A DNA stretch of 64,000 nucleotides from Melioribacteraceae bacterium. GTDB taxonomy: Bacteria; Bacteroidota; Ignavibacteria; Ignavibacteriales; Melioribacteraceae. The notes under the pieces were generated by a model, which had not been told where the DNA came from, did no database searches, and worked only from the letters and a program-made list of their open reading frames with translations. Location: contig CP129490.1 in assembly GCA_030584085.1 (NCBI GenBank), positions 2,637,511 through 2,701,510 of the forward strand. Reading direction: 5' to 3'. The translations under genes were made by a program, and so were the position numbers. Positions 1 to 64,000 of the stretch are shown here, one piece after another (position 1 is the first letter of the stretch; each line of letters begins with the position of its first letter).

Positions 1-102
1 GACTGCTACTTCAATGTCGTAAATAAAAAATCGTTTGCCGACTTTTTCTTTTAGATCGTCAACTTTACATACTTTTGAAAAACCTTCCAATGATTCTTTC
101 AT
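1..102 (-). CDS. Rieske-type 2Fe-2S protein, N-terminal fragment (partial)
   Basis: Only the first 34 codons are inside the window; the gene runs off the left edge. The start (ATG at 100-102) overlaps the TGA stop of the upstream MBL-fold gene in an ATGA arrangement, so the two are translationally coupled. The visible protein begins MKESLEGFSKVCKVDDLKE and continues with KRFFIYDIEVAV. That pattern resembles the N-terminal strands of small NirD-like Rieske ferredoxins, which precede the CxH...CxxH cluster-binding motifs. Those cysteines and histidines lie outside the window, so the family call is an inference from the N-terminus alone. Confidence 0.45.
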   Translation of the reverse strand, partial: MKESLEGFSKVCKVDDLKEKVGKRFFIYDIEVAV

Positions 103-947
103 TTTATCTCATTAAATAATTCTTTGTGTGTAAAACCCTTATCAGTTTTTTGAACTGTTGCCATTGCTATGTTCGGATCATGACCGAAAATTAATTTCCA
201 GTCTTCTTCAACTGCCAATGATAAATATTTTTTCTTTTCATCAATTGTTTTAAGAGGCTGGATATCATATCCCATCAGATAAACAATCGGAATTTGTGAA
301 TAGAATGGGACTAGATCGGCAATATATAAATATGTTTGATTGCCGTCACTCATTTTAACTAGTTGCTGTGCGATTGTATGACCGTAAACTTTTATGAATG
401 AAATTTCATCATCAAATTGATCTATATCAAGCGTATTGAGAACTCCTTCTTCCCTAAGAGGAAGAAAACGATTTTTGATGAAACTTCCCCTATCTTTATC
501 GGATGAATTTAATGAATACTCAAAGTGTTCTTTTTGAACATGATATTTTGCATTTGGAAATGCAGGAATGAATTTGCTATTTTCTTGTAATACAGCACCA
601 CCAACATGGTCAAAATGAAGGTGAGTTAGAATAACATCAGTAATATCTGATGGGACAATTCCTTTCTTTTTAAGAGATTGGTATAAATCATTTTCGGATT
701 GATCAAGGTCATAAATCTTTTTGAATTTTTCGTCCCAGCCGGTTCCAATTCCGGTTTCGATTAATATTTTTTTTGAATCACTCTTAAGTAGAAGGCAGCG
801 AGCACCGAGTTTAATTCTATTTTGATCATCAGCTGGATTTGTTTTATCCCACAATGGTTTTGGAATAATTCCAAACATTGCTCCGCCATCAAGTGCAAAT
901 GTGCCGGTTTTTATTTCTTCAATTGTATATTTACCAATTTTTAACAT
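99..947 (-). CDS. MBL-fold metallo-hydrolase
   Basis: The protein is 282 aa with the metallo-beta-lactamase HxHxDH zinc signature at H109-H111-D113-H114 (THLHFDHVGG). Further expected ligands follow: a GHT histidine near residue 190, an Asp in YIADLVPF near 210, and a GHD histidine near 255. The layout is like the lactonase/AHL-lactonase-like branch of the superfamily, which are soluble binuclear zinc hydrolases. The substrate cannot be read from the sequence. There is no signal peptide, so it is probably cytoplasmic. It overlaps by 4 nt the start of a probable Rieske-type protein, suggesting one transcript. Confidence 0.8.
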   Translation of the reverse strand: MLKIGKYTIEEIKTGTFALDGGAMFGIIPKPLWDKTNPADDQNRIKLGARCLLLKSDSKKILIETGIGTGWDEKFKKIYDLDQSENDLYQSLKKKGIVPSDITDVILTHLHFDHVGGAVLQENSKFIPAFPNAKYHVQKEHFEYSLNSSDKDRGSFIKNRFLPLREEGVLNTLDIDQFDDEISFIKVYGHTIAQQLVKMSDGNQTYLYIADLVPFYSQIPIVYLMGYDIQPLKTIDEKKKYLSLAVEEDWKLIFGHDPNIAMATVQKTDKGFTHKELFNEIK

Positions 948-1026
948 ACAGATAGTGTTTAGTTATTAATAATCAAAAGATAGAAAAGAATTGCGATTAA
1001 TTGTAGATAAGCTTCAAAGTAAGAAG

Positions 1027-1055
1027 ATTTCCGTAATCAAAATGATTACGGAAAT
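1027..1055 (-). terminator. Stem-loop after the B12-binding gene
   Basis: A perfect 13-bp inverted repeat (ATTTCCGTAATCA / TGATTACGGAAAT) with a 3-nt centre lies just past the stop of the 1062-1469 gene. The T-rich flank is better on the plus-strand side. Termination on the minus strand is likely but not certain. Confidence 0.6.
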
Positions 1056-1061
1056 TTTTTA

Positions 1062-1469
1062 TTAATTTCTTGGATGCTCAACAACCCAATTTTTCAAAAA
1101 CTTTATTATTTCTTGAGTGTTTGCTCCGGGAGTATAAAGTTCGCCGACTCCCATCTCTTTTAGTTTATTAATGTCTTCATCCGACATAATGCCGCCGCCG
1201 AATAACAGAACGTCATCGACTCCCTTTTCTTTCATAAGTTGTAAAACTTTTGGGAATATTGTCATATGCGCACCTGATAAAAGACTGATACCAATTGCAT
1301 CCACGTCTTCTTGAATAGCTGCTTCTACAATCATTTCCGGTGTTTGACGAAGCCCGGTATAAATAACTTCCATACCGGCATCACGAAGAGCCGCCGCGAT
1401 AACTTTTGCGCCGCGATCATGTCCGTCTAATCCGGCTTTAGCAATAATTACTCTGATTTTTTTATCCAT
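1062..1469 (-). CDS. Stand-alone cobalamin-binding domain protein (methylmalonyl-CoA mutase C-terminal type)
   Basis: The 135-aa protein is essentially one B12-binding Rossmann domain. It opens [20 protein letters not shown], where DGHDRG is the DxHxxG motif whose His coordinates cobalt. SLLSG (residues ~63-67) and a GGG loop (~91-93) are the other cobalamin contacts. It matches the small C-terminal subunit/domain of methylmalonyl-CoA mutase and related acyl-CoA mutases. The large catalytic subunit is not in the window, so its partner must be encoded elsewhere. It is a single gene between two terminator-like regions. Confidence 0.85.
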
Positions 1470-1537
1470 TTATTTTCTCATCCTCATTTTCATTCAAAAA
1501 ATAATTATTGATACACAAAAAAGTCAACGACGCATTC

Positions 1538-2305
1538 CTAATCTTCTTCATTCTTCTGGATATATTTTTGGTAATATTCTCGCACTTTTCGCAGATCGGT
1601 ATCAGTATCAACCGAAATACTTTCATGTTCGGTGACAACAATTTTAATTTTGAATCCGTTTTCTAACATACGAAGTTGTTCTAATCTCTCGATCTGTTCT
1701 AAGTCAGTCGGTTTGAGTTTAGTAAATCTCAGTAATGCATCTCTTCTATAAACATAAAGGCCAATGTGTTTATAGATTTCATAATTTCTAATTCTTTCGA
1801 AATTTGTTTTTGCATCCCGCACATGCGGAATGGGTGATCTGGAAAAGTAAAGTGCGAAATTATTGTAATCAAAAACAACTTTGGGAACAGTTGGACTAGT
1901 AAGTTCATCAACTCTCGTTATTCTTTTTGCTAAGGTTGATACTTCAACTGATTCATCGAACAACAATGGTTCAATTGCTTCGTCTATCATTCTTCCCGGT
2001 ATGAATGGCTCATCTCCCTGAATATTCACAATAATTTTGGCAGAAGTCATATCTTTAATAACACTTGCAATTCTATCCGAACCGGTTGAAATGTCTTTTG
2101 AGGTCATCTTCACACTATCGCAAAATTCTTTGGCAGTTTGATAAACTTTTTCGTCATCTACGGCAATTACAATTTTATCAAGTAATTTTGATTTGCAAGC
2201 ACTTTCATATGTGTGTTGAATCATTGGTTTACCGCCGATATTTGCCAGCGGTTTACCCATTAATCTAGAAGAGCCGAATCGGGCGGGAATTACACCTATT
2301 ATCAT
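1538..2305 (-). CDS. kdsB: 3-deoxy-manno-octulosonate cytidylyltransferase (CMP-KDO synthetase)
   Basis: The enzyme activates KDO with CTP to make CMP-KDO for the lipopolysaccharide core, in the cytoplasm. The 255-aa length is normal for the family. The N-terminal nucleotide-binding signature is IPARFGSSRLMGKPL, followed by STGSDRIA and the metal-binding VNIQGDEPFI block at about residues 93-102. It is the last gene of a run that reads VWA lipoprotein, gatC, kdsB on the minus strand, with only 3 nt between gatC and kdsB. Its presence indicates an LPS-bearing outer membrane. Confidence 0.95.
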   Translation of the reverse strand: MIIGVIPARFGSSRLMGKPLANIGGKPMIQHTYESACKSKLLDKIVIAVDDEKVYQTAKEFCDSVKMTSKDISTGSDRIASVIKDMTSAKIIVNIQGDEPFIPGRMIDEAIEPLLFDESVEVSTLAKRITRVDELTSPTVPKVVFDYNNFALYFSRSPIPHVRDAKTNFERIRNYEIYKHIGLYVYRRDALLRFTKLKPTDLEQIERLEQLRMLENGFKIKIVVTEHESISVDTDTDLRKVREYYQKYIQKNEED

Positions 2306-2308
2306 AAA

Positions 2309-2608
2309 TTATTTTTTATCTGATTTAATAACCTTCGGAACCTTAAAAAATTCTTCTGTTCTTTCCGGTGCATTTTTTAATGCATCTTCTCTTGGAATTG
2401 ATTCTTTAATTTTATCTTCTCTGAAAATATTATGTCTTTCCAACGGATGAGATAATGGTTTCACGTTTTCCGTATCGAGTGAATTTAATTTATCCATATA
2501 ATTTAATATGTCATTTAGATCGGAAGTGAACTCGGTCATTTCATCTTCACTTAAATTCAGCTTTGCCAACTTAGCAATATTTTCTACTTCGTTTTTTGTA
2601 ACCGACAT
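2309..2608 (-). CDS. gatC: Asp-tRNA(Asn)/Glu-tRNA(Gln) amidotransferase subunit C
   Basis: The 99-aa protein has the GatC pattern: an N-terminal helix with VENIAKLAKLNLSEDE, then DLNDILNYMDKLNSLDTENVKPLSHP, and the conserved REDALKNAPERTEEFFKVPKVI tail. GatC wraps around GatA and stabilises the GatCAB complex, which converts mischarged Glu-tRNA(Gln) or Asp-tRNA(Asn) by transamidation. gatB lies separately in this window at 19428-20864; gatA is not seen. The start ATG lies 3 nt after the stop of the upstream VWA lipoprotein gene. Confidence 0.93.
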   Translation of the reverse strand: MSVTKNEVENIAKLAKLNLSEDEMTEFTSDLNDILNYMDKLNSLDTENVKPLSHPLERHNIFREDKIKESIPREDALKNAPERTEEFFKVPKVIKSDKK

Positions 2609-2610
2609 TC

Positions 2611-4152
2611 TTACTGAATCCTTACTGTAATTGTTTTCGTGAATCCGTTTGCAGTATCTCTAACCCTTACAACTCCGCTTTGTCCGGCAGCACCCACTGC
2701 TCTAATTGTTGCAATTGAAGAGTCTTCGGTATCAACATCCACTTCAATAATATTTGGAGAAAGTGACAGCCAATCATAAACCGGTTCAAAATTTCCGTAG
2801 AAACTTCCGGCTTGAACTGTTTGACTTCCGTTGGAAATAATTGTTAGTTCAGAAATTCCATTTGGATTTTCCGGAGTTGCGTTTATATAAAGCCCGGGAT
2901 TAGTTGAGAAGAAATCCTTACTGTTAAATGTACCGCGTATAACAGAATTATTTGGATTATCTACCATTTGGATTAGTAAGTCATGCAAGTTATTCCCACG
3001 CTTAGGACTTTTGTAACGAATTTGATAGAAACTATTTGCAAACTTATTCAGTTCTTCTTCAATTTCTATAAATGTATCGGACAATTCATCAACATCTCCA
3101 ATTGCAAAAAATCCCGCGTTACCTATTTTCTCAAGAACTTCAGGTTTAATATCAGGACCTAAGCCAACTGTGTAAACACGTTTACTACTAGCAGCATTCA
3201 ATGCTTCGGATAATGTGTGCTCGGCTTGTGTATCATCACCGTCTGTAAAAATAATCATAGCTGATTGAACGATTTCATCCCTATCAAAAATTTCTTCCAT
3301 TTTACCGGCACCTTCAATCACAGCACCGTATAAATCCGTAGTCTCAAAAACATCATTTCGTATATCATTTATTGCATTAATTAATTCGGCTTTATTTGAT
3401 GTAAAATCTTGAATTAGTATCGGATCTTCGGAAAATTTGAACACAGCCATTTCAAACTGCGGACTTAAACTATTTACAAAATTAGTCGCGTGAATTATTA
3501 TATCATCTAAGTTATTTAATAAACTAGTACTATTATCAAGCATTAAAACTATTTGTAATGTGTAAGGAAGTTCGGCTGATTTAATAACTTCCAATCCTGA
3601 TTCGGAAATGGAAACCATTTCACCGTCTTCATAAACTTCAAAATCGTTTTCATTGAGATTACTGATCCCCACTCCGTTTAAATCAATTACTTGGAAATAA
3701 ACATTAACAAAAGTAGGAGCTTCAGTCTCTAATCCATAATCAATCAGTACATAACCTTCTTGAGTAGTTCCTCGTGGTTTGGTGACAAATGACCAAATCG
3801 GTCCTTCAACTCTTTGTCCGCCCGGCATTTTTGCAATCACCTGCCAATAATACCTAGTTGCGTAATCGAGTCCCGGCACAATTATACTTTTTTCGGCACG
3901 ATTTGAAGCGTATAAAGTTCTTGGTGGGGTTCGTTCACCGAAATAAATATCATATGTTTCAGCTCCCTCAAAACTCCAAGACAGAGTTACAACGAGGGGA
4001 TGATTTTGTGAATTGTTAGCCGGACTTGGATTTCGCGGTAAAGTTTGATCAACCGGATCCGGATTTTGTTCATTATCATCACCACTTAATGAACAAGATA
4101 CCACCAAAAATGTAACAAGTATGAATACCAGTGCCCTCAAAAACTTATTCAC
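2611..4152 (-). CDS. Exported lipoprotein with Fn3-like and von Willebrand factor A domains
   Basis: The 513-aa protein has a lipoprotein signal peptide ending VVSC (lipidated Cys20). A fibronectin-III-like segment (about 45-125, with WxF and YYW features) follows. Then comes a VWA domain with MIDAS motif DNSTS at 206-210 and a later FTDGDD. A C-terminal stretch (about 430-513) resembles bacterial Ig-like Big domains. VWA domains bind partners through a metal ion. The start is GTG with an AAGGG upstream. It heads the operon with gatC and kdsB, but no functional link to them is evident. The exact role is unknown. Confidence 0.75.
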   Translation of the reverse strand: MNKFLRALVFILVTFLVVSCSLSGDDNEQNPDPVDQTLPRNPSPANNSQNHPLVVTLSWSFEGAETYDIYFGERTPPRTLYASNRAEKSIIVPGLDYATRYYWQVIAKMPGGQRVEGPIWSFVTKPRGTTQEGYVLIDYGLETEAPTFVNVYFQVIDLNGVGISNLNENDFEVYEDGEMVSISESGLEVIKSAELPYTLQIVLMLDNSTSLLNNLDDIIIHATNFVNSLSPQFEMAVFKFSEDPILIQDFTSNKAELINAINDIRNDVFETTDLYGAVIEGAGKMEEIFDRDEIVQSAMIIFTDGDDTQAEHTLSEALNAASSKRVYTVGLGPDIKPEVLEKIGNAGFFAIGDVDELSDTFIEIEEELNKFANSFYQIRYKSPKRGNNLHDLLIQMVDNPNNSVIRGTFNSKDFFSTNPGLYINATPENPNGISELTIISNGSQTVQAGSFYGNFEPVYDWLSLSPNIIEVDVDTEDSSIATIRAVGAAGQSGVVRVRDTANGFTKTITVRIQ

Positions 4153-4319
4153 TTGTATGCCCTTTTAATTATCTCGAAAATTAATAAATATATCGCAATT
4201 TGCGTAATACGAAATGTTAATAAGGCAAATTCCGTTCCGTTGTCTTAATTTAGTTTTTAATCGATTTTGTAAAGATGATATGTCTCAAACTAAGTCTATG
4301 TATGATTTTTACACAATAT

Positions 4320-5453
4320 CTAGCCGAGAGAAATTGAATTTATAGCTAGAATTCTGTTTCGGATTGATGGGTGTGAATAGAAAAACCATTCTACAATAGG
4401 ATGAGGATTTTCATCCCCTAGATTCTGATCCGATAATTTCTTTAAAGTTTCCTTAAACGCGTTTGGATTACGAGTGGATCTAACTGCATATTCATCTGCT
4501 TCATATTCGTATTTTCTCGAAATCCAATTTGAGATTGGGGTTTGAATTAATCCTATTAACATTCCCCACAAACTTAAGATTGGTAATGCTGCAATTTGTG
4601 TGATGTCAGAAAAGTTAAACCAGCTTAAGGAAAATTCATAAAAGAATGCAATAAGAAATAGAGTTAGGAAACTAAAAATTGTACTGATAAAGATATTTTT
4701 AACAATATGTTTATGTTTATAATGACCAATTTCATGTGCAATCACAGTTTCAATTTCTTCTTTCGAATATCCCTCAAGTAAAGTATCGCCTAAAATAATT
4801 CTTTTGGTTTTACCTAAACCGGTAAAAGCAGCATTTGCCTTCTTTGTATTTTTGCTCATGTTAAAAGAAAAAACATTTTCAACTTTCATCCCGACTTCTG
4901 AAGCAAGTTTAACGATTCTCTTTTTTAATTCGACATCTTCAATCGGAGAAACCTTATAAAAAATCGGGAGAATAATAATTGGTAAAATTTGTGCAAGCAC
5001 TACTGAGACAATAAACATCAATACCGCAAAAGGTAGCCACCAGATACTACCAAATAAGTTTAGAAAAAAGTAAAATGCAAGAAGCAGAGGAATGCCGATA
5101 ACACCTGCGACCAATGTTCCTTTTAAGTTTTCCAACATCCATTTAAAAAAAGTTTGATTAGAAAGTTCATATTTATGTTCAAGATAAAATCCGGAGTAAT
5201 AATTTATGGGGAAGAAAATGATAGACGAAACCATTCCGATTACCAAAGTAAAAAGCAACAAAATCAAATAGTCGCTTTGAATATTGATCCTTAGTAAAGC
5301 TTCGAGCTCTTTACTGTAATTAAGCAACACAAAAAGTAATATAAGGATAAAGGCAATAATGCCTTTTCCTATACCGATACCAAGTTTTATATTATTATAC
5401 TTTTTTGATTTTGATTTCATATTAATTGTAAATATAAAGTTTTCTTTAGACAT
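4320..5453 (-). CDS. Membrane-bound M48 family zinc metallopeptidase (Ste24/CAAX protease-like)
   Basis: The protein is about 377 aa with the zinc motif HEIGH inside VIAHEIGHYKHKH, and the third ligand Glu in the downstream EYEADEYA segment. Several hydrophobic segments lie before and after the HExxH, as in Ste24-type proteases. These are integral membrane enzymes that cleave inside or near membrane-bound substrates. A TTG lies directly before the ATG at 5453. Another ATG at 5420 (MKSKSKKYN) is a plausible start, because the T-tract of the preceding terminator reaches to 5453. Neither start has a convincing ribosome site. The substrate is unknown. Confidence 0.85.
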   Translation of the reverse strand: MSKENFIFTINMKSKSKKYNNIKLGIGIGKGIIAFILILLFVLLNYSKELEALLRINIQSDYLILLLFTLVIGMVSSIIFFPINYYSGFYLEHKYELSNQTFFKWMLENLKGTLVAGVIGIPLLLAFYFFLNLFGSIWWLPFAVLMFIVSVVLAQILPIIILPIFYKVSPIEDVELKKRIVKLASEVGMKVENVFSFNMSKNTKKANAAFTGLGKTKRIILGDTLLEGYSKEEIETVIAHEIGHYKHKHIVKNIFISTIFSFLTLFLIAFFYEFSLSWFNFSDITQIAALPILSLWGMLIGLIQTPISNWISRKYEYEADEYAVRSTRNPNAFKETLKKLSDQNLGDENPHPIVEWFFYSHPSIRNRILAINSISLG

Positions 5454-5482
5454 CAAAAAAAAGTCCGTCTACTGACGGACTT
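5453..5482 (-). terminator. Intrinsic terminator after the CP-motif gene
   Basis: A perfect 9-bp stem (AAGTCCGTC / GACGGACTT, loop TACT) is followed on the minus strand by eight T residues. It sits 8 nt beyond the stop of the 5490-5807 gene, and its T-tract reaches the start region of the M48 gene. Confidence 0.9.
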
Positions 5483-5489
5483 AAAAATC

Positions 5490-5807
5490 TTAACTGGCTT
5501 TAAGCTTTATTTTAGTTTTTGGAATTTCATCCGAAGTTTTCAGCTTTTCACCCTTATTTAAAAATGGGCACTCGGAAGAATTCATTTTACTTTCATTTGT
5601 GTAAGGACATTCTTTTAAATTTTGTTTTTCACTTTTTTGTGAAATTTTTCCTTCCAAATAAGGGCATTCGGATTTATTCATCTCGCTCGATGAATGAATT
5701 TTATTCAAGTACGGACAATCCGCAACAACTTTTTGGTTAGTATCTGACTTAAGTGTAAAGCCAAAACTTATTAACGCAACTATGGAAACAACGATAATTT
5801 TTTTCAT
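5490..5807 (-). CDS. Small exported protein with four CP[YF] motifs
   Basis: I do not recognise a named family. The 105-aa product has a signal peptide-like N-terminus (MKKIIVVSIVALISFGFTL). The mature part is hydrophilic, with four near-identical motifs: DCPYLN at Cys31, ECPYLE at Cys48, ECPYTN at Cys67 and ECPFLN at Cys80. These are its only cysteines. CP followed by a hydrophobic residue is the core of heme-regulatory motifs such as those in ALAS N-termini, so heme or metal binding is possible but only inferred. A good AAAGGAG ribosome site precedes the ATG and a strong terminator follows, so it is a real monocistronic gene. Confidence 0.75.
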   Translation of the reverse strand: MKKIIVVSIVALISFGFTLKSDTNQKVVADCPYLNKIHSSSEMNKSECPYLEGKISQKSEKQNLKECPYTNESKMNSSECPFLNKGEKLKTSDEIPKTKIKLKAS

Positions 5808-5910
5808 CTTATGCTCCTTTGTTTGTCATAATCAAATAACACCTTTCGTCTTGTTTTGGTTCAAAATACTAAAATAAAATGAAAAAAATATTTAATCGGA
5901 TAAGAAGGGT

Positions 5911-6672
5911 TTAGATTTTCTCAAATGAATTGACTTGTAACCAGCCAACTTTGCCGTCAGCTAATTTAATTTTTGCCCAATTGTCCAATTGATCTTGAAG
6001 TTCGAATTTAATTCCTTCGTGAATTATAAAGGAATCACTGCTGTCTTCGGTTGGAGAAACTTTTACATTAGCAGAATTAGCAACTAAGATTCCATAATCA
6101 AATGATACTTCTCTGTGATAGGAAGCAAATAATACAATTGCAAAAATCAGCAAGAAAACAGATGAAACTATCCCGCCATAAATACTCAATCGTTGGAGAT
6201 TAATATTATTTGATAAGAAATAGAATGCGATAAATAATAATAGTAATAAATAGAAAACTAATAAGACTAACGCCCATCCGGAAACAGAGAACATCGAGAT
6301 TAACAAATTCCACCATTCTACAATAAAAAGCTGTGGGACTTCTTTAATATTATCGATCGTTCGAGTCTTTGCCAATCTTAAATTAAATTGAATATCGTCA
6401 TCACCGGGATTAAGTTTTAATGCACGTTCATAATTTAATATTGCTCTGCCGAGTTGACCTGATTTGAAATAAGAATTTCCTAAATTGAAAAAAAGTGCCG
6501 AGCTTTCATAACCTTGATTCAGTATTTTCGAATAACTTTCAATCGCTTCGGAATAATTTTCATTTTTGTAATTCTCGTTTCCGATTTGCATTAATTCTTC
6601 TAGTGTTTGCGAATTGACACTAACATTTACAAGAATAATCACAATCAATATTTCGAAAAGTTTCTTGATCAT
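5911..6672 (-). CDS. batE: BatE-like protein: TPR plus SH3 domain
   Basis: The 253-aa protein has a signal peptide, TPR repeats at about residues 25-110 (NYSEAIESYSKIL, SALFFNLGNSYFKSGQLGRAILNYERALKLNPGDDD), two membrane segments at about 130-185, and a C-terminal bacterial SH3-like domain ending DGKVGWLQVNSFEKI. This architecture and its place at the end of the operon match BatE. The start overlaps the batD stop as ATGA. Bat proteins form an envelope-associated assembly around VWA proteins; its biochemical role remains poorly defined in the family. Confidence 0.85.
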   Translation of the reverse strand: MIKKLFEILIVIILVNVSVNSQTLEELMQIGNENYKNENYSEAIESYSKILNQGYESSALFFNLGNSYFKSGQLGRAILNYERALKLNPGDDDIQFNLRLAKTRTIDNIKEVPQLFIVEWWNLLISMFSVSGWALVLLVFYLLLLLFIAFYFLSNNINLQRLSIYGGIVSSVFLLIFAIVLFASYHREVSFDYGILVANSANVKVSPTEDSSDSFIIHEGIKFELQDQLDNWAKIKLADGKVGWLQVNSFEKI

Positions 6673-8486
6673 TTACTTCTTCTGGAATTTAAATGAGATT
6701 CAATTTTTATAATTGTTTCAATGGTTTCATCGTACAAATTCTTTTCAGCCGAAATATTTTGTGAAGAGGGAGCAAATCTTGCGAACTCACATTTTTCATA
6801 AATCTGTTTAACTTTTTCTTTAAGATCATCGGAAATATTCTTTTCGCTTAGTTTATCCAAAGCTTTACCTAATGAAAATTCCGATTTCTGAATACTCAAT
6901 TTATCTTCCAAATATCCATTCATTGCTAATGATATTTCCGAATAGAAAGCCAAGCTTTCATTTCCTGTCATTAATTTTTGTGCAGTTTTTAATCTTTGCT
7001 TTGCCAGTTTTTCTGCTTTTCTTGATTTAAGTAATTGTGTGTTTCTAGATAATTTTTCGTTTCGCGATTGATAGATTAATAATCCACCAAGTGTGAAAGC
7101 TGGTAAAATCAAACCAAGCCAAAACCAAATCGGAATTATCGAATCCCCGTTCATAGAATAGAATTTTGTGCTTGATGTTTTTATATAACGGATATCTTCA
7201 TTTAGCAATTTAATATCTTCCTTAGAAAACCCACTTCCGGAAGCAATTGTTCCATCACCTTTTTCAACTTCAATAACATATACAGGCGAAGTTGTCGTAA
7301 CATATTGTTTTTTCGCGGGATTGAAATAACTGAATTCAACAGCTGGAATTGTTTTTTGTCCTTGAACTCTCGGAACAATAACATACTCGATAATTTTCGT
7401 CCCGGAGATTTTACTTCCTCTATTAATATTTAAATTGGATTTGGGTTCATAGACTTCAAAACCCGCCGGTAATGTTAGCTTTGGTAAATCAAGAAGCTGC
7501 ATATTGCCGCTTCCGGTGATAGTAAATCTTAGTGTTAAAGATTCATTGGCTTTAAGAGATGTTCTATCAAGTTGTGAAGTAAAATTAAAATCTCCTACTG
7601 CCCCATTGAATGATTCCGGGACATTGTTTTGAGGTAAAGGTTCAGCATTAATTTTTAATGTGTTCGATTTAGCTGTATAGTCGACTGTCTCGGTTCTTCC
7701 GAAAAAGGAATCGTTAAAGAAATCATCGAAGAAATCATTTGAGGTTCTTCGTTTCTTAACAACAATCGGCAGATTTAATTCAAAAGGCGTTACAGTAAGT
7801 TCTCCGGCTTTCGTGGGAAATAAAGCAACCCTTTTTATAGTTGCAGTTCTGAATCTCTCACCGTTATACATTTCAATTTCCCAATTGATAGTATTATCGG
7901 TTGGAATTTCTTCCTGCCAAAATCCATTGTATGTCGGAAGCTTTGCAATTTGTATCGAAGCAATTGTGAGTTTAGTATAAAGCTTATATGTAACCGTAAC
8001 TTGTTCACCTTGATAAACATTTCTTTTATCGGCAGAAGCAATTATGAAAACATTTTTTTGAAGTTCTTCTTGTGAAATTTCTCCACCACTTTGTTGTGGC
8101 TGGGCTGTGGTTGCACCTTGAACTACTTTGATTGCTAACGGATTAGTTTCATACTTGGTGCCTGAATAATTAACAGAAGCTTTACCAATAGTAAACTCGC
8201 CAATATTACTAGGAGTTAAAATAAACGAGAAAGTTATCGAACTTGAAACTTGTCCGTTTATAATCTGCATATTTGTCGATTGATTCGGACCACTTAAAAC
8301 TCGGAAACCTTCAAAGGACGGTGGTTTGAATCCGCTTACATTTGAGCTTTGTCCCTCAAAAGTAAAAAATACTTGGAAACGTTCATTCTGACCGACTGTT
8401 GTTCTGTCGGCAGTTGCTTCAAACTTTTGAGCAAAACTTACTGATACAAGTAATACCAACAACAATATTTTAGAAAGAAATTTCAT
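6669..8486 (-). CDS. batD: BatD family protein
   Basis: The 605-aa protein has a signal peptide ending SVSFAQ and a long periplasmic region of beta-sandwich repeats (KFEATADRTTVGQNERFQV, then NVFIIASADKRNVYQGEQVTV, then LDRTSLKANESLTL). A transmembrane helix lies near residues 450-475 (PIWFWLGLILPAFTLGGLLIYQ), followed by a basic helical cytoplasmic tail. This is the standard BatD layout. It lies between batC and batE with tight spacing (9 nt to batC; 4-nt overlap to batE), so the three are almost certainly co-expressed. Confidence 0.9.
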   Translation of the reverse strand: MKFLSKILLLVLLVSVSFAQKFEATADRTTVGQNERFQVFFTFEGQSSNVSGFKPPSFEGFRVLSGPNQSTNMQIINGQVSSSITFSFILTPSNIGEFTIGKASVNYSGTKYETNPLAIKVVQGATTAQPQQSGGEISQEELQKNVFIIASADKRNVYQGEQVTVTYKLYTKLTIASIQIAKLPTYNGFWQEEIPTDNTINWEIEMYNGERFRTATIKRVALFPTKAGELTVTPFELNLPIVVKKRRTSNDFFDDFFNDSFFGRTETVDYTAKSNTLKINAEPLPQNNVPESFNGAVGDFNFTSQLDRTSLKANESLTLRFTITGSGNMQLLDLPKLTLPAGFEVYEPKSNLNINRGSKISGTKIIEYVIVPRVQGQKTIPAVEFSYFNPAKKQYVTTTSPVYVIEVEKGDGTIASGSGFSKEDIKLLNEDIRYIKTSSTKFYSMNGDSIIPIWFWLGLILPAFTLGGLLIYQSRNEKLSRNTQLLKSRKAEKLAKQRLKTAQKLMTGNESLAFYSEISLAMNGYLEDKLSIQKSEFSLGKALDKLSEKNISDDLKEKVKQIYEKCEFARFAPSSQNISAEKNLYDETIETIIKIESHLNSRRSK

Positions 8487-8495
8487 TAATCAAAT

Positions 8496-9242
8496 TTACC
8501 AATCTTTAGCACTTTTAACCGCTTTTCCTTTTTGTTTTCTTAATTCTTTTTGTAGATCAGTTTCATTGTTTTTTAATGCTTGTAAAATTCTCTCGGCTTC
8601 TTCTTTAGAAATTTGATCTTTTTTAGGTTGCTGTTGTTGTTGATTCTGTTGATTTTTATCTTGTTGATCCTTGTTCTGCTGATTCTGCTGTTGATCTTGT
8701 TTATCTTGTTCTTGATCCTTATTCTGATCTTGATTTTGCTGCTGATCCTTGTTTTGATCTTGATTATCTTGATTCTGATTTTGATCTTGATTCTGCTGTT
8801 GTTCCTGCTGGTTCTTCATCATTTCAAGTGCGTAAGATAAATTATATTTTGCCTCAAGGTCATCAGGATTGATTTTTAAAGCTTCTTTATAAGCCTCAAT
8901 ACTCTCTTTTAGTTTTTGTCCTTTTAAAAGAACGTTACCTTGATTGTAATAAATCTGAGCTTTTTGTTGATCATTTTCGGCTAATGATAGTGCACTTTGA
9001 TAACTTTTAATTGCTTCATCATATCTTTCTTGTTTGTAAAGAGCCGATCCCAAGTTGTAGTGAGCGTTAAAAGTTTCAGCATTTTCTTCAATTGCCTTTT
9101 TAAAGTTTACTTCCGCCTCGGAAAATTCTTTTGTTTCATATTTATCAACGCCGGTATTATTTAACGATCTCACACTTTGAGCAAAAACCAAAGTAGTTGT
9201 GAAAAGTAATGTGAATAGAAATTTAGAATTAAGTCGAATCAT
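8496..9242 (-). CDS. batC: BatC-like TPR protein with a Q/N/D-rich tail
   Basis: The 248-aa protein has a signal peptide (to about residue 21) and three TPR units at about 25-142 (FNAHYNLGSALYKQERYDEA, then KAQIYYNQGNVLLKGQKLKE). A low-complexity stretch of Gln, Asn, Asp and Lys follows at about 144-210, then a charged helix. The batB start overlap (4 nt) and gene order identify it as BatC. Similar disordered tails are common in BatC homologues, but this one is long and almost pure Q/N/D/K. The TPRs probably bring together the VWA partners BatA and BatB. Confidence 0.88.
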   Translation of the reverse strand: MIRLNSKFLFTLLFTTTLVFAQSVRSLNNTGVDKYETKEFSEAEVNFKKAIEENAETFNAHYNLGSALYKQERYDEAIKSYQSALSLAENDQQKAQIYYNQGNVLLKGQKLKESIEAYKEALKINPDDLEAKYNLSYALEMMKNQQEQQQNQDQNQNQDNQDQNKDQQQNQDQNKDQEQDKQDQQQNQQNKDQQDKNQQNQQQQQPKKDQISKEEAERILQALKNNETDLQKELRKQKGKAVKSAKDW

Positions 9243-10288
9243 ACCTGTTCGGCTCCCTTCTCATCAAGTTTTCTGAAAAGCTGTGACTTTTTATTTGATA
9301 CAAATATTTCCATGATTAATAAGATTAAAGCGGGGATTAAGAAATAATAGTATCTATCTTCATAATCGGTTATACGCGTTGTACCATATTCAGTCTGTTC
9401 AAGTTTCGATAGATCATTGTAAATTTGGTTCAGTTCATCACTAGTATTCGTACTGCGATAATATTTTCCATTTCCCAGTGAAGCAATTTCTTCGAGAGTT
9501 GGTTCATCCAATTTAGTTAAAACAACATTTCCATCTCTGTCTTTCCTGTAATCGACTTGAATACCTGAAGAATTGTAAACCGGAATTGGAACACCCGTTG
9601 GTGACCCCATTCCTATTGAATAAATTACAACGCCGGATTGAGCTGCTTCCGAAATAACTTCATTCAAATTACCTTCATGATCTTCGCCATCTGTAATAAT
9701 AATAATTGCTTTTTGTGTTGCTTCATCATGTTTGAAAGATTGCATAGCCAATTCTATTGCCGGTGCAATTGCTGTTCCTTGCTGCGGAACAGTTGAGTGA
9801 TCAACCGCAGATAAAAATAAATCAGCTGCTGAATAATCGGTTGTTAATGGAAACTGTACATAAGCTTGTCCTGCAAAAACAATCAACCCAATTCTATCTC
9901 CGCGTAAACGGTTAATCAATTTTGAAATTTCGTATTTAGCTTTAGTTAAACGAGTTGGTTTTATATCCTCAGCCTGCATGCTGTTTGATACGTCGAGTAG
10001 AATGTAAACATCAATCCCGACTTGCTTAACTTCTTCTATCTTCGAACCAACTTGTGGATTTGCAAGAGTAAAGATTAACAGCACTGTACTGAATGAAATC
10101 AACCCAAATTTTATAAATGTTTTGACTCTACTGTAATAAGGCATTAATATCATTCGCATTTTTGACGAAGCAAAATCTTCCAATAGTTTTCTGCTTTTTC
10201 TTTGAGTGAACCAAAACAGTAAAATCAATACCGGAATGAGGTAAAGTAAATTTAGATATTCACTATGTGCAAATCTAAATGTGCTCAA
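9239..10288 (-). CDS. batB: BatB: membrane-anchored VWA domain protein
   Basis: The 349-aa protein has N-terminal membrane helices at about 12-28 and 58-76, and a VWA domain with MIDAS motif DVSNS at 99-103. TPLTTDYSAAD-like and ITDGEDHEGN blocks complete the metal site. A further helix near the C-terminus (YYFLIPALILLIMEIFVS) makes the pattern TM-TM-VWA-TM. It overlaps batA by 4 nt upstream and batC by 4 nt downstream. The VWA domain is expected to face the periplasm. The role is in the Bat envelope complex, linked in other bacteria to stress tolerance. Confidence 0.92.
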   Translation of the reverse strand: MSTFRFAHSEYLNLLYLIPVLILLFWFTQRKSRKLLEDFASSKMRMILMPYYSRVKTFIKFGLISFSTVLLIFTLANPQVGSKIEEVKQVGIDVYILLDVSNSMQAEDIKPTRLTKAKYEISKLINRLRGDRIGLIVFAGQAYVQFPLTTDYSAADLFLSAVDHSTVPQQGTAIAPAIELAMQSFKHDEATQKAIIIITDGEDHEGNLNEVISEAAQSGVVIYSIGMGSPTGVPIPVYNSSGIQVDYRKDRDGNVVLTKLDEPTLEEIASLGNGKYYRSTNTSDELNQIYNDLSKLEQTEYGTTRITDYEDRYYYFLIPALILLIMEIFVSNKKSQLFRKLDEKGAEQV

Positions 10289-11286
10289 GGTAATCTTCTC
10301 AAATATGTTCTGATTAAACCTATTTCTAATAAAAGTAAAATCAATCCAACACCAACATAGGAATAAAACAATTCTTGTGTATTTCTATATGAAAGAACTT
10401 CAACTCTGCTTCGTTCAAGTTTATCAATCTCATCATAAATTTCTTTTAATTTTTCATTATTCGTTGCTCTAAAATATCTTCCACCTGTTAATCCACTAAT
10501 TTGCTGCAAAAGCTGCTCGTCAATTTCAACGGGAACCATTTGATATCTTGTCCCAAACGGAGTCTTAAATGGATACGGAGCTTCGCCTCTAGTACCCACA
10601 CCGATTGTATAAATTCTTATTCCGAAAGTCTCCGCAATTTGAGCGGCAGTTACAGGATCAACTTCACCGGCATTGTTAACACCATCGGTAAGTAAAATCA
10701 TAACTTTACTCTTTGCTTCACTATCTTTCAATCTATTAACACCGTTTGCAATTGCGTTCCCTATAGCCGTACCATCTGTTATCATTCCGCTTTGAATGTC
10801 TTTCAACAAGTTTCTTAATACTTGATAGTCAATTGTAAGCGGGCATTGAGTAAAACTATCGCGTGCAAAAATTACTAGACCAATTTTATCTGAAGTTCTC
10901 CCTCGGACAAAATCACCAATGACATTTTTTGCGGCATCAAGTCTATTTGGTTGAAAATCTTCGGCTAGCATACTTCCCGAAATATCCAAAACCATCGCGA
11001 TATCAATTCCTTCAGTATAAACATTTTCACCGGTTGAATAAGTCTGCGGACGAGCAAGCGCGACAACTAAAAAACCCAATGCAAGTAATCTAAGAATGAA
11101 TGGTAAATGATGTAATCTTTCTCGCAAAGTCGGTTTCAAACTTCCGAATAATTTCAGCGATGAGTACGTGATATCCGGAGTGGATTTTTTATTTCTCTTC
11201 CAATACCATAATGCGAATAACGGTAATGAAATAAGTCCGTATAAAACAAAAGGATATGCAAATTCAACATTAGTGAAATCAAACAT
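10285..11286 (-). CDS. batA: BatA: membrane-anchored VWA domain protein
   Basis: The 333-aa protein parallels BatB: two N-terminal membrane helices (about 12-28 and 60-78), a VWA domain with MIDAS motif DISGS at 101-105 and LLTDGVNNAG downstream, and a C-terminal helix (YVGVGLILLLLEIGLI). It overlaps the previous gene by 8 nt and batB by 4 nt. BatA and BatB are paralogous and probably form a pair in the membrane. Confidence 0.92.
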   Translation of the reverse strand: MFDFTNVEFAYPFVLYGLISLPLFALWYWKRNKKSTPDITYSSLKLFGSLKPTLRERLHHLPFILRLLALGFLVVALARPQTYSTGENVYTEGIDIAMVLDISGSMLAEDFQPNRLDAAKNVIGDFVRGRTSDKIGLVIFARDSFTQCPLTIDYQVLRNLLKDIQSGMITDGTAIGNAIANGVNRLKDSEAKSKVMILLTDGVNNAGEVDPVTAAQIAETFGIRIYTIGVGTRGEAPYPFKTPFGTRYQMVPVEIDEQLLQQISGLTGGRYFRATNNEKLKEIYDEIDKLERSRVEVLSYRNTQELFYSYVGVGLILLLLEIGLIRTYLRRLP

Positions 11287-12223
11287 TTGCGTTTTCCTGT
11301 TGAATTGAGTTTATAGTTTCCTTCGTAGTATCTACTATTTTATATGCTTCATCCATCATTTGTTCATTAATAGACGGCATTGGTTCAAATTTTGCAAATT
11401 TTACTAAATCGGCATTGTTAAAGAAACTCTGTGCCGATTCAAAAAAGGATGAGTTCGTTTCAATCTTTTTTAAGTTTAATAATACTTCGGATGAAGGCAT
11501 TTCCATTGCGAGAAAATTAAATCTTCCTTCAAAGTATCTTCTGATTATATTCGTCAATTCTGAATGATATTCTTTTATCTTACCTTGCTGCCAGAGTTTT
11601 TGATCTTCCAAGTTTCTTAATGCTTTCAAAGCAATTTCATGCGGAGGAATTATTACTATTGGTTTTTGCAGAACATTTATTTCTTTTTTCTTAATAAACT
11701 TTTGATAAATAAAATATACAAGCACCGCTACTGCTAACAATATCAATAGATAAATAAGAATAGACCACCAATCCAACGGAATTCTCAATGGAGATTTTAC
11801 ATCTTGAATATCTCCTTGCATATCAACTTCAATAGTTCTTACTTCCAAAGCAGCTTCGTTTGAATAGCTTACATAAGCATTACCGTTTTTATCCGCATAA
11901 ATAAATTTTATTGACGGGATTACAATACCGGCAGAATCATATGCAGAGAAAACATAAGTGTATTCGTCTATTAGTATGTCATCTTTATCATAATTCTTTA
12001 CAGGCAGTTCTTTAATAAACGTTAAGTCGGTTAAAGAATCTTGAATTGATGGCATCGAATAATTTATTCCATCTTGGTATTCAATTCTATACTTAACATT
12101 TATATAATCACCAACAAGATAGACCGAAGAATCGACTTCAACGCGTGCTCTAAAATCCTGGGCGAAGGATTGTGAAAAAATTAAACTAATTAACACTATG
12201 TAGAGATAGTTCTTCCTCACCAA
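11279..12223 (-). CDS. Bat-operon membrane protein with an N-terminal beta domain (DUF4381-like)
   Basis: The 314-aa protein has a signal peptide (to about residue 21) and a periplasmic beta-rich region resembling the first BatD repeat (RVEVDSSVYLVGDYINVKY). One transmembrane helix lies at about 150-172. A cytoplasmic helical domain with HSELTNIIRRYFEGRFNF follows, the pattern of the DUF4381-like proteins found between DUF58 and batA genes. It overlaps the DUF58 gene by 7 nt and batA by 8 nt, so it belongs to the operon. Its resemblance to half of BatD suggests common ancestry, an inference that profile comparison could confirm. Confidence 0.72.
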   Translation of the reverse strand: MVRKNYLYIVLISLIFSQSFAQDFRARVEVDSSVYLVGDYINVKYRIEYQDGINYSMPSIQDSLTDLTFIKELPVKNYDKDDILIDEYTYVFSAYDSAGIVIPSIKFIYADKNGNAYVSYSNEAALEVRTIEVDMQGDIQDVKSPLRIPLDWWSILIYLLILLAVAVLVYFIYQKFIKKKEINVLQKPIVIIPPHEIALKALRNLEDQKLWQQGKIKEYHSELTNIIRRYFEGRFNFLAMEMPSSEVLLNLKKIETNSSFFESAQSFFNNADLVKFAKFEPMPSINEQMMDEAYKIVDTTKETINSIQQENANV

Positions 12224-13092
12224 CGTTTCTCACGCAATTTGAAAAAATCGACTAATGGTTTTACATAATTTTTATCTGTTTCGATATTCACCTTATCAAT
12301 TCGACTGGAAACGAAAAGCTGTCTGCGTTTTTCTTCGTTGTATTTTCTATAAGTAAAAAATTCATCACGTACAATTTTGCTGCTTGTATCTATGACTCTA
12401 ATTTCACCGGTTTCAGCATCTCTGAATTTTACTAATCCGGCAAGTGGTAATTCTTTTTCACGAGGATCTTCTAAAATCATTCCAATCAAATCATGTTTTT
12501 TACCCACAATTTTAATAATCTTCTCATAACCGCTATCCATAAAATCAGAAATTAAGAATGCGATACTTTTCTTTTTGATAGTGCTATTAAAATATTCGAG
12601 CGCAGCTTTAAGATTGGTCTGATTGCCTTGTGGTTCAAACGAGAGTACTTCTCTAATTATTCTCAAAACGTGACTTCGACCTTTTCTTGGAGAAACAAAT
12701 TTTTCTATTCGATCTGTGAAAAGGATTAAACCAACTTTATCATTATTCTTTAAAGCAGAAAATGCTAGTATTGAAGAAAGTTCAGCGGCAATACGTTGTT
12801 TAGTTTTTTCTGCACTCCCAAAAAGTAGAGAACCGCTCATATCAATTAATAACATAACGGTAAGTTCTCTTTCCTCTTCAAAAATTTTAATGTAGGGATG
12901 ACCAAACCGAGCGGTAACGTTCCAATCGATATTTCTTATATCATCACCAAATTGATATTCGCGAACTTCGGAAAATTCCATTCCACGTCCCTTAAAAACG
13001 GAATGATATTCACCCGAGAAAACTTCATTAACAATTCCTCGAGTGCGAATTTCAATTTGACGAACTTGTTTTAATAATTCTTTAGTTAACAT
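12217..13092 (-). CDS. DUF58 domain-containing protein
   Basis: The 291-aa protein carries the DUF58 signature (GRGMEFSEVREYQFGDDIRNIDW) at about residues 34-57. A VWA-like fold follows, with DMSGS near residue 84 and ISDFMD later. DUF58 proteins are cytoplasmic partners encoded next to MoxR ATPases. The MoxR ATPase is thought to remodel or load metal onto VWA proteins. It is the second gene of the operon, separated from moxR by 80 nt that contain a hairpin. Confidence 0.92.
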   Translation of the reverse strand: MLTKELLKQVRQIEIRTRGIVNEVFSGEYHSVFKGRGMEFSEVREYQFGDDIRNIDWNVTARFGHPYIKIFEEERELTVMLLIDMSGSLLFGSAEKTKQRIAAELSSILAFSALKNNDKVGLILFTDRIEKFVSPRKGRSHVLRIIREVLSFEPQGNQTNLKAALEYFNSTIKKKSIAFLISDFMDSGYEKIIKIVGKKHDLIGMILEDPREKELPLAGLVKFRDAETGEIRVIDTSSKIVRDEFFTYRKYNEEKRRQLFVSSRIDKVNIETDKNYVKPLVDFFKLREKRW

Positions 13093-13117
13093 AATTTATC
13101 TTAATCGTACACTTGAT

Positions 13118-13163
13118 CTTACTCTTAATCGCTTTGGAGATCGAGATTATGATTAAGAGTGAG
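13118..13163 (-). promoter_or_regulatory. Stem-loop between moxR and the DUF58 gene
   Basis: CTTACTCTTAATC (13118-13130) and GATTAAGAGTGAG (13151-13163) pair over 13 positions with one G-T pair and a 20-nt loop. There is no following T-tract, so this may set relative expression or protect an mRNA end rather than terminate. The function is inferred. Confidence 0.4.
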
Positions 13164-13172
13164 GAAAATTTA

Positions 13173-14156
13173 TTAAGGTACTTCAACTGTGTTAAGAATT
13201 TCAGTGATTATGTTTTCGGAAGTAATATCCTCAGCCTCTGCTTCATAAGTTACTGCAACTCTGTGCCGCATTACATCCATACAAACTGCTCTAACATCTT
13301 CGGGAATTACGTATCCTCTTCGTTTAATAAATGCCATTGCTCGTGAAGCTAAAGCAAGATTTATCGTTGCTCTTGGTGATCCGCCGTAACTGATTAAATC
13401 AGTAAGTTTATCCAACCCGAAATCTTTTGGAGATCTTGTAGCAAAAACTATATCTAAAATATATCGTTCAATTTTTTCATCCATATATATATCATTTATA
13501 AGTTTTCTTGCTTTTAGAATATCTGCAGGATCAATCACAGGGTTTACTGTTGGAAATTGACCTGAAACATTTTGCCTCATAATTTTTAATTCTTCATCCC
13601 TAACCGGGTAAGTGATTTTAACTTTTAACATGAATCTGTCGACTTGTGCTTCCGGAAGCGGATATGTTCCCTCTTGCTCGATTGGATTTTGAGTGGCAAG
13701 TACCAAAAACGGTTCTTCCAATTTAAAAGTGTTTTCACCGATTGTGACTTGTCTTTCCTGCATAGCTTCAAGAAGCGCACTTTGAACTTTCGCCGGAGCT
13801 CGGTTTATTTCATCTGCTAAAATAAAGTTCGAAAAGATCGGGCCTTTTTTAATTGCAAAGTTGCCGTCTTTTTGATTATAAATAAGTGTTCCTATTAAAT
13901 CCGCAGGCAAGAGATCTGGGGTGAATTGAATTCTTTGAAACTTAGCTTTCATTGACGAGGAAAGTGATTTAATAGCTAAAGTTTTTGCCAGTCCGGGTAC
14001 ACCTTCTAAAAGAATGTGACCATTTCCGAGTAAGCCGATTACAAGTCGTTCAACCATATCTTTTTGACCGACTATAACTTTTCCGATTTCATTCAAAAGA
14101 ACATCAATAAACTCGCTTTCGCGTTTGATCTTTTCATTAAGTTCTGTTATTTCCAA
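13173..14156 (-). CDS. moxR: MoxR family AAA+ ATPase
   Basis: The product (about 327 aa) has Walker A GVPGLAKT, Walker B ILADEINRAP, sensor-1 ATQNP and the MoxR arginine region VDRFMLK. I place the start at a TTG (14154-14156) because AGAGGG lies at good spacing before it and the product then begins at the usual MoxR N-terminus. An in-frame GTG at 14204 would add 16 atypical residues. MoxR ATPases act as chaperones for VWA-domain proteins. It is the first gene of the Bat operon, and its promoter should lie in the interval 14160-14310. Confidence 0.92.
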   Translation of the reverse strand: MEITELNEKIKRESEFIDVLLNEIGKVIVGQKDMVERLVIGLLGNGHILLEGVPGLAKTLAIKSLSSSMKAKFQRIQFTPDLLPADLIGTLIYNQKDGNFAIKKGPIFSNFILADEINRAPAKVQSALLEAMQERQVTIGENTFKLEEPFLVLATQNPIEQEGTYPLPEAQVDRFMLKVKITYPVRDEELKIMRQNVSGQFPTVNPVIDPADILKARKLINDIYMDEKIERYILDIVFATRSPKDFGLDKLTDLISYGGSPRATINLALASRAMAFIKRRGYVIPEDVRAVCMDVMRHRVAVTYEAEAEDITSENIITEILNTVEVP

Positions 14157-14311
14157 CGGGATACCCTCTTTTGTTTTTAAAATCAATGCATTTAGACACT
14201 TCACTTTATAAGAAAGTTTCTTCTTTATTGTGAAAAAATGTTAAAAAGTAGTTTTTTTTCGAAGTGCAAATATATGGAAATGAAATGATCCGGGAAAACC
14301 GGGCCACTAAT

Positions 14312-14773
14312 TTATTTTCTTTTATAATAGGACATATCAGTAATTACATATGAATTACCGCCGTAATAGATTGTTACGGTTCCATGGAAATTAACACCAT
14401 ACTCATCCCAATCACCAGTAAATGTAAATGGTGCGGGAGTACCGCCTCCAACGGTTAGAAAAATATTCGGGCTTTGATTCGGCTGGTAAACCCCAACAAC
14501 GTTGTCATTAAGATTCATTTCAACTGTATTCGTGCCGCCGTTTTTATAATTTACTGTTCCTGTACCTGTAATTGTACCGTTGATTTCTGTAACAGTTAAG
14601 TAAACATCTAAACTTTCATCCAGCACATTTCCGGAATATTTCTGCATATTGATTCCCCATTCACCGGCTACATCTGAATTTACCTCTGGGCCACTAGGAG
14701 ATTCATCTTTACTACAAGATGTGAACATTACAAGAATCAATGATACCAGCAGTACTGCATAGATTTTCTTCAT
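14312..14773 (-). CDS. Uncharacterised small lipoprotein
   Basis: About 153 aa when started at the ATG giving MKKIYAVLLVSLILVMFTSC. The lipobox FTSC is followed by SKDES and a Ser/Pro linker, the usual Bacteroidetes lipoprotein pattern. The mature part is beta-rich (AGEWGINMQKYSG, then GTITGTGTVNYKNGGTNTVE, then FTGDWDEYGVNFHGTVTIYY). This looks like a single lipocalin-like or beta-sandwich domain, but I recognise no named family. It is monocistronic, upstream of moxR on the same strand and separated from it by more than 100 nt. Confidence 0.6.
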   Translation of the reverse strand: MKKIYAVLLVSLILVMFTSCSKDESPSGPEVNSDVAGEWGINMQKYSGNVLDESLDVYLTVTEINGTITGTGTVNYKNGGTNTVEMNLNDNVVGVYQPNQSPNIFLTVGGGTPAPFTFTGDWDEYGVNFHGTVTIYYGGNSYVITDMSYYKRK

Positions 14774-14861
14774 TGGGAAGTTCCTTAAATAGATTAGCAT
14801 TATGGAAAATTTGTTCTTGTAGTAAAAATATTAAATTACAATTTATGATTTAATAAAAAAA

Positions 14862-15248
14862 TTAGATGTTTTGTAAAGCTGTCTCTAATAATTTATTAAC
14901 ATCTGATGCAATTGGTTCGAGTTTTTCATTTTTAACTACCGACATGGCTTCAGCAGGATTCATGATTGCAACCTCCACTTTACCATCTTCACTTTCTTGA
15001 ACAATAACATTACATGGAAGTAATACACCAATTTTATCCTCGGTAGACAATGCTTTATGTGCAAAATGCGGATTGCATGCACCTAAAATTTTATACTTTC
15101 TGAAATCTACATCAATCTTCTTCTTTAGTGTTTCTTTTACATCAATTTCGGTAAGAATTCCGAATCCTACTTTTTTAAGTTCATCTGTAGCTTTTTGAAT
15201 TGCCTCATCAAACGATAAGTCAACCGTCTTTGCAAAATAATAACTCAT
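14862..15248 (-). CDS. DUF302 domain-containing protein
   Basis: The 128-aa protein matches the DUF302 pattern: an N-terminal SFDEAIQKATDELKKVGFGILTEIDV, a central KILGACNPHFAHKAL containing the conserved GACNP and AHKAL residues, and LLPCNVIVQE. DUF302 proteins are small, often cytoplasmic or periplasmic, and of unclear function. There is no signal peptide here. A strong CGGAGGAG ribosome site precedes the ATG. It is divergent from the DASS transporter across a 164-nt region that should hold both promoters. Confidence 0.85.
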   Translation of the reverse strand: MSYYFAKTVDLSFDEAIQKATDELKKVGFGILTEIDVKETLKKKIDVDFRKYKILGACNPHFAHKALSTEDKIGVLLPCNVIVQESEDGKVEVAIMNPAEAMSVVKNEKLEPIASDVNKLLETALQNI

Positions 15249-15412
15249 AACTCCTCCGTTTTTTATTTCATAGGATGTTATACCTTGAATTAAGATTCAA
15301 AATTAATTCTGGCTCTTGTATTATACATTCAAAAATATATTTTGTTTGTCCAATCTAAATGGATATTTTAAAAATAGGAAGTTATCAAACAATTATTAAT
15401 TCCTAGGTTATT

Positions 15413-16951
15413 ATGTCTGATTTCGAACAAGAGAATTCATCTAGGACTTTCACTCAAAATTTTGGTTTGGTTACCGGATTAGTAGCTTCATTACTTGCTT
15501 ATCTCTTTATTGAATTTGATTCTTCAAATACACTTTTGTCACCAATGGCTTCAATTGCGATATTAATGGCTGTCTGGTGGATTACCGAAGCAATTCCATT
15601 GGCTGCAACTGCACTGATTCCGATTGCACTTTTCCCATTACTTGGAGTTTTAAATGGTGAAGAAACAGCTACTTCATATATCAATTCAACAATCTTTCTT
15701 TTTCTAGGTGGTTTCTTAATTGCATTGGCAATGGAAAAATGGAATCTGCACAAACGGATTGCACTAAAGATCATTCGTTTGTTCGGGGGCAAGCCCAATT
15801 ATATAATACTTGGATTTATGATAGCTTCTGCATTCCTTTCAATGTGGATTTCGAATACCGCAACTGCAGTAATGATGCTGCCAATTGGTTTATCTATTTT
15901 AATTCAGTTAGAAGAAGAATTCGATGTCGAGCGAACACACAAATTTTCGGTTGCTTTAATGTTGGGAATCGGTTATTCGTGTTCGATTGGTGGTATTGCC
16001 ACAATTATAGGAACGCCGCCAAATTTATCATTCACTCGAATTCTAAAAATTGTTTTCCCGGAAGCGCCGGAAATTTCTTTCGGTGATTGGATGATGCTTG
16101 GCTTACCGATTACTATTATTATGCTTACTGTTGCTTGGATAATGTTGACAAAAATTTACTTCAAGTTCTCTAAGGATTTAGTTATAGATACAAACATAAT
16201 TAAAAAGGAGCAAAAGCAAATTGGCAGAATGCAATTTGAAGAAAAAGTTGTTGCGTTTGTTTTTGCTATTACTGCACTTCTTTGGGTTTTTAGAAGCGAT
16301 CTTCAATTGGGAATAACAGTAATTCCCGGGTGGTCGAATTTATTTGGGAATCCCGGTTATATAAATGACGGTACTATTGCAATTGGGATGTCAATTATAC
16401 TATTCATTTTCCCAACGAGAAAAAGCGTTGCAAAATCAAAAACTGTTCTTGATGGTTCTGTATTTAAGAAAGTCCCGTGGGGGATTATATTGTTATTCGG
16501 AGGTGGATTTGCATTAGCAAAAGGTTTTGTTACAAGCGGATTATCGGAATATATTGGTTCATCATTTGCCGGACTTGGAAATATCTCGCCTATCATCTTG
16601 ATAATACTTGTAGCGCTATTCATAAATTTTTTAACCGAACTAACTTCCAATACTGCGACTACAGAAATGATTTTACCAATTCTAGCTTCAGTTTCAGTTG
16701 CGATCGGAATTAATCCATTATTATTAATGATAACGGCAACACTTTCAGCATCAATGGCATTTATGCTGCCGGTTGCAACTCCACCGAATGCAATTATATT
16801 TGGAAGTCAGCGTGTAAAAATTCATGAAATGGTTAAAGCCGGGTTTGCTTTAAATATTATTGGAGTTATTGTTGTCGCCGCAGTTGTTCTAGTTATCGGT
16901 GTATTAGTATTTAATATTGATTTAGAAATTATGCCTCACTGGGCAAAATAA
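15413..16951 (+). CDS. SLC13/DASS family sodium-coupled anion (dicarboxylate) symporter
   Basis: The 512-aa polytopic membrane protein contains both SNT signatures of the DASS family, SNTATAVMMLP (about 145-155) and SNTATTEMILP (about 412-422). These form the sodium and carboxylate sites in the two inverted repeats. About eleven to twelve hydrophobic segments are visible. Likely substrates are C4-dicarboxylates, citrate or sulfate, and the sequence does not decide between them. It ends directly against the convergent dehydrogenase gene with no spacer. Confidence 0.88.
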   Translation: MSDFEQENSSRTFTQNFGLVTGLVASLLAYLFIEFDSSNTLLSPMASIAILMAVWWITEAIPLAATALIPIALFPLLGVLNGEETATSYINSTIFLFLGGFLIALAMEKWNLHKRIALKIIRLFGGKPNYIILGFMIASAFLSMWISNTATAVMMLPIGLSILIQLEEEFDVERTHKFSVALMLGIGYSCSIGGIATIIGTPPNLSFTRILKIVFPEAPEISFGDWMMLGLPITIIMLTVAWIMLTKIYFKFSKDLVIDTNIIKKEQKQIGRMQFEEKVVAFVFAITALLWVFRSDLQLGITVIPGWSNLFGNPGYINDGTIAIGMSIILFIFPTRKSVAKSKTVLDGSVFKKVPWGIILLFGGGFALAKGFVTSGLSEYIGSSFAGLGNISPIILIILVALFINFLTELTSNTATTEMILPILASVSVAIGINPLLLMITATLSASMAFMLPVATPPNAIIFGSQRVKIHEMVKAGFALNIIGVIVVAAVVLVIGVLVFNIDLEIMPHWAK

Positions 16952-17809
16952 TTATTTTGGCGGATGAATTACATTATAAAGCGATGAATAATCTTTCTCA
17001 CTTAATTTTTGTTTAAGCCCTTCTCTAATTACTTTTTCTACACCTTCCAAAAGTAGAGTATTTATTCCACCTTCGTTAAATTGACTTATCATCAGCCTGA
17101 CATCTTTCAATAAATGTTTTAAAGGAAAATTTGGGTTACTGAAATCACGCTGCATATAATTCGGTAACTTCTTATCAAAAGTTGGCGCATACAATGCGCT
17201 ACCTCTTAAAATATCCATAAACTTTTCAACGTCAACATTTCTTTCTCTCAAATAACCGAGACTCATTGAAAACGCTGCAGTTTCGCTAGCTATAAGTTGA
17301 TTCAAAGCAAGTTTAATAGCAGACGCTTTCCCAACCTCACCAATAAAAACTATTTTATTGCTGAAGGAACTAAACAATTTTGAATATTTTTTTTCGTCTT
17401 CCTCTTGTCCGCCAATCAATACAATTAATTTTCTTTCATCTATTTGCGGTGTGCTACCCAATACCGGGGCTTCAAAATAATGCCCCTTAAGTTTAGTAAT
17501 TCTATTTTGTAACAAAATACTTTCATTAGGTGAGATTGTGCTCATTTGAATTATTGTTTTGTTTTCAAAGGATAAATCCTCAGTAAACAAAACATTTGTA
17601 ATAGCATTGTAATCAGATACGACTAATAAAATCACATCTGTTGCTTCAATTAATTCTTTAACTGAATTAAACGAATAAATTCCCTCGTTTTGTAAAGCCT
17701 TCGCTTTTTCTTTGGTTCTATTATATATAGCAATATTAAATCTGGCTTGTTTAATTTTTATGGCCATAGGTTTTCCCATTAAGCCGGTACCTATTAATCC
17801 AATATTCAT
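16952..17809 (-). CDS. Beta-hydroxyacid dehydrogenase family oxidoreductase (3-hydroxyisobutyrate dehydrogenase-like)
   Basis: The 285-aa protein has an N-terminal Rossmann motif GLIGTGLMGKPMA, the substrate-binding segment FEAPVLGSTPQ, and the catalytic Lys region GKASAIKLALNQLIASETAAF near residue 170. This family reduces or oxidises beta-hydroxy acids with NAD(P) and includes glyoxylate/succinic semialdehyde reductases. The specific substrate is not evident. It starts 10 nt after the stop of bshB1, so the two probably share a transcript. Confidence 0.85.
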   Translation of the reverse strand: MNIGLIGTGLMGKPMAIKIKQARFNIAIYNRTKEKAKALQNEGIYSFNSVKELIEATDVILLVVSDYNAITNVLFTEDLSFENKTIIQMSTISPNESILLQNRITKLKGHYFEAPVLGSTPQIDERKLIVLIGGQEEDEKKYSKLFSSFSNKIVFIGEVGKASAIKLALNQLIASETAAFSMSLGYLRERNVDVEKFMDILRGSALYAPTFDKKLPNYMQRDFSNPNFPLKHLLKDVRLMISQFNEGGINTLLLEGVEKVIREGLKQKLSEKDYSSLYNVIHPPK

Positions 17810-17819
17810 TTCTATCCTT

Positions 17820-18542
17820 TTATTTTGCCAATGATGATAAATCTAACTCTATTTCTTCTTCGGAATAAAAAGGTTCACCATAATCCTTTCCTATCTTAAA
17901 CCCAAAATATTTTGCTCGTGCTTCAATAAATTTTATAAAGTTCATTTGACTTATAAATGTCTGGGGTTCTCCGGATTTATCTTCTTCATTAAAAAATTGT
18001 GTTCCGTAAGCTTTCATCGATTTCATTTTGGTTTCGAATGTCTCACTTATATCGTTTATAAATGACGGAGTGAATTCGTAGTACTGCATATAGTAAAATA
18101 TTTTTTTTGGTCTAAATGGATTTTGCATGTTTCCGGCATGTTGAGTTTGAATTTTTGTTAACCCGCTGAAAAAGAAAGCTTCTTTGACGATTCTACTAGT
18201 TCCAATATGATCGGGATGACGATCATTAAAATATGGTGCAAAAATAATTTTTGGTTTGTAGTATCTAATTTGCTTTACAACTTCAAGAACAAACTCGTCG
18301 TTTAATTTTAGTTTACCGTCTGGCAGTCCAAGATTTTCACGCACGGTTAACCCTAATATTTCAGAAGCCTTTTTTGATTCTTCTTTTCTAATTTCTTCAC
18401 TTCCTCTTGTGCCTAATTCACCTTTGGAAAGATCAACAATTCCAACTTTAAGACCATCTTTCGAAAATTTTGCGATTGTTCCACCCATAGCAAGTTCAGC
18501 ATCATCGGGGTGAGATGCAAAAACAAGAACATCTAGTTGCAT
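17820..18542 (-). CDS. bshB1: Bacillithiol biosynthesis deacetylase BshB1
   Basis: The zinc-dependent enzyme removes the acetyl group from GlcNAc-malate in bacillithiol synthesis. The 240-aa product starts MQLDVLVFASHPDDAELAMG, with the LmbE-family zinc motif HPDDAE, then ELGTRGSEEIRKEE and PYFNDRHPDH, where the HPDH supplies another zinc ligand. I set the start at 18542 because AAAGGAAA precedes that ATG. A longer frame to 18641 adds 33 unlike residues. bshA and bshC are not in the window. Confidence 0.93.
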   Translation of the reverse strand: MQLDVLVFASHPDDAELAMGGTIAKFSKDGLKVGIVDLSKGELGTRGSEEIRKEESKKASEILGLTVRENLGLPDGKLKLNDEFVLEVVKQIRYYKPKIIFAPYFNDRHPDHIGTSRIVKEAFFFSGLTKIQTQHAGNMQNPFRPKKIFYYMQYYEFTPSFINDISETFETKMKSMKAYGTQFFNEEDKSGEPQTFISQMNFIKFIEARAKYFGFKIGKDYGEPFYSEEEIELDLSSLAK

Positions 18543-18716
18543 AATATTTCCTTTACTTATCAATAAGTGTTTATAAATATCTTTATAAAAAATTACAAAG
18601 TAAAATTTGAGATGAGAAGTCTTTTGATGTAAACAAATCACTTTGAGATTTCATGGAAAAGATTATTTTAGCTGTGGAGACATTATTGTCTTATTTAACT
18701 TATCAAGGAGGGAGCA

Positions 18717-19340
18717 GTGAAAAAAATTACAATTTTAATGCTGCTTGTTTCTGCATTAGCTGTTCATGCTCAATCAAGCGTAGGTGGTTACATTGGTTTC
18801 GGACGATCCGCGTTTAGTTTTGAAGATTTTACGATCGATCCGGATGCTCAAGCAGGTTATGTACCTATAGGTGTTCAGATCACATTAGGTGATGGAATGC
18901 TGCAGTTTGGGGCTGAAGCTAGTTATTCGGCTGTACCATTCAAGTTTGAATACGAGGAATCCGGTAGAAAGGTTGGTGATATTTCTGTTACCCAATTGTT
19001 TCTAGGGGGTTTTCTAAGAATTAATATTGGCAACGAAGCAATTCAACCATATGTTAAAGCGGGCGGCGGTGCTTATATGGGTAAGTTAAAGTGGGAACCT
19101 GAAAAAGCATTCGAAGCAATGGCTCCTGAAGATGAAATGGATTTTAAAACTGCATTTGGATTTTACGGTTCTGTCGGCATTGATATTAAACTCGGAAAAA
19201 CTTTAGCAATCTTTGGTGAAATTCCATTTCATATTGTATCGAGGAAATTAGACATCGAAGGTGTTGATGACGATGATATCGATCCTATTACTGCAAACAA
19301 TTATGCGATAATTGCAGGTGTTAGAATTCTATTCAAATAA
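18717..19340 (+). CDS. Outer-membrane beta-barrel protein (OmpA-like/porin family)
   Basis: The 207-aa protein has a signal peptide (MKKITILMLLVSALAVHAQ). Alternating amphipathic strands follow: VGGYIGFGRSAFSF, LQFGAEASYSAVPFKFEY, ISVTQLFLGGFLRINIG and a closing NNYAIIAGVRILFK. It is consistent with an eight-stranded outer-membrane barrel; ligand or role is unknown. The start codon is GTG with a strong AAGGAGGGAG upstream. It is followed by a hairpin terminator, so it is a single-gene unit. Confidence 0.75.
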   Translation: MKKITILMLLVSALAVHAQSSVGGYIGFGRSAFSFEDFTIDPDAQAGYVPIGVQITLGDGMLQFGAEASYSAVPFKFEYEESGRKVGDISVTQLFLGGFLRINIGNEAIQPYVKAGGGAYMGKLKWEPEKAFEAMAPEDEMDFKTAFGFYGSVGIDIKLGKTLAIFGEIPFHIVSRKLDIEGVDDDDIDPITANNYAIIAGVRILFK

Positions 19341-19345
19341 AAATT

Positions 19346-19366
19346 AGAGGGGACATGTTCCCCTCT
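19346..19366 (+). terminator. Hairpin after the outer-membrane barrel gene
   Basis: A perfect 8-bp GC-rich stem (AGAGGGGA / TCCCCTCT, loop CATGT) begins 6 nt after the stop codon. The following bases are only moderately T-rich. Confidence 0.7.
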
Positions 19367-19427
19367 TCTATCTCACGATTATCACAACGTTTCATTATAT
19401 TTATCATTTCAAAAATCATCGAAACTT

Positions 19428-20864
19428 ATGAATCAAAAATATGAGGCAGTAATTGGATTAGAAGTCCATGCTCAACTGCTGACAAATACAAAATTATTCT
19501 GCAGATGCTCAACAAAATTTGGTTTGCCTCCAAATACAAATGTTTGTCCGGTTTGTCTTGGTCATCCCGGTACGCTTCCTGTGACCAATAAACAAGCAAT
19601 CGAATTTAGCGTGTTAATGGGATTAGCCGTTAACTGCAGAATAAACAATAGCTCAGTTTTTGCAAGAAAAAATTATTTCTATCCAGATCTACCAAAGGGG
19701 TATCAGATTTCACAGTTCGAAGAACCAATATGCGAGGATGGATTTATTGAAATTTCTGACGAAGATAAAAAAGAAAAAATTATTCGTATAAAAAGAATTC
19801 ATCTCGAGGAAGATGCCGGCAAATCAATTCACGACCAAGGTTCGGGAACCTTAGTTGATTTAAATAGATGCGGAACGCCGTTAATTGAAATAGTCACGGA
19901 ACCCGACATTTCTTCGGCTAGAGAAGCTTATGAATATCTTACTTCACTCAAGCAAATAATCACTTATCTCGGTATATGTGATGGAAATATGGAAGAAGGT
20001 TCCCTAAGATGCGATGCGAATGTTTCTGTTAGAATGAAAGGTGAAGAAAAATTAGGTACTAAAACTGAAGTCAAAAATATGAACTCCTTCCGCAATGTTG
20101 AAAGAGCAATCGATTTTGAAATTAATCGCCAGATAGAAATTATTGAAGAAGGCGGGATCATTACGCAAGAAACATTATTATGGAATGCCGATCTTAATGA
20201 AGTCTTCCCCATGAGAAGTAAAGAAGAATCACATGATTACAGATACTTTCCCGATCCTGATCTGTTACCAGTAATTGTTAGTGAAGAATGGAAAAATAAA
20301 ATTGCAAATCAAATGCCGGAACTTCCTAAAATTCGTAAGCAGCGGTTTATTAATGATTATAAAATTCCGGAATACGATGCCGAAATTTTGACTAGTTCAA
20401 AAGAGTTAGCTGATTATTACGAAAATGTCTTGAGAGTAACCGACGACTACAAATCAGCAAGTAACTGGGTTATGGGAGATATTCTAAAAGTAATTAATGA
20501 AAATAAAATACTTATTACTGAATTTATTGTAAGTCCGGAGAACATTGGCAAACTGATAAACTTGATTAACAATAAAACTGTCAGTACAACAATCGGTAGA
20601 GAAGTTTTTGCAGAGATGTTAAAGGACAATAAAGAACCACAGATAATTGTTAAAGAAAAAAATCTTGTTCAAATTTCGGATTCGTCGCAAATAGAAAAAG
20701 TTATTGACGAAATTATTGCTTCAAATGAAAAACAAGTTGAAGAATACAGAAACGGGAAAGAAAAAGTATTGGGATTTTTAGTTGGACAAATTATGCGTGA
20801 AACTAAAGGAAAAGCAAATCCTCAAGTAGTAAACGAAATATTGATACAAAAATTGAAAGGTTAA
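19428..20864 (+). CDS. gatB: Asp-tRNA(Asn)/Glu-tRNA(Gln) amidotransferase subunit B
   Basis: The 478-aa protein is full length. It begins YEAVIGLEVHAQL with the CRCSTKFG and NVCPVCLGHPGTLP zinc-binding cysteines, then the kinase-site region with ARKNYFYPDLPKGYQISQ. The C-terminal tail domain ends VLGFLVGQIMRETKGKANP. GatB phosphorylates Glu/Asp on the mischarged tRNA using ATP and passes it to ammonia delivered by GatA. gatC is at 2309-2608 in this window. It converges on the DUF1460 gene with 1 nt between stops. Confidence 0.96.
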   Translation: MNQKYEAVIGLEVHAQLLTNTKLFCRCSTKFGLPPNTNVCPVCLGHPGTLPVTNKQAIEFSVLMGLAVNCRINNSSVFARKNYFYPDLPKGYQISQFEEPICEDGFIEISDEDKKEKIIRIKRIHLEEDAGKSIHDQGSGTLVDLNRCGTPLIEIVTEPDISSAREAYEYLTSLKQIITYLGICDGNMEEGSLRCDANVSVRMKGEEKLGTKTEVKNMNSFRNVERAIDFEINRQIEIIEEGGIITQETLLWNADLNEVFPMRSKEESHDYRYFPDPDLLPVIVSEEWKNKIANQMPELPKIRKQRFINDYKIPEYDAEILTSSKELADYYENVLRVTDDYKSASNWVMGDILKVINENKILITEFIVSPENIGKLINLINNKTVSTTIGREVFAEMLKDNKEPQIIVKEKNLVQISDSSQIEKVIDEIIASNEKQVEEYRNGKEKVLGFLVGQIMRETKGKANPQVVNEILIQKLKG

Positions 20865-20865
20865 T

Positions 20866-21720
20866 TTATTTTCTGATTTCCAACGGTCTTACAACCATTA
20901 TCCCGGTCTGTTGCTTAATTGATTGAATATATTCGGCGAGAGGTTTTTCGGATATTTCAATTTGCTTCCCAACATTAGGTGCATGTAATAAATGAATTCG
21001 TCCATCATCCAATCTAATGGCAATTCCTGTGTGTGAAATATCAAGTCCTTTTATATTTGTTGTGATGCCAAGAATATCACCGGACTCAATATTTTCTTCA
21101 ATTAATTTAATTTTGTCTTCCGGTATATAAAAATAATCACGAGCAGAAATTTCTTTTTCTATCTTCTCAATTTCTTCAGTGAATGCTGGATTTGCATTCA
21201 ATTGCATGTATGAGTCCGGATGAGTGCTCATAAAATTTACATTGTTTTGATAAGGAATTCCTCCTATATCTTGCGTGATATCTTTTGCAATTCCTCTTTT
21301 GTTCATATCAAAAATCCAATCGGAAAAATAATGTAGTCTTGACGGATACTCATCCAATTGTCCATTACGATATCTTATATTCTCTAATTCCTTTTGAAAA
21401 CAGCCAAATGTAGTATCACCAAGTTTAACACATCTAGCAAAGACGAGTGAAGCTTCAAGAAATGTGTAGCAATCTAACCCGGAAAGATGAACTACTAATT
21501 TTTCATTGACTCCTTTTTCAAGAGTATGTGCTTCATAATCCAAGCCTAAAAAGCTTTTTCCGATTTCAATAATTACTTCATTAATAGGCTTTTCAAACAG
21601 ATCTTTCTCAAAAGCTAAATTGAATTTTGTTTTGCAGATTTCAATATCATTATTAGTAAAAACTGCTTGAGCTGAGGTACTCAGAACAATAAGGATTAGA
21701 AAAAGAAATTTCCTTATCAT
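20866..21720 (-). CDS. DUF1460 family amidase-like protein (NlpC/P60 superfamily)
   Basis: The 284-aa protein has a signal peptide ending TSAQA. A papain-like cysteine site GLDCYTFLEASL at about residues 88-99, an ISHTGIAI histidine and GRIHLLHAP later complete the fold. DUF1460 proteins are predicted N-acetylmuramoyl-L-alanine amidase or murein peptide hydrolases acting in the periplasm. The start overlaps dnaB's stop by 4 nt, so it is carried on the dnaB transcript, although no direct functional link is obvious. Confidence 0.8.
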   Translation of the reverse strand: MIRKFLFLILIVLSTSAQAVFTNNDIEICKTKFNLAFEKDLFEKPINEVIIEIGKSFLGLDYEAHTLEKGVNEKLVVHLSGLDCYTFLEASLVFARCVKLGDTTFGCFQKELENIRYRNGQLDEYPSRLHYFSDWIFDMNKRGIAKDITQDIGGIPYQNNVNFMSTHPDSYMQLNANPAFTEEIEKIEKEISARDYFYIPEDKIKLIEENIESGDILGITTNIKGLDISHTGIAIRLDDGRIHLLHAPNVGKQIEISEKPLAEYIQSIKQQTGIMVVRPLEIRK

Positions 21721-23153
21721 ATCGGGAAATCCCCTTCGGGTAATTGAGGCGTTGCAGCGCCTTCCGGAATTTGAGTTTGAAACAATTCCCTATTTTCAAA
21801 ACGAGCATAGTCTTTTATAAATTGTAGTTTTACTTCACCAATAGGTCCGTTACGTTGTTTGCCTATAATAACTTCGGCAACACCGGCAATATCTTCCATG
21901 CCTTCTTTTTCCTCAAAGTAAACTTCGGGACGATATAGGAAAAGTACAACGTCTGCATCTTGCTCAATTGAACCGGATTCACGTAAGTGTGAAAGCATTG
22001 GTCGTTTATCCGATGATTGTTCGACTGCTCGGTTTAACTGCGATAATGCAATTACCGGAATTTCTAATTCTTTAGCGAGTGCTTTCAACGATCTTGATAT
22101 GATTGAGATTTCACGTTCACGGCTTTCAGCTCTAAAACTTGAACTCATTAATTGAAGATAATCTATCATTATCATTCCAATTTTCTTTTCGGTTTTAAGT
22201 CGTCGAGCTTTGGCGCGCAATTCTAAAACATTTAATGCAGGAGTATCATCAATGTAAATCGGTGCTTTACTTAATTTGTGAACAGTTCGGCTAATCTTTG
22301 CACCTTCTTCGGCTCTGAATTTTCCCGTTCTTACACTGTGAGCGTTAATACGAGCTTCCGCTGAAATTAGTCTGGTTGCTAACTGGATAGTTGACATTTC
22401 AAGACTAAAAAGTGCGATCGGAACTTTGTGTTCAATTGCGGCATTGCGTGCAATCGAAAGTGCAAAAGCAGTTTTTCCCATAGATGGTCTTGCAGCAATA
22501 ATAATTAAATCCGATTTTTGAAAGCCGCCCAACATGTCATCCAATTCATAAAAACCTGAAGGGACAGAAAAAGTAGAAATATTTTTATTGTGTATTGCTT
22601 CAATTAATTCCAATGCTTCACGAACAGCAACTTCCATCGTTTTATAGGTTTCCTTAGTACTTGCTTCGGAAATACTGAATATCTTTGCTTCTGCTTGATC
22701 TAGAAGGTCGAAAACATCTTCTTGTCCTTGGAAAGCATCTGTGGCTATTTCAAATGAGGTTGAGATTAATTTACGCAAAATCCATTTTTCTAAAATTACG
22801 CGTGCATGGTAATCAATATTTGCTGCTGAAGAAATATCTTCCGAAAGCTTGCTTAAATAAGCTGCTCCGCCAACCTCTTCAATTTTCCCATCTTTTTTTA
22901 ATTCTTCGTAAAGAGTAACGGTGTCAACCGGTTCACTTGAGTCATACAATGAAACTATAGAATTAAAAATGTGAGTGTGTTTCTTATCGTAGAAATATTC
23001 CGGCTTTAAAATTTCAATTGCTTTTGGAACCGCTTCCCCGTCAATCAACATTGCGCCAAGAACCATTCGTTCCACATCCAGAGCTGCCGGTGGTTGGTTT
23101 GAATACTTCTTTAAATTATCTAGATCAATATTTTTTCCGTTACCTTTTGACAT
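21717..23153 (-). CDS. dnaB: Replicative DNA helicase DnaB
   Basis: The 478-aa protein has the DnaB N-terminal domain (PPAALDVERMVLGAMLIDGEA), a linker helix, and the RecA-like C-terminal domain with Walker A RPSMGKTAFA, the B motif MIMIDYLQLMS and the ALSQLNRAVEQ loop. DnaB is the hexameric 5'-3' fork helicase. There is no intein or insertion. The start overlaps the UDG stop by one base (TAATG), so it is co-transcribed behind the uracil-DNA glycosylase. Confidence 0.97.
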   Translation of the reverse strand: MSKGNGKNIDLDNLKKYSNQPPAALDVERMVLGAMLIDGEAVPKAIEILKPEYFYDKKHTHIFNSIVSLYDSSEPVDTVTLYEELKKDGKIEEVGGAAYLSKLSEDISSAANIDYHARVILEKWILRKLISTSFEIATDAFQGQEDVFDLLDQAEAKIFSISEASTKETYKTMEVAVREALELIEAIHNKNISTFSVPSGFYELDDMLGGFQKSDLIIIAARPSMGKTAFALSIARNAAIEHKVPIALFSLEMSTIQLATRLISAEARINAHSVRTGKFRAEEGAKISRTVHKLSKAPIYIDDTPALNVLELRAKARRLKTEKKIGMIMIDYLQLMSSSFRAESREREISIISRSLKALAKELEIPVIALSQLNRAVEQSSDKRPMLSHLRESGSIEQDADVVLFLYRPEVYFEEKEGMEDIAGVAEVIIGKQRNGPIGEVKLQFIKDYARFENRELFQTQIPEGAATPQLPEGDFPI

Positions 23154-23947
23154 TATTTCTTACCTGTTAGATCGTCATATAACTTACGAAATTTTTGCAC
23201 ATCTTCCCAGCATCCTCTCTTCCAGTTTGGGTTTCTAAGTAAAGCCGCCGGGTGATATGTTGCCATTACTTTTATTCCATCCAGTTCATGAACTTCTTCA
23301 CGAAGTTTTGAAAGTGTTAATTTTTTGTTTAATAATTCAATCGCAGCGATCCTTCCAAGACATAAAATCACTTTTGGCTTGATCAGTTCAATCTGTTTCA
23401 TTAAATGTGGTTTACATTTTTCTACTTCCGAAGGCAATGGGTCGCGGTTATTAGGCGGACGACATTTTAAAATATTAGCAATATACACTTCTTCTCTGGT
23501 AAAATTTATTGCTTTTAAAATATCTGTCAACAACTTACCAGCTCTTCCGACAAATGGTTCACCTTGTTTATCCTCTTCTGCACCGGGCGCTTCCCCGATC
23601 AACATTACATCAGCAGTTGGATTTCCAACTCCAAAGACAAAATTTGTTCTCGTTTCGCTTAACGGACATTTAGTGCATTTATGAATTTTATCAAATAGTT
23701 CTTCTAAATTTTTTGATTTCTGAAAGTCTTCTTGAAATAATTTATCAGTCATAAGCTCCACTTTTTTCTCTGCGACAGTTTCTTGCCGTGGTTCCGAAAC
23801 GAAATATTTTTCCTTTACTTTTATCTCAACATGCTCAAATAGTTCATCGCCAAAGACTTCTTGCTGATCTTTGATAGCTTCAATTATGAGTTTTTTGATA
23901 TCCAATTTCAGTTTTCGTTTTATCGTTTCGGGACTTCGAAAATACAT
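23153..23947 (-). CDS. Family 4 uracil-DNA glycosylase (4Fe-4S)
   Basis: The enzyme removes uracil from DNA as the first step of base excision repair. The 264-aa protein has the motif [20 protein letters not shown] and ends with the [10 protein letters not shown] motif. Four cysteines in the pattern CxxC...C...C ([24 protein letters not shown]) are the 4Fe-4S ligands of this family. About 80 N-terminal residues precede the catalytic domain, as in many family members. It is the first gene of a three-gene run with dnaB and the DUF1460 gene. Confidence 0.93.
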
Positions 23948-23997
23948 AAAAATATTATGTGGTGCTGAAGAAATCGGGAGGAAAAATTTTGAATTGT

Positions 23998-24024
23998 AAA
24001 AAAAAAGGGAGGCAGTGCCTCCCT
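23998..24024 (-). terminator. Intrinsic terminator after rpoZ
   Basis: An 8-bp GC-rich stem (AGGGAGGC / GCCTCCCT, loop AGT) is followed on the minus strand by nine T residues. It ends the yicC-gmk-rpoZ operon. Confidence 0.93.
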
Positions 24025-24030
24025 CAAAAA

Positions 24031-24327
24031 TTAAGCTTCTTCGTCCTTATAACGGAATTCAATTTCACCTTTGGTTAATTGTTCCAATGCTTGAAGATGC
24101 GGTTTATTTCTACTTTCAAATTCTAATGAAAGTTTTAATTGGTCCGGATTTTCTTTTTCTTCAAATTCATCATCGTTGCCGGGATTCATAGTATCAACAA
24201 GTGTTTTGAATTCCAATTTTGTTTGATCGTTTATTATTCTTGCTTTTTTTGCTGCGACAATAACTGCCTCATAAATATTGGCAGTTTCGGTTTCCAATTT
24301 GCTTAATTCAATTGGTCTGATTGGCAT
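24031..24327 (-). CDS. rpoZ: DNA-directed RNA polymerase subunit omega (RpoZ family)
   Basis: The 98-aa protein follows gmk, the usual place for rpoZ. It has the omega pattern of a helix with ANIYEAVIVAAKKARIIND, the KLEFK strand, and a C-terminal ALEQLTKGEIEFRYK. Omega assists assembly of the beta-prime subunit. The acidic insert around residues 50-62 (NPGNDDEFEEKENPD) is longer than in E. coli and is typical of the Bacteroidetes/Chlorobi group. A strong terminator follows. Confidence 0.85.
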   Translation of the reverse strand: MPIRPIELSKLETETANIYEAVIVAAKKARIINDQTKLEFKTLVDTMNPGNDDEFEEKENPDQLKLSLEFESRNKPHLQALEQLTKGEIEFRYKDEEA

Positions 24328-24333
24328 TTTATT

Positions 24334-24906
24334 TTACTCCTGATTAATAATTTCGTTTTTAATTATTGCTTTTACTTCATCTATTGCACTTTCAAGTTTG
24401 TTGTTGATTACAACGTAATCAAATTTATCTTTATACTCCAATTCCATTTCTGCTCTTTCAATTCTTTTTTGTAAATCTTCATCGGATTCAGTTTTTCTGT
24501 TGATCAACCTTTCCTTTAATATCTCTTTACTCGGAGGTGCAATAAATATAAGAACGGCATTTTTGTATTTCTTTTTAATTCTAACAGCACCTTTAACATC
24601 AACTTCGAGAAGAACGGATTTATTATTACGAAGGTGTTCTTCAACAAAGCTTTTTAAAGTGCCGTAATAATAATCATAAAATTTTTCCCATTCAATGAAT
24701 TCATTATTCTCTATTTTTTGTTTGAATTCATCTTCTGAGATGAAAAAATAGTCTTTCCCGTTAACCTCTACACCACGTCTTTTTCTGGTTGTTGCAGATA
24801 TAGAAAAAACCAAATCATTAAATTCACGTAATAATTTTCTAACAATCGTTGTTTTACCCGACCCACTCGGCGCAGAAAAGACAAAAAGCTTAGCAGTGTT
24901 ATTCAA
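24334..24906 (-). CDS. gmk: Guanylate kinase
   Basis: The 190-aa protein has the P-loop SAPSGSGKTTIVRKL, the GMP-binding segment ISATTRKRRGVEVNGKDYFF, and the lid with RKTESDEDLQKRIERA. It converts GMP and ATP to GDP and ADP. It sits 2 nt after yicC and 6 nt before rpoZ, so the three are one transcript. Confidence 0.97.
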   Translation of the reverse strand: MNNTAKLFVFSAPSGSGKTTIVRKLLREFNDLVFSISATTRKRRGVEVNGKDYFFISEDEFKQKIENNEFIEWEKFYDYYYGTLKSFVEEHLRNNKSVLLEVDVKGAVRIKKKYKNAVLIFIAPPSKEILKERLINRKTESDEDLQKRIERAEMELEYKDKFDYVVINNKLESAIDEVKAIIKNEIINQE

Positions 24907-24908
24907 TT

Positions 24909-25784
24909 TTACTCTATGTTTTGGAGTTGTTCTCTAATTTTTTCTAATTCTTCTTTTATCGAAATTCCACAAGCAGAAATTTCTGCGGAGACAGATTTAC
25001 TATTAATTGTGTTTGCTTCGCGATTCATCTCTTGAGAAATGAAATTTAATCTCCTTCCCGAAGGTTCATTCATATTAATCGCGTCTCTGTACATTTTAAT
25101 ATGGCTTCGCAATCGAACACATTCTTCCGTTACATCATATTTTTCAGAAAGGAAAGCTAATTCTTGCATAAGTCTATCTTGATTATCAATCAAATCCGAT
25201 GCAAGTTTTATAGCTCTATCTTTTAACTTTTCAAAATATTGTTTGATTGATTCCGAACTTAACTTCTCTATTTGAAAAATATTGTCTTCAATAATCTTTA
25301 ATCTTTTTTCAAAATCTATTGCAAGTTCAGCACCTTCTTTTTTGCGCATTTCTTCCAAAGAATCTAAGGCTTCATTAATCGATTGAGAAATCAATTTATA
25401 TTCTTCTTCTTTAGCATCTTCCGTATCGTTCATAAAATAACTTTGGTAATTTAGAATATGTTCAAGTTTGATTTCTTCTTTAATATTTGCGGATGATTTT
25501 ATTCTCTCGAGTAGTTTAACCGTAGCGTTGAGTCCATTTAAATCAATATCAGATAACTGATCGTCTATCCCTTCATGTTTTGCCGTTATCGTAACATAAA
25601 GTTTTCCTCGAGAAATTCTTTTCTTTACTTGCTCACGTAAATCTAATTCATATTGATAGAAAGCTTTAGGTAATCTGAGAGACAAATCAAGATATCGGCT
25701 GTTTACACTTTTAATCTCAGTTTCAACAGAAAAACCATTTTTTTGAATGGTGGATTTACCAAAGCCGGTCATGCTATTAAGCAT
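24909..25784 (-). CDS. yicC: YicC/YloC family endoribonuclease
   Basis: The 291-aa protein opens with the family signature MLNSMTGFGKSTIQKNGFSV, followed by EIKSVNSRYLDLSLRLPK. It ends with the conserved GRRLNFISQEMNREANTI and a C-terminal ISACGISIKEELEKIREQLQN. YicC-type proteins are cytoplasmic metal-dependent endoribonucleases. It is the first gene of the operon with gmk and rpoZ. Confidence 0.93.
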   Translation of the reverse strand: MLNSMTGFGKSTIQKNGFSVETEIKSVNSRYLDLSLRLPKAFYQYELDLREQVKKRISRGKLYVTITAKHEGIDDQLSDIDLNGLNATVKLLERIKSSANIKEEIKLEHILNYQSYFMNDTEDAKEEEYKLISQSINEALDSLEEMRKKEGAELAIDFEKRLKIIEDNIFQIEKLSSESIKQYFEKLKDRAIKLASDLIDNQDRLMQELAFLSEKYDVTEECVRLRSHIKMYRDAINMNEPSGRRLNFISQEMNREANTINSKSVSAEISACGISIKEELEKIREQLQNIE

Positions 25785-25851
25785 ATTTTTCCTTAAAAAA
25801 GATGACTTTAAATTTAATCAAAATAAGAGTGGGATTCAAAGAAAGAATGAA

Positions 25852-27972
25852 CTAAAACGCTTCCCCGATTCCGAAATGAAACTCGAAGGTCTCTGAGAAA
25901 AGCGATTTTTTGAAGAAAGAACGTGGGTCATCCGGGTCATAAACTTTAAACCCAAAATCAATTCTGAAAGGAGCAAAATCGGAATAGTAGCGAAGACCGA
26001 AACCTGCGGCCACTGCAATATTATCCAATCGAAAATCCGACGGATGATTCCAAACATTACCGTAGTCTAAAAATAGTGCTGAGCCCAATTTGCCTGTGAT
26101 TCTGTTTCTTGTCTCAATCGAACCTTCCATTATAAAGAATCCACCAGGTATAAGGTTTCGCAAAAGTACTGATTCCAACTCATCCGGAGTGGGATTAGCA
26201 CTTAGTTCACCTTGGTTTTGGGGCGGCACTAATTCTCTTGTTTTCCATCCACGATTTGAATTGCTTCCACCTGCATAAAATCTTTGATTGAAAGGAATTT
26301 CAAATTGATCACCTTGATAAGTTTGTATAGTACCCAATCTAAATTTCATTCCAAAAGCATCTTCGGGCGAGTCATAAATTGGGAAATAAAATGTACCGGT
26401 AAATAGAGCTTTAAAGTAGAGAGGATTCTCGAAAGCGTCTCCTGCAATTTTATTTGCTAAATAACTAAGCGAATTTCCATCCTCAAGCAACAATGATAAT
26501 GTATATCCGCGTGTAGGGAAAAGCAAACTATTTGCTTTATTTACACTTATATCCGCGTTAAGAATGGATATGGTCTTTTGACTTGTTAGATCAGAATCCG
26601 GTGTTAAAAATTGTGTAATTAAACTGTCAACAAATTCAACGGGAAGCTCCGGAGCCTGATTTCGATAATATTTAAAGAGAACATCGTAGGTATAATCATA
26701 TGAGAAAACATAACTCGAACGCTCGACGTTTAATCCTAGTATTAACGAAGTTATATACGTAAATCTTGGAAGTTCAATATCAAAACTGAGTTTGCCACCG
26801 AGTAAAGTTGCATTATATTCACTTCTTCTTTTTTGAAGTGTATAATATGTTTCAAGTTTTGTGTTTATACTTCTCCCAAATAAAAATGGTTGTTCGATTA
26901 TTCCACGAAGATCGACGTATCCATAAATATTTGTATCGCTTAGAGATGGATTAGAAATTAATTGTGAAATATCTTGTGCTGCGGTTGAAACACTCAGAGT
27001 AAGTTTACGAGCATCACCAAGAAAATTTTTCCGAGAATACGACAGCCCCACACCTAAATTGAATGCATTATCTTCATTATTAATTACTAGTTCGGGAGAA
27101 AGTTCATTCATAAGTCCGACATCTGCATTAATGGCAATCGGTACATAATTTTTATTAGTATCAGCCACAACTCCGGAAATAAGAACCGAGGAAAATAAAT
27201 TAGTTCTGTAAAGTCTTACTTGTGAGCGTTGAAGTTCATAAAAGCTATAGTAATCATTAGAATCAATGTTAGCAATTCTGTCCAAGAGTTCATCCGAAAC
27301 TTCATCAGCACCGGGGCCACTTTTGTTGATTCTAACTTCACTTACTCGGTATCTATCGCCGGTATCAAAGTTCATGTAAACATCAACTTTATCGACTAAT
27401 GTATCGACTCTAATTTCAGGAGGATCAGAAGTTATTAACATATGTCCGAAATCCAGGGCCAGTCTCATAATTTGAGATCTGATACGAGAGACTTCTGCTG
27501 CAGAATAAATTTCTGAGGTATCTATTTTTATTAATTCATTTACTTCATCTGCAATTTGCCAAGCAATGTTTTCCAGCCCGGTGACTTCAAGTTTTCTAAA
27601 AAATGCGGGATCATTTTCGTTTATTTCATAGATTAATTTAGCGGTATTATTCGCTGTATCGAGTTGATACTTGTAAGAAAAACCAGCTTGAAAATAGCCG
27701 TTATCATAATAAAAATTCTGAAGCTGTTTTAGATCATTAAAAATTTGAAGTGAATCAAAATAAGTTGCTTCCTCGCCAAAACCTGAAAAACTATTTAAAA
27801 ATTGGGAAAGCCATCCAGGTGATTCCTTTGAGAAAATTACATTTCGAAGTGCATCTTCCGAAATATTTTTATTGCCGATAAACTCAATTTCGGTAAGTTC
27901 AAACTGCTCTTCGGTTTGTGAAAATGCAGTAATTGATATTGATAAAAGAATAGCAAAAAAATATTTTGGCAA
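25852..27972 (-). CDS. BamA/TamA-type outer-membrane protein (POTRA plus Omp85 barrel)
   Basis: The 706-aa protein has a signal peptide (to about residue 18). POTRA-like repeats follow in residues ~20-290 (FELTEIEFIGNKNISEDALR; RKLEVTGLENI; RVSEVRINKSG). A 16-stranded barrel then contains the lock motif GGSNSNRGW around residue 570 and a terminal Phe. Three POTRAs rather than five, and 700 rather than about 800 aa, place it nearer TamA than BamA. The role would be inserting barrel proteins in the outer membrane. It lies 4 nt after the L,D-transpeptidase-like gene. Confidence 0.85.
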   Translation of the reverse strand: MPKYFFAILLSISITAFSQTEEQFELTEIEFIGNKNISEDALRNVIFSKESPGWLSQFLNSFSGFGEEATYFDSLQIFNDLKQLQNFYYDNGYFQAGFSYKYQLDTANNTAKLIYEINENDPAFFRKLEVTGLENIAWQIADEVNELIKIDTSEIYSAAEVSRIRSQIMRLALDFGHMLITSDPPEIRVDTLVDKVDVYMNFDTGDRYRVSEVRINKSGPGADEVSDELLDRIANIDSNDYYSFYELQRSQVRLYRTNLFSSVLISGVVADTNKNYVPIAINADVGLMNELSPELVINNEDNAFNLGVGLSYSRKNFLGDARKLTLSVSTAAQDISQLISNPSLSDTNIYGYVDLRGIIEQPFLFGRSINTKLETYYTLQKRRSEYNATLLGGKLSFDIELPRFTYITSLILGLNVERSSYVFSYDYTYDVLFKYYRNQAPELPVEFVDSLITQFLTPDSDLTSQKTISILNADISVNKANSLLFPTRGYTLSLLLEDGNSLSYLANKIAGDAFENPLYFKALFTGTFYFPIYDSPEDAFGMKFRLGTIQTYQGDQFEIPFNQRFYAGGSNSNRGWKTRELVPPQNQGELSANPTPDELESVLLRNLIPGGFFIMEGSIETRNRITGKLGSALFLDYGNVWNHPSDFRLDNIAVAAGFGLRYYSDFAPFRIDFGFKVYDPDDPRSFFKKSLFSETFEFHFGIGEAF

Positions 27973-27976
27973 AATT

Positions 27977-28597
27977 TTAATCTCTTATTTCAACAACGGT
28001 GTTTAGTGATACAACTTCAAATAATTCGTCAATATTTTCATTACTTACGGCTATTGAGCCATTAGTCCAGTTAAAAGCAAAAGGTAAGTTTTTAAAAATA
28101 AAATTATACTCTCCGATTCCGTGAATACCAATACTTGCTCCTAATCTAGTTTCCGAAGGGGGGCAATCTCCATCATTTGAGACAATAAGCTGATATTCAA
28201 CTTTTGTTATAGTACCATTCTTAAGTGCTTCAGCTGCATCTCTTTCTGTAGGGTAATTCAAAAAGATCTTCTTATAAAATTCGTGATTGTCATCCATTCT
28301 ACACACATTATATGTCCCCAAAGGTGTAACATTATCGAACACAGAAGTTTTTACTTTGCCGCTGCCCTGTCCAAAAACTACCTTATATGATTTTACTAAA
28401 GTAGTATCCGAAAATAAATTCATAGTATAATTATATCTTGAAATAACTAATTGAACATCACTAAGCTTAGCAATTCCTTTTTGTTGCATGGCTTCTTCGA
28501 GAGTCACTTCTCTTATATTAAGCATTAAACCGTATAGGATCATTCCACAAAAAAAAACAATAATGCTAATACTAAAATAAATAAGATTACGAAGCAT
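27977..28597 (-). CDS. L,D-transpeptidase-like (YkuD fold) protein with Ser at the expected catalytic Cys
   Basis: The 206-aa protein has an N-terminal membrane anchor (residues 4-26) and a YkuD-type domain. VFGQGSGKVKTSVFDNVTPLGTY corresponds to the strand with the TPxGxY motif. SIGIHGIG supplies His159, and the motif normally reading GC[IV]A(V/L)xN reads NWTNGSIAVSN, with Ser181. The usual catalytic Cys is therefore missing and the codon is TCA. The enzyme could be inactive, a serine variant, or a binding protein. Its gene is coupled to the BamA/TamA-type gene with 4 nt spacing. Confidence 0.75.
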   Translation of the reverse strand: MLRNLIYFSISIIVFFCGMILYGLMLNIREVTLEEAMQQKGIAKLSDVQLVISRYNYTMNLFSDTTLVKSYKVVFGQGSGKVKTSVFDNVTPLGTYNVCRMDDNHEFYKKIFLNYPTERDAAEALKNGTITKVEYQLIVSNDGDCPPSETRLGASIGIHGIGEYNFIFKNLPFAFNWTNGSIAVSNENIDELFEVVSLNTVVEIRD

Positions 28598-28679
28598 TGT
28601 AAGCCGAATATTGCTTAATTATTAATTTGGTAATATAAGAAAAGAAAGAGAATCTTGTTATTAAAGAAGAAGGGGAAAT

Positions 28680-28699
28680 GGGGCAGCTTGAACTGCCCC
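28680..28699 (-). terminator. Terminator after malic enzyme gene
   Basis: A perfect 7-bp stem GGGGCAG / CTGCCCC (loop CTTGAA) is followed on the minus strand by ATTTCCCCTTCTTC. The stem is strong but the T-tract is interrupted. Confidence 0.65.
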
Positions 28700-28706
28700 G
28701 AATATA

Positions 28707-30965
28707 TTATTTTTTACTTACTGTTTTTGCACCAACTACTGCAATGGCTGTCATGTTGATAATATCATCAACAGTTGCACCTCTTTGCAGAACATGAATA
28801 GGTTTTCTAATTCCCATGAGAATTGGACCGATAACAGTTGAATCTGTTAATCTTGCCATAAGCTTGTAGGCAATATTCCCACTATTAAGATCAGGGAAGA
28901 TTAATAAATTAGCTCCACCCTTAAGATTTGCAAATGGGAATTCTTCATCAATAATTGATGGTACAACTGCTGTATCAGCTTGCATTTCACCATCTACCAT
29001 TAAGTCAGGTCTTCGTGATTTAATTATCTCAACAGCTTTTCGAACTTTTTGGGATTGAGGATAGGGAGCACTACCAAAATTGCTAAATGAAAGCATTGCA
29101 ACCTTCGGATCAATTTCAAATTCTTTGACCGTATCAGCGGACATGATTGCAATTTCGGCAAGTTGTTCAGAAGTTGGATCGATATTTACAGTAGTATCTG
29201 CAAAGAAATATACTTTTGATTTGACAATTACAATATATAACCCAGCCACAACACCAAGACCATCTTTTACTCCAACACACTGAAGTGCTGGTCGAATTGT
29301 TTCGGGATAGTGAGAAGTTAAGCCGCCGACCATCGCTTCGGCATCACCGGTTTGAACCATCATCGCAGCGTAATAATTTGGTTGCTTTAGTAATTTTTTA
29401 GCACCGGCTAATGTTGTTCCTTTACGATGGCGTTTATTATAGAATTCCATTGCGTAATGATCGCATTTATCGCAAGTACGTGGATCATGGATTTCAAAAT
29501 CTTCAACATTGTATTCAAGTTCTTTGATTTTATTTTTTATAAAATCTTCTCGTCCAATCAGAATCGGCTTTCCAATATGCTCTTTAAATACTGAATTGGC
29601 AGCACGAATCATCTTCTCTTCTTCACCTTCTGGATAGACAACTTTTTTAGGATTTTTCTGAGCTTTATGAACCATTAGTCTAATTATTTCTTTCGAAAAT
29701 CCTAACCGCTCTTTAAGTTCTTCCTTATATGCGTTCCAATCATCAATTTTAATACGAGCCACACCCGTATCAATTGCGGCTTTTGCAACTGCTGGCGCAA
29801 CTGTCCAGAGAACTCGAGGATCGAATGGTTTAGGAATTATATACTCTGAACCAAATGAAAAATCTTGTCCGCCGTACGCACTTAATACAACTTCAGGAAC
29901 ATTTTCTTTTGCAAGATTTGCTAAAGCTTGAACAGCAGCAAATTTCATTTCTTCGTTAATTGCCGTCGCTCTAACATCCAATGCACCACGGAAAATAAAT
30001 GGGAATCCGAGAACGTTATTAACTTGATTTGGATAATCGCTTCTTCCGGTTGCCATTATTACATCTTTACGAGCATCAATAGCATCTTCATAATTAATTT
30101 CCGGATCAGGATTTGCCATTGCAAAAACTATAGGAGTATCAGCCATAACTTTTAGCATGTCTTTACTAACAACTCCACCTTTTGAAAGACCAATAAATAC
30201 ATCAGCTCCGGTCATCGCATCAGTAAGTGATGAGTAAGCTTTTTCTGTCGCAAATGCATCTTTGTATTTGTTAAGATCATTTCTTCCTTTATGAATATGA
30301 CCTTTCGAATCAAACATTGCTATGTTTTCTCTTTTAATACCGGCACGAATATAAATATTACAGCAAGCAACGGCTGAAGCACCGGCACCGGAAACTACAA
30401 CTCGCATATTTTCTAATTTTTTACCGGCAATTTCAGCTGCGTTAATTAAGGCGGCACAAGAAATTATGGCCGTTCCGTGCTGATCATCATGGAAAACGGG
30501 TATGTTCATCGTTTTCTTTAATTCTTCTTCAATCTCAAAGCACTCAGGTGCTTTGATGTCTTCGAGATTGATTCCACCAAAAGTAGGTTCAAGAAGTTGA
30601 ACTGCTTTGATAAGTTCTTTGGGATCTTTAGTTTTCAATTCAATATCGAAAACATCGATATCAGCAAATCTTTTGAATAGTACTCCCTTTCCTTCCATGA
30701 CAGGTTTACCTGCATGCGGACCAATATCGCCTAAGCCAAGAACGGCCGTACCGTTTGATACTACTGCTACAAGGTTACCTTTTGCAGTGTACATGTAAAC
30801 ATCGTCATCATGCTTTTCGATCTCTCTACACGGTTCCGCTACACCGGGTGAGTATGCTAGCGATAACTCTCTAGATGTAAAGCAAGGTTTGGTTGCTATA
30901 ACTTCAATCTTACCTTTTCTTCCCTCGCTGTGATACTTGAGAGCTTCTTCTTTTGTGTAACTCAT
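28707..30965 (-). CDS. maeB: NADP-dependent malic enzyme fused to a phosphotransacetylase-like domain (MaeB type)
   Basis: The 752-aa protein carries a malic enzyme domain (residues ~1-420; [31 protein letters not shown], the Rossmann [10 protein letters not shown]). A C-terminal phosphate acetyltransferase-like domain follows (~430-752; [25 protein letters not shown]). This two-domain layout is normal for MaeB, where the C-terminal part is usually regulatory and binds acetyl-CoA rather than catalysing. It oxidatively decarboxylates malate to pyruvate. It is single-gene, with a hairpin terminator after it. Confidence 0.95.
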
Positions 30966-31042
30966 TTTTAATCCTCTATTATATTTAAAACCAGATAATT
31001 AGGATAACTTTGTCTTGCTAAATTAGGAAAGTTTTAATTAAC

Positions 31043-31068
31043 AAAAAAGCCGTCTCAGTGGACGGCTT
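31043..31068 (-). terminator. Intrinsic terminator after frr
   Basis: A perfect 8-bp stem (AAGCCGTC / GACGGCTT, loop TCAGTG) is followed on the minus strand by a run of T. It closes the rplM-to-frr block. Confidence 0.93.
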
Positions 31069-31089
31069 CTTAGTAGTTTCAAATTTTGC

Positions 31090-31644
31090 TTAAACAGCCA
31101 TGATTTCTTTTTCTTTATGTTCAATTATCTCATCAATTCTCTTGATATGTTCATCTGTAATTTTCTGAACTTCGGCTTCAAATCTTTTTAATTCATCTTC
31201 GGAAATCAGTTTCTCTTTTTCCTCTTTCTTTAAATGGTCATTGGCATCACGACGAACATTTCTTACTGCGATTTTGCTTTCTTCACCATATTTTTTTACA
31301 AGTTTCACAAGTTCTTTTCTTCTCTCTTCATTTAGAGCAGGAATAGGTATTCTGATATTTGTTCCATCACTTGCCGGATTTAACCCAAGATCAGCAGTTA
31401 ATATTGCTTTTTCAATAGCTTGTACCATTCCTTTATCCCATGGAGTAATTGATAACGTATGAGGATCTAAAACAGAAAGATTTCCAACTTGATTAATTGG
31501 TGTCATTGTACCGTAGTAATCGACTTTCACACCATCAAGTAAAGCAGTTGTGGCTTTACCGGTTCTAACTTTTGCAATTTCTTGTCTGAAGTTTTCGATG
31601 GTTACATCCATTCTGTGTTTAGCATCTTTCACATTATTATTCAT
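31090..31644 (-). CDS. frr: Ribosome recycling factor
   Basis: The 184-aa protein has the RRF pattern: an N-terminal helix with FRQEIAKVRTGKATTALLDG, then VDYYGTMTPINQVGNLSV, and the C-terminal helices with DEIIEHKEKEIMAV. It works with EF-G to split post-termination ribosomes. It follows pyrH with 12 nt spacing, the conserved rpsB-tsf-pyrH-frr order. Confidence 0.97.
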   Translation of the reverse strand: MNNNVKDAKHRMDVTIENFRQEIAKVRTGKATTALLDGVKVDYYGTMTPINQVGNLSVLDPHTLSITPWDKGMVQAIEKAILTADLGLNPASDGTNIRIPIPALNEERRKELVKLVKKYGEESKIAVRNVRRDANDHLKKEEKEKLISEDELKRFEAEVQKITDEHIKRIDEIIEHKEKEIMAV

Positions 31645-31656
31645 AAATGCCTCTAA

Positions 31657-32406
31657 TTAATTTTTTGTTGTTTCTATTTCAAGTTGGTTATTACTTACGA
31701 CTGTACCAACATTTTCGCCAAGAACAAGCTTTAATAAATTGTCTTCTTTATCCATATTAAACACAATAATAGGCAAACTATTTTCCTGACATAGACTTAT
31801 TGCCGTAAGATCCATTACTCGTAAATTTTTCTTTAAAACATCAATGTAAGAAATGTTATCAAACTGAGTGGCAGAAGGATTTTTTTCGGGATCAGAATCA
31901 AAGACTCCATCTACTCTTGTACCTTTAATTATTGCATCCGCCTCGATTTCAACTGCACGCAATGATGCTGCCGTATCAGTGCTAAAATATGGATGCCCGG
32001 TACCCGCACCGAAAATTACAATTCTTCCTTTTTCAAGATGACGAATTGCACGTCTTCTAATATAAGGTTCTGCAATTTCTTCCATTTTAATTGCACTCAT
32101 AAGTCGAGTGTACATGCCGTGATTCTCTAAAGCATTTTGAAGTGCAAGTGAATTGATCATTGTTGCAAGCATTCCCATCTGATCACCGGTAACTCTATCA
32201 ATTCCTTGATCTGCAGCATTCAAACCACGATAAATATTCCCACCACCGATTACGATACCGACTTTTACATCGAGATCTCTAATTTTTTTGATTTCACGGG
32301 AAAAGAAATTTAGAACTTCGGGATCAATACCATGCCCTTTTTTCCCCATCAAAGATTCACCGCTAAGTTTTAGCAGTATGCGATTGTATTTTAATTTTTC
32401 TTTCAT
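31657..32406 (-). CDS. pyrH: UMP kinase
   Basis: The 249-aa protein has the amino acid kinase fold with [16 protein letters not shown] at the N-terminus, [12 protein letters not shown], and the [19 protein letters not shown] segment. It phosphorylates UMP to UDP and is regulated by GTP and UTP in relatives. The fold is complete. Its start lies 59 nt beyond tsf across a terminator-like hairpin, so its expression may be partly uncoupled from tsf. Confidence 0.97.
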
Positions 32407-32421
32407 AAGCCCTAGAAATAT

Positions 32422-32457
32422 AAAAAAAAAGGTCTTATTAAGAAATAAGACCTTTTT
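32422..32457 (-). terminator. Terminator after tsf
   Basis: A perfect stem of 14 bp (AAAAAGGTCTTATT / AATAAGACCTTTTT) has a loop of only 4 nt and a following T-tract on the minus strand. It lies between tsf and pyrH and probably attenuates readthrough. Confidence 0.88.
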
Positions 32458-32465
32458 GAAATGAA

Positions 32466-33335
32466 TTATTTATTCTCATCACTGAGATGGAACCGGTGAA
32501 ACAATGAAATCTTTGCTTCAGAAGAATATTTTTTATTATACTCTTTTAGAAGATCACCAATAGATTTTGCATTGTCTTTAATGTAAGCTTGTTCAAGAAG
32601 AGTATTTTCTTCGTAATACTTTTTCAATTTACCTTCGGCAATTTTCTCCAAGATATTTTCCGGTTTGCCTTCTTTCTTTGCAATCTCTTTATAAATTTCC
32701 TTTTCTTTTTCTATCACTTCAGCAGGAACATTTTCAGGTGCTATATAATCAGGTTTCATTGCAGCGATTTGCATCGCAACATCTTTTAATATTCCGGCTA
32801 GTTCATCTCTGCCTTCATCTTTCACATTATCAGCTTTTACTAAAACACCAAGCTTTGAACCATGATGAACATAATCTACTAGAACGCTTGCATTTCCTGA
32901 CTCAACTGAAAAGCGTGAGATTTCGATTTTTTCACCAATTTTACCAATAATACTGCTTAATTCATCCTGAATATTTTTCCCGTCATGCGTTAAACCAAGA
33001 AGTTCCTCTACGTTTTGAGGATTATTTGCTTCAACAGCTTTCATAACTAAGTTTGCGAAGGCAACAAAATCATCACTTTTAGCAACGAAATCCGTTTCAC
33101 AATTAACTTCTAAAATGATTCCTTTTTTACCATCATCCGATATTTTTGTAAGAACCAAACCTTCATTAGCAGAACGTTCAGCTCTTTTTGCAGCAACGGA
33201 TGCACCTTTTTTACGAAGCACTTCAATTGCCTTTTGGAAATCACCATTCGCTTCAGTGAGGGCTTTTTTACAGTCCATCATTCCTGCGCCGGTTTTATCC
33301 CTTAATTCTTTAACTTGTGCAGCTGATATTGACAT
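32466..33335 (-). CDS. tsf: Elongation factor Ts
   Basis: The 289-aa protein begins with the UBA-type helix [20 protein letters not shown] and [24 protein letters not shown], followed by [30 protein letters not shown]. It exchanges GDP for GTP on EF-Tu. The stop is 9 nt from the terminator hairpin. It lies 13 nt downstream of rpsB. Confidence 0.97.
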
Positions 33336-33348
33336 TTCTATTTATCCT

Positions 33349-34299
33349 TTATTTTTTCTCAGTTTCATTTTCTTCTGAAGTTTCCGGTTTTGTTTCTGCT
33401 TTTGTTTCTTCTTTTGTTTCAGCTTTCGGCTCGTCCTTTACTTCTGCTTTTTCTTCTTTGCTTGGAACATCTTTCTTATCAATTTTCTTTTCTTCTTTCG
33501 TTTCTAAGTTTACTTTTCTAATCTTGCCTTTTTTACCTTTCTTCTTATCTTCAGTTTCTTCTGTTTCTTTTCTCTGTCTTTCTCTTTCAGCAGCTTCTTC
33601 TGCTCTTAATTCTTTAGCTTTTTGGCTCCCTTCAATTATTGCGTCGGAAAGTTCTTTTGTAATCAATTCAATTGTGCTAACAGCATCATCGTTTGCTGGA
33701 ATGATATAATCAATTGGACTTGGATCACAGTTTGTATCAACAATTGCAAATATTGGAATATTCAAACGAAGTGCTTCATTGATTGCGATTGATTCTTTCT
33801 TGATATCGACAATGAACATAGCACCTGGCATTTTTGCCATGTTTTCAACACCATCAAGTACTTTTCTTAATTTGTCACGCTCACGTGTTAATTGAAGACC
33901 TTCTTTTTTGGTAATTTTTTCAAATGTACCATCGGTTTCCATTTTATCAATATTTTGAAGTCTCTTAATACTCTTTCTGATAGTTGAGTAGTTTGTCAAC
34001 ATTCCACCAAGCCATCTTTCACTTACCCAGTTACTGCCGGATCTTTTCGCTTGTTCGGCAATAACACCTTTAGCTTGTTTTTTGGTGCCGACAAAAAGAA
34101 AACTCTTACCCTGAGAAGCTATTTCATAAGCAGCTTTGGAGGCGTTATCAATTTGATGTTGTGTTTTCTTTAAATCGATTATATGAATCCCCTTCTTTTC
34201 CATGAAAATATAGGGTTTCATTTTAGGGTTCCAGCGACGGGTAAGGTGCCCGAAATGCGCACCAGCTTCAATAAGTTTGGTTAGCTCAATCTTAGCCAT
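33349..34299 (-). CDS. rpsB: 30S ribosomal protein S2 with extended charged C-terminus
   Basis: The product is about 316 aa when started at [13 protein letters not shown], preceded by AGGAG. A longer frame to 34332 is not supported by family alignment. Core S2 features include [42 protein letters not shown] and the [19 protein letters not shown] loop. The core ends near residue 230. About 85 residues of Lys/Glu/Thr-rich low complexity follow, longer than the usual S2. It is the first of the tsf-pyrH-frr run. Confidence 0.95.
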
Positions 34300-34333
34300 T
34301 TTATACTCCTGTTTTTCTTCTATCCTCTTCATC

Positions 34334-34378
34334 TCCGCCTTTTAATCCCATTTTTTGGGTAGGGACACAGGGGGCAGA
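34334..34378 (-). promoter_or_regulatory. Possible structured leader of rpsB
   Basis: On the minus strand TCTGCC (378-373) can pair with GGCGGA (339-334) using one G-U pair. CCC and GGG around an A-tract can form an inner stem. It lies in the 116-nt rpsI-rpsB gap just upstream of the rpsB start. S2-responsive leaders are known in other bacteria, but this match is only structural and weak. Confidence 0.25.
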
Positions 34379-34415
34379 TCCGAGAATATGAATAATGTTA
34401 ATTAATAAATAAAAA

Positions 34416-34802
34416 TTATCTCTTAGAGAATTGGAATCTCTTACGAGCTTTTGGACGACCGTATTTTTTACGTTCAACCATACGTGGATCTCTTCTCAGC
34501 AAACCTTCAGCTTTTAGTCCGGGTCTAAAATCCGGATTAATACTTTCAAGCGCTCTAGCAATTCCTAACCTGATAGCTTCGGATTGACCTGAAACTCCGC
34601 CGCCATTAACGTTGACAAACACATCGTACTTGCCAGCTGTTTCAGTGACTTTAAAGGGGAGAATTACATCATCACGATTATCTTTTAGAGGGAAATAATT
34701 TTCGAATTCTCTTTTGTTGATAGTAACTTTTCCGTTACCGCTTCTTAAGAATACACGTGCAACGGCATTTTTTCTTCGTCCAACAAACATTTTATCTGCC
34801 AT
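34416..34802 (-). CDS. rpsI: 30S ribosomal protein S9
   Basis: The 128-aa protein has the S9 pattern: [25 protein letters not shown] at the N-terminus and the C-terminal tail [27 protein letters not shown], whose final KR residues reach the ribosomal P site. It directly follows rplM with 12 nt between. Confidence 0.98.
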
Positions 34803-34814
34803 TCAATCTACCTT

Positions 34815-35255
34815 TTATAAACTTAATGTTTCCGGTTTTTGCGCTTTATGCGGATGATCTGAACCCACATAAACTTTTAATTTTTTACCTAATTTATTTC
34901 CTAATTTAGTTTTAGGAAGCATACCTTTTACGGCAAATTCAACTATTCTTTCGGGATGTTTTGCTTTCATCTGCTCAAAAGTCGTTTCTCTGCCACCACC
35001 GGGATACATGGTGTGTCTAAAGTAAGTTTTTAATAATTCACGTTTTCCGGTCATCCTTACTTTATCGGCATTTATAACAACAACGAAGTCACCGGTATCC
35101 ATATTTGGTGTAAATGAGGGTTTGTTTTTACCTCTGATAACGCTCGCAACTTTAGTAGCTAATCTACCAAGCACTTGATCTGTAGCATCAACTACATACC
35201 ACTTTCTATCAGCATCTTCTGTTTTAACAAACCTTGTAATCTTTTCCTGTTTCAA
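34815..35255 (-). CDS. rplM: 50S ribosomal protein L13 (TTG start)
   Basis: The 146-aa product shows RKWYVVDATDQVLGRLATKVASVIRGK, GDFVVVINADKVRMTGKRELLK, HTMYPGGGRE and FAVKGMLPKTKLG, all typical of L13. I start it at the TTG at 35253-35255, because GGAGGA stands 7 nt upstream and the length then fits the family. An ATG at 35336 would add 27 residues without a match. A rare start codon could reduce expression relative to rpsI. It is the first gene of the translation block. Confidence 0.93.
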   Translation of the reverse strand: MKQEKITRFVKTEDADRKWYVVDATDQVLGRLATKVASVIRGKNKPSFTPNMDTGDFVVVINADKVRMTGKRELLKTYFRHTMYPGGGRETTFEQMKAKHPERIVEFAVKGMLPKTKLGNKLGKKLKVYVGSDHPHKAQKPETLSL

Positions 35256-35350
35256 GACAAATCCTCCGTTAAAGAGATTTTTATAGAGCTTGTAAATATA
35301 TTGGGATTCTTTTGGAAAGTCAAGATTCTTGATCAATCAAAAGCTGAGTC

Positions 35351-35383
35351 TTTTAAAAGCCCAAGTTCTAACAGAAGTTGGGC
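35351..35383 (-). terminator. Hairpin terminator after the phytase-like lipoprotein gene
   Basis: A stem of GCCCAA / TTGGGC (35359-35364 and 35378-35383), extended inward across one G-G mismatch, is followed on the minus strand by TTTT. It is 15 nt past the stop of the 35398 gene and precedes the rplM promoter region. Confidence 0.75.
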
Positions 35384-35397
35384 ATTTGTGGTTTATC

Positions 35398-36429
35398 TTA
35401 AGGATATTTTACAAATCCCAGAATTGTCCTTGGAAACTTATCCGTCACGATTAAGAAGCCAATTTCATCTAATTTAACGAGACCTTCCCAATTTCTACTT
35501 GATCTGCTTGACTCTAATTCGATGTAAATTGGTGAAGTATCCATCAGTTTTATACCAGTTGAAGTAATTTTAAATTGAATCAATCTTTCTACAGAGAATG
35601 AATTTTTGTGGGTGATACCAACTCCCGATTTCACGAAAATTGAATCATTAATCGGTTTAATTAAATTTATTTCTCCGGGCCAAAGATAGTTAATTGCCCA
35701 GAAAGTGCTATCGGGTTCAACTTCAGTTGCATCTGTTATTCTATATTCTATTGTAGGGAAATGAATACTTTCCTGAAGAATTAAATTACTAGTGAATTTT
35801 GAGGATGTTGAAGCTGATGAAATATTTTCACCATTTATTTCATGAATAGCATAAACGTTATCATTAAAAAAAGTAATTGCTTCATTTGATAAGTTCGGAA
35901 GTAAATTTGGATTATTAATTTTAATTAGTGTATTGGCATCTACTTTTATTCTTTTTTCGGCAAAATTCATCTCGCCTTTTACGACGTAACTTTCAGTTTC
36001 TGTCCCGAAACTTTCCAAGACAAAATAAACATCATCACCATTAAATATTATTCCCTCATAACCTGAACCCCACTGATTAAATTTTTCAAGACCGAATGCC
36101 TCTAGTTCAATTTTATAGGATGTGAGCGGGATTTGTGATTTTGAATTTATGGTCCTAAGAATTCTTTCTTTCGGAATGTAATAAATCGATCCGGTTAAAC
36201 CATCGCCGAATAGATAAGGGAACTGAGGAAGCAATATTAAATAATCCCCGTACCAGGCTAATCCCGAAATTTCGGAATCCCTTTCTGCAATTTTGCCTGC
36301 GAGTTTTATTTCGAATAAAGATGCTTCCTCAAGTTCTTGAAAATTAATTCGTTCTTCAATTTGAAAATGAACAGTCTCTTTGCAAGAAACTAACAATAAA
36401 ATAAGTATAAGAGAAAAAAATATTTTCAA
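35398..36429 (-). CDS. Lipoprotein of the esterase-like phytase / beta-propeller type
   Basis: The 343-aa protein begins with a lipoprotein signal (LILLLVSC). The rest is strand-rich, with SEISGLAWYGDYLILLPQFPY, GYEGIIFNGDDVYFVLESFG and FNDNVYAIHEINGEN. These segments match the esterase-like phytase family, a propeller fold with a hydrolase-like reputation but little direct biochemistry. Its start overlaps the DUF4412 gene's stop by 4 nt (ATGA), so both are made together. Confidence 0.6.
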   Translation of the reverse strand: MKIFFSLILILLLVSCKETVHFQIEERINFQELEEASLFEIKLAGKIAERDSEISGLAWYGDYLILLPQFPYLFGDGLTGSIYYIPKERILRTINSKSQIPLTSYKIELEAFGLEKFNQWGSGYEGIIFNGDDVYFVLESFGTETESYVVKGEMNFAEKRIKVDANTLIKINNPNLLPNLSNEAITFFNDNVYAIHEINGENISSASTSSKFTSNLILQESIHFPTIEYRITDATEVEPDSTFWAINYLWPGEINLIKPINDSIFVKSGVGITHKNSFSVERLIQFKITSTGIKLMDTSPIYIELESSRSSRNWEGLVKLDEIGFLIVTDKFPRTILGFVKYP

Positions 36430-37055
36430 TTCATGCCCGGCATGCTAAATTTTTGATAATTGCTTGGTATCTCGAACATACTTGCTGGCACACTTTGCTC
36501 TTTAATTTCAACAACTTCCATCGATCCATCATCATTTCCGCTTTTGTCTTTCGCAATTATGTGCATTGGGAAAAAACCACCCGCCGATAAATCTTTATAC
36601 CAGCTCGGCATTTCTTGATCACCCATCGGTATCGACATGAAAATAAATTCTCCCAATCCTTTAGCTGCCCAAACTTCAGTTGTAAATTCTTCATCTTCAA
36701 AAATCCATTTTTCGCAAGAGTAACCAAGTATATCTTTTGTTTCTCCGGTTTTAATCGGCTCTTTGAAATTGCTTTCGGTTTCTTCCGCAAGATCTTCGAA
36801 TTTTTCCATATCAAATTCCATGTACATATTCTGGGTTGGCATCAACATGTAAGTTTTACCCTCTTTGAATAAAACGGCACCTGCCATTTCTTCCATTTCA
36901 GGCTCCATTCTGACGTTCTCACCTTTTTTATAATAATTCATGAACATCGATTCGCCATCACTTGTCATTTTGTATTTGACAAAGCCCTCAAAACTTTGGG
37001 CAGATAAAATGATTGATCCTAAGAAAAACAAGAAAAAAATTTTTGTGAGTCTCAT
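36426..37055 (-). CDS. DUF4412 domain-containing exported protein
   Basis: The 209-aa protein has a signal peptide (to about residue 20) ending ILSAQ. The beta-rich domain carries FEGFVKYKMTSDGESMFMNYYKKG, GKTYMLMPTQNMYMEFDME, and GETKDILGYSCEKWIFED, a pattern of DUF4412 proteins with one conserved Cys. Role unknown; probably periplasmic or outer-membrane associated. It is the first gene of a two-gene unit with the phytase-like lipoprotein. The Met-rich character (about 20 Met) is notable and could suggest metal or oxidant interaction, but that is speculative. Confidence 0.65.
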   Translation of the reverse strand: MRLTKIFFLFFLGSIILSAQSFEGFVKYKMTSDGESMFMNYYKKGENVRMEPEMEEMAGAVLFKEGKTYMLMPTQNMYMEFDMEKFEDLAEETESNFKEPIKTGETKDILGYSCEKWIFEDEEFTTEVWAAKGLGEFIFMSIPMGDQEMPSWYKDLSAGGFFPMHIIAKDKSGNDDGSMEVVEIKEQSVPASMFEIPSNYQKFSMPGMN

Positions 37056-37160
37056 TTCGAACCTCCTTTATTAAATAACAGTTGAAAATAAAAAAAAGTA
37101 ATGGATTAGAAAAATTGGTACGTCACTTTTGTATTTTTAATTACTAAAATTCGGAGATAT

Positions 37161-38198
37161 ATGAAAGTTCTGGTTACTGGCGGTGCAGGATTTTTAGGAA
37201 TTAACTTAGTTCGATATTTACTTGAAAAACAATACGATGTCGTTTCACTTGATGTTGCAAAATTCGATTACACTGATGTACAAGACAAAATTAAAATTGT
37301 AACCGGTGATATTAGAAATGAAAAAGATGTTTTAAATGCGATTGATGGTTGTGATATAATTATTCATTCTGCAATGGCACTTCCTCTATACGAAGAAAAA
37401 GAAATTATGACAACCGGAATTGACGGCACAAAATTACTGCTCGAAATTTCAAAACAGAAAAATGTAAAAAGATTTATTCATATTTCGTCAACTGCGGTCT
37501 ACGGAATACCTGATCATCACCCGCTTTATGAAACAGATAAACTTGACGGCGTTGGTCCATACGGAAAAGCTAAAGTTAAAGCGGAAGAAATTTGTGAAGA
37601 ATACCGTAAAGACGGAATGTGCGTTCCAATACTCAGACCGAAATCATTTATAGGTCCGGAACGATTAGGAGTATTTGCTCTGCTTTATGATTGGGCACTT
37701 ACCGGTCACCATTTTCCAATGATAGGAAATGGTAAAAATAGATATCAATTACTCGATGTTGAAGATTTATGTCATGCAATTTATTTAACTCTTACTCTGA
37801 CAGAGGAAAAAGTTAACGACACTTTTAATATCGGAGCAAAAGAGTTTACAACGATGCGGGAAGATTATCAAGCTGTTTTGGATTATGCAGGGCACGGTAA
37901 AAAGATTGTGGGTCTTCCCGAAATGCCGATTATCTGGACACTTAGATTTTTAGAATCGTTAAAACTTTCTCCCCTTTACAAATGGGTTTATGAAACCGCT
38001 TCAAAAGATTCATTTGTTTCAATCGAGAAGGCTGAAACAGTACTTGGCTATTCACCAAAATACTCCAACAAAGATGCGTTAATCAGAAATTACAAATGGT
38101 ATCTCGGTAATTTGGAATCTTTTCAAAATCAATCGGGAGTTTCACATAGAGTTCCGTGGAAGCAGGGTATTTTGAAATTAGCGAAGATGGTGTTTTAA
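37161..38198 (+). CDS. NAD-dependent epimerase/dehydratase family protein (extended SDR)
   Basis: The 345-aa protein has the extended-SDR cofactor motif TGGAGFLG at about residues 6-13, an IHISSTAVYG strand near 105, and the catalytic YGKAK (YxxxK) near 134. It belongs with nucleotide-sugar epimerases and 3-beta-HSD-like enzymes; the substrate is not clear. GGAGAT precedes the ATG. It is a single gene, divergent from the DUF4412 pair. Confidence 0.85.
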   Translation: MKVLVTGGAGFLGINLVRYLLEKQYDVVSLDVAKFDYTDVQDKIKIVTGDIRNEKDVLNAIDGCDIIIHSAMALPLYEEKEIMTTGIDGTKLLLEISKQKNVKRFIHISSTAVYGIPDHHPLYETDKLDGVGPYGKAKVKAEEICEEYRKDGMCVPILRPKSFIGPERLGVFALLYDWALTGHHFPMIGNGKNRYQLLDVEDLCHAIYLTLTLTEEKVNDTFNIGAKEFTTMREDYQAVLDYAGHGKKIVGLPEMPIIWTLRFLESLKLSPLYKWVYETASKDSFVSIEKAETVLGYSPKYSNKDALIRNYKWYLGNLESFQNQSGVSHRVPWKQGILKLAKMVF

Positions 38199-38263
38199 TT
38201 TATACACCAATTAAAAATTCTCTTTCGGTAATTTTAGATTTGGATTTGGACAATTTATAAACC

Positions 38264-39343
38264 TCAGTCAGCTAATATTTTCTGCAAGTTATGATTTAAA
38301 TAAAGCACTTCTCTACCGACCTTTTTGCTCTTTAGCAATCCTACTTTTTCAAGTTCTTTCAAATATTCTGCTGCTGTTTGTCGTTTAGCAATTCCAGCAT
38401 TCACAACAAACTCGGTTTTAGAATAAGGTTCTTCAAAAATTAATTCAACCAATTCTTTAGAATAGACACGCGAAGGAAGTTTTTTCTTTGCCTCTTCTGT
38501 TGTTCTATCAACAAGTTTTTTAATCTGCACTATTTTAGCCGAGGTAAATTCAGCAGTTTCTTTGATTGCATCTAAAATGTATAGAACCCATGGCTGCCAT
38601 TCATTTTTTTCGGTAACGTTTCTTAGTCGTTTGTAATATTCATTTTTATTTTCGATAATATATTTGCTCAAGTATAAGATCGGCAAATCAAGTTGACCTT
38701 TCAGAATTAGGTAAAGTACATTTATTATTCTACCGACTCTCCCATTTCCATCATTAAACGGATGAATCGCCTCGAATTGATAGTGTATGAGAGCCAATTT
38801 AATTAAGTCATCTAATTCGTTATCTGCATGAATAAACTCTTCCAGATTTCTCAACTTATTTCGAATTACCTCTTCTCCTTCAGGCGGTGTATAAACTACT
38901 TCTCCTTCTGAATTAGAAATTTTTGTTCCCGGTGTTACTCTAATACCCGCATTTGTCTCCTTAATTTTTTGATAAATTCTGATATAAAGATTTGTCGTTA
39001 GAAGTTTTCTTGTTTGCAGTTCTTTATAACCTTCCCACAAAGCTTCACGGTAGCGTAAAACTTCTTTTGTCTGCGGATCAAAATTATTTGCTGATGAAGC
39101 CATTGCTTCGTAAAGTTTATCGTTGGTCGTAATAACATTTTCTATCTCAGAGCTTGAACGGGCTTCCTGTAAAGGCAGAGTACTAATTAATATTGATTGA
39201 TTGGGAATTGTTTTCGCTACGCCTTTTAATTCGGCAAGAGCCTTATTCGCTGAAATTGCAGCCTTCAGGATTTCCTTAGTTTCCAATTCAATCTTTGGAG
39301 GAAGCAACGGAAGATTGTTATATGGAATTTCTCTATTAAACAC
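38264..39343 (-). CDS. Fic family protein with inhibitory motif and C-terminal winged helix
   Basis: The 359-aa protein has the Fic core HPFNDGNGRVGR at 194-205, where His194 is catalytic. A class II inhibitory motif of the form S-x-x-x-E-N lies at 64-69 (SSEIEN), upstream of the core, so the enzyme is probably autoinhibited. A C-terminal segment from about 290 (KTEFVVNAGIAKRQTAAEYLKELEKVGLLKSKKVGREVLYLN) looks like a winged HTH. Fic proteins usually AMPylate a target. GTG is the likely start. An array of phased half-sites lies directly upstream and may be its operator. Confidence 0.88.
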   Translation of the reverse strand: MFNREIPYNNLPLLPPKIELETKEILKAAISANKALAELKGVAKTIPNQSILISTLPLQEARSSSEIENVITTNDKLYEAMASSANNFDPQTKEVLRYREALWEGYKELQTRKLLTTNLYIRIYQKIKETNAGIRVTPGTKISNSEGEVVYTPPEGEEVIRNKLRNLEEFIHADNELDDLIKLALIHYQFEAIHPFNDGNGRVGRIINVLYLILKGQLDLPILYLSKYIIENKNEYYKRLRNVTEKNEWQPWVLYILDAIKETAEFTSAKIVQIKKLVDRTTEEAKKKLPSRVYSKELVELIFEEPYSKTEFVVNAGIAKRQTAAEYLKELEKVGLLKSKKVGREVLYLNHNLQKILAD

Positions 39344-39400
39344 TTAAGACTCTAATTTTAGAGATAAATTAGGCTATTTTGTGCTCAGATGCAAACAATA

Positions 39401-39527
39401 TGTCGAAATTTTCTCATTTCTTCGACACGTTCATCCAACATGTCCACAACATCGACACATTATAAATACATGTCGATATTTTCGTTAAATTACGACACAT
39501 CCCTCAAACATGTCGAAATCTTCAACA
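39401..39527 (-). promoter_or_regulatory. Phased inverted-repeat array upstream of fic (operator-like)
   Basis: Eight half-sites related to TGTCGA lie here in four inverted pairs. Forward copies begin at 39401, 39441, 39471 and 39511. Reverse copies (TCGACA-like) begin at 39422, 39452, 39492 and 39522. The pairs alternate 27 and 17 bp in span, and the 70-bp block 39401-39470 is repeated as 39471-39540 with degeneration. All spacings are whole multiples of 10 bp for each orientation. The array is 58-184 nt upstream of the fic start. The role as an operator for a winged-helix protein is inferred. Confidence 0.6.
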
Positions 39528-39544
39528 CAAACACATTGGCTTGC

Positions 39545-39578
39545 AAGAGATTCCATCTTTTGAAAGATGGAATCTCTT
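39545..39578 (-). terminator. Perfect stem-loop at the 3' end of the ABC-F gene
   Basis: AAGAGATTCCATCTT and AAGATGGAATCTCTT form a perfect 15-bp stem with a TTGA loop, 3 nt past the stop codon. There is no T-tract on either side, so it may act as an mRNA 3'-end stabiliser or a weak terminator. Confidence 0.55.
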
Positions 39579-39581
39579 AGC

Positions 39582-41186
39582 TTATAAATATTCATCCAAA
39601 TTAATAGTTCTCTCTATACCAATGTCACTCAAAAAATCTTTATCATGCGAAACGACAATAATTGCTCCGTTAAATTGATTTAATCCATTTGTCAGTTCTT
39701 GTATGCTTTCCAAATCGAGATTATTTGTCGGTTCGTCAAGAATTATTAAATCGGGTATGTTATAAAAACTAAGCAGACAAGCTAATCCGGCACGCATTTT
39801 TTCTCCGCCGGAAAGCACGTTTACTTTTTTGAATACATCATCTTTGTAAAATAAAAATCTGCCGAGTCTAATTCGCAATTCGTATTCAGGTAATTTCCCT
39901 TGCGAAGCATTTTTAATATTTTCCAGTAAGGTTAATTCGTCATTTAAAATGGAAGCATCTTGATCCAAACTTCCTATTTTGTTTGTTCGAATTGACAGTT
40001 GTCCAATTGATGAGTTTAATTCGCCACGAATTATTTTCAGAAGTGTAGTTTTACCGCTTCCGTTTTTACCTTTTAGAACAATTCGTTCACCGCCGTAAAT
40101 TGTAAAGGACATATTTTCTTTCCACAAAGTTTTGCTATCATCATAACTAAAATTTATTACTTCGGCTGTTACCAAATTAGAATGTTTTTGTTTTGCATTC
40201 TGTTCCAGATCAAACTTGATATTATAATTTGAACGTTGCTTTGATTTTACTTCAGAAAGTTTTCCTTCAATGTCATTAATCTTTTCGTTATGAATATCAT
40301 TCAATTTCTTTAATGTTTTTTCACCGGATCCTTTTAATTGGTTTGCCAAAATTTTCGGCATATTGGATTTAATGGCTTTCTTTTCCCCGGAAATATTTCT
40401 TTTTAGTTGACGCTGTATTATTTCCTCTTTCTGTTTTATTGCTTTCTTAAATTCGGATGTCACATTTCTTAATTGACTTTTAAATGCTTGGTCTTCAAGT
40501 TCCTTCTGGTCGAAATAGAAATCGTAATTACCGCCGTAAGATTTTAATCCGAATGAAGTTAATTCAACAATTGTATTCATCAACCGCAATAGACTTCTAT
40601 CGTGACTAATAACAATCATTCCCTTCTTCCAATTCCTTACGAAATCATAAACTATTTCTCGCCCCTCATAATCGAGATGGTTTGTTGGTTCATCAAGTAT
40701 GATAAAATCCGGATTACTCAACAGTAGTGATGCAAACAAACATTTTACTTTTTCTCCACCGCTTAATGAATCGTATTTCCTAGACAGATCAATATGAGAA
40801 ATATTCATTTTTTCTTTCACGATGTCGATTCTATTTTCGAGTTCCCAATCGTCATCGAGAATGAGTAAATCGTTTTTATTTCCGATTCCCTCTTCCAATC
40901 GTTTAAGTGCATCGTACTTTTCTTTTATTAAAAATACATCTGCTACGGTTTTACCGCTCAACTCAGAAAAGTTTTGAGGCAAATATTTTACCTTTCCAAA
41001 AACTTCAACGTTTCCGCTTTCCGGAATCATTTCTTTCTCAATAATTTTTGCAAGTGTGGATTTACCAATGCCATTTTGACCAACTAACCCGGTTAATTCA
41101 GGATTGAAGGAAAAAGAAAGTTCATCAAAAATTTTAGTTCCGTTAGGAATTTTATAAGAAATGTTCTTAAGGATTACACGTGACAT
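39582..41186 (-). CDS. ABC-F family ATP-binding protein
   Basis: The product is about 534 aa with two ABC domains and no membrane segments, hence an ABC-F protein that works on ribosomes. Each half has a Walker A (VGQNGIGKSTL; KGKNGSGKTTL), a signature (LSGGEKVK; LSGGEKMRAG) and a Walker B (FIILDEPTNHLD; LIILDEPTNNLD). A long charged linker lies between them at about 240-330. Members range from translation factors to antibiotic-resistance proteins, and this one cannot be assigned. I start at ATG 41186 with GGAG upstream; a GTG at 41192 also fits. Confidence 0.88.
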   Translation of the reverse strand: MSRVILKNISYKIPNGTKIFDELSFSFNPELTGLVGQNGIGKSTLAKIIEKEMIPESGNVEVFGKVKYLPQNFSELSGKTVADVFLIKEKYDALKRLEEGIGNKNDLLILDDDWELENRIDIVKEKMNISHIDLSRKYDSLSGGEKVKCLFASLLLSNPDFIILDEPTNHLDYEGREIVYDFVRNWKKGMIVISHDRSLLRLMNTIVELTSFGLKSYGGNYDFYFDQKELEDQAFKSQLRNVTSEFKKAIKQKEEIIQRQLKRNISGEKKAIKSNMPKILANQLKGSGEKTLKKLNDIHNEKINDIEGKLSEVKSKQRSNYNIKFDLEQNAKQKHSNLVTAEVINFSYDDSKTLWKENMSFTIYGGERIVLKGKNGSGKTTLLKIIRGELNSSIGQLSIRTNKIGSLDQDASILNDELTLLENIKNASQGKLPEYELRIRLGRFLFYKDDVFKKVNVLSGGEKMRAGLACLLSFYNIPDLIILDEPTNNLDLESIQELTNGLNQFNGAIIVVSHDKDFLSDIGIERTINLDEYL

Positions 41187-41407
41187 AATCACTCCATTGA
41201 TTTTGGTTACAAAATATTGCTGTCAAATGGAGTTATATTTTCACGTTTTTATCCTCGTTTTATGTGATGTGATCGGCAAATTTAATAATTTTAAGAAAAC
41301 TTGACAATTGTTTATAATAAAAAACCACAATAAAAATTCTATATACTTAGCAAGTTATATTCATTAACTTTGGAAGTAAAACATTCCGAATAACTGGGCA
41401 TCTTACC

Positions 41408-42124
41408 ATGAACGAAAAAGTATTGAAAGCAAAATTAGTTAATGACATTTCTATAGAAGTGATTTCAAAAAGTATCATTAAAGAAGCAAATGAAATCGGT
41501 TTTCAACGTGGCGATTATATTAAGCTGGCAAATTTATTCTTAGATTCTGCTTTAAACATCGAAGTAAATAATAATTCTTCTAAAGAAACCGGATACAATA
41601 TAAAAGCAAAAGTAAAACTTCCGCTTACTAGTACCAACCTCAAGATAAGAGAATTTATAAAGAAAGAAGATTCAGAAAAACTCAAACAATGGATGGAAGA
41701 TGAGATTGGCAGATATTTTATCCTAACTCGGGCAACTTCACGCGTTTACAATGTTGATAGATTAATTGAAGATGACAGACATGTTCTTGGTATTATAACT
41801 CTTAAAGATGATACACCAATCGGTTTGTTGGCTTTTTTAGATTATGATAAAGATCAAAATAAAGCCGAGTTACGAAAACTTATTGGTGAACCGGCACATC
41901 GCAGTAAAGGATATGGAAAAGAAGCAACTAAACTTTGGATTCAATATGGTATTTCAAATCTCGGGCTGCATAAAATTTACTTAAATACTCTTCAGACAAA
42001 TGTTAGAAATATCCGGCTAAATGAGGAACTCGGATTTCGAGTAGAAGGAATATTACGCAACGAATGTTTTATTGACGGCAAGTACCATGATCTATTAAGA
42101 ATGGGTTTAGTCGTTGAATCGTAA
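41408..42124 (+). CDS. GNAT family N-acetyltransferase with an N-terminal extension
   Basis: The 238-aa protein has a C-terminal GNAT domain (about 75-238) with the acetyl-CoA loop EPAHRSKGYGKEA and a RimJ-like end, NVRNIRLNEELGFRVEGILRNECF. The first ~70 residues are predicted helix plus strand with no obvious family, and may be a substrate or partner domain. The target of acetylation is unknown. It is single-gene, divergent from the ABC-F gene, and converges on the sugar isomerase-like gene. Confidence 0.78.
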   Translation: MNEKVLKAKLVNDISIEVISKSIIKEANEIGFQRGDYIKLANLFLDSALNIEVNNNSSKETGYNIKAKVKLPLTSTNLKIREFIKKEDSEKLKQWMEDEIGRYFILTRATSRVYNVDRLIEDDRHVLGIITLKDDTPIGLLAFLDYDKDQNKAELRKLIGEPAHRSKGYGKEATKLWIQYGISNLGLHKIYLNTLQTNVRNIRLNEELGFRVEGILRNECFIDGKYHDLLRMGLVVES

Positions 42125-42139
42125 AAAAATATTAGCTGC

Positions 42140-43429
42140 TTAAATTTTTACTAGCTCCAGACCTGTTAAGTCGCAAAAATATTCTAACACAGGAATTAAA
42201 TTCCCATAGGTAATAACATGATGGTTGCCGAAAGTATTTTCCATCCATTTTTCAACGTTGCCATTTATTTTTATTAATGCTTGAGTTCTGCATAGATTCG
42301 CAACTTTCATATCACTTTGGATGATATTCCCTTGAACGGCCAATAGTTTATCAAATGAACTGGAAAATCTCATGATAGTAACATCGCCGGAATTAAGCGG
42401 GCCTCTAATTGCGGTACTTTTATCTGATTCCATGTGCGTCGTTAATCCGGATGAAGATAAATCAGCAAGAAAAGAAGTCGGAACAGTACAATGAGCAAAT
42501 GTTATTTCATTATTCTCGTAATTGATTGAAGATGGGTTTGCCATCCATACCGCATGTCCGCTTAAATATTGCGCAACCATCATTGTAAAAGTTGTCGGAA
42601 TGTCTCCTTCGCAGCCTGAAGTTATACCTTCATCATTGCAGAGACTTATTCCCATACAAGCTGTGTAATTATAAGGCAGTAAATCAAAACATCTCACCGA
42701 AAGTACATCGGCTTTATTTTCTTTAGCAATTTCTTTTAACGCCAGATAAACTTTGGCAGAATCGTCTAATGATTCTTCATCAACTGAAACTTCCTTAAAA
42801 GAAGCTTTCCAATTTTCTTTTACTACTTGATAATCGTTAACGGAGATTGCATTAACTTTTTTAACTATTTCATCCACACTGAGTTTTGTATACTTTGTTT
42901 TAAATTTTCCGAAATCATTAAACTTTTTAGAAGTCAATAACCAATCCGATGGGTCACCGATAAGACAAAAATTTGCAAGGTTAATTTTATCAATCGCGGA
43001 AATCACATTACAAAATAACTTTGCTGCTTTAATTTTCTCTAAGTCATTCTTGCCATAAGCAATTTTAACCGAATAATTTTCTTTTAGATAGGCATATGAT
43101 TCTAAAGAAGACGCAAACGAATTTCCTTTCGGATCAGCCAAAATTAAAGTAGGCGTATTATTATAAGTTGTAATTGTTTTTATACAATCTTCCGTACCAC
43201 CCGAGGTGTTAACAATAATCGCAGCATTTGTCTTTTCCCTTACATCGTTAAAATGCTTGTCCAATAAATTTGACGAGTTGAAATATCCTCGGAAATCAAT
43301 TGAAGAATTTTGATTCACTAATTCTTCAACCAGATGTAAAGTCATTTTTTCCAGATGTTCCAGGCTTTCTAAACCTGTTCCAACAACATAAAGATTGATC
43401 ATAAATTTTAATTCCAATTGCTTATTCAT
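42140..43429 (-). CDS. L-fucose/L-arabinose isomerase-like protein
   Basis: The 429-aa protein resembles the fucose isomerase superfamily. An N-terminal Rossmann-like half contains NTSGGTEDC and TPTLILADP. The C-terminal half has GISLCNDEGITSGCEGDIPTTFTMM, where CEGD is a family hallmark of the metal site, and TFGNHHVITYG near the end. It could be a true ketol isomerase or a noncatalytic relative. The annotated N-terminus could start at a second Met (43402), and neither has a clear ribosome site. It is alone in its unit, divergent from sulP, so the pathway context is missing. Confidence 0.6.
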   Translation of the reverse strand: MNKQLELKFMINLYVVGTGLESLEHLEKMTLHLVEELVNQNSSIDFRGYFNSSNLLDKHFNDVREKTNAAIIVNTSGGTEDCIKTITTYNNTPTLILADPKGNSFASSLESYAYLKENYSVKIAYGKNDLEKIKAAKLFCNVISAIDKINLANFCLIGDPSDWLLTSKKFNDFGKFKTKYTKLSVDEIVKKVNAISVNDYQVVKENWKASFKEVSVDEESLDDSAKVYLALKEIAKENKADVLSVRCFDLLPYNYTACMGISLCNDEGITSGCEGDIPTTFTMMVAQYLSGHAVWMANPSSINYENNEITFAHCTVPTSFLADLSSSGLTTHMESDKSTAIRGPLNSGDVTIMRFSSSFDKLLAVQGNIIQSDMKVANLCRTQALIKINGNVEKWMENTFGNHHVITYGNLIPVLEYFCDLTGLELVKI

Positions 43430-43450
43430 TTCAAAAATAACCTATTTTTT

Positions 43451-43512
43451 GGAGAAGTAATACTTCGTTTGTGTGACCATTCTGAAAGTGACGATCATTC
43501 TACGAAGTAAAT
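43451..43512. repeat. REP-like degenerate intergenic repeat
   Basis: An 8-bp inverted repeat TACTTCGT / ACGAAGTA (43461-43468, 43502-43509) encloses two tandem versions of GTGA..CATTCT. The composition resembles the CATTCTGAACGAAGTGAAG intergenic repeat I recall from Bacteroidetes-type genomes, in a decayed form. It lies between the isomerase-like gene and sulP. Confidence 0.35.
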
Positions 43513-43646
43513 AATTCTTTATAATGATAAACCAATTTTATAGATTTGTCCCCAATTTTATTTATTTAAAAGTTCTATTAATTATTTAAGTTGCTTAAAG
43601 AATTTTTATTCGACTCAATTCTTAGCATATCCATTATGAAGGATAT

Positions 43647-45356
43647 ATGTTCAAGCCAAAATTATTTGTTTTATTTTCTTCACTCACCAAAGATCAAATT
43701 CTTAAAGACATAACTGCCGGTATTTTAGTTGGGATAGTTGCTCTACCATTGGCGATTGCATTTGGAATTGCATCCGGTGTTTCACCTGAAAAAGGGTTGA
43801 TAACGGCTGTGATCGGTGGATTTATAGTTTCATTTCTTGGAGGAAGCCGCGTACAAATCGGCGGACCAACCGGCGCTTTCATCATAATCGTTTATGGAAT
43901 TGTTCAGCAATACGGAGTTAATGGTTTAATGATTGCAACAATTATGGCCGGCGTTATTCTTGTGATTATGGGATTCGCTCAATTTGGTTCGATGATTAAA
44001 TTTATTCCCTATCCCGTTATTGTCGGTTTTACTAGCGGAATTGCTGTAGTAATTTTTTCAAGTCAGGTAAATGATTTTTTTGGATTAAATATCGAGAATG
44101 TTCCAGCTGATTTTATTGAAAAGTGGGCGGAATATTTTAGAAATTTTTCATCGATGAATTATAATACATTATTGATCGGCTCTCTCGCTTTAATTATCAT
44201 AATATTTTGGTCAAAGATTTCAAAAAAAATTCCGGGATCAATAGTTGCAATTCTTGTAACAACATCCATTGTGCAATTTTTTAATTTGGATGTAGCAACA
44301 ATAGAATCAAGATTCGGTTCAATCCCATCGTCAATTCCCACACCATCAATTCCGGAAATTGATTTTGCAACAATAAGAGCTTTAATACTTCCCGCAACGA
44401 CTATCGCAATACTTGCCGCAATTGAAGCACTATTATCAGCAGTTGTCGCAGATGGAATGATTGGTGGAAAACATAAATCTAATATGGAACTTGTAGCAAA
44501 TGGAGTCGCAAATATTGTTTCACCTTTGTTTGGTGGAATTCCCGTTACCGGCGCAATTGCAAGAACCGCGACAAATATTAAAAACGGCGGACGAACTCCA
44601 ATCGCCGGAATTGTTCATGCAATAACATTGTTATTGATTATGGTTTTTCTTGGCCATCTTGCAATGTTAATTCCGATGGCAACGCTTGCTGCAATTTTAA
44701 TTATTGTCGCCTACAATATGAGTGAACATCATATATTTAGAAAATTATTAAAAAGTCCGAGAAGCGATGTGATTGTATTGCTAACAACTTTTTTCTTAAC
44801 AGTGATTTTTGATTTAACAATTGCCATTGAAATTGGAATGATACTAGCAGTTATTTTGTTTATGAAGAGAATGGCGGCAGTTTCAAATGTAGATGTTGTA
44901 AAAAGAGAATTAAGAGATGTTGATGAATTTGTGGATTCCAATTCTATTCAAACAAAAGAAATTCCCGAAGGTGTAGAAGTTTACGAAATTAACGGACCTT
45001 TCTTTTTCGGTGCCGCTTCAAAATTTAAGGAAATCATGCATCGCGTAGAAAATCCTCCAAAAGTTATGATTTTAAGAATGAGAAATGTCCCGGCGATTGA
45101 TGCAACGGGACTTAACTTATTAAGTCAAATATATAACGATAATAAAAAAGACGGAATTCATTTAGTTTTATCCGGTGTACATACGCAACCATTATTTGCC
45201 CTAACACAGTACAAACTTATAGACGAAATCGGTGAAGATAATATATTTGGAAATATTGACGATGCATTGGATCGATCGAGAGAATTGTTAGGTCTCCCAA
45301 AATTAGGCAGACCGAAGAATTTCGTGCCGGATGTAAAACGAGAGCAGCAGAATTAA
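43647..45356 (+). CDS. SulP family inorganic anion transporter with STAS domain
   Basis: The 569-aa membrane protein has the SulP transmembrane core with the conserved [18 protein letters not shown] near residue 35 and [10 protein letters not shown] near 72. A cytoplasmic STAS domain (about 430-540) contains the [10 protein letters not shown] loop. SulP proteins move sulfate, bicarbonate or other anions; C4-dicarboxylates are also known. The substrate cannot be told from the sequence. Confidence 0.93.
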
Positions 45357-45454
45357 GTCCAACTTTTTTACGATTAATTTTCATTTTTTCTTGAAAGATG
45401 GTAAAATTATTTTAATATTGATTGACAATAATGATTACAAAAAAGGAGATATAA

Positions 45455-46498
45455 ATGGCAACAAAAAAAGATTATTTAAAAGATGTGATTAAGCATATCG
45501 ATATCAAAGAACACAATGTCGTAAAACTTGTTGATTCTATGGGCGAAATGGCTTTTAGTGCGAGAGACTTACATCGTGCCGCAAAGATTTATGAAATGAT
45601 GCTCGAGGATAAAGACAACACAGTAATCTTAACCTTAGCGGGCAGTTTATTCAGTGCGGGTTTAAAAAAGGTTGTCTTCGATATGATCGAAAATAATATG
45701 GTTGATGCAATTGTATCAACCGGTGCAATTATGGTTGATCAAGATTTCTTTGAAGCACTCGGATTCAAACATTATATCGGAACACCTTTCTCCGATGATA
45801 ATGAATTACGCGATCTTCATATCGACAGAATTTACGACACTTACATCGATGAAGATGAATTAAGAATTTGTGATGATACGACAGCAGCAATATTTGATAG
45901 TCTTGAACCACGACCTTATTCATCACGCGAATTACTGTGGGAATTCGGTAAATATTTAGAAAATAACGGTGGACCGAAAGTTAATGACAGTGTTGTTTAT
46001 GCAGCTTATAAAAATAATGTACCGATCTTCGTTCCGGCATTTTCGGATTGTTCAGCCGGATTTGGAATTGTGATGCATCAGCACAAAAATCCCGAAAAAC
46101 ATTTATCATTCGATTCCGGTAAAGACTTCTTAGAAATCACAAAGATAAAATTAGAAAGTAAAGAAACCGGCATATTTATGATTGGCGGTGGAGTTCCGAA
46201 AAACTTTACTCAAGATATTGTTGTAGCCGCAGATATTTTAAGCGAAGATGCTCCAATGCACAAATACGCAGTTCAAATTACAGTAGCCGATGTTCGTGAT
46301 GGCGCGCTATCAAGTTCTACTTTGAAAGAAGCTTCATCATGGGGTAAGGTATCTCAATCTTATGAGCAAATGGTTTATAGTGAAGCAACTCTTGCAATGC
46401 CATTGATTGCCGGATATGCTTACCATAAAGGTGCTTACAAAGGAAGAAGTAAGAAGGAATTGAATAATTTGTTTAAGAAAGTAGCTACAACAGTTTAA
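45455..46498 (+). CDS. Deoxyhypusine synthase family protein (bacterial type)
   Basis: The 347-aa protein is related to deoxyhypusine synthase: LAGSLFSAGLKKVVFDMIENN and AIVSTGA bind NAD, GGGVPK lies at 244-249, and the catalytic Lys is kept as K298 in SSWGKV. The HH that follows GGGxPK in eukaryotic and archaeal enzymes reads NF here. Bacteria lack eIF5A, so the substrate is probably not a hypusine precursor; polyamine (for example homospermidine) synthesis is possible. A good AAGGAG ribosome site precedes it and a terminator follows. Confidence 0.82.
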   Translation: MATKKDYLKDVIKHIDIKEHNVVKLVDSMGEMAFSARDLHRAAKIYEMMLEDKDNTVILTLAGSLFSAGLKKVVFDMIENNMVDAIVSTGAIMVDQDFFEALGFKHYIGTPFSDDNELRDLHIDRIYDTYIDEDELRICDDTTAAIFDSLEPRPYSSRELLWEFGKYLENNGGPKVNDSVVYAAYKNNVPIFVPAFSDCSAGFGIVMHQHKNPEKHLSFDSGKDFLEITKIKLESKETGIFMIGGGVPKNFTQDIVVAADILSEDAPMHKYAVQITVADVRDGALSSSTLKEASSWGKVSQSYEQMVYSEATLAMPLIAGYAYHKGAYKGRSKKELNNLFKKVATTV

Positions 46499-46501
46499 AA
46501 G

Positions 46502-46525
46502 AAAGGGGCGTTAAGCCCCTTTTTT
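46502..46525 (+). terminator. Intrinsic terminator after the DHS-like gene
   Basis: An 8-bp stem (AAAGGGGC / GCCCCTTT, loop GTTAA) is followed by a T-tract. It lies between two convergent genes and could act on both strands. Confidence 0.9.
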
Positions 46526-46537
46526 CTTGCCCTCCGG

Positions 46538-47320
46538 CTATCTGAGCAGTAACAGTTTCCTAGTTTCACTAAACTGTCCCGATGTCAATCTGTAAAAATA
46601 AACCCCGCTTGATAATCTATCTGCATTAAAATCTACTGTGTACGTTCCGGCATGCTGTTCTTGGTTTACTAATGTTTTTACTTCTCTTCCCAAAACATCA
46701 TAAATCACTAACTTAACTTTTCCGCTGTTTGGGATTGAATAACTTATTTTTGTACTTGGATTAAATGGATTCGGATAGTTTTGTGATAGTTCATATTGAA
46801 GTGGAATTCTTTCAATATCTTCTTCAATTTCAGTTACAGTTACAAATCCGGTTAGTTTTACATTATCGATTGCTGCAACATCTCCATCATTGCCTACATA
46901 TTGCCATGCTAATTTCATATTCGGGTTATTTGCATACTGTGTTATGTCAACATTTTGATATCTCCAACTCCATGGCTGTCCATCGTTATCAGCTTCCCAA
47001 ATTTGAGTCCAATTTGTTCCTCCATCTATGGAGATAAGAAGTTTTAATGTTGCAGAACTTAACCACGCAGTACTATAACCGGAATAGAATTCAATAGTTG
47101 CTGCACCCGTTGCTAATGCAAATGAGGGAGTAATTAACCATTCATCTTGATCCGCAGCTATCCATGGACAGTATGCTGAATTCACGTTTGTCGGATCGAT
47201 TGAACTAAAGTTGTGATCTGTTATGTTTCCAGCTATCCATGTATTTGTTTGATGAGTTTGATTTATTGTCCAGCTATTTGGCGGGAATTGTGCACCGTCA
47301 AATTTTTCGTCTAGCACTAC
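46538..47320 (-). repeat. Duplicated cell-surface C-terminal module, copy A
   Basis: This part of the YCF48-type gene encodes the choice-of-anchor J domain plus the sorting domain. It is closely similar, in DNA and protein, to 50704-51490 in the subtilase gene. Module boundaries are approximate. Confidence 0.7.
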
Positions 47321-49192
47321 TCTTTGCTCAGGTTCGCCGCCTCCTGCTCCACCACCGTTTGTTGTCTTAAGGATTGTTGAATAACCATAACCATCGATCT
47401 GCTCGCTGGTACCAATTGCCCAACCATAATTTTGATCAGTGAATGAAATGGAATACGTGTATGAGTATTCACCTTGCTTTACCCAACTATTGCCGCCATC
47501 GCTTGTGTAATAAATTCCATCAGCTGTACCAGCCCATCCTTTGGATTCATCACTAAAATAGATTTCGTAAATTATATTAGTTTGCCATCCTATTGGCAAT
47601 GGTCTAGCTGTTTCATTCCAGTTTGCACCTCCATCAATTGTTTTATATAATTTATATCCGGCTGCCCATCCAATATGTTCATTTATAAAGAAAATTGACT
47701 TTGTCTGTGTAATATTTGATGTATTCTCTATCCAATCAGCTCCACCGCTGGTCGTTTTGTATAATCTAAGATCTGAGGCAAGCCAACCAACATTTGGATT
47801 GACAAAAAGTAATGAACTAAAATCATCGGTTGTACCCATATCTCTGTCAATCCAATTTAAACCTCCATCGTTAGTACTCAACAAGGCATCATTAAATGAA
47901 ATATCTGTGCCTGCTGCCCAACCATTATTTTGATCTGTAAAGAAAATCGTTCTTAGTAGTCTGTTTTCATAACTGGATTGTTCAACCCAGTCAACACCAC
48001 CGTTAGTTGTTTTAAATATAAACCCATTTCCTCCGCATACCCAGCCGTGGGTACTATTGACAAAATGAATGTCATAAAAGGAAGGGGTCATGTTAAAAGG
48101 AAATGATTCTGGAGTTGTAATTGCCCATGATTCACCGTCATCTCCGGTCTTAAGAATACCTGGGCCTCCTACTGCCCAACAAGTATTTTGATTTTGAGCA
48201 TGAACTGAATTTAACCCACTCAATTGAAAGGATTGACGTCGCCAGGAATTACCGCCATCATAAGTTTGTAATAGCCCTGAACCCGTTACATATCCAGTAT
48301 TTTCATCTGTAAAATAACCGGTAGGAGTTGAAGGGGTGGAAATATTAAATGTATTTTTATTGTCAGTAATAAAATCAGGAGTATGGTCTTCCCAATCAAT
48401 TCCAGCATTTGTAGTTTTCAATACACTATAATAAGGCCCTACGGCCCATCCAATGTTGTAGTCAATAAAATTCACTGAGTTCATCGTTCCATCATAAATA
48501 ATACTTATTGTTGAACCACCATCGGTTGTTTTGAAAATTCCACCACCAATACCAGTGATCCAACTACCTGTAAAATATCCAACATTTTCATCGAGAAAGT
48601 AGATACTGGTAAGTCCATTAAATAATGAAACAGTTCTCGTCCAGTTCTCTCCCCCATCATTAGTCTTCCAAACTCCGTCGGCTACTGCCCAACCGACTTG
48701 TGAATTTATAAAAAAGATATCAGCGAAATATGTGTATGTAAATTTTGTGACCCAATTTGCACCACCGTCGGTGGTTTTAAGTAAATCACCATAATTACTT
48801 ACTGCAAACCCGAAACTAGCATCAATGAAAAATATAGAATTAATATCTCCATTAATACTTACCGAGTAATCGTTCCAAGTCAACCCACCATCATTTGTTC
48901 CATAGATTGCGCCCCCTCTCCCCCCAACCCAAAAATTTAATTGTGATACTGCCGATACAGAATAAAAATTTGTGGCAGTCGGTATTGAGCAGTTAATCCA
49001 TGTTTTCCCTTTATCGGTTGTCCTAAAGACAGACCCAGTGGCTCCCGCAACAAATCCATTATATTGATCAATGAACTTAACAGAATGAGCACCCGCACTA
49101 TTTGGGTATAATAATGATCTTTCCCATTGTGCATTAGTGCTTGTACTGACGAGCAAAAAACCAATCGCAAAAAGAAGTATTATTTGTTTCAT
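46538..49192 (-). CDS. Secreted YCF48-type beta-propeller protein with sorting domain
   Basis: The 884-aa protein has a signal peptide (to about 22) and a long propeller region (~23-640). It shows about fourteen Asp-box-like units of the form T-x-DGG-x-x-W (for example TNDGGLTW, TTDGGANW, TSDGGNSW), enough for two seven-bladed propellers. A choice-of-anchor J/cleaved-adhesin-like domain (~655-790; DEWLITPSFAL, WQYVGNDGDVAAIDNVKL) follows, then the sorting domain with ELSQNYPNPFNPSTKISYSI and a terminal LLLLR. Secretion is probably by a type IX-like route. Role unknown; perhaps adhesion or polymer binding. Confidence 0.8.
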   Translation of the reverse strand: MKQIILLFAIGFLLVSTSTNAQWERSLLYPNSAGAHSVKFIDQYNGFVAGATGSVFRTTDKGKTWINCSIPTATNFYSVSAVSQLNFWVGGRGGAIYGTNDGGLTWNDYSVSINGDINSIFFIDASFGFAVSNYGDLLKTTDGGANWVTKFTYTYFADIFFINSQVGWAVADGVWKTNDGGENWTRTVSLFNGLTSIYFLDENVGYFTGSWITGIGGGIFKTTDGGSTISIIYDGTMNSVNFIDYNIGWAVGPYYSVLKTTNAGIDWEDHTPDFITDNKNTFNISTPSTPTGYFTDENTGYVTGSGLLQTYDGGNSWRRQSFQLSGLNSVHAQNQNTCWAVGGPGILKTGDDGESWAITTPESFPFNMTPSFYDIHFVNSTHGWVCGGNGFIFKTTNGGVDWVEQSSYENRLLRTIFFTDQNNGWAAGTDISFNDALLSTNDGGLNWIDRDMGTTDDFSSLLFVNPNVGWLASDLRLYKTTSGGADWIENTSNITQTKSIFFINEHIGWAAGYKLYKTIDGGANWNETARPLPIGWQTNIIYEIYFSDESKGWAGTADGIYYTSDGGNSWVKQGEYSYTYSISFTDQNYGWAIGTSEQIDGYGYSTILKTTNGGGAGGGEPEQRVVLDEKFDGAQFPPNSWTINQTHQTNTWIAGNITDHNFSSIDPTNVNSAYCPWIAADQDEWLITPSFALATGAATIEFYSGYSTAWLSSATLKLLISIDGGTNWTQIWEADNDGQPWSWRYQNVDITQYANNPNMKLAWQYVGNDGDVAAIDNVKLTGFVTVTEIEEDIERIPLQYELSQNYPNPFNPSTKISYSIPNSGKVKLVIYDVLGREVKTLVNQEQHAGTYTVDFNADRLSSGVYFYRLTSGQFSETRKLLLLR

Positions 49193-49238
49193 AACATCCT
49201 CACGTATTTATTTAAAATGATTTAAATTCATTTCCTGA

Positions 49239-49712
49239 TTAAGAGTAATTTATATTAGTACTAATCTGAATTTCTGGAAGAATGCTTTGTGGCATACTCT
49301 CAATGTTTTTATTACACCAATCAATCGCGATTTTCTTGAATACGTCTCTTTTATATTTATACCATTCGTTACCGATGTTGAAGTGCAGAATTAAATTTCT
49401 GAGCTGCCAGTAATTGGTATTATGTTCATTCTCTAATTTTGCTACTTCTTCGTATATATCTTGGTTTGGATTATTGCGGAGAAAGTTTAGCATCAATTCA
49501 TGTTCGTTAATTTCTTTTTTGGTAGGGAGTTTCAAATAATCGGTTTCAGCAAAATCTTCTTTACTTGAATCAGTTTTGGCTTTGATAGGATTTTTTTGTT
49601 CATGACTACTAAGGTGAATTAATTCACCTGACAGTTTATGAAGAAAAGAAAGACCATCATCGGAGATAAGTTCTAATTCATTAATAATATCTTCAAGACT
49701 TATACTTCTCAT
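49239..49712 (-). CDS. UPF0158 family protein
   Basis: The 157-aa protein matches UPF0158. It opens ISLEDIINELELISDDGLSFL, has a central LPTKKEINEHELMLNFL, and ends with the conserved NEWYKYKRDVFKKIAIDWCNKN. The central linker is Ser/Lys/Asp rich. UPF0158 proteins are cytoplasmic with unknown function. It follows the LuxR regulator gene by 128 nt that contain a palindrome, and AGGACT precedes its ATG. Confidence 0.75.
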   Translation of the reverse strand: MRSISLEDIINELELISDDGLSFLHKLSGELIHLSSHEQKNPIKAKTDSSKEDFAETDYLKLPTKKEINEHELMLNFLRNNPNQDIYEEVAKLENEHNTNYWQLRNLILHFNIGNEWYKYKRDVFKKIAIDWCNKNIESMPQSILPEIQISTNINYS

Positions 49713-49780
49713 TAATAAGTCCTAAAATTTAAAATCAGTTATACTTCCAAAAGAATATAGAGTTAGAATTATGGATTGGA

Positions 49781-49798
49781 CATACCCATAAATGGGTA
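49781..49798. promoter_or_regulatory. 18-bp palindrome between the LuxR regulator and UPF0158 genes
   Basis: ATACCCAT and ATGGGTAT form a perfect palindrome around a 2-bp AA centre, about 70-90 nt upstream of the UPF0158 start. No T-tract follows on the minus strand, which argues against a terminator. A dimeric regulator such as the adjacent LuxR-type protein could bind it; this is inferred. Confidence 0.4.
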
Positions 49799-49840
49799 TT
49801 TAAATTTATTAGTAAAAGGATATGCGGACAGAATATAGTT

Positions 49841-50626
49841 TTAAATCCAGCCTTCAGCCAAACTTTTAGAAACCAATTCAACCGAATTTTTGCAACCCGA
49901 CTTATGTAAGATATTTTTTCGATGTGTTTCAACAGTAGCTTGTGAAATGAAAAGTTTTTCCGCGATAGTTTTTGTTTTATTTCCTTCAGATAGAAGTTTT
50001 ATAATTTCTATTTCCCTCTTAGTAAAGACGATTGGCGGACTATGATCACCAGCATTTTCATGTTTTGTTGTATCAATATCTAAATTTAGGTAAGATGGTT
50101 CATCCATTAAACCAATCAAAGAAAATTTGTAATTATTTGTTTTTGTAAGATGATTAATGTTCGTATGTATATTAAGTGACTTGATGAATTTATAATTTTC
50201 ATCCATGCTGACGACCAATGCTTGGTGATTAAATAACTCATAGCTTCCATCAGCAACTTGTAATCTAAAATTATACGATCCTTTGTATTTAGTGAATTTG
50301 TCAGCTCCGATTTCGGAGATTATAAAATTCAACGCTTTCTCTTCGGCTTTGGTCACAAATTCGATATCGTTTGGATGTGTTAGATTCAAAATATCATCTA
50401 TATTCTTAATCTCATTTGGATTAATTCCATGAATAAGTTCAAAACTTTTACTTAAGTGTGAGAGGCTCATATTATTGAAATCTATTATATAGGAATAGCA
50501 AGGGCCTGAAGAGAATATGGAACTAAGAATTTCATCAAAGTTGATTTGTGCTAATTCAGTTGATGAGCTCTGTTCATTTTGAACTTTACTCCACACTTCA
50601 TGCATAAGTTGAATTTCATCATTCAT
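49841..50626 (-). CDS. PAS-like domain LuxR-type transcriptional regulator
   Basis: The 261-aa protein has a PAS-like sensory half (~25-160; YSYIIDFNNMSLSHLSKSFELIHGINPNEI, FRLQVADGSYELFNHQALVV) and a C-terminal LuxR HTH (~195-255; FTKREIEIIKLLSEGNKTKTIAEKLFISQATVETHRKNI). There is no receiver Asp and no AHL pocket, so the signal is unknown, probably small-molecule or redox. It is divergent from no gene but is flanked by the T9SS-type secreted protein genes, so control of them is possible. Confidence 0.82.
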   Translation of the reverse strand: MNDEIQLMHEVWSKVQNEQSSSTELAQINFDEILSSIFSSGPCYSYIIDFNNMSLSHLSKSFELIHGINPNEIKNIDDILNLTHPNDIEFVTKAEEKALNFIISEIGADKFTKYKGSYNFRLQVADGSYELFNHQALVVSMDENYKFIKSLNIHTNINHLTKTNNYKFSLIGLMDEPSYLNLDIDTTKHENAGDHSPPIVFTKREIEIIKLLSEGNKTKTIAEKLFISQATVETHRKNILHKSGCKNSVELVSKSLAEGWI

Positions 50627-50665
50627 TTTTTCATCTTACTTTAAGAAAAATTGTATTGATTTAAT

Positions 50666-50688
50666 GAAAGGGGCACGAAGCCCCTTTC
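50666..50688 (-). terminator. Terminator after the subtilase gene
   Basis: A perfect 9-bp stem (GAAAGGGGC / GCCCCTTTC, loop ACGAA) lies 16 nt beyond the stop. The T-tract on the minus strand is short (ATTAAAT). Confidence 0.8.
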
Positions 50689-50703
50689 TATTGCTTATCG
50701 CTA

Positions 50704-51490
50704 CTACCTGAGCAAAATCAGTTTCTTTGTTTCAGAAAACTGATCTGCACGTATACGATAAAAATACACACCGCTTGATAAACTTTCAGCATTAAAATCA
50801 ATAGAATATGTTCCCGCATTCTGAAATTCATTAACTAATACTTTTACAGTTCTTCCTAATACATCATAAACTACAAGATTCACTTTACTGCTCGCCGGAA
50901 TTGCATAATTAATTTTTGTACTCGGATTAAACGGATTTGGATAGTTTTGAGAAAGTGAATAATTAACCGGGATTTTTTCATCTTCTTCTTTTATGTCTGT
51001 GACAGTTACAAAGCCGGTTAATTTAATATTGTCTATTGCAACAATATCCCCATCATTACCAACATATTGCCAAGCTAATTTTATATTAGAATTATTTGCA
51101 TATTGTGTTATACTTACATTTTGGTATCTCCAGCCCCATGATTGACCGTCATTAACAGCTTCCCAAATTTTTGTCCAACTCGATCCGCCATTTGTAGAAA
51201 TGTGAAGTTTTAAAGTTGCTGCACTTAACCATGCTGTGCTGTAGCCGGAGTAAAATTCTATTGTTGCATCACCGGAAGCTAAAGCAAAACTTGGAGTGAT
51301 TAACCACTCATCTTGATCTGCTGCCATCCACTGACAAATAGCCGAGTAAGTGCTTGTAGGATCAATAGTATTAAAATTATAATCTACAACATTACCGGCA
51401 TTCCACGTATTTACCGCCTGCAGCTGAATTCTGGTCCAGCCTTGGGGTGGAAAAGTAGTTGTTTCAAATTTTTCATCAATAACAATTCGC
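50704..51490 (-). repeat. Duplicated cell-surface C-terminal module, copy B
   Basis: This part of the subtilase gene encodes the same choice-of-anchor J domain and sorting domain as 46538-47320, in the same order and orientation. Protein identity is very high in the WRYQN..ITQYANN..KLAWQYVGNDGD block. Confidence 0.7.
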
Positions 51491-53376
51491 TCTTCTGTTC
51501 CTCCACCGCCGCCTCCTGTATTAGTGACTGCTTCATAAATATCCAATCTGCCGTATCCAAAAATTGAGTTTGGTAGTGATGAGAGACCTGTTGTATTGGT
51601 GTTGTTTGTAAAAGCAGAATAAATTTGTGATGGCGTTAATGATGGATTTTTCTGAAGTAATAACGCTGCCGCTCCCGCTGCCATTGGACATGCCATGCTT
51701 GTGCCTTGCATCTTATAATAGTTTGCATCTCCACCGGCAACTCCATCATTATCAATCCAAGAAGTCGAAATGCTGGTATAAACATCAGTATCTCTAAGAG
51801 AGAGAACAACATGCCCTGGGGCAGTAATATTTGGTTTTTGGTGACCATCAACTCTCGGACCTCGGCTTGAGAAATTAGCTATTCCATTTAAAGTATTACC
51901 GGAGTAATACCATGAACTCCCATTAACATCCGTCCACATTTCTCTTGATACGTAAGCTCCAACTGCGTATGCATAATCAGCACTTGCCGGACTTCCAATT
52001 GTGTAATCTTGATCGGGATTTTGAAACGTTGTATAGGAACCCCAGTCATCATAAATATGAAAGAATTGATTGCTTGATGAGTTATTTACGACTTTCAAAT
52101 AATATGTGCCTGCTTGTCTTATGTAAAAATTATAATGCGAATATCTTGATTCTGTTCCTCTCAGACTTTCAAATGGATTTTGATCTTGAACCACATCATT
52201 CAATTTATTAAACGAAGCATCATAATATTCAAGTGATAAATTATTTCTCGTTCCCAAACCATCATACCAAACAAGATTAAACCAAAGAGTCGCGTCAGCA
52301 TCACCGGGATCGGCAAAATTAACTTGTATAAAATTAGTTGAACTGTTAGCGTTTACGGTACCGGAATAATGTCTTCCTTGTGCGGCAGAGTTTCCAGCCG
52401 AAATAAAAAATGGTACTCCTTGGTCATAAACCCAATCAGCTTTTTGTTCAATTGCTTCGCTTCCGTCATGAAAAGTATTCCATCCACCGTAACTCATGGA
52501 AAGAACATCAACATTATAAACACTAACTGCGGCATCCATTGCGGCAATTTCAGCAGCACTTGAAGCTGATGAAGATGCATCACCACCAATTTTTAAGAAT
52601 ACTAAATCAGCTCCGGGTGCGACACCGGTAAATGGACCTTGCCCGTTATTTACATGTGAATGACCAGCAGATAAAGTTCCTCTTCCCAAAACTGATCCGA
52701 CAACATGTGTGCCGTGCCCTGATGTAATGTTCTCAACATCGGGATCTATATTCGGATAATCCCAATAATCCATTGCCGTATATGAGCTAGGTAAATCGCT
52801 TCCCATATAATAAGAATCAAGTCCTGAATCCAGCACACCAACCGTAACACCGGAACCATCATAACCCAAGTTCCAAACTTGTGGTGCGCCTATGCTTTGA
52901 TTACCATTATTATTATGAGGGATAGATTCATGTTCTGCGGTATCAATCTTTTTAATAAAATCAAATGAGATTGTGTTTTCAAATTTATTAACAGGCATTG
53001 CGGCAACGATAAATCCATAAGGATGATTTTCCGAAGGAGGAGTCCATAATTCCCAATAACAATCGAGTCCTTCCGCATAAAGAATTTCCTTTTGTAATTC
53101 CGTTGGTATTGAATCAAAATACAAAACTACTTTTGTAAAACTTTGGCTTTGAGTGATTTCTCCTTTTGAAAGCTGATATTTCTTCGCACTTATCTTTTCA
53201 ATGAGTTTACCACTCAATATTTTACTTTGTTGTGCTTCGGTTAGTTGAATGTAATTCTCCTGCTGTAACAAAATTCGTTCAGAATTTGATTTTGAAAATT
53301 CAACTTGATCTATGATCTGCGCTGGGATGAGCAAGTAGAATAGAGAAAAAACTATAATGAATAGTTGTTTTTTCAT
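50704..53376 (-). CDS. Secreted subtilisin-like (S8) serine protease with sorting domain
   Basis: The product is about 890 aa from MKKQLFIIVF (ATG at 53376, with GGAGG upstream). A signal peptide is followed by a propeptide of about 51-148, then the catalytic domain with Asp183 (GVLDSG), His221 (GHGTHVVG), Asn329 (SAGN) and Ser560 (GTSMACP). An inserted domain of about 345-450 looks like a P-domain-like beta region. A choice-of-anchor J domain (~625-785) and the sorting domain end the protein. All four active-site residues are present. The adjacent lipoprotein gene is homologous to its propeptide. Confidence 0.93.
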   Translation of the reverse strand: MKKQLFIIVFSLFYLLIPAQIIDQVEFSKSNSERILLQQENYIQLTEAQQSKILSGKLIEKISAKKYQLSKGEITQSQSFTKVVLYFDSIPTELQKEILYAEGLDCYWELWTPPSENHPYGFIVAAMPVNKFENTISFDFIKKIDTAEHESIPHNNNGNQSIGAPQVWNLGYDGSGVTVGVLDSGLDSYYMGSDLPSSYTAMDYWDYPNIDPDVENITSGHGTHVVGSVLGRGTLSAGHSHVNNGQGPFTGVAPGADLVFLKIGGDASSSASSAAEIAAMDAAVSVYNVDVLSMSYGGWNTFHDGSEAIEQKADWVYDQGVPFFISAGNSAAQGRHYSGTVNANSSTNFIQVNFADPGDADATLWFNLVWYDGLGTRNNLSLEYYDASFNKLNDVVQDQNPFESLRGTESRYSHYNFYIRQAGTYYLKVVNNSSSNQFFHIYDDWGSYTTFQNPDQDYTIGSPASADYAYAVGAYVSREMWTDVNGSSWYYSGNTLNGIANFSSRGPRVDGHQKPNITAPGHVVLSLRDTDVYTSISTSWIDNDGVAGGDANYYKMQGTSMACPMAAGAAALLLQKNPSLTPSQIYSAFTNNTNTTGLSSLPNSIFGYGRLDIYEAVTNTGGGGGGTEERIVIDEKFETTTFPPQGWTRIQLQAVNTWNAGNVVDYNFNTIDPTSTYSAICQWMAADQDEWLITPSFALASGDATIEFYSGYSTAWLSAATLKLHISTNGGSSWTKIWEAVNDGQSWGWRYQNVSITQYANNSNIKLAWQYVGNDGDIVAIDNIKLTGFVTVTDIKEEDEKIPVNYSLSQNYPNPFNPSTKINYAIPASSKVNLVVYDVLGRTVKVLVNEFQNAGTYSIDFNAESLSSGVYFYRIRADQFSETKKLILLR

Positions 53377-53419
53377 TTGCGGCCTCCAATTAAGTTTAGT
53401 CAAAATACTTGACTAAATA

Positions 53420-53908
53420 TTACTTATTCAATTCGTTTAATTTCATGAGAATATCAGGATGCAATTCTATTTCTCCGGAATCAACTTTTTTAATAAACTC
53501 AAGACAGAGATTTTTTTCGAAATCCGGGACTGAAACTTCCGCTAGAACAAAACCAAGCAGATGATTTGAGGACGGTGGTGACCAAGAAGACCAATCAATT
53601 TTTGCCGAATATTTTTCCAATTCGGATTTCTGATCCGTACTAGGTTCTCTTTCAAGGTAGAAAATAACTTTTTGAATAACCTCTTCCTCTGTTAGTAAAT
53701 CATTTCTAAAGAGATACATCTTTGCGCTCATCTGTTCGATAAGTTTGCTGCTTAATATTTTATGACTGCAATCTTCGGCAAAATATAAATATTCATCTAC
53801 CGGAATTAATGTTGAATGATTTTTTTTAACCAAATCATTCTCTTGAGTTTGTTCTGAATTACATGAAAAACAAATTAATGCAATTATTAAAACGTAGATA
53901 ATTTTCAT
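53420..53908 (-). CDS. Lipoprotein homologous to the adjacent subtilase propeptide
   Basis: A 162-aa product from MKIIYVLIIA (GAGGG upstream) with a lipoprotein-like signal ending ICFSC (Cys16). Residues 49-146 align without gaps to residues 51-148 of the neighbouring subtilase, its propeptide region. By my hand count about 39 of 98 positions are identical. Shared anchors include KILS.KLIE, SAK.Y, W.PP..NH..GF and FIKK.D. There is no catalytic domain. By analogy with I9-type propeptide inhibitors it may inhibit or chaperone the protease in the periplasm, but that is inferred. It directly precedes the protease gene by 43 nt on the same strand. Confidence 0.8.
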   Translation of the reverse strand: MKIIYVLIIALICFSCNSEQTQENDLVKKNHSTLIPVDEYLYFAEDCSHKILSSKLIEQMSAKMYLFRNDLLTEEEVIQKVIFYLEREPSTDQKSELEKYSAKIDWSSWSPPSSNHLLGFVLAEVSVPDFEKNLCLEFIKKVDSGEIELHPDILMKLNELNK

Positions 53909-53963
53909 TAATCCCTCGTTATAAAAATGAAATTGCAATTAAAAAATATATATCCAAAACGAT

Positions 53964-55541
53964 TTATTTTAATAAAACCATCTTGCGAATTTCAAAATGA
54001 CTACCCATAGTTAATTTGTAATAATAAGTCCCACTTGACAAATCTGAGCCATCAAATTCTATTTCATAAGTTCCTGGCGATTTAGTTTCATTTACCAAAC
54101 TCTTCACTTCTCTGCCAATAATGTCATACACTTTTAGCGTTATGAATTGATATTCGGGAATTGAAAAATTAATAGTGGTTGTTGGATTAAAAGGATTAGG
54201 ATAGTTCTGCGATAATGAAAATTCTTTCTGAACTGTTTCTTCATCTTCAACCGAGGTAATGGTTGTTGGAAAGTTTATATACTTAATCCTTCCACCGTTT
54301 CCATCCGGATTGGGTTCACTTATGACTTGTGTTATGCTTCCGGCTTTATGAAATGCTTCTCTTAAAGATGAATAAAAATATCCTTGCTGTGCTTCAATAT
54401 ATGAATAACCAATCAATTCTCCTGAGCTATTTACTTTAGTAAGAGCATAATGATTAAGATTATTAATCATAACATTTGTGGAAACATAAATATTTCCATC
54501 ATAGTGCATGTATATTCCATTTGGATCGCCATAACCATCGTAGTAAAATGAAATTGCCGGTGAAGATGGTTCATATGTTAATAGTAAATCGCCCGTGGAA
54601 CTGTAATGGTATAATAGCAATACATTTCCAATAGGCGGAACTTGATCTGAAGCTGCCAATAAAATACCGGAAGGAGTTTGCTTTAATGAAATTCCCTCAT
54701 GTGTACTTTGGGGATTAGTATTGAATCTGTTCCAACTTAATACTCCTGTTGAATCATAGCGGCTCAACATCCAAACTTCTGAATTCGACATGCCTGTTAT
54801 GTAAACAGAATTATCTGTCCCAAGAGTCATGTCATTTAGTTCATCATAACCCGTGTGTTCATTTTGCCAGTGTTGAAAACCGTTTTCATTCAGTTTAATA
54901 ACAACTCCCTTAGTACCTGTCTGCGTATACTCATTACCCATCAAATAAATATTTTTATGTGAATCCATTTCGCTGTTCATTATTCTGCCATTAGAGACTT
55001 CTCTCAAAACTGAATCCCAAATCAACAACCCGGCGGGGCTGAATTTTGCGGCTCCAAAGCCCTGTGCACCACCTTCATGTTCTGTACAAGTAAATGTCAC
55101 AAATACATTTTCTTCATCATCAACAAAAATTCTATCATTAACACCATAGTTAACTGTAAAACTAGTTAGTGAATCACCTGAAGATGAAAAAACAGTAACT
55201 TTTTTGTCATGCCATACATATAATTTATCATTCAAGTTAGCGTAGAACATTTTAGTATCATTAAAAAAACCGGTGGAAAGTTTTATACTTTTCTCCCAAA
55301 CAACGCTTCCACTACTCGATACTTTTATTATTTCGATGGCGCTAAATTGTGTTCCTTCATCCCATGTATATGCTGAGGTATAAATATTACCGTTAGGATC
55401 AGAAACCGAAGAGTGATAAAAAACTGTTTTATCAGGTTCCCAAGTCGAAATCCAATTTACTGATTGAGCAACAAATGAATTTGCAAGAAGCAAAAAGAGA
55501 GCAATACTAAAAAGATAAGAAGAGAATTTAGATTGGTTCAT
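53964..55541 (-). CDS. Secreted SBBP/PQQ-like repeat protein with sorting domain
   Basis: About 525 aa starting MNQSKFSSYLF (GGAGGG upstream). A signal peptide ends SFVAQ. The body shows repeated strand-turn motifs such as DPNGNIYTSAYTWDEG, DSHKNIYLMGNEY, GTDNSVYITGMSN and YDGNIYVSTN, the look of a beta-propeller of the SBBP type. The sorting domain has SLSQNYPNPFNPTTTINFSI. The sequence gives no enzymatic motif. It stands first of the three minus-strand genes of the protease locus and could share a transcript with the lipoprotein and protease genes. Confidence 0.75.
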   Translation of the reverse strand: MNQSKFSSYLFSIALFLLLANSFVAQSVNWISTWEPDKTVFYHSSVSDPNGNIYTSAYTWDEGTQFSAIEIIKVSSSGSVVWEKSIKLSTGFFNDTKMFYANLNDKLYVWHDKKVTVFSSSGDSLTSFTVNYGVNDRIFVDDEENVFVTFTCTEHEGGAQGFGAAKFSPAGLLIWDSVLREVSNGRIMNSEMDSHKNIYLMGNEYTQTGTKGVVIKLNENGFQHWQNEHTGYDELNDMTLGTDNSVYITGMSNSEVWMLSRYDSTGVLSWNRFNTNPQSTHEGISLKQTPSGILLAASDQVPPIGNVLLLYHYSSTGDLLLTYEPSSPAISFYYDGYGDPNGIYMHYDGNIYVSTNVMINNLNHYALTKVNSSGELIGYSYIEAQQGYFYSSLREAFHKAGSITQVISEPNPDGNGGRIKYINFPTTITSVEDEETVQKEFSLSQNYPNPFNPTTTINFSIPEYQFITLKVYDIIGREVKSLVNETKSPGTYEIEFDGSDLSSGTYYYKLTMGSHFEIRKMVLLK

Positions 55542-55719
55542 GATCCCTCCGGAAATAACCAAGGTTAGTTATAAGTTTATTCTATATATGTGCAACTAAA
55601 AACATCCGGAAGAAAGGTAAGCAATTTGATCACCTTAATAAGACCCTCAACTCTGAAATGAATATAAAAAATATTTTCCTATAAAAACACTATTTTGTAA
55701 AGCAAAAAACGGAGATGTA

Positions 55720-57114
55720 ATGTTCAGCACACAGACCTATATCGAGAGAAGAAAATCGCTAAAAGAGAAAGTTGGTTCAGGATTGCTTTTAATCCCCGGA
55801 AATGAAGAAGCACCGATGAATTATCCGGCTAATACTTATACTTACCGACAAGATAGTACATTTTTATACTATTTTGGATTAGATAGGGCAGGACTCTTTG
55901 GTGTTATTGATATTGATAATGACAAAGACATTTTATTCGGTTATGATTATACGATTGACGATATTGTTTGGATGGGTCCTCAATCAAAAATTGCAGATGG
56001 AGCGAAAGCTGTTGGAGTGAATGAAACTTTACCTATTGCAAATCTTGAAGATTATTTAGCCAAATCAAAGTCGAGCGGAAAAACAATCCACTTTTTACCG
56101 CAGTATAGATTTCAAAACAAAATGAGATTTGAAAAATTACTCGGCATAAAAAGTTTTGAAATAGACAACAATAGATCTGAGATATTTACTAGATCAGTTA
56201 TTGAACAACGCTCGGTTAAAAGTGATGCGGAAATTAACGAAATAGAATATGCTCTTGACATAAGTTACGAGATGAACACGACTGCAATGAAATTGGCGAA
56301 TCCAGGAATAAAAGAACGTGAAGTTTATGGTAGATTAAATGGTATTGCAAATTCTATGGGATGTGGAGTTTCATTTCCGGTTATTTGTTCAATTCATGGT
56401 GAAACACTGCATAATCATCATTATAATAATACAATGAAGGATGGCGATTTATTGTTAATTGATTCGGGAGCCGAATCGCTTCTTCATTACGCTAGCGATA
56501 TAACAAGAACTTTTCCCGTAAACGGAAAATATACAAGTAAACAAAACGAAGTTTATAATGTAGTTCTCGATTCACAACTTAAAGCGATCGAATCTATAAA
56601 GCCCGGAATTAGATTTAGAGAAGTTCATCTTGCAGCCGCAGAAGTAATTGCATCAGGTTTACGCGATCTTGGTTTGATGAAAGGTGATCCAAAAGAAGCT
56701 GTTGCTAATGGCGCACATGCGTTGTTCTTTCCACATGGTCTTGGTCATGCAATGGGCTTGGATGTGCATGATCTTGAAGGTTTAGGTGAAAATCTTGTCG
56801 GTTATGATAAATCTACCAAAAGAAGCGATCAATTCGGATTAGCTTATTTACGTTTCGCGAAAGATTTACAACCCGGTTACGTGTTAACTGTGGAACCTGG
56901 AATTTATTTTATTCCGGAATTAATCGATATGTGGAAATCTGAAAATAAACTTTCCAACTTTATTAATTATGAAAAAGTTGAAGAGTATAAAGGCTTTGGC
57001 GGTATCAGAATTGAAGACGATATTGTTGTTACCGATTCAGGTTGCAGAGTTTTAGGCAAAAAATTAATTCCTAAATCGATTGAAGATGTAGAAAAAGTTT
57101 GCTTTGAGGACTAA
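55720..57114 (+). CDS. pepP: Xaa-Pro aminopeptidase (aminopeptidase P, M24B)
   Basis: The 464-aa protein has the aminopeptidase P N-terminal domain (YPANTYTYRQDSTFLYYFG) and the pita-bread catalytic domain. Metal ligands are visible in LIDSGAE, HYASDITRTF, FPHGLGHAMGLDVHD, VEPGIY and GGIRIEDD. It cleaves the N-terminal residue before proline, in the cytoplasm. A good GGAGAT ribosome site precedes the ATG, and a bidirectional terminator follows. Confidence 0.93.
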   Translation: MFSTQTYIERRKSLKEKVGSGLLLIPGNEEAPMNYPANTYTYRQDSTFLYYFGLDRAGLFGVIDIDNDKDILFGYDYTIDDIVWMGPQSKIADGAKAVGVNETLPIANLEDYLAKSKSSGKTIHFLPQYRFQNKMRFEKLLGIKSFEIDNNRSEIFTRSVIEQRSVKSDAEINEIEYALDISYEMNTTAMKLANPGIKEREVYGRLNGIANSMGCGVSFPVICSIHGETLHNHHYNNTMKDGDLLLIDSGAESLLHYASDITRTFPVNGKYTSKQNEVYNVVLDSQLKAIESIKPGIRFREVHLAAAEVIASGLRDLGLMKGDPKEAVANGAHALFFPHGLGHAMGLDVHDLEGLGENLVGYDKSTKRSDQFGLAYLRFAKDLQPGYVLTVEPGIYFIPELIDMWKSENKLSNFINYEKVEEYKGFGGIRIEDDIVVTDSGCRVLGKKLIPKSIEDVEKVCFED

Positions 57115-57124
57115 TTTTTTTTGT

Positions 57125-57154
57125 TTCCCGCAATCTTTAAGATTGCGGGAATTT
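57125..57154. terminator. Bidirectional terminator between pepP and the DUF456 gene
   Basis: An 11-bp stem (TTCCCGCAATC / GATTGCGGGAA, loop TTTAA) lies between convergent genes, with a T-rich stretch on the right and an A-rich one on the left. Confidence 0.85.
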
Positions 57155-57165
57155 CTATTCACAAA

Positions 57166-57660
57166 TTAGAAATTATCAACTATTCCCTTGACAAAGTAAA
57201 ACGTCATTATTCCCGATAGAACGAACTTGGCGACGACCATTATAAGACTTGCAATAAATGTTGCAAATCCGGCTTTAAGTGCTTGCGATTCTGATTTTCC
57301 TGCGATTAACTCACCAACAATTGCACCGATCAAGGTTCCAATAATTATACCTAATGGCGGGAAGAAAAATAGACCAATTATCAAACCGATTACAGAACCC
57401 CAAATACCCTTTCTCGAAGCACCATAATGTTTTGCACCATAGACCGGAAGTATGAAATCAAAAACAATTACAGCAATATTCAAAAGAAAATAAACAATTA
57501 AAAACCGAGTTGAAAAATTTGCTAGGTCCGTAAAATGGATCAATAAAATTGCCAGATAATTAAGTGGCGGACCTGGAACCACAGGTAAGATACAACCTAT
57601 TAATCCAGCGATCGAAAGTATTGTTCCAACAAATATTATAACTATTTCCCAAAATTCCAT
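57166..57660 (-). CDS. DUF456 domain-containing membrane protein
   Basis: The 164-aa protein is mostly hydrophobic, with an N-terminal GLIGCILPVVPGPPLNYLAILLIHF characteristic of DUF456, YGASRKGIWGSVIGLIIGLFFFPPLGIIIGTLIGAI in the middle, and a last helix. It is an inner-membrane protein of unknown function. It stands alone, convergent with pepP and divergent from the M14 peptidase gene. Confidence 0.85.
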   Translation of the reverse strand: MEFWEIVIIFVGTILSIAGLIGCILPVVPGPPLNYLAILLIHFTDLANFSTRFLIVYFLLNIAVIVFDFILPVYGAKHYGASRKGIWGSVIGLIIGLFFFPPLGIIIGTLIGAIVGELIAGKSESQALKAGFATFIASLIMVVAKFVLSGIMTFYFVKGIVDNF

Positions 57661-57729
57661 AACTCATCTTTCGCTTTTACAGTGATAAATTTATTAAATT
57701 AAGTCGAGTAATGAAAAAGAGAAAAGTAC

Positions 57730-59112
57730 ATGCAAACACGACACAATCTAGAAATTTCTTCAATAATGTTTAACTATGATAATTACAAAGAGAAATCAGT
57801 AATTGGTAAGTATGTTAATCGAAATAAAATTTCAGAATTTTTAAATAAGATCAGAAGCAACGACCGATATGAATTAAAAATAATTGGCAAATCTTACGAA
57901 GGAAGGATAATTGATCTTATAAAAATTGGAAATGGGAAAACTAAAGTACTTTTTTGGTCACAAATGCATGGCGATGAGTCAACTTCGACCAGAGCTATTT
58001 TGGATTTAATAAACTTTTTTGAGGCAAATGATGACACAAATTCCTTAAGAGAAAGAATCTTAGAAAATATTTCGCTCTATATAATTCCGATGTTAAATCC
58101 GGACGGAGCAGAAATATTTACTCGAAGAAATGCACAACAGATTGATATCAATCGTGATGCAATTGCTCAACAGTCGCCGGAAGGAAAATTACTTTACGAA
58201 ATAAAAAATGAAGTTAAACCGGATTTTGCATTTAATCTTCACGATCAGAGTTCGGGATATTCTGCAGGAATAAACTATAAGTCATCGACTATTTCATTAC
58301 TCTCCCCTCCCTTTAATTACAATGCCGATATTAATGACACAAGAAAAAAAGCAATGCAGCTAATAGTTTCACTATATGATGAACTGAGTCAAATAATTCC
58401 CGGACATATTGCAAGATATAGTGATGAATTTGAGCCAAGGGCTTTCGGAGATAATTTTACTAAAGATGGAATCCCGACAATATTAATAGAAGCCGGTGGT
58501 TGGGCTTCCGATCCCGATCGTGAATTTGTAAGAAAGCTTTTCTTTAATTCATTAATAAAAAGTTTACGTGCTATTTCTGAGAATAGTTTGTCAAATTACG
58601 ATGAAAACAATTATTTCAACATACCTGAGAATAAAGAATTACTTTTCGATTTAATCCTACGCAACGTCAATGTAAAGAAAAATAATAGTGTTCATAAAAT
58701 TGATATTGCTGTAAAAAGAGAACCATTTTTGGATTCTACCGAGAATAAGGTGTACTATAAAGGAATAATTGCTGATATAGGTGACTTATCAACGTTCTAT
58801 GGTTATGATGAAATCGACGTGAGTAATTTATTCTTGCATCACCCTAAAGTTGAACAAACTAATAAATTAGGTCTAATCGATTTATTAAAAAATGGCGTTT
58901 TATTTAAGAAGGAATTGAGTAAATCTGATTTTACTGAAATCCCGATTAATTTCTATTCTAAGACACAACCAAATACCGAACTACAAGTTGATGGATTTGC
59001 CAACTTTTATTTGACAACAAATAATGAAATAAAATTTGCTATCATAAACGGATATTTAATTGATTTAACAAAACCGCTTAACTTTGAAGGTAATGGGCTG
59101 AATTTCCATTAA
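57730..59112 (+). CDS. M14 family zinc carboxypeptidase-like protein
   Basis: The 460-aa protein has the M14 zinc motif HGDES (HxxE) near residue 75, the substrate-binding NPDGAEIFTRRNA and INRDA, the third zinc ligand in FNLHDQ near 170, and the catalytic Glu in LIEAGGW near 255. The C-terminal ~190 residues are an added beta-rich domain. There is no signal peptide, so a cytoplasmic peptidase of the zinc carboxypeptidase superfamily is likely. An in-frame ATG at 57766 (MFNYDNYK) is an alternative start. Confidence 0.8.
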   Translation: MQTRHNLEISSIMFNYDNYKEKSVIGKYVNRNKISEFLNKIRSNDRYELKIIGKSYEGRIIDLIKIGNGKTKVLFWSQMHGDESTSTRAILDLINFFEANDDTNSLRERILENISLYIIPMLNPDGAEIFTRRNAQQIDINRDAIAQQSPEGKLLYEIKNEVKPDFAFNLHDQSSGYSAGINYKSSTISLLSPPFNYNADINDTRKKAMQLIVSLYDELSQIIPGHIARYSDEFEPRAFGDNFTKDGIPTILIEAGGWASDPDREFVRKLFFNSLIKSLRAISENSLSNYDENNYFNIPENKELLFDLILRNVNVKKNNSVHKIDIAVKREPFLDSTENKVYYKGIIADIGDLSTFYGYDEIDVSNLFLHHPKVEQTNKLGLIDLLKNGVLFKKELSKSDFTEIPINFYSKTQPNTELQVDGFANFYLTTNNEIKFAIINGYLIDLTKPLNFEGNGLNFH

Positions 59113-59161
59113 AATCAAAATTAAAATTTCACTATATTTATTAGACTAAATAGTCTTTTGA

Positions 59162-59764
59162 ATGAACTTAAGTCAAAATACAAATACCGAGCAAGAACTT
59201 CAGCAAAAATACCGTGATTTTGAAACGGAAGCTCTTCCCCATCTTGATGCACTATATAATTTTGCATTAAAAATGACTGCCGATTCCGATGAAGCCGACG
59301 ATTTAGTTCAAGAAACTTTTTTACGCGCGTTTCGGTTCTTTGATAAATTCGAAAAGGGCACTAATTCTAAAGCTTGGTTGTTTAGGATAATGAAGAATAC
59401 CTTTATTAATGATTATAGAAAGGATTCTCGCGAACCAAATAAAGTTGACTATGACGATATTCAAAATTTTTATGAAAATATCAAAGCTTCAGATGTAAAA
59501 ACGCAGCATGTTGAACAAGATGTATTTAGCAGTCTGCTCGATGATGAAGTAACTAAAGCAATCTCCGAGCTCCCCGAAGATTTTAGAACTGTAGTTATTC
59601 TAAGCGATATAGAAGGTTTTTCGTACGAAGAGATAGCTGACTTTGTTGATTGTCCGGTTGGTACAGTTCGATCCAGATTACACAGAGCGAGAAAAATGCT
59701 ATTTACAACTCTTTATTCCTACGGCAAAGATAAAGGTTATTTACAAGACAAGGATAAACATTAG
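59162..59764 (+). CDS. ECF-type RNA polymerase sigma factor
   Basis: The 200-aa protein has a sigma region 2 (LDALYNFALKMTADSDEADDLVQETFLRAF, then KAWLFRIMKNTFINDYRK) and region 4 (LPEDFRTVVILSDIEGFSYEEIADFVDCPVGTVRSRLHRARKML). Spacing and length are those of SigE/RpoE-like ECF factors. The next gene, overlapping in operon spacing, is a small putative partner, and rpsU follows about 80 nt later. The regulon is unknown. Confidence 0.93.
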   Translation: MNLSQNTNTEQELQQKYRDFETEALPHLDALYNFALKMTADSDEADDLVQETFLRAFRFFDKFEKGTNSKAWLFRIMKNTFINDYRKDSREPNKVDYDDIQNFYENIKASDVKTQHVEQDVFSSLLDDEVTKAISELPEDFRTVVILSDIEGFSYEEIADFVDCPVGTVRSRLHRARKMLFTTLYSYGKDKGYLQDKDKH

Positions 59765-59772
59765 AAGTGGCA

Positions 59773-60027
59773 ATGAAAGAATCAGAAATATGTGAGCAAA
59801 TAACGGCATTAGTCGATAATGAACTTGATGCGGTTCAAGCATCTTTACTTAAGAAGCGGATTGATGAAAATCCGGACTTACGGGAAGAATATGAAATTCA
59901 ATATCAAGTAAAACATTTACTTTGTAACAGGTTTGCAAATAACTCAGCCCCGAATTATCTAATTAATAGCATAAAAAAATCGATTGGCGACAAGTTTGAT
60001 TTCGACACCAACAAGGCTTACGACTAA
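59773..60027 (+). CDS. Small anti-sigma-factor-like protein without zinc ligands
   Basis: The product is about 84 aa from ATG 59773 (an in-frame GTG at 59767 would add two residues). It sits directly after the sigma gene. Its body (EICEQITALVDNELDAVQASLLKKRIDENPDLREEYE) has the helical frame of anti-sigma factors of the RsrA/ChrR type. However, the His-x3-Cys-x2-Cys zinc site is absent, leaving only two Cys. It has no membrane segment. Whether it binds sigma, or has become structural, is open. Confidence 0.6.
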   Translation: MKESEICEQITALVDNELDAVQASLLKKRIDENPDLREEYEIQYQVKHLLCNRFANNSAPNYLINSIKKSIGDKFDFDTNKAYD

Positions 60028-60115
60028 AAATCCTAACAATTAATTTGATTTCCATTCTAAAACCCGATATATTTGAAGTCTGTAATTAAAATAAACCAAA
60101 AGGTAGGTGATTTAC

Positions 60116-60310
60116 GTGGTTGGTATTAACGTTTCTGAAAACGAAAATATCGATAGAGCTCTTAAACGCTTTAAGAAAAAATATGAACGCTCCGGAGTAT
60201 TAAAAGAATACAAGAAGAGAACATTTTTCGTGAAGCCGTCCATCGAAAAACGAATGGAAAAGATCAAAGCAAGACGCAGAGCTCACAAAGAACGTATGAA
60301 CGACAATTAA
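60116..60310 (+). CDS. rpsU: 30S ribosomal protein S21
   Basis: A 64-aa product from GTG 60116 (AGG 8 nt upstream; a GTG at 60107 would add three residues). It has the S21 pattern: VSENENIDRALKRFKKKYERSGVLKEYKKRTFFVKPS and a basic C-terminus with KARRRAHKERMND. S21 is a small-subunit platform protein. It follows the sigma/anti-sigma pair and ends in a very strong terminator. Confidence 0.93.
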   Translation: MVGINVSENENIDRALKRFKKKYERSGVLKEYKKRTFFVKPSIEKRMEKIKARRRAHKERMNDN

Positions 60311-60311
60311 T

Positions 60312-60339
60312 AAAAAACCCGTCAATTGACGGGTTTTTT
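60312..60339 (+). terminator. Intrinsic terminator after rpsU
   Basis: A perfect A6-CCCGTC-AATT-GACGGG-T6 hairpin lies 1 nt past the stop. The symmetric A/T flanks let it act for the convergent LOG gene too. Confidence 0.95.
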
Positions 60340-60346
60340 ATTTTAC

Positions 60347-61180
60347 CTAATGTGAGTTATTTAAATAATTTTTTGTTAGATGAGTTGTGATTCGTTCAAA
60401 TGCTTCATCAACCGTGTTACAGAAAGAAAACAATTCTAAATCACCTTCACTAATTGTTCCCATTTCAACTAAGGCTTCAAAATTAATTATCTTCTTCCAG
60501 AATATTTCATCATAAACTACAACTTCCAATTTTTTCTGAAGCTTCTCAGTTTGAATTAGAGTTATAGTTTCCATCAACTCGTCAAGTGTTCCAAAACCAC
60601 CCGGGAAAATAATAAGTGCCTTTGCAAGATAGATCAACCAAAACTTTCGCATAAAAAAGTAATGGAACTCAAACGCTAATTCGGGTTCAACATATTTGTT
60701 TATAAATTGCTCGAACGGAAGACTGATGTTTAACCCGATTGTTGGTCCGCCAGCTAAAGATGCACCTTTGTTTGAGGCTTCCATAATACCCGGTCCGCCG
60801 CCGCTGCAAATAATAAATCGGTGCTCATCTGTCGGTAAGTTTAATGACCACTCGGTTAATCTTCTTGATAATTCAACGGCATCTTCATAATAATGTGACA
60901 TCGCTAAATTTCTTTCGGCAGCTTTCAATTTTCTTTCGTAAACTTTTGAAGTTTTATTTGAAGCTGATTTTTTAATTAGTCGTAATTCTTTCTCGGCTTC
61001 CTTTTTTGATTTAATTCTTGCCGAACCAAAAAAAACTATAGTATCGGCAATGCTATTTCTTGCTAATCTAGACTTAGGTTCATAATACTCAGCTAAAATT
61101 CTTACTGTTCGAGCATCGGCTGAATTCAAGAATTCTAAATTCTTATAAGCTTTTTCAACACTGTTTTTTTTCTGTACCAT
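60347..61180 (-). CDS. LOG family / TIGR00730 Rossmann-fold protein (possible cytokinin riboside phosphoribohydrolase)
   Basis: The 277-aa protein carries the LOG motif PGGFGTLDE at about residues 195-203, with SGGGPGIMEASNKGA and the conserved HYFFMRKFWLIYLAKA. An N-terminal ~100-residue extension with charged helices (EAEKELRLIKK) is present. LOG proteins release a nucleobase from nucleoside 5'-monophosphates. In bacteria the true substrate is often unclear. Confidence 0.85.
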   Translation of the reverse strand: MVQKKNSVEKAYKNLEFLNSADARTVRILAEYYEPKSRLARNSIADTIVFFGSARIKSKKEAEKELRLIKKSASNKTSKVYERKLKAAERNLAMSHYYEDAVELSRRLTEWSLNLPTDEHRFIICSGGGPGIMEASNKGASLAGGPTIGLNISLPFEQFINKYVEPELAFEFHYFFMRKFWLIYLAKALIIFPGGFGTLDELMETITLIQTEKLQKKLEVVVYDEIFWKKIINFEALVEMGTISEGDLELFSFCNTVDEAFERITTHLTKNYLNNSH

Positions 61181-61270
61181 AATTTCTAAACCTGCATTGT
61201 GAAAAGAGTTACAAAAATAAGGTTTATAATGTATTTTTCCACTTCAATAATTTTGGATAATAACTCTACT

Positions 61271-62677
61271 ATGATTAAACATTACATATCTGCTTTATTT
61301 CTAGCTTTTAGCAGCTTAATTCAAGCGAATGATGAGATAAAAAATAAAATAGATGCAATTCTTGCCAATGACCAAAAAGAAGCAATTTCTGTTTTTATTT
61401 ACGATCCAATTTCGATGGATACAATTTACTCAAAGGATATTTACAACAACCTAATACCGGCTTCAAATGTTAAGCTATACACAACTGCCGCGGCATTACA
61501 TCTTTTACCCAATCAAGAATATCTTTTGACAAAGGTTTATACAAACGATGTTGAATTGGAGGATAGTGTTATTAATGGCAACATTTATCTGAAAGGTTTT
61601 GGTGATGCATTATTAACAACAGAAAATCTAGATTCCCTGGTTGACCAATTACTTTTGATGGGAATAAATAAGATTACCGGTGACATTATTGCGGATGATT
61701 CTTACTTCGATAATACCTATACTAGAGATGATTGGATTACCGATGAACGAGCTAATGTAAAATTGCCGCCTATTTCCGGATTAAGCTTAAACAGAAATTC
61801 TGTGATTATTAATTTTAATTCAAACTTACCAAATGGGAGAACTCCTACTTTTACTATTGAGCCAAATGGAAATTTTTATAATGTGATTAATTATTCAAAA
61901 GTTTCTTCCGCTCGAGTTTATCCAAGAATTTCATATCGAACCGAATTGAACAACATTAATATTAAAATTGAAGGAAGTGTTAGAAAAAGAAAAAGTACTT
62001 ACGGTTACATAGTTCATCCGGATTCACCATCTGAATTAATTGCAAATGTTTTTAAAACACGTTTGCAAAACAAAGGTATTGAAGTTTTAGGAAGTGCAGT
62101 TTCCGGTGCTACACCATTATCGGTAATTGAATTAGCTACATCAAGAAATTCCTTTGCAATTTTGGTTGATCGAGTTAACAAAAGAAGCGATAATTATCTT
62201 GCAGAAAATTTATTCAAAATCATTGGTGCGGAATTTAGCAACAAACAGGGTAATTCATTTTATGCTACACAAGCAATTCTGTCATTCCTAGATGAAAATG
62301 ATATTTATAATGAAGGCACTGTATTGGTTGATGGTTCGGGGATCTCAAGATTCAATAAAACATCAACAGCATCGATTGTAAGTTTGCTTGAGTTCATGTA
62401 CCTAGACATCAACAATTTTGATTTCTACTTTAACTCGTTAGCAATTTCCGGAAGAGACGGAACTTTGGAAAATCGAATGTATGAATCAAACGCCTACTTA
62501 AACTTTAGAGGTAAAACCGGTTCATTGAATGGCGTATCTTCTTTGTCCGGATATTTAACAACAAAATCGAACCGTGATTTAATCATAAGCATAATTATTA
62601 ACTTTAAGTCAAAAGGTGGAAATTACTACAAATCACTTCAGGATAGAATTATTTCTTATTTGGCGGAGAGTTTATAA
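61271..62677 (+). CDS. dacB: D-alanyl-D-alanine carboxypeptidase/endopeptidase (PBP4 type)
   Basis: A 468-aa product from ATG 61271, giving a signal peptide MIKHYISALFLAFSSLIQA; a GTG at 61199 would put 24 extra residues in front. Penicillin-binding motifs are SNVK (SxxK, in PASNVKLYTTAAALHLL), SDN (RSDNYLAENLFK) and KTGS (FRGKTGSLNGVSSLSGYL). It trims peptidoglycan cross-links and stem peptides in the periplasm. A hairpin terminator follows, and it converges on secG. Confidence 0.93.
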   Translation: MIKHYISALFLAFSSLIQANDEIKNKIDAILANDQKEAISVFIYDPISMDTIYSKDIYNNLIPASNVKLYTTAAALHLLPNQEYLLTKVYTNDVELEDSVINGNIYLKGFGDALLTTENLDSLVDQLLLMGINKITGDIIADDSYFDNTYTRDDWITDERANVKLPPISGLSLNRNSVIINFNSNLPNGRTPTFTIEPNGNFYNVINYSKVSSARVYPRISYRTELNNINIKIEGSVRKRKSTYGYIVHPDSPSELIANVFKTRLQNKGIEVLGSAVSGATPLSVIELATSRNSFAILVDRVNKRSDNYLAENLFKIIGAEFSNKQGNSFYATQAILSFLDENDIYNEGTVLVDGSGISRFNKTSTASIVSLLEFMYLDINNFDFYFNSLAISGRDGTLENRMYESNAYLNFRGKTGSLNGVSSLSGYLTTKSNRDLIISIIINFKSKGGNYYKSLQDRIISYLAESL

Positions 62678-62679
62678 AA

Positions 62680-62705
62680 AATCCCGCCTAAGCGGGATTA
62701 ATTTT
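62680..62705. terminator. Terminator between dacB and secG
   Basis: A perfect 8-bp stem AATCCCGC / GCGGGATT (loop CTAA) has an A-rich left flank and AATTTTT on the right, so it can act on both convergent transcripts. Confidence 0.85.
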
Positions 62706-63070
62706 TATTGATTATCCGGTTGTTCTTGTTGAGTTTCGGTTGATGGAGCTGTTGGAGGAGGTAAAGCCGGAGTTGTAGGAACCGATTGTTGTTGTGAACT
62801 TTGAATAATACTTTCTCTTTGCTGATCAACTGAAGACGGTAAGAAAAATAAATTGATCAAAATTGCAAGCACAAGCATTGAACCACCCAACCACCAAGTT
62901 GCTTTACTTAAAAAGTCAGCCGTTCTTCTAGTACCGAACATTTGACCCATATTTCCAACACCGCCGCCAATTGCACCGGATAAACCTTCACCCTTACCGG
63001 ATTGAAGTAAAACAATAATTATCAGCATCGCTGCAATAATTACCGATAAAACTACTAATAAAGTGTACAT
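62705..63070 (-). CDS. secG: Protein translocase subunit SecG
   Basis: A 121-aa product from ATG 63070 (AGGAGA upstream), starting MYTLLVVLSVIIAAMLIII. A longer frame to 63121 reads into the tRNA and is not real. Two membrane helices flank the conserved QSGKGEGLSGAIGGG and MFGTRRTADFLSKATWWLG. A proline/glutamine-rich tail of about 35 residues follows, common in this group. SecG assists SecYE-dependent export. A tRNA gene lies directly upstream on the same strand. Confidence 0.95.
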   Translation of the reverse strand: MYTLLVVLSVIIAAMLIIIVLLQSGKGEGLSGAIGGGVGNMGQMFGTRRTADFLSKATWWLGGSMLVLAILINLFFLPSSVDQQRESIIQSSQQQSVPTTPALPPPTAPSTETQQEQPDNQ

Positions 63071-63091
63071 TTTTTCTCCTAATCGTTTCTG

Positions 63092-63165
63092 TAGCGGGGG
63101 AGGGATTCGAACCCCCGACACGTGGATTATGATTCCACTGCTCTAACCTACTGAGCTACCCCGCC
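63092..63165 (-). tRNA. tRNA with CAU anticodon (Met elongator or Ile2 type)
   Basis: The minus strand gives a full cloverleaf: acceptor GGCGGGG / CCCCGCT (with one G-U pair), D-arm GCTC...GAGC, anticodon arm GTGGA-ATCATAA-TCCAC with anticodon CAT, and T-arm GGGGG-TTCGAAT-CCCTC. The acceptor begins G-G with a G-U end rather than the C1:A72 mismatch, and the anticodon stem lacks three G-C pairs, so it is not initiator tRNA. Elongator Met and lysidine-modified Ile2 cannot be separated here. No CCA is encoded. It lies 22 nt upstream of secG. Confidence 0.95.
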
Positions 63166-63227
63166 TCAAAAAACACAGATTGTAAATATATTACTATGAG
63201 TCGGAAACTTCAAGTATTTGATTTTCC

Positions 63228-64000
63228 TTAAATCTTCGTTTTGATATTCTTCTGATATTCCTCTCTGAATATTCCCGGGTGCTCATTATCGGTATAAGAG
63301 CGGATTTCCAATCCACTTTCCTTCAATCTTTGCTCTGTTGTATTGATTCTATCGACCGGATCCGGATGAGTTGAGAGAAACGTAGCTATTCCCCCACCAC
63401 CGGATGACACTTTTCCGTCATCTCTTAATTTTTCGAAAAAGAATTTTACTCCGCCGGGATAATATCTTGTCGATTGCAGATAAATCACAGCATATTTATC
63501 AGATTCATCTTCTGCTGATCGGCTGTTTGCAAGTAATGTTAATCCGGAAAATAGATTTGCCACGATTACACTAATTTGTGAGGGATTGTTACCCAAAGCT
63601 AAATTTGCTAATAATTGCAGACCATATGCGTTCGTAATTCTTTGTGTAGCATGTCTTCTTTCAACATGCGCAATTTCATGTGCGATAACTCCGGCTAAAG
63701 CAGCTTCCGAATCCAGATAATTTATTAATCCAGTATAAAGGTAAACATAACCACCCGGCACCGCAAAAGCATTTAGTGTTGAATCGTTTTCAATTATTTC
63801 CAATTGGTAATTGTAAACTGTCTCTTTTTGTACTTCCGGAGATTGTAAAACATGATCAAATATTCTTTCCTTTATATACTTTTTTACCTGAGGATTTTTA
63901 TTGTAGATAGGATATTCTTTAGGATTAGCTTTTATCTCGGAATCAAATTGTTGACCTAAAGCAACTTCATCCTGATCGGAAAAAAGATTCACTCCGGTAC
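63228..64000 (-). CDS. M48 family metallopeptidase (5' end cut by the window)
   Basis: The start lies beyond the right edge. The visible frame reads TGVNLFSDQDEVALGQQFDSEI at the left of the protein, the usual entry of secreted M48C/BepA-like proteases after their lipoprotein signal. The zinc motif HEIAH sits in GVIAHEIAHVERRHAT, and the third ligand Glu in RSAEDESDKYAV. FLSTHPDPVDRI is a further conserved block. About 257 residues are visible. It is distinct from the membrane M48 at 4320. A quality-control role in the envelope is probable. Confidence 0.9.
   Translation of the reverse strand, partial: TGVNLFSDQDEVALGQQFDSEIKANPKEYPIYNKNPQVKKYIKERIFDHVLQSPEVQKETVYNYQLEIIENDSTLNAFAVPGGYVYLYTGLINYLDSEAALAGVIAHEIAHVERRHATQRITNAYGLQLLANLALGNNPSQISVIVANLFSGLTLLANSRSAEDESDKYAVIYLQSTRYYPGGVKFFFEKLRDDGKVSSGGGGIATFLSTHPDPVDRINTTEQRLKESGLEIRSYTDNEHPGIFREEYQKNIKTKI

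What the first reader, a model, noticed from the sequence alone, without database searches (positions are those of the whole stretch)
50704..53908. Secreted subtilase paired with a stand-alone lipoprotein copy of its propeptide
The 162-aa lipoprotein encoded at 53420-53908 aligns without gaps to the propeptide of the adjacent sortable subtilase (lipoprotein residues 49-146, protease residues 51-148), with about 39 of 98 identities by hand count. It has no protease domain. Subtilisin propeptides and I9-type proteins are known tight inhibitors and folding helpers. A membrane-tethered free copy in the same operon could keep the protease inactive in the periplasm until it is exported, or help it fold. 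I know of no described protein of this exact arrangement in this group, but cannot search.
Basis: partly seen in the sequence, partly recalled or inferred. Interest (0 to 1): 0.82.

Follow-up and report, generated by a model that had tools for sequence, protein, structure and literature searches.

The report
Free-standing copy of a protease propeptide
Next to a gene for a secreted protein-cutting enzyme sits a small membrane-anchored protein that is a separate copy of the enzyme's own built-in safety cap, and it most likely keeps the enzyme harmless inside the cell that makes it.

Summary
The 162-aa product of 53420-53908 (-) is homologous to the propeptide of the adjacent subtilase (39/98 ungapped identities; BLASTP E 9e-26; the only match besides itself in the genome at E<=1). 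It is not chance and probably not a relic. The pair is intact in a second assembly of the species and in a second genus (Melioribacteraceae mag.9), where the two lipoproteins are orthologues (49% identity, branch support 100/99) distinct from the two propeptides. AlphaFold gives the propeptide's strand order; the best PDB matches are mainly subtilase propeptides, with modest scores. The pair is rare: 3 of 164 genomes of the order. Two further genomes carry a propeptide-like lipoprotein beside a papain-like protease instead. Best reading: a dedicated lipoprotein inhibitor, made from a duplicated propeptide, that guards the envelope against its own T9SS-type subtilase; organised like Tannerella potempins, working like stand-alone propeptide inhibitors (POIA1, SUB1-ProM). 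Inhibition is inferred, not shown. New variant of a known kind.

The parts
53420..53908 (-). Stand-alone propeptide-like lipoprotein gene, 162 aa (GAGGG ribosome-binding-like stretch just upstream of the ATG)
   Evidence: homology
53861..53908 (-). Lipoprotein signal peptide, residues 1-16, acceptor Cys16 (non-canonical Cys at -3)
   Evidence: sequence; pattern test; orthologue L083 has TAA|C
53453..53764 (-). Propeptide-like domain, residues 49-152; predicted strands 78-85, 101-110, 119-126, 141-144 and helices 91-100, 127-134
   Evidence: AlphaFold; PDB matches; alignment
53453..53482 (-). Tail, residues 143-152 (DSGEIELHPD), corresponding to the C-terminal end of the protease propeptide; the L083 orthologue ends at the aligned Asp
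   Evidence: placement on the active site is inferred
53377..53419 (-). 43-bp AT-rich gap between lipoprotein and protease, with a predicted 9-bp hairpin that L083 does not share
50704..53376 (-). Secreted subtilase, 890 aa
52915..53319 (-). Protease propeptide, about residues 20-154, homologous to the lipoprotein; both ends inferred
51517..52914 (-). S8 catalytic domain with Asp183, His221, Ser560 in intact motifs; limits approximate
   Evidence: Pfam; residues; motif names recalled
50716..50943 (-). T9SS C-terminal sorting domain (Por_Secre_tail), residues 812-887
   Evidence: genome encodes SprA
50666..50688 (.). 9-bp G+C-rich inverted repeat just after the protease stop; might end the transcript, but the scan lists it as terminator-like on the + strand only
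   Evidence: pattern match only; 4 found against 2.8 expected

Best explanation
The small gene arose by duplication of the propeptide part of the neighbouring subtilase gene, lost the catalytic part and gained a lipoprotein signal. It is kept as a separate protein in the envelope, where it binds the catalytic domain of its T9SS-type partner as the propeptide does: sheet against the catalytic domain, C-terminal tail toward the substrate cleft. It thereby keeps prematurely matured or back-diffusing enzyme inactive at the producing cell. Shown: homology, intact ORFs, conserved adjacency in two genera, orthology of the lipoproteins, propeptide-like predicted fold, T9SS sorting domain on the partner and SprA in the genome. 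Inferred: co-transcription, lipid anchoring, docking mode, inhibition and its purpose.
For: Homology. The pair is intact in a second assembly of the species (L082) and in a second genus (L083), 43-49 bp apart. The two lipoproteins form a branch with 100/99 support, apart from the two cognate propeptides (90/79), so a duplication before the genera split is the simplest reading. Fold: mean pLDDT 82.6 and the propeptide strand order. 4 of the 5 VIA rows with Z>=5 are subtilase proforms or prodomains: 3afg (6.6; rmsd 7.0 over 90), 4i0w (5.6; 3.4/86), 2z58 (5.2; 3.5/65) and 2z57 (5.1; 4.0/65), the last two being variants of one protein; stand-alone inhibitor POIA1 (1v5i_B) is at 4.6 (4.6/70). The L083 orthologue stops at the residue whose counterpart is aligned with the C-terminal ends of POIA1 and the BPN' prosegment, as an inhibitor ending at P1 would. 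5 of 5 genomes of the order in which I found a stand-alone copy also encode a subtilase with this propeptide. Same-genus genomes G001 and G002 show neither. Cys47 and Cys135 are conserved in the three paired lipoproteins and absent at the aligned places of the three propeptides, a possible disulfide that would let a free propeptide stay folded (inference). Precedents: potempins (PMC7296668, passages), SUB1-ProM and I9 proteins (PMC6993865, passages), cognate propeptide inhibition in trans (PMC10580911, abstract).
Against: No interaction or inhibition could be tested, and the protease model failed (pLDDT 30). The window lipoprotein is not closer to its own propeptide (36.7%) than to G058's (40.8%), so there is no sign of pairwise co-adaptation. 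It evolves faster than the partner: dN/dS 0.57-0.76 against 0.11-0.20 for the propeptide, from few substitutions. Foldseek gave no E<=0.001, an unrelated SBDS protein is third in the VIA list (Z 5.4), and all Z values are below 8, which the tool says may mean only a common arrangement. Profile comparison with class I9 propeptides was not significant. In 9 of 14 genomes of the order with this subtilase propeptide I found no stand-alone copy (several are drafts), so it seems dispensable. In genus g53 the propeptide-like lipoprotein lies beside a papain-like protease, not a subtilase.
Confidence: 0.55

Rival explanations
1. A second, membrane-tethered folding helper: it templates folding of the large subtilase in trans in the periplasm before T9SS export, and inhibition is incidental.
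For: Propeptides of mesophilic bacterial subtilases are chaperone and inhibitor at once (PMC10580911, abstract). [quoted passage not shown]
Against: The subtilase keeps a complete propeptide of its own, and in 9 of 14 genomes with such a subtilase no stand-alone copy was found.
Confidence: 0.15
2. A surface tether: the lipoprotein holds the exported subtilase at the outer membrane by occupying its propeptide site or an exosite, retaining rather than guarding it.
For: Lipid anchor by pattern in the G058, G059 and G072 copies; PrcB of dentilisin is proposed to anchor its protease (PMC8167434, passages).
Against: The protease has its own T9SS sorting domain, which in other bacteria leads to surface attachment or release (general knowledge). 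Binding at the propeptide site would block the enzyme.
Confidence: 0.1
3. An inhibitor aimed at other proteases (other subtilases of the cell, of competitors or grazers), or in genus g53 at the adjacent papain-like enzyme.
For: In G059 and G072 the propeptide-like domain is part of a 265/268-aa lipoprotein directly upstream of a papain-like protease, while the subtilases with this propeptide lie on other contigs. No preference for the own propeptide.
Against: In G000, G196 and G058 the neighbour is the subtilase whose propeptide it resembles.
Confidence: 0.1
4. A relic of a tandem duplication that has lost its protease part and has no function.
For: Fast evolution and narrow distribution.
Against: Intact ORF in 3 of 3 assemblies across two genera, 49% identity between genera with gaps only in the signal peptide and at the C-terminal end, gain of a lipoprotein signal, conserved spacing.
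Confidence: 0.07

Closest known systems
Potempins of Tannerella forsythia (lipoproteins encoded directly upstream of KLIKK proteases, including the serine protease mirolase, which I recall to be a subtilase)
   Same: Small lipoprotein gene directly upstream of a T9SS-type protease gene, stated to inhibit that protease (PMC7296668, passages, unpublished data there; PMC4404884, passages)
   Different: The six KLIKK-upstream lipoproteins share no significant sequence similarity with each other (PMC4404884). Nothing in the passages I saw describes one as a copy of a propeptide. Here the homology to the partner's own propeptide is direct.
Stand-alone subtilisin propeptide-like inhibitors (I9: Pleurotus POIA1, yeast peptidase B inhibitor, Arabidopsis SPI-1; also TgMIC5 and Plasmodium SUB1-ProM)
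   Same: Free-standing propeptide fold without protease domain; the SUB1-ProM gene also lies adjacent to subtilase genes (PMC6993865, passages)
   Different: Those are eukaryotic and, as far as I recall, not lipoproteins; the three I9 examples lack significant sequence similarity to propeptides (same passages). No Pfam I9 match here.
Spi of Streptococcus pyogenes (SpeB operon) and the staphostatin-like Bfi/Bti proteins of Bacteroides
   Same: Small inhibitor gene coupled to a protease gene; BtiA predicted to be a lipoprotein (PMC3462683, passages)
   Different: The proteases are papain-like cysteine enzymes; Spi is thought to act in the cytoplasm. That Spi resembles the SpeB propeptide is recalled, not from a call.
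PrcB of the Treponema dentilisin complex (prcB-prcA-prtP)
   Same: Small lipoprotein encoded ahead of a subtilase in one operon, interacting with it (PMC8167434, passages)
   Different: Required for PrtP and part of the mature complex; the passages I saw do not describe it as an inhibitor or propeptide copy. Not compared by sequence.

Membership tests
Propeptide family of Ignavibacteria T9SS subtilases (home family) | Significant sequence homology to these propeptides over the whole domain | tested here: met
   with the A1 profile, which contains it, 174 bits, E 3.7e-51
Stand-alone subtilisin propeptide-like inhibitors (I9 type) | Separate gene product, no protease domain | tested here: met
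Stand-alone subtilisin propeptide-like inhibitors (I9 type) | beta-alpha-beta-beta-alpha-beta order of the propeptide fold | tested here: met
   Predicted only. PDB matches modest: propeptide rows Z 4.5-6.6, no Foldseek E<=0.001
Stand-alone subtilisin propeptide-like inhibitors (I9 type) | Match to Pfam Inhibitor_I9 (PF05922) | tested here: not met
   not among hits up to E 1; no match in G000 or G058; hhalign E 0.3. It is therefore not filed as a member of Pfam I9.
Stand-alone subtilisin propeptide-like inhibitors (I9 type) | C-terminal tail fills the substrate cleft | tested here: inconclusive
   Orthologue L083 ends where POIA1 and the BPN' prosegment end in the structural alignment; the window copy runs ten residues further; no complex model
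Stand-alone subtilisin propeptide-like inhibitors (I9 type) | Tight inhibition of a subtilase | not testable with these tools
   needs an assay
Potempin-like guard lipoproteins | Small lipoprotein gene directly upstream, same strand, of a T9SS-signal protease | tested here: met
   lipobox pattern strict only in the G058, G059 and G072 copies, relaxed in the window copy
Potempin-like guard lipoproteins | Sequence or fold relation to a potempin | not tested
   no potempin sequence or structure was compared on purpose
Potempin-like guard lipoproteins | Inhibits the co-encoded protease | not testable with these tools
   needs an assay

The most novel reading that the evidence does not exclude
T9SS bacteria of this class carry exchangeable 'cargo plus guard lipoprotein' cassettes in which guards are built from parts that include propeptide domains. 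One guard is a free copy of the partner's propeptide (window, G058). Another (G059, G072) fuses the propeptide-like domain to a second lipoprotein domain that elsewhere stands alone upstream of large secreted-looking proteins, making a two-headed guard beside a papain-like protease. The place next to the M24 peptidase gene would be a slot where such cassettes are swapped.
Probability: 0.2. Interest if true: 0.65.

Novelty: new variant of a known kind. Interest (0 to 1): 0.5.

Why it matters
How a cell that moves potent proteases through its periplasm to the T9SS avoids digesting itself is, to my knowledge, little studied outside Tannerella. Here the guard's origin can be read from sequence: it is a duplicated propeptide with a lipoprotein signal. 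The system is small (one domain, one protease) and directly testable, and it would give a bacterial counterpart to POIA1 and SUB1-ProM. It also warns annotators that propeptide-only genes can be real proteins rather than broken proteases.

Tried and rejected
Chance alignment: rejected. Relic: unlikely. Folding of propeptide plus catalytic domain to see docking: failed, pLDDT 30 with 3 sequences, not used. Profile link to class I9 propeptides (16 loci of the 20 fetched): not significant, E 0.3 over 14 columns, although that stretch is in register; an earlier motif-based extraction from the same loci found a frame in only 3 of 20 and was dropped. Co-adaptation between cognate partners: no signal. 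One origin of all four stand-alone copies compared (window, L083, G059, G072): not rejected (AU p 0.291) and not shown; 10 of 17 inner branches are open and several end branches are long. Conserved hairpin between the genes: not in L083. NtrC-type regulator in the window: none found. Plasmid search with the lipoprotein: no match.

Dropped before counting stand-alone copies: G130:C445 (257 aa) and G059:C86 (190 aa), protease frames that run to the end of the held contig; G143:C80 (118 aa), part of a frameshifted protease; G075:C6 (406 aa, E 2.5e-4), a gene that I judged by eye to be metallophosphoesterase-like. G132 (808-aa frame) is counted as a subtilase from frame length and match alone; my scripts did not print its sequence. 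In one search the weak G050 match (E 0.008, 719-aa frame) was not followed; at G068 (E 0.009, 194-aa frame) I saw only unrelated genes. In one search, 53 of 56 I9 matches lie in open frames of 295 aa or more; the other three (165, 197, 225 aa) were not inspected. In some searches only some of the first-look candidates of each genome were scored (for example 22 or 9 of 64 in G000), so stand-alone copies may have been missed.
Full report
OBSERVATION. The window (positions 2637511-2701510 of a 3.74-Mb single-contig genome) holds, on the minus strand, a 162-aa gene (53420-53908) followed after 43 bp by an 890-aa subtilase (50704-53376). The subtilase has a signal-like N-terminus, a propeptide, an S8 domain, a MAM match below Pfam's cut-off and a T9SS C-terminal sorting domain. 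The genome encodes SprA and has many matches to the sorting tail. BLASTP E is 9e-26. In the whole genome the lipoprotein matches only itself and this propeptide at E<=1, the latter at 1.1e-21. Mature parts score 211 against at most 58 in 2000 shuffles.

RELATIVES. One search (58 genomes, lipoprotein as query, E<=0.001) found 3 genomes with a match: the window's own, and G004 and G009, in which only protease frames matched. With the propeptide as query, 15 of 196 genomes matched at E<=0.01. With a 15-row profile, 15 of 164 genomes of the order, 15 of 391 sampled from the class and 4 of 395 sampled from the phylum matched at E<=0.001 (the sets overlap, and only part of each genome's first-look candidates was scored). 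In the order, after setting aside one spurious match (G075), 14 of 164 genomes have a subtilase with this propeptide (G132 judged by frame length only; G143 frameshifted). Five of these also have a stand-alone copy: G000, G196 and G058 beside the subtilase, and G059 and G072 beside a papain-like protease. The class and phylum samples added no further stand-alone copy; the new matches there lie in frames of 702 aa or more. Named records are L082 (Ignavibacteriales SURF_28, taken to be G196 from matching coordinates) and L083 (Melioribacteraceae mag.9, taken to be G058 from contig length and position). Gaps between the two genes are 43, 43 and 49 bp.

ORTHOLOGY. The window and L083 lipoproteins are 49% identical and form a branch with support 100/99, while the two subtilase propeptides form another (90/79); the two branches are sisters with 77/80. 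The duplication is thus best placed before the split of the two genera, on moderate support. The stem of the lipoprotein branch is long (1.2). Within the species the lipoprotein changes faster than its partner: dN/dS 0.57-0.76, against 0.11-0.20 for the propeptide and 0.10-0.12 for the catalytic part. Amino-acid changes are 12/162 against 4/152 (p 0.07) and 7/488 (p 0.0004). Eight of the 12 changes fall in residues 117-138 (7 of 20000 random draws as clustered; the window length was chosen after seeing the data).

SYNTENY. The same-genus genomes G001 and G002 show neither gene (G001 is a draft of 590 contigs). There the M24 peptidase gene, which lies one gene away from the pair in the window, sits next to an NtrC-type regulator. 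In G058 the pair lies near a regulator 51% identical to that one, with M24 on another contig; the window holds no such regulator. This suggests that the pair is gained, lost or moved as a unit. It is not proof.

STRUCTURE. AlphaFold on six sequences gives mean pLDDT 82.6 and pTM 0.72 (five models 53-83); the core 78-144 is strand-helix-strand-strand-helix-strand. Foldseek's two best hits are CspB (4i0w, 92-residue chain, E 0.021) and the cucumisin propeptide (4yn3_B, E 0.033); none reaches 0.001. VIA ranks Tk-SP with ProN first (Z 6.6, rmsd 7.0 over 90), then CspB (5.6, 3.4/86), an unrelated SBDS protein (5.4, 2.4/65) and two variants of the Tk-subtilisin propeptide (5.2, 3.5/65; 5.1, 4.0/65); pro-subtilisin E (4.7, 2.4/63), POIA1 (4.6, 4.6/70) and the BPN' prosegment (4.5, 4.3/67) follow among unrelated folds. 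These scores fit the propeptide fold but are not strong. In those alignments the last aligned pair joins the C-terminal ends of POIA1 (76) and the BPN' prosegment (77) to residue 152. The L083 orthologue ends at the aligned Asp, whereas the window copy continues for ten residues, predicted helical. Asp143 and Glu146 are invariant in the six aligned sequences. I infer that they correspond to the capping acids of BPN' (recalled), a feature that SUB1-ProM also keeps in part (PMC6993865, passages).

A THIRD GENUS. In G059 and G072 the propeptide-like domain sits in a 265/268-aa lipoprotein directly upstream of a papain-like protease and beside the M24 gene. Pfam gives the G059 protease a C1 domain, a lectin-like domain and a T9SS sorting domain; the G072 one was judged by eye from its translation. 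The second domain of these lipoproteins also occurs alone in small lipoproteins in four other genomes (6 of 160 matched in all; the four at E 1.9e-7 to 7.9e-4). In three of these it lies directly upstream of a large gene, cut by the end of the locus so that a sorting tail could not be seen, with a below-cut-off sortilin match in two. This weakens a strict one-to-one pairing and opens the novel case.

MECHANISM AND LITERATURE. Potempins set the precedent for a lipoprotein inhibitor in front of a T9SS protease (PMC7296668 and PMC4404884, passages; the former cites the inhibition as unpublished). I9 proteins and SUB1-ProM set it for a free propeptide as inhibitor (PMC6993865, passages). Spi and staphostatin-like proteins set it for protease-coupled inhibitors (PMC3462683, passages), and PrcB for a lipoprotein partner of a subtilase (PMC8167434, passages). 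KP-43 type putative T9SS subtilases of Bergeyella have a different, non-I9 propeptide (PMC11982257, passages). A cognate propeptide can inhibit with high selectivity (PMC10580911, abstract). None of my seven literature listings (only the top 10 to 20 papers of each were shown) showed a bacterial lipoprotein derived from a subtilase propeptide; subscription papers are mostly not held, so this is weak evidence of novelty. I9-type propeptides occur in 49 of 197 genomes sampled from the class (56 matches), and 53 of 56 lie in frames of 295 aa or more, so stand-alone I9 copies are at most few there.

VERDICT. A real, conserved, rare gene pair. The best-supported reading is a propeptide-derived lipoprotein guard of a T9SS-type subtilase (0.55), with a folding helper, tether, wider-target inhibitor or relic as rivals. 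Inhibition remains to be measured.

Noticed in passing
L046:6508-7302, L047:6729-7520; also L121, L122, L123, L124: A C-terminal lipoprotein domain (GT...W pattern; no match over Pfam's cut-off in the four proteins tested) is fused to a propeptide-like domain in G059/G072 and stands alone in four other genomes, in three of them directly upstream of a large secreted-looking gene, and in G077 and G009 beside M24.
   Followed up: partly
window 46538-49192 and 50704-51582: The neighbouring T9SS protein shares a C-terminal module (protease residues 599-890) that is 68% identical with the subtilase's, above the other sorting-tail matches in the genome (43-57% among the next best): recent duplication or gene conversion.
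   Followed up: no
window 49841-50626: LuxR-type regulator with a PAS match just below cut-off lies downstream of the protease on the same strand; possible regulator of the pair.
   Followed up: no
window 53495-53560 (lipoprotein residues 117-138): 8 of 12 amino-acid differences between two assemblies of the species cluster here; possible local rapid evolution.
   Followed up: partly
L071 (G143:C80): Subtilase of the same propeptide family split by a frameshift in the propeptide; assembly error or pseudogene.
   Followed up: no
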